Shown one piece after another: positions 1 to 15,639 of a DNA stretch of 15,639 nt. The first letter of the stretch is position 1; every line of letters starts with the position of its first letter. The notes beneath the pieces were generated by a model. The model was not told the origin of the DNA. It made no database searches and saw nothing but the letters and a program-made list of their open reading frames with translations. This stretch comes from Candidatus Undinarchaeales archaeon (lineage in GTDB: Archaea > SpSt-1190 > JASMDC01). The position numbers were made by a program, and so were the translations under genes. The stretch lies in the NCBI GenBank assembly GCA_030753015.1, contig JASMDC010000062.1, forward strand, positions 1 through 15,639. Direction: 5' to 3'.

Positions 1-42
1 CTCGCGGCCGTTGATGATCTTGATACGGGTGTACTTCTTCAT
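1..42 (-). CDS. Start of an unidentified leaderless gene (partial)
   Basis: Only the first 14 codons are inside the window, reading MKKYTRIKIINGRE toward the left edge. An ATG at 42-40 lies 26 nt downstream of the centre of a clean TATA box (65-72). This is the spacing expected when archaeal transcription starts at or next to the start codon, so the mRNA is probably leaderless. The short basic N-terminus shows no signal peptide. The product cannot be named from so little sequence. Confidence 0.45.
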   Translation of the reverse strand, partial: MKKYTRIKIINGRE

Positions 43-64
43 GAGCCTATTTAGGCGCATTAAT

Positions 65-72
65 TTTATAAA
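65..72 (-). promoter_or_regulatory. TATA box for the left-edge gene
   Basis: The palindrome TTTATAAA stands alone in an AT-rich patch and lies about 26 nt from the ATG at 42. This matches archaeal TATA-to-start spacing and implies a very short or absent 5' leader. Confidence 0.5.
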
Positions 73-262
73 CCTATGGCTGGAAAACGCGGTAATGGGC
101 GGTATCAGCCAAGAATCACGTGCCTAATTAGTGGGAGCTCAGGTAAGAAGAACACCCGGACACTCCAGGACCATGGATGTCGCCTCACTACCGACATGCG
201 GGGAAAAAGCGAAGTGACCATTACATGAAGACGAAGATGGGCATGTCCGTGTAACTAGTGCA

Positions 263-364
263 TATGCGAACCCTGGATTCGCATAATCTCCCGCTGGGGG
301 AGGATATGCGATATATGGCGCATATTCCTCACTTTGTCAGCTATGTATCCATCCCCCTCGCATA
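263..364. repeat. Cluster of TATGCG / CGCATA inverted repeats
   Basis: The hexamer TATGCG or its complement CGCATA occurs five times in about 100 bp: 263-268, 280-285, 305-310, 319-324 and 359-364. Two pairs form perfect hairpins. In the first, arms of 8 bp at 263-270 and 278-285 flank a 7-nt loop. In the second, arms of 7 bp at 304-310 and 319-325 flank an 8-nt loop. The cluster lies just past the 3' end of the toxin gene, beside a recombinase remnant. It could be a recombinase arm-site cluster, an operator or a transcription end; the sequence alone does not decide. Confidence 0.5.
302..318. repeat. Left copy of a 17-bp near-repeat (possible attachment site)
   Basis: GGATATGCGATATATGG here matches GGATATACGATATCAGG at 2303-2319 at 14 of 17 positions in direct orientation. 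The two copies bracket the toxin-antitoxin pair and the recombinase. Each contains a short GATAT/ATAT inverted core, as tyrosine recombinase core sites often do. The match is short enough to have some chance of being coincidence. Confidence 0.25.
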
Positions 365-369
365 CCGCG

Positions 370-624
370 CTACCGCTTGTAGATAGTGCTCCGGTGGGCG
401 ACCGTCAGCGCGAGTATGATGAGCTTGTTCTCCTGGATGTCCAGGAGCACGCGCCAGGACCCCACCCGGAGCCGGTAGCCGGGATCGCCCACGAGCTTGG
501 TGACATGGGCATACGGTCGGATGCGCACCCGCTCCAGTGCGCCCAGGATGCGCACCCGGACCTGTTTGTCCAGCTTGCGCAACTGTCGCAGGGCAATGTC
601 GGTGAACAGGAGCTCGTACACCAT
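370..624 (-). CDS. relE: RelE/ParE-superfamily toxin
   Basis: The 84-residue protein has the size and pattern of an archaeal RelE-type toxin. It begins with a VYELLFTDIALRQLRKLDK strand-helix segment. A middle YRLRVGSWRVLLDI hairpin follows, then a closing ALTVAHRSTIYKR segment. Members of this superfamily are ribosome-dependent mRNA endonucleases (RelE) or gyrase inhibitors (ParE). The basic residues of the YRLRVG..R hairpin and the HR..IY tail are the family hallmarks seen here. Its ATG follows the antitoxin stop by 6 nt, so the two genes form one transcript with the antitoxin first. No strong ribosome binding site precedes it, so translation is probably coupled. It appears intact. The target was not determined. 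Confidence 0.85.
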   Translation of the reverse strand: MVYELLFTDIALRQLRKLDKQVRVRILGALERVRIRPYAHVTKLVGDPGYRLRVGSWRVLLDIQENKLIILALTVAHRSTIYKR

Positions 625-630
625 GATCGT

Positions 631-849
631 TCAGCGCCCGAGCTCCCGCTTGACCTCTGCCAGGGTATGCACCTTTCCTGCCTTCCCCTCTGCACGGGCC
701 GCGGTCAGCTCGCGCCTGGTCTCCTCGTTCAGCTCGCGAGTGTCCTCGATAATGTCCCAGATTACCTCTTCGTACGTCTCGCGAGCGAAGAGCTTGCGCG
801 AAAGCAGCTCCTGCTGGAGGGAGTCGCTGATCTGGATGGTGGTCGCCAT
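631..849 (-). CDS. RelB/VapB-like antitoxin of the toxin pair
   Basis: A 72-residue protein beginning MATTIQISDSLQQELLSRKL. The N-terminal TTIQIS strand followed by a helix resembles a ribbon-helix-helix DNA-binding unit. The charged C-terminal half (ETRRELTAARAEGK.....AEVKRELG) is the type of tail that wraps a RelE toxin. I recall this pattern as a common archaeal antitoxin family. The start at 849 was preferred to an upstream in-frame ATG at 963, because the extra 38 residues are unlike the family and would run through the AT-rich promoter. Its product should neutralise the downstream toxin and repress the shared promoter. Confidence 0.82.
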   Translation of the reverse strand: MATTIQISDSLQQELLSRKLFARETYEEVIWDIIEDTRELNEETRRELTAARAEGKAGKVHTLAEVKRELGR

Positions 850-854
850 CAATG

Positions 855-893
855 AATATAGTGGCTTATAGTATACATATAGTTTGCTATATT
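855..893 (-). promoter_or_regulatory. Promoter and nested palindromic operator of the toxin-antitoxin pair
   Basis: The strongly AT-rich stretch just before the antitoxin ATG contains TATA-like sequence about 20-30 nt upstream, consistent with a leaderless mRNA. A perfect inverted repeat AATATAG (855-861) / CTATATT (887-893) is centred at 874. It encloses the palindrome GTATAC at 871-876 with nearly the same centre. This arrangement fits autorepression by the antitoxin or toxin-antitoxin complex. Confidence 0.55.
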
Positions 894-911
894 GGACGCG
901 CCCGTCCTCCG

Positions 912-1991
912 TCACGCTCCCTTCCCGCCCCCCAGAGCGTCCAGGGGGCTTCTGATACGGCACAGGTCCCGCCGGCTCACGTGGGTGTAGATCTCGGTGG
1001 TCTTGCTGTTCTTGTGACCCAGAAGCTCCTGGATGTAGCGAAGGTCCGTGCCGTTCTCCAGCAGGTGCGTGGCGAAGCTGTGACGCAGGGAATGTACCGA
1101 GACGTCCTTGGTGATGCCCGCTGCTCGCACTGCCCGCGAGAACACCTTCTGGACGCTGCGCTCGTGCAGGTGCCCCTTACGGCCGCCGGGGAAGAGCCAT
1201 GAGGTCACGGGCGTTCCCTCGAGATACGCATCAAGGTGCGAAAGGGCCAGATCGGGAAGGAGCGTGTACCGGTCCTTGCGCCCCTTTCCGCTACGGACGC
1301 GTACCAGCATCCGCTCCCGGTCGATATCCCCGACCTTCAGCCGGACGACCTAGCCGACACGCACCCCGGCACCATAGGTGAGCATGAGGATCGCCCGGTG
1401 CTTGGGATAAGAGACCATCCCGAGGATACGTGACACCTCCCCGCAGCTCAGCACAACAGGTAGCCGCCGGTCCTTCCGCGGCCGCTTCAGCGTGTAAACG
1501 AACCGACGTCCGAGCACACGGCCGTACATGAACTTGATGGCGCTCATCGCACTGTTGAGGGTCGAGGCAGAGCATCTTCGCCCTTCTGCCAGGTACGCCA
1601 GATACCGGCTGACGTCCTCGTTGTCGACGTCCTCTGGACGCTTTCCGACCATCTCTAGCAGCCTTTCATTGAACCGCACGTACGCCTTCACGGTCCGGCG
1701 ACTGTACTTCCTGGTCACCAGCTCGCGTCGCATTCGCTCCAGCGGGCCCACGACGCCCATGAGAGCGGGGTCCACCTCGACGGCAAGGTCCGCGAAGAGC
1801 TGCTGCAGGCACTCCACCATGCCCGCTTCCCTGGGGACGGTCCAGACCTTCTCGTCCTGATGCCATCTCCTGCCCGTGACGGTCCGGATACGCTCGATGA
1901 GGTCCCTGTCATAGGGGAGCGCCAGCGATATACGGTCATCGTCGGTCTTCTGGAGCCTGATACGGATCGCCATCTCGTTCACTCTGACCAT
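912..1991 (-). pseudogene. Tyrosine recombinase interrupted by an in-frame TAG
   Basis: Reading through the single TAG (1352-1350) gives a 359-codon XerA/XerD-like integrase in one frame. The N-terminal part has a GRRWHQDEKVWTVP motif, seen in some integrases. A SAM-like core-binding domain (about residues 85-165) and the catalytic domain follow. All catalytic residues are recognisable: R211 (GVRVG), K236 (SGKGRKDR), H300 and R303 (HSLRH), H326 (LLGHKN) and Y335 (EIYTH). The TAG is codon 214, at the position of the glutamate after Arg-I in XerD (GLRVSE), so GAG to TAG is a one-base change. The two pieces are 1350-1991 (213 residues) and 912-1310 (132 residues from an internal ATG); the second lacks Arg-I. 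An alternative start is the ATG at 1973. It is most likely a recently inactivated gene, since three other genes in the window use TAG as their terminator. Confidence 0.8.
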
Positions 1992-2034
1992 GGTATGTAC
2001 GGCCTTGTAGAAAAAGTACAGTTACACCCTGAAG

Positions 2035-2060
2035 GGGGATATCGAGCACACTCGATCCCC
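2035..2060. repeat. Bulged inverted repeat upstream of the recombinase
   Basis: GGGGAT-(AT)-CGAG pairs with CTCG-ATCCCC around a CACA loop. This gives a stem of about 10 bp with a 2-nt bulge, 44 nt upstream of the recombinase start. It could be a binding site for the recombinase or a regulator, or an RNA hairpin. Confidence 0.4.
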
Positions 2061-2302
2061 AGAGACGTGTCGCGTTCCCGTCATCTGCGGAGCGATACCT
2101 GACGCGGAGTGTCGTCCTTCTCCCGCGTGCTGGTCCGATGACGAGGTTCGTTAGAAAGCGCTCTGCCGGAGGGAAGACGACATGGCCCCCGCGGTATTCT
2201 CCGATTACTTGTATTGGGTCCGATAACGCGTCCATCGTTCGTCTTCGGATATCGCCCCTGAAGCCATAGGATAGGCGAATTGGACGTCATGTGCAGATGG
2301 TC

Positions 2303-2319
2303 GGATATACGATATCAGG
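2303..2319. repeat. Right copy of the 17-bp near-repeat (possible attachment site)
   Basis: GGATATACGATATCAGG matches the copy at 302-318 at 14 of 17 positions. Here the inverted core is perfect: GATAT, a 3-nt spacer, then ATATC. With the left copy it would delimit an element of about 2.0 kb carrying the toxin-antitoxin pair and the recombinase. Confidence 0.25.
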
Positions 2320-2399
2320 TGAAATGAACGAAGTTAATACTAGGTCGAATAGGATCAAGGCAGTACCTATGGGGGTGTCACTCTCCAGTGAGGTGGCAG

Positions 2400-2424
2400 G
2401 GCATCACGGGGCCCTCGTGATGCC
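2400..2424. repeat. Perfect 9-bp inverted repeat
   Basis: GGCATCACG (2400-2408) and CGTGATGCC (2416-2424) flank a 7-nt GC-rich loop. The hairpin lies about 75 bp upstream of the next gene and just before its promoter. No T-run follows, so it is not an obvious terminator. A regulator site is an alternative. Confidence 0.5.
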
Positions 2425-2453
2425 ATACAGCCACACGCTCCGACCCAAAGGGT

Positions 2454-2491
2454 ACCTATATTAACCCTTAATAGGTCCGCAGCAAACAGGT
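2454..2491 (+). promoter_or_regulatory. Promoter, operator-like repeat and ribosome binding site of the 254-residue gene
   Basis: A TATA-like TATATTAA lies at 2457-2464. It overlaps the left arm of the inverted repeat ACCTAT (2454-2459) / ATAGGT (2471-2476), which could be an operator covering the TATA box. The octamer GTACCTAT at 2452-2459 recurs in direct orientation at 2363-2370. A weak Shine-Dalgarno-like AGGT at 2488-2491 lies 8 nt before the ATG at 2500. Confidence 0.4.
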
Positions 2492-2499
2492 AATGCTAC

Positions 2500-3264
2500 A
2501 TGATCGGCGAAGTTGAGGACATCCGCATGCCCTACGAGTTCGACGTCAGCGGCGGCACGTACAGCGTGCTGGGCGCTGTTGGCGAGGCCGTGGCTGCCGA
2601 GGCCGGCCTGGAGAACAACTACGAGGGCGTAGGTACCTACGATACTGCAAGGGGATTCATCTTCCCCGTGACGGGCCCAATGAAGGAGAAGTTCAACGAG
2701 AAGGCAGTGGATATCAAGAAGACCTGCGAGGAGCAGGGCATCCACGCCAAGTTCGACTCGGACCTCATCATCGGCTACCGCCATGCGGCCTTCGATCTCG
2801 TGAAGACCGAGCGGGTGAGCAGCGAGAACACCGGTCCCTACTGGAGCCGGATCACGGAGAAGTACACCATCGATGCCGAGTACGGCAGCCTCCGCGGAAA
2901 GCTCACCGAGAACATCGACGGTCTCGAGGACCTGAGCGGTGTGAAGGCCGTCGTGGACAGCGCTGGCGCTGCGGCCGTTGCCTACGAGCTGCTCGACTCC
3001 TTCGACGGTTACGTCGACCGCCACTCGAACACAGTCGAGGTCTTCGGCCTGGACAGTGACGAGCTATATGGCGAGATCCGAGGGAAGCTCGAAGAGGACG
3101 TGAGCTCGCGTCAGGAGAAGATCGACAACGACTTCCTCGGCAAGGTCCCCCTGTTCGGCAAGTGGTACAAAGGTCGCCAGGAGACCAAGCTCGAAGATAT
3201 GCGCCTGAACAAGGAGCGTCAGATCAACGTCGTCGAGGCCATCTTCGGCCCCCGTGACGAGTGA
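2500..3264 (+). CDS. Unrecognised 254-residue cytoplasmic protein
   Basis: I do not recognise this family. The protein has no signal peptide or membrane segment, only one cysteine (in the KKTCEEQ stretch) and a mixed alpha/beta look. Acidic residues are abundant. The N-terminal half (about 10-125) has strand-like stretches around GGTYSVLGAVGEAV and ARGFIFPVTGPM. The C-terminal third (about 190-254) is highly charged and helical (DELYGEIRGKLEEDVSSRQEK), broken by a short FLGKVPLFGKWYKG loop. The start at 2500 follows an AGGT motif. An alternative ATG at 2527 would shorten it by 9 residues. Codon usage is GC-rich like its neighbours, and the clear promoter and long frame support a real gene. 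It is transcribed alone and converges on the surface-protein operon. The sequence gives no ground for a function. Confidence 0.75.
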   Translation: MIGEVEDIRMPYEFDVSGGTYSVLGAVGEAVAAEAGLENNYEGVGTYDTARGFIFPVTGPMKEKFNEKAVDIKKTCEEQGIHAKFDSDLIIGYRHAAFDLVKTERVSSENTGPYWSRITEKYTIDAEYGSLRGKLTENIDGLEDLSGVKAVVDSAGAAAVAYELLDSFDGYVDRHSNTVEVFGLDSDELYGEIRGKLEEDVSSRQEKIDNDFLGKVPLFGKWYKGRQETKLEDMRLNKERQINVVEAIFGPRDE

Positions 3265-3282
3265 GCGAACCACAGATGACCG

Positions 3283-3316
3283 GGGCGGTCCTTGCGGCCG
3301 CCCTGCACTTCCTTTT
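3283..3316 (+). terminator. Hairpin and T-rich tract between convergent genes
   Basis: GGGCGG (3283-3288) pairs with CCGCCC (3298-3303) around a 9-nt loop. A pyrimidine tract with TTCCTTTT at 3309-3316 follows. It lies 19 bp past the stop of the plus-strand gene and could end that transcript. Archaeal termination depends mainly on the T-tract, which is modest here. Confidence 0.35.
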
Positions 3317-3343
3317 CAAGGGCATCGACGCCCGTTCCCGGAT

Positions 3344-6067
3344 CTAGCACACGATGGCGGTGTCGGACCACGCACCGGGGTTCCCTTGGACCGTGATATA
3401 GATACGGTCACGGACGGTCACACCCTCGGACGTCACGGACACCTCGACCGGCACGGGATCACCGGGACGGGGCGCGTCAGGGCAAAGCTTCACACGTGAC
3501 AGGTGGAGCCGCACACCTGAGGGCGTCGACATGATGTACGCCAGCGACGACGTCACGTCCCGCTCGCCGATGCTCACCTTGAAGTCCTCCTCCCTCACCA
3601 GATCGGCCCCCTCCAGGTCGACATGGATGTCCATGTTGAACCCGATGCCCAGGAGGATGGAATAGAGCGGATTGTCACCGGTGCCCGGCCTGATGCGGCT
3701 CATCTCCAACGACAGCGGCAGGTGCTCGACGACCGAGAGGGGGCTAGACGCAGATGCTTTGCGGCCGAGCGAGTCGATCTTGAGGGTGAGCTTGTCCGCG
3801 GCGACCTTGCCTTCGAGCGTGCCCACCACGCGCCACCGCTTGCTCGCTGGCTCGAACTGGGCGGATAGGGAGCGCGCCTTGACGGCACCGAAACTGAGGA
3901 TGAAGTCCTCGGTGGCGAGGTCCGTGACAGGCTCTCCCTCGTCGTCCCGCACTTCAGCGAGCACCCGGACAGCGGTACCGATGCGCAGGCTCTCCAGGCT
4001 CACCATCTGTGGCGTGAGCACGTTAATGGACACGTTCAAGCCACGTTCGTCGACCGGAACGTGTAGCGCGAAAGGCCGGCGGACCACGTGTACCGTATCG
4101 TTCTCGTATCTGATGATGAGGAACAGGGTTGAGTGACCGGGAGGGAGAGTGTCGGTGAACCTCGCCCAGAACTGCCAGCCCTTGTCAAGCGACATGTGCT
4201 CGAAGCCCGTCTCCTCGGCCTTGAGGGAGCCGAGCTTGGCCGTGATATTGATGTCGCGGGTGGCCATCCTTCCCAAGAACCGGTCGCCACGCTTCAGGAA
4301 ACCGGTCCAGGTGACCTTGATACCGTCCTCGAGCTCGTCAACACCGGCATGTCCCGGTGTCATCCCGTCGAGCCGGAGCACGATGCCGGCGTCCTCGCAG
4401 CCGGCGGGAGCGCACACATCGCCCGTATTGCATGGCGAGAGGGGGACGTTGTTCTCGTCAAGGCAGACGCAATTGCCGAAGCACACCTCGCCCTGGCCTA
4501 TGCAGGGGAGGGTCGTGATGCCTCGTCTGGCGCGGCAGCGGGACTGCTCGAACACGATGGTGTAGGGCGAGTCGGGTCCGCCCGTACACCCGTCCGCTGC
4601 GCACCGCTGACCGAACGAGCATACGTGGGCTGGATCCCCCCCCTCGTCGAAGCAAAGGCACACGGGGATGTCGCTCGAGGTCGGTACGCACACGTCACCC
4701 TCGGCGATGCATGCGATGGAGTCGTCCTCCACAGCGAGGCTGCCCCGCGGGCAGAGCGCTGACCTGCGTGATGCTGGTTGCCATTCGGTCACATGGATTG
4801 CCCGGGAGGCCACGGCGACCACGCCCTCGTCATCGTACACCTTCGTCCTGACAACGTAGTCCCCCGGGGGAGTGTCCGGTGTGACGGGGATGACCGTTCC
4901 GTCGAGACCGTTCACCTCCTGGCTGTCAACGCTCTCGCCCGAGGTGTCCACGAGCTCCGTGACGGTGCGCTCCTTACCGGTCGCGCCCGGTACATCTATC
5001 GACGGACGGATCTCCTCGCCGGGCCCGTAGGTCTGCTTCTCCAGGGCGAGCTCGGCATCCATGAGCCCGGTGTCCTCGAGCACGACACGTATCGAGGCCA
5101 CACCGGAGACGCGTTCGGCGAACCCGCGGAGCCGGACAACGTACTCGCCGGGCTCCCAGGACGGCTGCGTGCCGAGCATCACGGTGTCGCACGCCGCGTA
5201 CGTCACCGCGTCGACGGACACCCCGTGCCGGTCGAGGATGTGGACGGAGCATCCGGTGAGCTCTTTGGAGGACGTCACGGTGAGGTTGATCGGCTCACCC
5301 AGGGCTGCACGGTCTTCCTTGAGCCGTAGGGCAAGGTCAAGTTCGGCCGCGCGGAACCGTGTGGGGAACTTGGCAACGTAGGCTATCTTGGGCTCAAGGC
5401 GCGCGATGGTCAGGGTGTGGGTACCGGGTTGGAGCTCCGCGGGGAGGGTCAGTGTGTGGTTCGAGCATCGGTAGGTCGTCAGTTTACCCTCGCCCTCCAC
5501 CATGTCCACGTGGGCCGCACAGAGCCGGCCTCCAAGTCGAGGGAGCGGGATGGCCTCACCGAGGGTGTACTCGTTCTTGTGCAGGCTGATCCCGAGAGGT
5601 CGGCGCTCGAGGCGAGTTGTGAAGGAAGTACGATAAGGGATACCCCGCACGCTACTGAAGGATGTCGTATGGCTCGGATAGAGGATCGAGAGCGAGCGCG
5701 AGCCTGTCCGCAGGCCGTCGCAAAGGACGAACTGGAGCGGAGTGTACTCCAGCAGGAGGTCAGCTACCACTTCGTTCTCGCCGATGTCCAGCGAGCGCAC
5801 ATCCAACCGGGGGTACGACAGTACGGAGAACACCACGGCGGTGCTCTCCAATGAGGCCGTGCACTCAAGGACGCCCGAGAGGGTCGCGCAGCGTGTCCGG
5901 AGATCTGCCTCGGTGAGCCCACGGACCTGATCGGGGGATAGCGCATACCGCACTGTCGTGGTCAGCAGCCCCAGGGAGGTCGCGTCCACCTTCTCGACGA
6001 TCTCGTTGACAGCGGAACCTAGGAGCAACAGGAGGCTCAGGAGGAGGACCGCCGCCCGGCGGCTCAT
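3344..6067 (-). CDS. Secreted multidomain protein with two eight-cysteine modules (907 residues, paralogue of the 921-residue protein)
   Basis: Last gene of the operon. The start is the ATG at 6067, which overlaps the upstream stop as ATGA and has the ribosome binding site GGAGGGAG (6073-6080). A Sec-type signal peptide (MSRRAAVLLLSLLLLLGSA) follows directly. The mature chain is beta-rich. After an N-terminal domain come two Ig/MG2-like units with the pattern 'Y.pGE.i ... PG.YVVR' (about 240-430). Eight-cysteine modules lie at 439-494 and 511-557, and further beta domains run to the C-terminus. The chain ends ..GNPGAWSDTAIVC, with cysteine as the last residue and no membrane segment. It is colinear with the 921-residue protein throughout, including cysteine spacing and the ..VKLCPD..P.. 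and GNPG.W motifs. The role is inferred to be a surface or extracellular structural component, held by disulfides or partner proteins. No enzyme motif was seen. Confidence 0.85.
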   Translation of the reverse strand: MSRRAAVLLLSLLLLLGSAVNEIVEKVDATSLGLLTTTVRYALSPDQVRGLTEADLRTRCATLSGVLECTASLESTAVVFSVLSYPRLDVRSLDIGENEVVADLLLEYTPLQFVLCDGLRTGSRSLSILYPSHTTSFSSVRGIPYRTSFTTRLERRPLGISLHKNEYTLGEAIPLPRLGGRLCAAHVDMVEGEGKLTTYRCSNHTLTLPAELQPGTHTLTIARLEPKIAYVAKFPTRFRAAELDLALRLKEDRAALGEPINLTVTSSKELTGCSVHILDRHGVSVDAVTYAACDTVMLGTQPSWEPGEYVVRLRGFAERVSGVASIRVVLEDTGLMDAELALEKQTYGPGEEIRPSIDVPGATGKERTVTELVDTSGESVDSQEVNGLDGTVIPVTPDTPPGDYVVRTKVYDDEGVVAVASRAIHVTEWQPASRRSALCPRGSLAVEDDSIACIAEGDVCVPTSSDIPVCLCFDEGGDPAHVCSFGQRCAADGCTGGPDSPYTIVFEQSRCRARRGITTLPCIGQGEVCFGNCVCLDENNVPLSPCNTGDVCAPAGCEDAGIVLRLDGMTPGHAGVDELEDGIKVTWTGFLKRGDRFLGRMATRDINITAKLGSLKAEETGFEHMSLDKGWQFWARFTDTLPPGHSTLFLIIRYENDTVHVVRRPFALHVPVDERGLNVSINVLTPQMVSLESLRIGTAVRVLAEVRDDEGEPVTDLATEDFILSFGAVKARSLSAQFEPASKRWRVVGTLEGKVAADKLTLKIDSLGRKASASSPLSVVEHLPLSLEMSRIRPGTGDNPLYSILLGIGFNMDIHVDLEGADLVREEDFKVSIGERDVTSSLAYIMSTPSGVRLHLSRVKLCPDAPRPGDPVPVEVSVTSEGVTVRDRIYITVQGNPGAWSDTAIVC

Positions 6068-7053
6068 CCCGACTCCCTCCGGCACGCCTCCTTGAGCGTG
6101 CGGTCGAGGGTCACCCGGTTGACCGCCCCCACCCGTACCTTGGCGAGAGCGCCCTTGTCCTCGAGGTCGCTCAGGAGCCGCGAGAGCTTCGACTTGGAGA
6201 ACCCGAGGGCCCTGCACAGATCGTTCTGGTTCATGGGAGCGTCATGCTTGGCCAGCTCACAGACGACGATGCGCTCGTCCAGGGAGAAGCCGGCGAGCAC
6301 CGAGGGCCTAGCCTGGAGGTGGACGAGCAGGGCGTAGCCGAAGGCACCTGTGATGATGCCGGCAACGAGGATGGACACGCCATCAGCGGAGCTCCCGCTG
6401 TCCGGTGCAGGGGCCGGAGGCCGCTTGGCACGCACGAAGATGTCCATGGTCTCACCCTTGTCGAGAGGACCCTGGTCCCAGCGGAGGATGAGATGCTTGC
6501 CGTCGGTCTCGAGCCGGGCGGCCGGTACGACCACCGATGCCACCTGTGTGACGTTCTCTGCTATGGGAAGGACGTAACCGGGAGGGAGGTCGACCCGCGC
6601 CTTGAAGTCGGCGATGGGCCACGCGGCCTTGTAGGTGGTACGCAACTCCAGCTCGTCGCCCACGACACGCGTGAACTGTGCGGTGTCGAACCGGATCATG
6701 TACGCGGCCTGTTCGCCCGGCGGTACGGGCTCGTCGAACGCGATGATGATGATCCGCGCCCAGTTCGCCTCGCGCTCGGTGACGCTCACTGGACGTGAGC
6801 CGGTCACGGTGAGGTTCGCGATGTCCTTGCCCACGGTGAACGACACCTTCTCCAGCGGTTCTGTGCCGTTGTTCACGAAGGCGGCGTCGATACGTTCCCG
6901 ACATGTACCGTCGGCATGCACGTAGAGCGACAGCTCGTAGGTGCGATAATCGAGCGAGGGAGGCAGGCCGGCCCCGGGGATGGCTACCAGCGAAAGTGTG
7001 ATGGCGAGGATGCCCAGCGTGCGCCACGCCGCGTACCTATCCATGGGCATCAT
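6064..7053 (-). CDS. Membrane-tethered winged-helix transcription regulator
   Basis: A 329-residue protein with four visible parts. A signal peptide comes first (about 1-30, ILAITLSLVAIPGAG). An extracytoplasmic beta-sandwich domain covers about 35-210 and carries NGT and NVT glycosylation sequons. One membrane helix follows (about 225-246, ILVAGIITGAFGYALLV). Last is a cytoplasmic winged helix (about 258-318, MNQNDLCRALGFSKSKLSRL..LEDKGALAKVRVG). The order matches archaeal one-component regulators with an external sensor domain and an internal MarR/TrmB-like DNA-binding domain. I chose the ATG at 7053, which overlaps the upstream stop as ATGA, over a GTG at 7062. Its place between the pilin-anchored and last secreted genes suggests it senses the state of the surface assembly and controls the same operon. 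This is inference. No DNA target was identified. Confidence 0.85.
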   Translation of the reverse strand: MMPMDRYAAWRTLGILAITLSLVAIPGAGLPPSLDYRTYELSLYVHADGTCRERIDAAFVNNGTEPLEKVSFTVGKDIANLTVTGSRPVSVTEREANWARIIIIAFDEPVPPGEQAAYMIRFDTAQFTRVVGDELELRTTYKAAWPIADFKARVDLPPGYVLPIAENVTQVASVVVPAARLETDGKHLILRWDQGPLDKGETMDIFVRAKRPPAPAPDSGSSADGVSILVAGIITGAFGYALLVHLQARPSVLAGFSLDERIVVCELAKHDAPMNQNDLCRALGFSKSKLSRLLSDLEDKGALAKVRVGAVNRVTLDRTLKEACRRESG

Positions 7054-8873
7054 CCCGTGCACTCAGAGCGGGCGCTGACGTGCTCTATCTTGCCGCCGAC
7101 CTTCTCGATGAGGAGCGGTTTCATCTCGATATCAAGTGTGGTGGATTTCTCGACATCGATGATGAGGACCCGGGCCGAGACCTTGTACTGGGGGCGGCCG
7201 AGATCGTCCTCGGACGGCACGGTGAGGACTATGTACCGCCCAGGGTTGAGCTGGGGCGTGGTGTACTTCCCATCACGGTCCACTCCCACTTTCACGATGG
7301 GTCCAAGGTCATCGTGGACCGGCTTGAACAGGATGGTGACGTACCGGGCCGGATTGCCGTCGATGTGGCCGAGCGTGTCCTCACCCATTTCCACGACCTT
7401 ACCGGTGTTGGTGCAGAAGATACGCTTCTTCATGAACACCTTCCCGGTCAGTACCGCGTAGTCCTTGAGCGAGATGGTGGTGCTGAACTGGCGGTCGATC
7501 TTCACCTTATCCACATGCTTGGAGAGCCCCACCGGATCGTTGGACACGACGATGAGGTCCTGTACCTTGCAGGGAACGCCTGCCTGTTTGAGGTGGCTGT
7601 CCATGTAGGAGTAGGAGCATGCGCCGATGTAGATGGTCCCCGCGTTGGAGTTCTTGACGGTGATGTCCACATCGCAAGCGCCTCGGCAAAGATCGTCGAC
7701 GGTGGCGGGATCCATCACGCTCTCATCGGTGGCATTGGTCTGTTCTCCGACCAGCAGCGGTTGGATATAGAACCTGAACTCCAGCGGTCGCTGGCCCTCG
7801 GCACCCTCGCCGCCGATGATGAAGGAGCTCTCGTGGATGTCCCGGAGAGTCCACCGCACCGGGAACTGGGCGGAGTACGATACGGTGTATCGGGACGGGC
7901 ACAACCGCGGCTCCGCGCGCCGGTCCATCAGCGGCATCTCGAAGGGCACGTAATAGATAACTTCCGTGCTCTCCCATGTCTTGTCCAGGTAGTCGGCGTC
8001 CTTGTTGGCGATGAAAGTGAAGTTGACGTCCCTGACGTTGAGGTCAGCCGCCCACTCGACGTACTGCTCGCCGCGGAACAGCTCCTTGACCCGCTTGAGC
8101 TCCCGGGCCACGGAGAGCTGGGTGTTCTCGCGCATGGGCGAGATGATCTGCTTGCGGTAGGCGTACACCGTCTGGCTGTCGCAGTCCACGTTGCGCGAGA
8201 TCATCCCCGGCGGTGTGGGGAGTCGCTGGTCCTGGATGATACCATTGAGCAGAGCCTTCTCCATCATACGTTCCTCTGTGTAGTTCTGGATGTAACGCTC
8301 GGCGAGGTCGCGCAGGTACTTGATGCGCAAGGGGAGCTGATTGGAGTACGTGACCGATGTGCGAGCCTCACGCTCGTCGGCTATCAGGCCGATGGGGACG
8401 GACACCTCGGTCTCCACGGCATGGTCATGGAGCTTGACCTTCGCCTTGGGGTACCCGATGGCGAACAGGTCGGTCCTGACCTGGGAGCGGAGGACGTCGA
8501 GCTTTTTACCGAGCCGACGTTCGATCTCGTCGACGAGCATCTCCTCCATCACTTTGGCCGTGGGGATGCTCACGATGCGCCCGCGGTAGTACCAGTGGGG
8601 GATGCCCAGGTGGTTGAGCAACGGTGCGTTCTCTGCTGTATATCCGCCATGACGGCCCATCTCGTCCACTGACTCGTAGATCGAATCGATGAAGAGCGCC
8701 TCTACCGAGCTCTCGAGCTTCACCAGCTCGTCCTTGACCTCGACGGACTCGATCTCCTGGATGTTGAGCTCGCGTGTCTGCTGCTCTCCCGAGAGGATGA
8801 GGTAGAGTACGGCGATGACGACGATGGCGATGGCCGCCAGTGCCATGAGGTTCATCTGACCGCGTCGCGCCAT
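7050..8873 (-). CDS. Prepilin-type anchored surface protein, 607 residues
   Basis: The N-terminus reads MARRGQMNLMALAAIAIVVI. A short basic stretch, a Gly-Gln junction (RRG^Q) and a hydrophobic helix (about 8-28) form the class III signal peptide cut by archaeal prepilin peptidases. The long ectodomain begins with a segment resembling proteins I recall from DPANN archaea. In it a charged helix precedes 'MGRHGGY', then 'IPHWYYRGRIVSIP' and 'V.V.VPIGLI'. A carboxypeptidase-regulatory or transthyretin-like beta domain lies near residues 475-575. Several cysteines (e.g. CRGACD, GACSYS) are spread through 395-500. The start codon overlaps the stop of the 921-residue gene (TGATG), with a perfect GGAGGT ribosome binding site at 8882-8887. 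Ordinary pilins are far smaller, so this is probably an anchor or tip protein rather than a fibre subunit. Its partners are likely the two flanking secreted proteins. Confidence 0.82.
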   Translation of the reverse strand: MARRGQMNLMALAAIAIVVIAVLYLILSGEQQTRELNIQEIESVEVKDELVKLESSVEALFIDSIYESVDEMGRHGGYTAENAPLLNHLGIPHWYYRGRIVSIPTAKVMEEMLVDEIERRLGKKLDVLRSQVRTDLFAIGYPKAKVKLHDHAVETEVSVPIGLIADEREARTSVTYSNQLPLRIKYLRDLAERYIQNYTEERMMEKALLNGIIQDQRLPTPPGMISRNVDCDSQTVYAYRKQIISPMRENTQLSVARELKRVKELFRGEQYVEWAADLNVRDVNFTFIANKDADYLDKTWESTEVIYYVPFEMPLMDRRAEPRLCPSRYTVSYSAQFPVRWTLRDIHESSFIIGGEGAEGQRPLEFRFYIQPLLVGEQTNATDESVMDPATVDDLCRGACDVDITVKNSNAGTIYIGACSYSYMDSHLKQAGVPCKVQDLIVVSNDPVGLSKHVDKVKIDRQFSTTISLKDYAVLTGKVFMKKRIFCTNTGKVVEMGEDTLGHIDGNPARYVTILFKPVHDDLGPIVKVGVDRDGKYTTPQLNPGRYIVLTVPSEDDLGRPQYKVSARVLIIDVEKSTTLDIEMKPLLIEKVGGKIEHVSARSECTG

Positions 8874-11638
8874 CAGCAGGAACCTCCCTTCATGTTCCGC
8901 CAGTTGCCCGGATTGCCGTGGAGGCGGATGGTGGTCGTGTCCTCTGCCGTCTTACCGCCCACCTCGACACCCACGCTGACCATAAGGTCGGAGTTGGGCA
9001 TCGGCGGGTCGGGACAGAGCTTTACCTCGGAGAGGTGGATGCGGATCCCCTCTGCGGTGGAGACGAGATAGGCGATATCGTCGGAGACGTCGTGCTTGCC
9101 GATCTTGACCGAGAGGTTCTCCTTGCGCACGGACATGGCGCCCTCGATGGACGTGAATATGTCCATGTCGAAGCCCATAGTGGCGAAGAGATAGAAGAGC
9201 GGCTTGTCCTTGGTCCCCGGCGTGGTGCGGGCGATGCGGATGGCGAGCGGCACCTGGTCGACGACCTCGAACTGCTCACTTGTCCTGCCCTCGCGTCCCA
9301 GGGACGAGACGCCCAAGGTGATCGAGTCGGAGCGCTGGACCGTGGCGTTGCGGAAGTTGGCGATGATGGTCCACAGCTCGGAGGTGCGGTCGTAGGTGGT
9401 GGCCACCGAGTAGGCGATGAGCTGGCCCGTGGTCACCGAGAACGCCTCGGGCGGGAGATGTGGCAGCTCTTCCTCGTTGGCGTTCACGATCTTGGCCGTG
9501 AGCTCCACGGTGCCGCCCTTCTGGAGAGTGCCGATGCTCATGGACGCAGGTGTCACCTCGGTGAGCTTGACACCCATGTCCTTCATATCCTCGGGATGCC
9601 ACACCTCGAAAGGCTTGCGTATGACGTGGACGTCACCGCGGTAGCCAACGATGAGGAACAGCTCGTGCTCACCAGGATTGAGACTGCCGGTGAAGCGAGA
9701 CGTGACCTGCCAACCCTCCTCGGGAGAGACATAGATCATGTCGATGGACTCGGCGTCCAGGTTCCCCAGCGAGGCTTCGATGGTTATGTCGGCCCGGTCG
9801 GCGGTGACGAGCTGGTTCTCCACCTGGCCCGTGCGGTAGGAGATGCGGCCCGTGGCTACCAGGTCGAACCCGGCCTCGAGCTCGTTCACGCGGATGCTCT
9901 TGGTGTAGTCTTTATCCTCGATACCCATCTCGAGCCGGAGGTCCTGGCATCCGGAGTGGGTGCACGTCTGGCCAAGCGAACAGGACGAGACAGGCCTGCT
10001 CTCCTTGTCGAGACATACGCATGTCCCAGTGCAGATCTCGCCCAGCTCGACGCAGGAGACTGTCTCGAGCCCGCGTTTAGCCAGGCAGAGGCCGCCCTCG
10101 CGGACGACGATGTAGGCGCTCTCGACGGCCCGTTCGGTACAGCCGTCCTTCGAGCAGCGGTAGCCGAACTCGCAGGCGTCCACCAGGTCGCCCGGATCGT
10201 TGAAGCATAGGCAAGAGGGCACCGACGTGGACGACGGGATGCACACGTCACCCTCAGTGACGCAGGGCAGCTTGAACGTGTCGATGTACATGTAACCGCC
10301 GCGGCAGAGCTCAGCGCGTGGCGAGCGGACCGGGGGCCGCCACTCGTGGATCTCGATCCCGCGGGACGAGACGGCGGTGAGGTCGCCCCCGCTATACACC
10401 TTGGTACGGACGATGTAGCTGCCGTTGGTGAGCGATTCGTCGCTCTCGATCTCGGCGTACCCGCACCCGGGCGCATCGGACTCGCCGACCTTGGTGTTCT
10501 CCTCGTCGAAGAGCTCGAGATCGCAGTAGTCGCCCTGGGCCTCGGTGTACACGCCGATGGTGTCACCGGCCACGTAGCTCTCCTTGTCGGTCTTGGTCTC
10601 GGCGGGAGCGTACCCCCGACCACGGAGGTCGATCGAGAAGGACGCCTGGCCCTTGACCGAGCCAACGAAACCCTCGATGCGCACCAGATACTTGCCCGGT
10701 GTCCAGGCGGTCTGTGTGCCGAGGGGGATGGAAGTGCACTTCCGCAGGGTCATGGTGTCCACACGGATGCCATTCATGTCCAGGATCGAGACGACACATC
10801 CCTCGAGCGCGGGCTCGGAGGAGACCTCGATCATGACCTCATCACCGAGGTTCACGGATGTCACCGATGGCTTTGCCTGGATGAGCAGCTGGGGCCTGGT
10901 GAGCTTGACAGGGATGCGGGCCACCGCCACACCGGCCTTTCGCACTGCCATGACGTACAGGTCGTAGTCACCCTCGGCAACGAACGCGTCCGTTCCCAGG
11001 GAGAACGTCTCGCACCCCACGGAGCTGTCCATCAGGAGAGCACGCTCGTCCTGGGCGAGGGCGGCGACGCACAACTTCCCCTCCATGTGGGGGATGGGAA
11101 GGGCCTGGCCGACCTCAAAGGTGGTGTTCTCCATCTCCAGGGTCGTGTGCTCCGGGGTACCGGACAGCGAGAACGATGCGCCGAAGGGGCGCGCGAGCAC
11201 GTCAGTGACGATTGTCATGTGGGTTGGGTACTTGATCTTGAGCTCGCGGCGCTTGACCCAGATGCCGCTCATGAGGGAGAACTGCTTGGGCTCATAGCTC
11301 ACGAAGAGGTCCACCCTGACACGTTCGTCCCCGACCTCGAAACTCTCGACCTTGAGGTCGATGCTCTCGATCATGGAGAACGAGACGGTGCCCGAGTCCA
11401 CCATGATGGACGGGCTGCACGAGCTCACCGAGGAGAGCACCGAGCACCGGCCAGCGATGGCCGACTCCGAGAGCGTCGCTACATAGTAGGGAGGGAGCTT
11501 GTAGGCGATGGAGATGCTGGCCAGCTGGAGGTTGGAGACGTCGACCGTCTCGATAGCACTCTCCGCCTCGAGCCCGACCGCTGGAGAGAGGAGAAGTGAG
11601 ACGAATAAGACCGCTACAATGCGTGAGAGAAGCCGCAT
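8873..11638 (-). CDS. Secreted multidomain protein with two eight-cysteine modules (921 residues), first operon gene
   Basis: The start is the ATG at 11638, placed just after AGGAGGA. A TTG further upstream would include the ribosome binding site in the protein and was rejected. A signal peptide (MRLLSRIVAVLFVSLLLSPA, cleavage near GLEAES) is followed by a beta-rich N-terminal domain. MG2/Ig-like units come next, with 'G.YLVRI' and 'YVAGDTI...GSYIVRTK' signatures (about 255-435). Cysteine modules lie at 445-500 and 518-564. More beta domains follow, ending in ..GNPGNWRNMKGGSC. No membrane segment follows the signal peptide. Cysteine is the final residue, as in its 907-residue paralogue. The last codons (GGA GGT) also serve as the ribosome binding site of the next gene. 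It is likely an extracellular structural subunit. The enzymatic role is unknown and none is suggested by motifs. Confidence 0.87.
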   Translation of the reverse strand: MRLLSRIVAVLFVSLLLSPAVGLEAESAIETVDVSNLQLASISIAYKLPPYYVATLSESAIAGRCSVLSSVSSCSPSIMVDSGTVSFSMIESIDLKVESFEVGDERVRVDLFVSYEPKQFSLMSGIWVKRRELKIKYPTHMTIVTDVLARPFGASFSLSGTPEHTTLEMENTTFEVGQALPIPHMEGKLCVAALAQDERALLMDSSVGCETFSLGTDAFVAEGDYDLYVMAVRKAGVAVARIPVKLTRPQLLIQAKPSVTSVNLGDEVMIEVSSEPALEGCVVSILDMNGIRVDTMTLRKCTSIPLGTQTAWTPGKYLVRIEGFVGSVKGQASFSIDLRGRGYAPAETKTDKESYVAGDTIGVYTEAQGDYCDLELFDEENTKVGESDAPGCGYAEIESDESLTNGSYIVRTKVYSGGDLTAVSSRGIEIHEWRPPVRSPRAELCRGGYMYIDTFKLPCVTEGDVCIPSSTSVPSCLCFNDPGDLVDACEFGYRCSKDGCTERAVESAYIVVREGGLCLAKRGLETVSCVELGEICTGTCVCLDKESRPVSSCSLGQTCTHSGCQDLRLEMGIEDKDYTKSIRVNELEAGFDLVATGRISYRTGQVENQLVTADRADITIEASLGNLDAESIDMIYVSPEEGWQVTSRFTGSLNPGEHELFLIVGYRGDVHVIRKPFEVWHPEDMKDMGVKLTEVTPASMSIGTLQKGGTVELTAKIVNANEEELPHLPPEAFSVTTGQLIAYSVATTYDRTSELWTIIANFRNATVQRSDSITLGVSSLGREGRTSEQFEVVDQVPLAIRIARTTPGTKDKPLFYLFATMGFDMDIFTSIEGAMSVRKENLSVKIGKHDVSDDIAYLVSTAEGIRIHLSEVKLCPDPPMPNSDLMVSVGVEVGGKTAEDTTTIRLHGNPGNWRNMKGGSC

Positions 11639-11658
11639 CTTCCTCCTCAACTGGGAGG

Positions 11659-11708
11659 GATGTTACTATTTATATGTTTATATGAAGCAGGGACCCCTAT
11701 TACAGGTG
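11659..11708. promoter_or_regulatory. Shared divergent promoter region
   Basis: A 77-bp gap separates two divergent start codons (11638 minus, 11716 plus). It contains the AT-rich run ACTATTTATATGTTTATATG around 11665-11684. On the minus strand this gives TATA-type sequence about 35-45 nt before the operon ATG, whose ribosome binding site AGGAGGA lies just upstream. On the plus strand the same run lies about 35-50 nt before the small gene, which has AGGTG at 11704-11708. Both genes probably use overlapping TATA boxes, allowing joint control. Confidence 0.5.
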
Positions 11709-11715
11709 CTCACCA

Positions 11716-11964
11716 ATGTCCTCTGAGAAGATCGAGAAGCTGTGCGGCCTCATACTCGGCGACCTGGACTCCGTCCGGTTCGACGTCCATGATATCCACC
11801 TCGCCCTGAGCAACAAGGACCCCAAGAACAAGGAGGACATGGAGGACATGGAGTTCGGCATCGACATCGCCAACCGCCTCCTTAGTGAGATGGGCAAGAT
11901 CCGGGGTGGGCTAAAGCAGATGCAGGACCTCATCAAGGACGTGGGCAAGGGGCCCCAGGTCTAG
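11716..11964 (+). CDS. Small charged helical protein, 82 residues, unrecognised
   Basis: I do not recognise this family. The protein is soluble, without signal peptide or membrane helix, and is predicted largely helical. An N-terminal helix (SSEKIEKLCGLILGDLDSV) is followed by a short acidic linker with repeated EDMEDME. A longer amphipathic helix (IANRLLSEMGKIRGGLKQM, then DLIKDVGKG) completes it. It may form a helical hairpin or coiled-coil dimer. The start is supported by AGGTG 7 nt upstream and by a divergent promoter shared with the surface operon, which hints at linked expression. The frame ends in tandem stops, TAG then TAA. It converges on the large repeat protein with only 35 bp between the stops. 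The function is unknown. Confidence 0.7.
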   Translation: MSSEKIEKLCGLILGDLDSVRFDVHDIHLALSNKDPKNKEDMEDMEFGIDIANRLLSEMGKIRGGLKQMQDLIKDVGKGPQV

Positions 11965-11999
11965 TAACCGCTTGGTATACGTGCACGGGGCACGACGCC

Positions 12000-14900
12000 C
12001 TAGACTACCACCGCGTCCCCTTCGACCTCTTCTCCCTCTTCTCCCTCTTCTCCCTCTTCTCGCCAGAGGTGCTCGGCCTCCTCCACTTCGCCCTCACCGA
12101 ACCCTGCCATGAGCAGGAGATTGCGTAGCCAGCGCGTCTCGATATCACCGTGTGCCCGCAGGAATAGCACGCACCACGCGACGTTGTCATCGTACTCCAC
12201 GTCCGCAGGTCGCTCGGCGTGCATGGCCTCGTGAAGGGCGTGCGACCTGAGCGCCTTGATCCGCTCCCGCTCCTTGCGTGGATCGATGACCACCAGCTCT
12301 ACCATTGTCGCCTCTGCCTCCTCCTTGACCACTTCGGCAGTGGCTACCGCAGGCCCGGGCGTCTCGACGGGGGGCCCGATCCCCTCCTTATCCTCAAGGA
12401 CGATCCGTTGCTCGGCGGTATCGACCACAGCATCGTCGACATCGATGATCAACAGCAGCCCGCGGAGCCACTCCAGGTCCACCTTCCTGTAGGTCCTAAG
12501 GAAGGACGTGCACCATGTGACCTCATCCTCCTCCTTCCTCGTCGGCTCCCGGTGCATGGCGCTATGGAGCGCTCGCGTCCTGAGGCGGCGTTCCACTTCT
12601 CCCGGATCACGGTGCGGCGCTTTCTTCTCTGGTTCGGAGGGCGGCCGGTACGGGACGGGCGGAGTGAGAGTCCCAGCGACGAAGGCCGCGGTTGCCACCG
12701 GCGCGACGGCGGGCGCGGGCATGAGCATCTGGCCGGCAAGACCGTGAGGGTAGGGTGCTGCGAGCCCGGCAGCAGCGGCGATTGCATGTCCGGGGGCAAC
12801 AAGCGGTGCGGCAGGCACCTCTTCCATCTCCGTCGGCTCCACGGGCTTGGCGATGAGCGCCGGCCGTGCGATGGGCAGCTCCTCGACCACCTCGACGGTC
12901 TCACGTCTCCGCATGGTGAAGACAGCGACCATACCGGTAGCGATGATGATTGCTAGGACCGCGCCCAGGATAAGCGATGTGGGCGTTCCAGCGGCTGCCG
13001 TCTCGACCGGTGCACAGTCCCCGTCGCTGCATGCCTTTCCATCCGGGCACCCGCAGTCGTCGCAGCATGTCCCGGTGGACTCTCCTGCGTCGCACACTCC
13101 GTCACCGCACACCGGCGCGCAGATGCAGTCGCCCGGGCATGACGAGCATTCCTCACCAGCGTCGCACGTCCCGTCGCCGCACGCGGGCACCGGTGGTCCT
13201 TCCTTCTCCTCTTCGACGATGATGACCGGCCGCTGGTACGTGGTGACATCGCTGATGTCCCTGGCCACGGTATAGGTGAAGGTTATCTCCTGCCCCGGGA
13301 GCAGGTCGACGTCCCATCCGACGACGGGATCGTCCTTGAGCACGACATCAGGAGGCGGATCGAACACGAGTTGGTCGACGCTACCGGCGACGTCCTTTGG
13401 TATTGTCTCTACGATGCGCACTCGCTGTTTCTGAGTATCGCCGCTCTTCTTGACAGTGACGCTGACGGTGGACCTGACGCCGTCGGATGTCTCCCTGACG
13501 GTGACATCGCGTCCGACGCTCACCTCGCGCGTGGCCTCCACGGAGCGCTCGACCATTGCCTTGACCTGGACCGCGGACACAGCGGAACCCGTACCTCCGC
13601 CGGACTGGGCCGCCCTTGATCTCGTGACGAGCGCGGCCACGTCCGCGACCGACTGCCTGACCTCTTCGATCTCCTTCTCTGTCGCGGCCTCGGTCGACGT
13701 GGTTGCCCCCTCGCCCGTGCTGGTCCCGGTCTCTGTTCCAGTCCCAGTGTCCGGAACAGCCTCGTGATGGAAGGATATGGTCCTTTCCTTCTCGACGGTC
13801 ACACAGCTGACTGTGAGCAGATCGCAGACTTCATCCCCGAAGCAGCCGCAGTCAAGACAGCAGTCCTCACCGTCGCTACACGTCCCGTCACCGCAGGTAG
13901 CGCAATCGTCGGTACAGGTGAGCGCCTCACCCGCATCGCACGCCCCGTCGCCGCACACGGTCGGTACCTCGCACCGCCCGAGCAGGACGTTGCACTCGCC
14001 GGTCTCGCACGCGCAATCGGCGCAGCAGTTGATCTGGTCCTCACCACTTGAGCAGATACCGTCGCCACATGCCGCGCAGTCGTCGGGGCATGATCCACCT
14101 GTCTCGTCGATACCGCACGTCCCGTCGCCGCACACGTCGACCGCCCGGCAGAGGTCAAGGTCCGCGTCGCAGGCCTCGCCCTCGGTGCAACCGCAGTCAG
14201 CACAACAGCTCTCGGTCGTCTCGTCGCCGGTGCATAGGCCGTCGCCGCATGTCGTGCAGTCGCCTGGGCATGATGTGGCGTCCTCGCCCTCGTCGCATGA
14301 GCCATCGCCGCAGGCCAACGATTGCATACACCCGGCCAATGTCGCATCACACGTCATGCCGTCCGGGCAGCCGCAGTCCATGCAGCAGGCGGCCTGGCTC
14401 TCGCCGAGAGAGCACGTCCCGTCGCCGCAGGTCGCGCAGTCATCGGGGCACGAGGCTGCGTCCTCGCCGCCATCGCAGCTCCCGTCGCCGCAGGTGGCGC
14501 AGTCGCTCGGGCATGAAGCCAGGCTCTCGTCGCCGGTGCACGCACCATCGCCGCACTGTGTGCAGTCGCCGGGACAGGACGTCACGTCCTCGTCACCGGT
14601 GCACTTGGCGTCACCGCACTCGGCACAGTCGTCCGGGCACGCGTCCACGCTCTCGCGCCCGGTGCATGCGCCGTCCCCGCACTCATGGCACTCGTCATGG
14701 GACACGACGGTGACCGGGACGGTCGTGTCGTTGTACTGCGGTCCGGACCTGGTGTCGTAGGTGCCGTTCACCGCGATCGACGCTGTCGCGTCGGTACACC
14801 GGTCCAGACCTGCGGCCGAGACGGTGAGCACGACCTCCTGGACATCGGAATAATTTCCCAGGTCAGGGTCGTAGTGGTGGAGCCGGTCCACGGGGAAGGA

Positions 14901-15639
14901 CGACGGATCGACAGTGATACCGCCATCGGCGTCAGCGGTACCGTCGAGGTAGGCGATGGCGCCCTCCAGCTGTCGGAACGTGCAAGTGAGGGTTGTCGTC
15001 CCCTCGGCACGGATCGTAACGGCCGGGCACGTCACCTCGAATGTGTCAGTGACCATCCCGCCGCCGCCACCGCCACCCCCGCCGGAAACGGCACCGCCGC
15101 CACTGGTGGACGTCGATGAGGAGCTGCTGGACGAGGACGAGCTTGAGCTGGACGAGGACGAGCTTGAGCTGGACGAGCCGCCGCACCCGCCCCACATCTC
15201 GGCGAAGTCGAAGGACTTGGTGTGCTGTGTCGAGTCGTTGACCTCGGCACTGATTGTGTTGGAGAACACGTAGTTGTCGTACCCGGTCTCGAGCGCTTCG
15301 TTGTCGTCGAGGGCGGGGTTCAGTGGCGCGTAGTACTCGCCCGTTTCGAAGAGCTCGGTGGCCACGGCCACGACCTGGGTGCCGTTGAGGACCTTCACCG
15401 AACCACCGGAATTCAGTCCCTTGCATCCCTTGAACATGAACCGTAGCGTGTGGACCAACGCGTTCTGACACAAGAGGGTGGCACCGGCCGTGCATCCGCT
15501 CCCGTTGTGCCCGAAACGCACCTCCACCTGTCCCGTGTCCGGCAACGGCGTTACTATTCCTGATGTCGTCGTCAAGTAGCCCGCTTGCGTGATGCGATAG
15601 GTGTCGTTGCCTGTTGCCGCGATGTAGGCATGTCCGTTG
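12000..15639 (-). CDS. Giant CGDG-repeat surface protein with cytoplasmic tail (5' partial)
   Basis: The frame is open to the right edge. A TTG at 15575 is not a convincing start, because 21 more codons continue upstream (..TYRITQAGY). From the edge, 1212 residues are visible. N-terminal beta domains come first, then a Ser tract (155-175) and a Gly-rich linker, then another beta domain. Eleven tandem cysteine repeats (320-612, pattern CGDG.C...E....CP.DC) follow. A Thr/Gly/Glu-rich linker precedes a beta domain with 'RIVETIPKD..GSVD...DPVVGWDV..LPGQEITFTYTV' (about 730-813). Two more CGDG repeats, one membrane helix (888-909, LILGAVLAIIIATGMVAVF), a basic stop-transfer MRRR and a tail of about 300 residues complete it. 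The tail holds a duplicated helical domain (1023-1077 and 1134-1190). The topology is outside to inside, type I. It is probably a long stalk or adhesin linked to an internal partner. The ligand is unknown. Confidence 0.85.
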   Translation of the reverse strand, partial: NGHAYIAATGNDTYRITQAGYLTTTSGIVTPLPDTGQVEVRFGHNGSGCTAGATLLCQNALVHTLRFMFKGCKGLNSGGSVKVLNGTQVVAVATELFETGEYYAPLNPALDDNEALETGYDNYVFSNTISAEVNDSTQHTKSFDFAEMWGGCGGSSSSSSSSSSSSSSSSSSSSSTSTSGGGAVSGGGGGGGGGMVTDTFEVTCPAVTIRAEGTTTLTCTFRQLEGAIAYLDGTADADGGITVDPSSFPVDRLHHYDPDLGNYSDVQEVVLTVSAAGLDRCTDATASIAVNGTYDTRSGPQYNDTTVPVTVVSHDECHECGDGACTGRESVDACPDDCAECGDAKCTGDEDVTSCPGDCTQCGDGACTGDESLASCPSDCATCGDGSCDGGEDAASCPDDCATCGDGTCSLGESQAACCMDCGCPDGMTCDATLAGCMQSLACGDGSCDEGEDATSCPGDCTTCGDGLCTGDETTESCCADCGCTEGEACDADLDLCRAVDVCGDGTCGIDETGGSCPDDCAACGDGICSSGEDQINCCADCACETGECNVLLGRCEVPTVCGDGACDAGEALTCTDDCATCGDGTCSDGEDCCLDCGCFGDEVCDLLTVSCVTVEKERTISFHHEAVPDTGTGTETGTSTGEGATTSTEAATEKEIEEVRQSVADVAALVTRSRAAQSGGGTGSAVSAVQVKAMVERSVEATREVSVGRDVTVRETSDGVRSTVSVTVKKSGDTQKQRVRIVETIPKDVAGSVDQLVFDPPPDVVLKDDPVVGWDVDLLPGQEITFTYTVARDISDVTTYQRPVIIVEEEKEGPPVPACGDGTCDAGEECSSCPGDCICAPVCGDGVCDAGESTGTCCDDCGCPDGKACSDGDCAPVETAAAGTPTSLILGAVLAIIIATGMVAVFTMRRRETVEVVEELPIARPALIAKPVEPTEMEEVPAAPLVAPGHAIAAAAGLAAPYPHGLAGQMLMPAPAVAPVATAAFVAGTLTPPVPYRPPSEPEKKAPHRDPGEVERRLRTRALHSAMHREPTRKEEDEVTWCTSFLRTYRKVDLEWLRGLLLIIDVDDAVVDTAEQRIVLEDKEGIGPPVETPGPAVATAEVVKEEAEATMVELVVIDPRKERERIKALRSHALHEAMHAERPADVEYDDNVAWCVLFLRAHGDIETRWLRNLLLMAGFGEGEVEEAEHLWREEGEEGEEGEEVEGDAVVV
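12030..12061. repeat. 9-bp tandem repeat encoding an EGE tail
   Basis: TTCTCCCTC is repeated 3.5 times. On the coding (minus) strand it gives the acidic Glu-Glu-Gly run just before the C-terminus of the giant surface protein. It is likely slippage-prone and length-variable. Confidence 0.8.
12069..12239 (-). repeat. Second copy of the duplicated cytoplasmic domain
   Basis: This segment encodes residues 1134-1190 of the giant surface protein. Shared motifs with the first copy (12408-12572) are ALH.AMH, V.WC..FLR, WLR.LLL and V..AE. From V.WC to the end both copies are 38 residues long without gaps. Confidence 0.7.
12408..12572 (-). repeat. First copy of the duplicated cytoplasmic domain
   Basis: This segment encodes residues 1023-1077 of the giant surface protein: ALHSAMH, a charged spacer, then VTWCTSFLRTY...WLRGLLLII. 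It pairs with the copy at 12069-12239. The two are joined by an acidic linker of about 55 residues. Confidence 0.7.
13803..14681 (-). repeat. Array of eleven CGDG cysteine repeats
   Basis: The array encodes residues 320-612 of the giant surface protein. Short units of about 20 residues (CGDG.C..GE....CP.DC) fill the start of the array. Later they alternate with longer units that end in CC.DCGC....CD.....C. The order is S S S S L S L S L S L. Two further units (short variant, then long) lie next to the membrane segment. Such repeats are known from predicted surface proteins of uncultured archaea and bacteria, and their disulfides probably stiffen a stalk. Confidence 0.85.
15130..15171. repeat. 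Exact 21-bp tandem duplication in the serine tract
   Basis: Two identical 21-bp units (15130-15150 and 15151-15171) lie inside the stretch encoding about 21 consecutive serines (15114-15176). The exact identity points to recent replication slippage in a flexible linker. Confidence 0.85.

Follow-up and report, generated by a model that had tools for sequence, protein, structure and literature searches.

The four-gene locus in the window (the whole stretch analysed, 15,639 nucleotides) is one atypical copy of a surface module of two genes that occurs about 19 times in the host genome. The conserved unit is the pair formed by A, which encodes a secreted protein, and ANCH, which encodes a prepilin-type protein; it is not the set of four genes. 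The window is an entire contig (C76) of an archaeal MAG of 3.85 Mb (98.9% complete, 5% contamination) without close relatives among the genomes examined. The cassettes, as we call the A+ANCH loci, are spread over about 15 contigs, and since one of them adjoins an archaeal-type LonB gene, bacterial contamination is an unlikely source. ANCH was absent from the other examined genomes of the phylum (ten in all, including the host), whose sizes of 0.6-1.1 Mb are well below that of the host. Scans with A of other genome contigs and of viral contigs gave no match, as did searches of a phage collection with ANCH and of a plasmid collection with A, leaving a viral or plasmid origin unsupported. A literature search, not exhaustive, found no paper on A-ANCH pairs.

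Table. Features of the window operon.
Feature	Positions	Strand	Description
TATA-like box	11667..11683	-	ATATAAACATATAAATA; 5' of A; probable operon promoter
A	8873..11638	-	921 aa, signal peptide; first gene of operon
ANCH	7050..8873	-	607 aa; MARRG/Q then hydrophobic helix
REG	6064..7053	-	329 aa, signal peptide, ectodomain, one TM, DUF7343 winged helix-turn-helix
B	3344..6067	-	907 aa, signal peptide; intact A-type paralogue without its own ANCH

The four open reading frames lie on the minus strand and overlap at three junctions, as a sequence-only reading of the window had described: TGATG at 8875-8871 (A/ANCH), ATGA at 7053-7050 (ANCH/REG) and ATGA at 6067-6064 (REG/B). The second overlap is less certain, because REG has alternative starts at 7062, 7050 and 7044. 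A, ANCH and B each have a GGAGG-like stretch in front of them; together with the TATA-like box (0 of 200 shuffles), these make A a plausible first gene. The operon is bounded by plus-strand ORFs at 11716-11964 and 2500-3264, so that one transcript for all four genes is possible. The same reading was right that the products make up a secreted, pilin-anchored surface unit with a membrane-spanning winged-helix regulator, and that two large cysteine-bearing paralogues are present (A and B share 35% identity from end to end, and their cysteines are conserved). The anchor, however, was called a giant, and ANCH has only 607 residues. Elsewhere in the window, all on the minus strand, are a frameshift-broken tyrosine recombinase (912-1991; N-terminal SAM-like domain 1350-1991, catalytic part 912-1310), a ParE-type toxin ORF with an antitoxin-like ORF upstream (370-849; toxin 370-624), and a CGDG-repeat surface protein with one transmembrane segment and two similar repeats beyond it, cut by the contig end (12000-15638).

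Searches with A, ANCH and REG, followed by reading of the surroundings, recovered 19 A+ANCH pairs in the genome. In every one the two genes are adjacent, on one strand and overlapping, in the order A-ANCH in 14 and ANCH-A in 5. Short overlaps also occur in 21 of 102 (about 21%) neighbouring co-directional pairs elsewhere in the genome, by rough ORF calls, so the three overlaps in the window alone mean little; their recurrence in 19 of 19 paralogous pairs, unlike these three, does carry meaning. Overlaps suggest coupling between genes, and the fixed stoichiometry previously read from them goes further than this. The four genes had likewise been taken for a single functional unit, whereas it is A+ANCH that is conserved (19/19), REG and B being optional. 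The expectation of a conserved neighbourhood thus held for A and ANCH, which are not scattered singly, and failed for the full order A-ANCH-REG-B, which was found once only. Distance matrices of A and ANCH were correlated (Mantel r of 0.91 for 18 pairs and 0.81 in a core of the 12 closest; P of 1e-4), and five tight groups are common to both trees. This co-variation is the pattern that would be expected of an obligate pair, with joint duplication contributing too; joint duplication alone may also produce it in adjacent genes whose products never touch. An extra ANCH copy with an in-frame TGA was seen ahead of an intact A-ANCH pair (G000:C39:6724-8525; L038).

The window A is secreted and has tandem Ig/macroglobulin-like domains, two Cys-rich modules and a C-terminal cysteine. 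Relatives in other archaea were weak and matched in the generic Ig-like part alone. A structure model of A, built from A+B, was moderately confident (pLDDT of about 70-83) only at residues about 245-430; residues 162-342 of this partly confident model aligned with the MG domains of complement C5/C3 (Z of 12, rmsd of 4.2, 176 residues), but Ig-like folds match widely. A2M_BRD appeared in B as a sub-threshold Pfam match, and a CGEQ thioester was absent from all 20 A-type proteins. The grappling-hook protein GhpA was also in the Foldseek list, but was rejected as a generic Ig-array match (rmsd >100). With E values of up to 1 allowed, Pfam gave no PilY1-type domain in A or B, and neither Pfam nor NCBIfam matched an archaellin or known S-layer domain in A, ANCH or B. 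The earlier statement that the locus matches no named pilus, archaellum or S-layer operon is supported in that Pfam, NCBIfam and PHROGs assigned A, B and ANCH to no named family. Of the 19 full-length A-type proteins, among them B, 15 have a cysteine within 5 residues of the C-terminus (the exceptions are the A proteins of C117, C32, C38 and C22b), and all 19 ANCH proteins have one within 3 residues, which suggests a putative disulphide link. B is the only intact A-type gene in the genome without an ANCH. Its nearest branch is the A of contig C117 (support 0.96) and not the A beside it, so B is not a local duplicate.

ANCH has a prepilin-type N-terminus (RRG/Q in the window), a GGY motif, a C-terminal Ig-like domain and the cysteine near its end. 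The signal, [KR]G/Q followed by a hydrophobic helix, has G/Q in 16 of the 19 copies, including that of the window; one copy has AQ, one GT and one lacks it. Glu at +5 of the mature protein was found in none of 18 aligned copies, so ANCH was not filed as a major pilin; pilins without Glu at +5 sit at tips (GspK type). A profile of the N-terminal 150 residues retrieved proteins 630-800 aa long from other archaea (the strongest at an E of 5.5e-10), and hhalign matched ANCH to a DPANN family with GQ and GGY motifs over 434 columns (probability 99.6, E of 2.6e-24); the profile comparison for L106 gave an E of 8.5e-21. ANCH is thus a member of a wider, unnamed DPANN (Woesearchaeota-type) family, homologous over about 430 residues. 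One genome carrying this family is a woesearchaeote, and no Pfam family covers these relatives. In all 8 clear cases their genes lie next to one that encodes a secreted protein of 1000 aa or more, and in 7 of these the two genes overlap. A structure model of ANCH, with one distant homologue as its only companion, was unusable (pLDDT of 31).

REG has an ectodomain on the secreted side (DUF2207-like in its relatives), one transmembrane segment near residue 226 and a DUF7343 winged helix at residues 262-319 (Pfam, E of 9.9e-13). It adjoins 5 of the 19 pairs. Outside the window, relatives lie at or close to the cassettes C29b (REG-A-ANCH-giant), C32 (A-ANCH-REG), C39b (divergent) and C36; at C51 and C50 they accompany other secreted giants. 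The closest relative of the window REG is the C29b copy (grouping support 0.87), with the C32 copy joining them less firmly. With REG relatives also next to unrelated secreted proteins, the earlier idea of an assembly that signals its own state to the genome finds no support here. Four of the 11 other REG-like loci are at cassettes (P of about 0.002 if cassettes make up about 5% of the genome, which is an estimate). Being enriched at cassettes yet present at only some, REG is a recurrent but optional partner. A small secreted single-TM family (230-242 aa) lies next to REG at two cassettes (L052:13418-14110 and L037:13696-14424), and related secreted proteins with repeats that, judged by sequence alone, resemble cell-wall-binding type 2 lie near or next to REG-type regulators (L138:8447-9745, L142 and L143).

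Ten cassettes adjoin genes for secreted proteins of about 1100-2800 aa (giants); those without one include the window, C29a, C40 and C32. In nine of these ten giants the C-terminal regions, about 300 residues long or longer, are homologous (weakly so in two) and end in a Cys-rich motif. A profile of this dock domain found at least 20 giants in the host genome, about half of them away from cassettes (about 12 dock-bearing giants are not beside one), and essentially none in 394 other archaea. The dock domain (A8) showed no similarity to the A-type profile. The giants carry M23 (C21, C41, C53 and C20), NlpC/P60 (C46, C20 and C53) and SLT modules (C21, and C41 by alignment), a C-type lectin (C29b), and Kazal, FG-GAP and Ca-binding repeats. 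The position of SLT differs between C21 and C41, which indicates that modules shuffle. Most hydrolase modules have intact catalytic motifs, but a key residue appears to have been lost from M23 in C21 and from NlpC/P60 in C53. Archaea lack murein, and murein hydrolases in the giants therefore point to bacteria as targets; from these domains we infer that the giants may attack bacteria. Giants that combine murein hydrolases (M23, NlpC/P60, SLT) with the common C-terminal domain lie at L151, L153, L156, L043 and L044, and a giant with an embedded ANCH-like segment at L039:5915-13837.

Collectively, we propose that A and ANCH form a duplicated, pilin-anchored surface platform of two proteins, probably serving the dock-bearing giants and sometimes accompanied by a local regulator, a reading to which we assign a probability of about one half. 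ANCH would probably be cut by prepilin peptidase and retained through its N-terminal helix, and A, once secreted, would join it at the cell surface, the two forming an obligate complex. ANCH has a class III-type signal but lacks Glu at +5, and is therefore most likely a tip or priming pilin or a stand-alone membrane anchor and not a filament subunit. In the giants, exchangeable lectin, inhibitor and murein-hydrolase modules precede the common Cys-rich C-terminal domain, which would dock on A/ANCH, perhaps through disulphides, as ANCH and most A proteins end in cysteine. No giant is encoded beside the window copy, where B or giants from other loci would fill the place. REG may be a membrane-fixed one-component regulator that some copies have gained and that probably tunes how strongly its own or nearby surface genes are transcribed.

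It is also conceivable, though we regard it as rather doubtful, that A/ANCH are ordinary parts of a surface coat or adhesin (S-layer-like or a biofilm scaffold) whose expansion provides antigenic or habitat variety, and that the giants, as adhesins and enzymes in their own right, work without them. Tandem Ig/macroglobulin-like domains are a common adhesin build, and about half of the dock giants lie away from cassettes; a prepilin-type anchor with obligate pairing would be unusual for a coat protein, however, and nine cassettes adjoin giants with one homologous C-terminal domain. The four window genes could instead encode a regulated complex complete in itself, with a single ANCH serving both A and B and with REG as the sensor of assembly. 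All four genes overlap, B is intact with its cysteines conserved, A-ANCH-REG recurs at C32 and REG-A-ANCH at C29b, and the three REGs group together, weakly supported. B, however, is present at the window only, 14 of the 19 cassettes have no REG, and REG also occurs next to secreted genes of unrelated kinds; we hold this arrangement to be quite improbable.

The genome also contains machinery of the pilus type: four Peptidase_A24 (prepilin peptidase) and five T2SSE ATPase matches above cut-off, with platform-like neighbours. Cassette C26b lies directly behind two such genes, one for a T2SSE ATPase (with Walker A) and one for a platform-like protein with 10 TM segments; this is the only one of the five T2SSE loci that adjoins a cassette, and weakly suggests pilus-type assembly. 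Alternatively, true type IV pili made by the machinery of C63, C75, C40 or C26 might carry ANCH and A as their tip complex, much as PilY1 and minor pilins form one. Tip pseudopilins lack Glu at +5, as ANCH does, and the class III-type signals and the C26b cassette fit as well. Against this, A has no PilY1 Pfam domain, 18 of 19 cassettes are away from ATPase genes, and pilins with Glu at +5 exist elsewhere in the genome with nothing linking them to cassettes; we consider a true pilus tip unlikely. A bolder extension of the two-protein platform, which we also think unlikely, is a modular contact weapon, in which about 19 pilin-anchored A/ANCH platforms would receive at least 20 giants with one docking domain, bringing attachment lectins and murein hydrolases against bacteria, while membrane-tethered regulators choose the expressed sets.

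Contact with other cells is thought to sustain DPANN-type archaea, and the surface proteins that make this contact are mostly unnamed. The A/ANCH modules look like a large kit of interchangeable cell-surface tools that has so far gone undescribed. The host genome shows them in a repeated modular arrangement tied to a prepilin-like family common with Woesearchaeota, and through this link both become testable. If giants do dock on A/ANCH, the pair would give an archaeon a pilin-anchored platform on which to mount bacteriolytic and binding proteins.

The closest counterpart of ANCH is the DPANN prepilin-like family itself (e.g., Woesearchaeota RIFCSPHIGHO2_02_FULL_28_36, JAGVZW010000003.1), which has the same signal, GGY and C..Y..FPV..D motifs and, like ANCH, adjoins or overlaps a gene for a large secreted protein; its partner, however, is a protein of 1000-2250 aa other than A, and no 19-fold expansion was seen in the loci read. 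REG shares signal peptide, ectodomain, transmembrane segment and C-terminal DUF7343 with other membrane-tethered archaeal winged-helix proteins, and differs from them in being embedded in or beside surface cassettes. The PilY1/minor-pilin tip complex of type IVa pili (PMC7541494) likewise combines a large secreted protein with prepilin-type protein at the presumed surface, but A lacks the PilY1 domain, there is one prepilin and not several, and the pair, whose assembly is putative, is archaeal. The Kil apparatus of Myxococcus, a Tad-like contact-killing machine (PMC8460266), embodies the same idea of pilus-type genes and pilin-like proteins directed against bacteria on contact; the likeness is one of idea, and killing is suggested here solely by the murein-hydrolase domains of the giants. 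Finally, archaeal peptidoglycan hydrolases that kill bacteria have been described as small modular enzymes, and only 12% of genomes encode two or more of them (PMC12352652). As in the host genome, these are secreted murein hydrolases such as M23 in murein-free archaea, but they are small, whereas the host genome encodes at least five dock-bearing giants.
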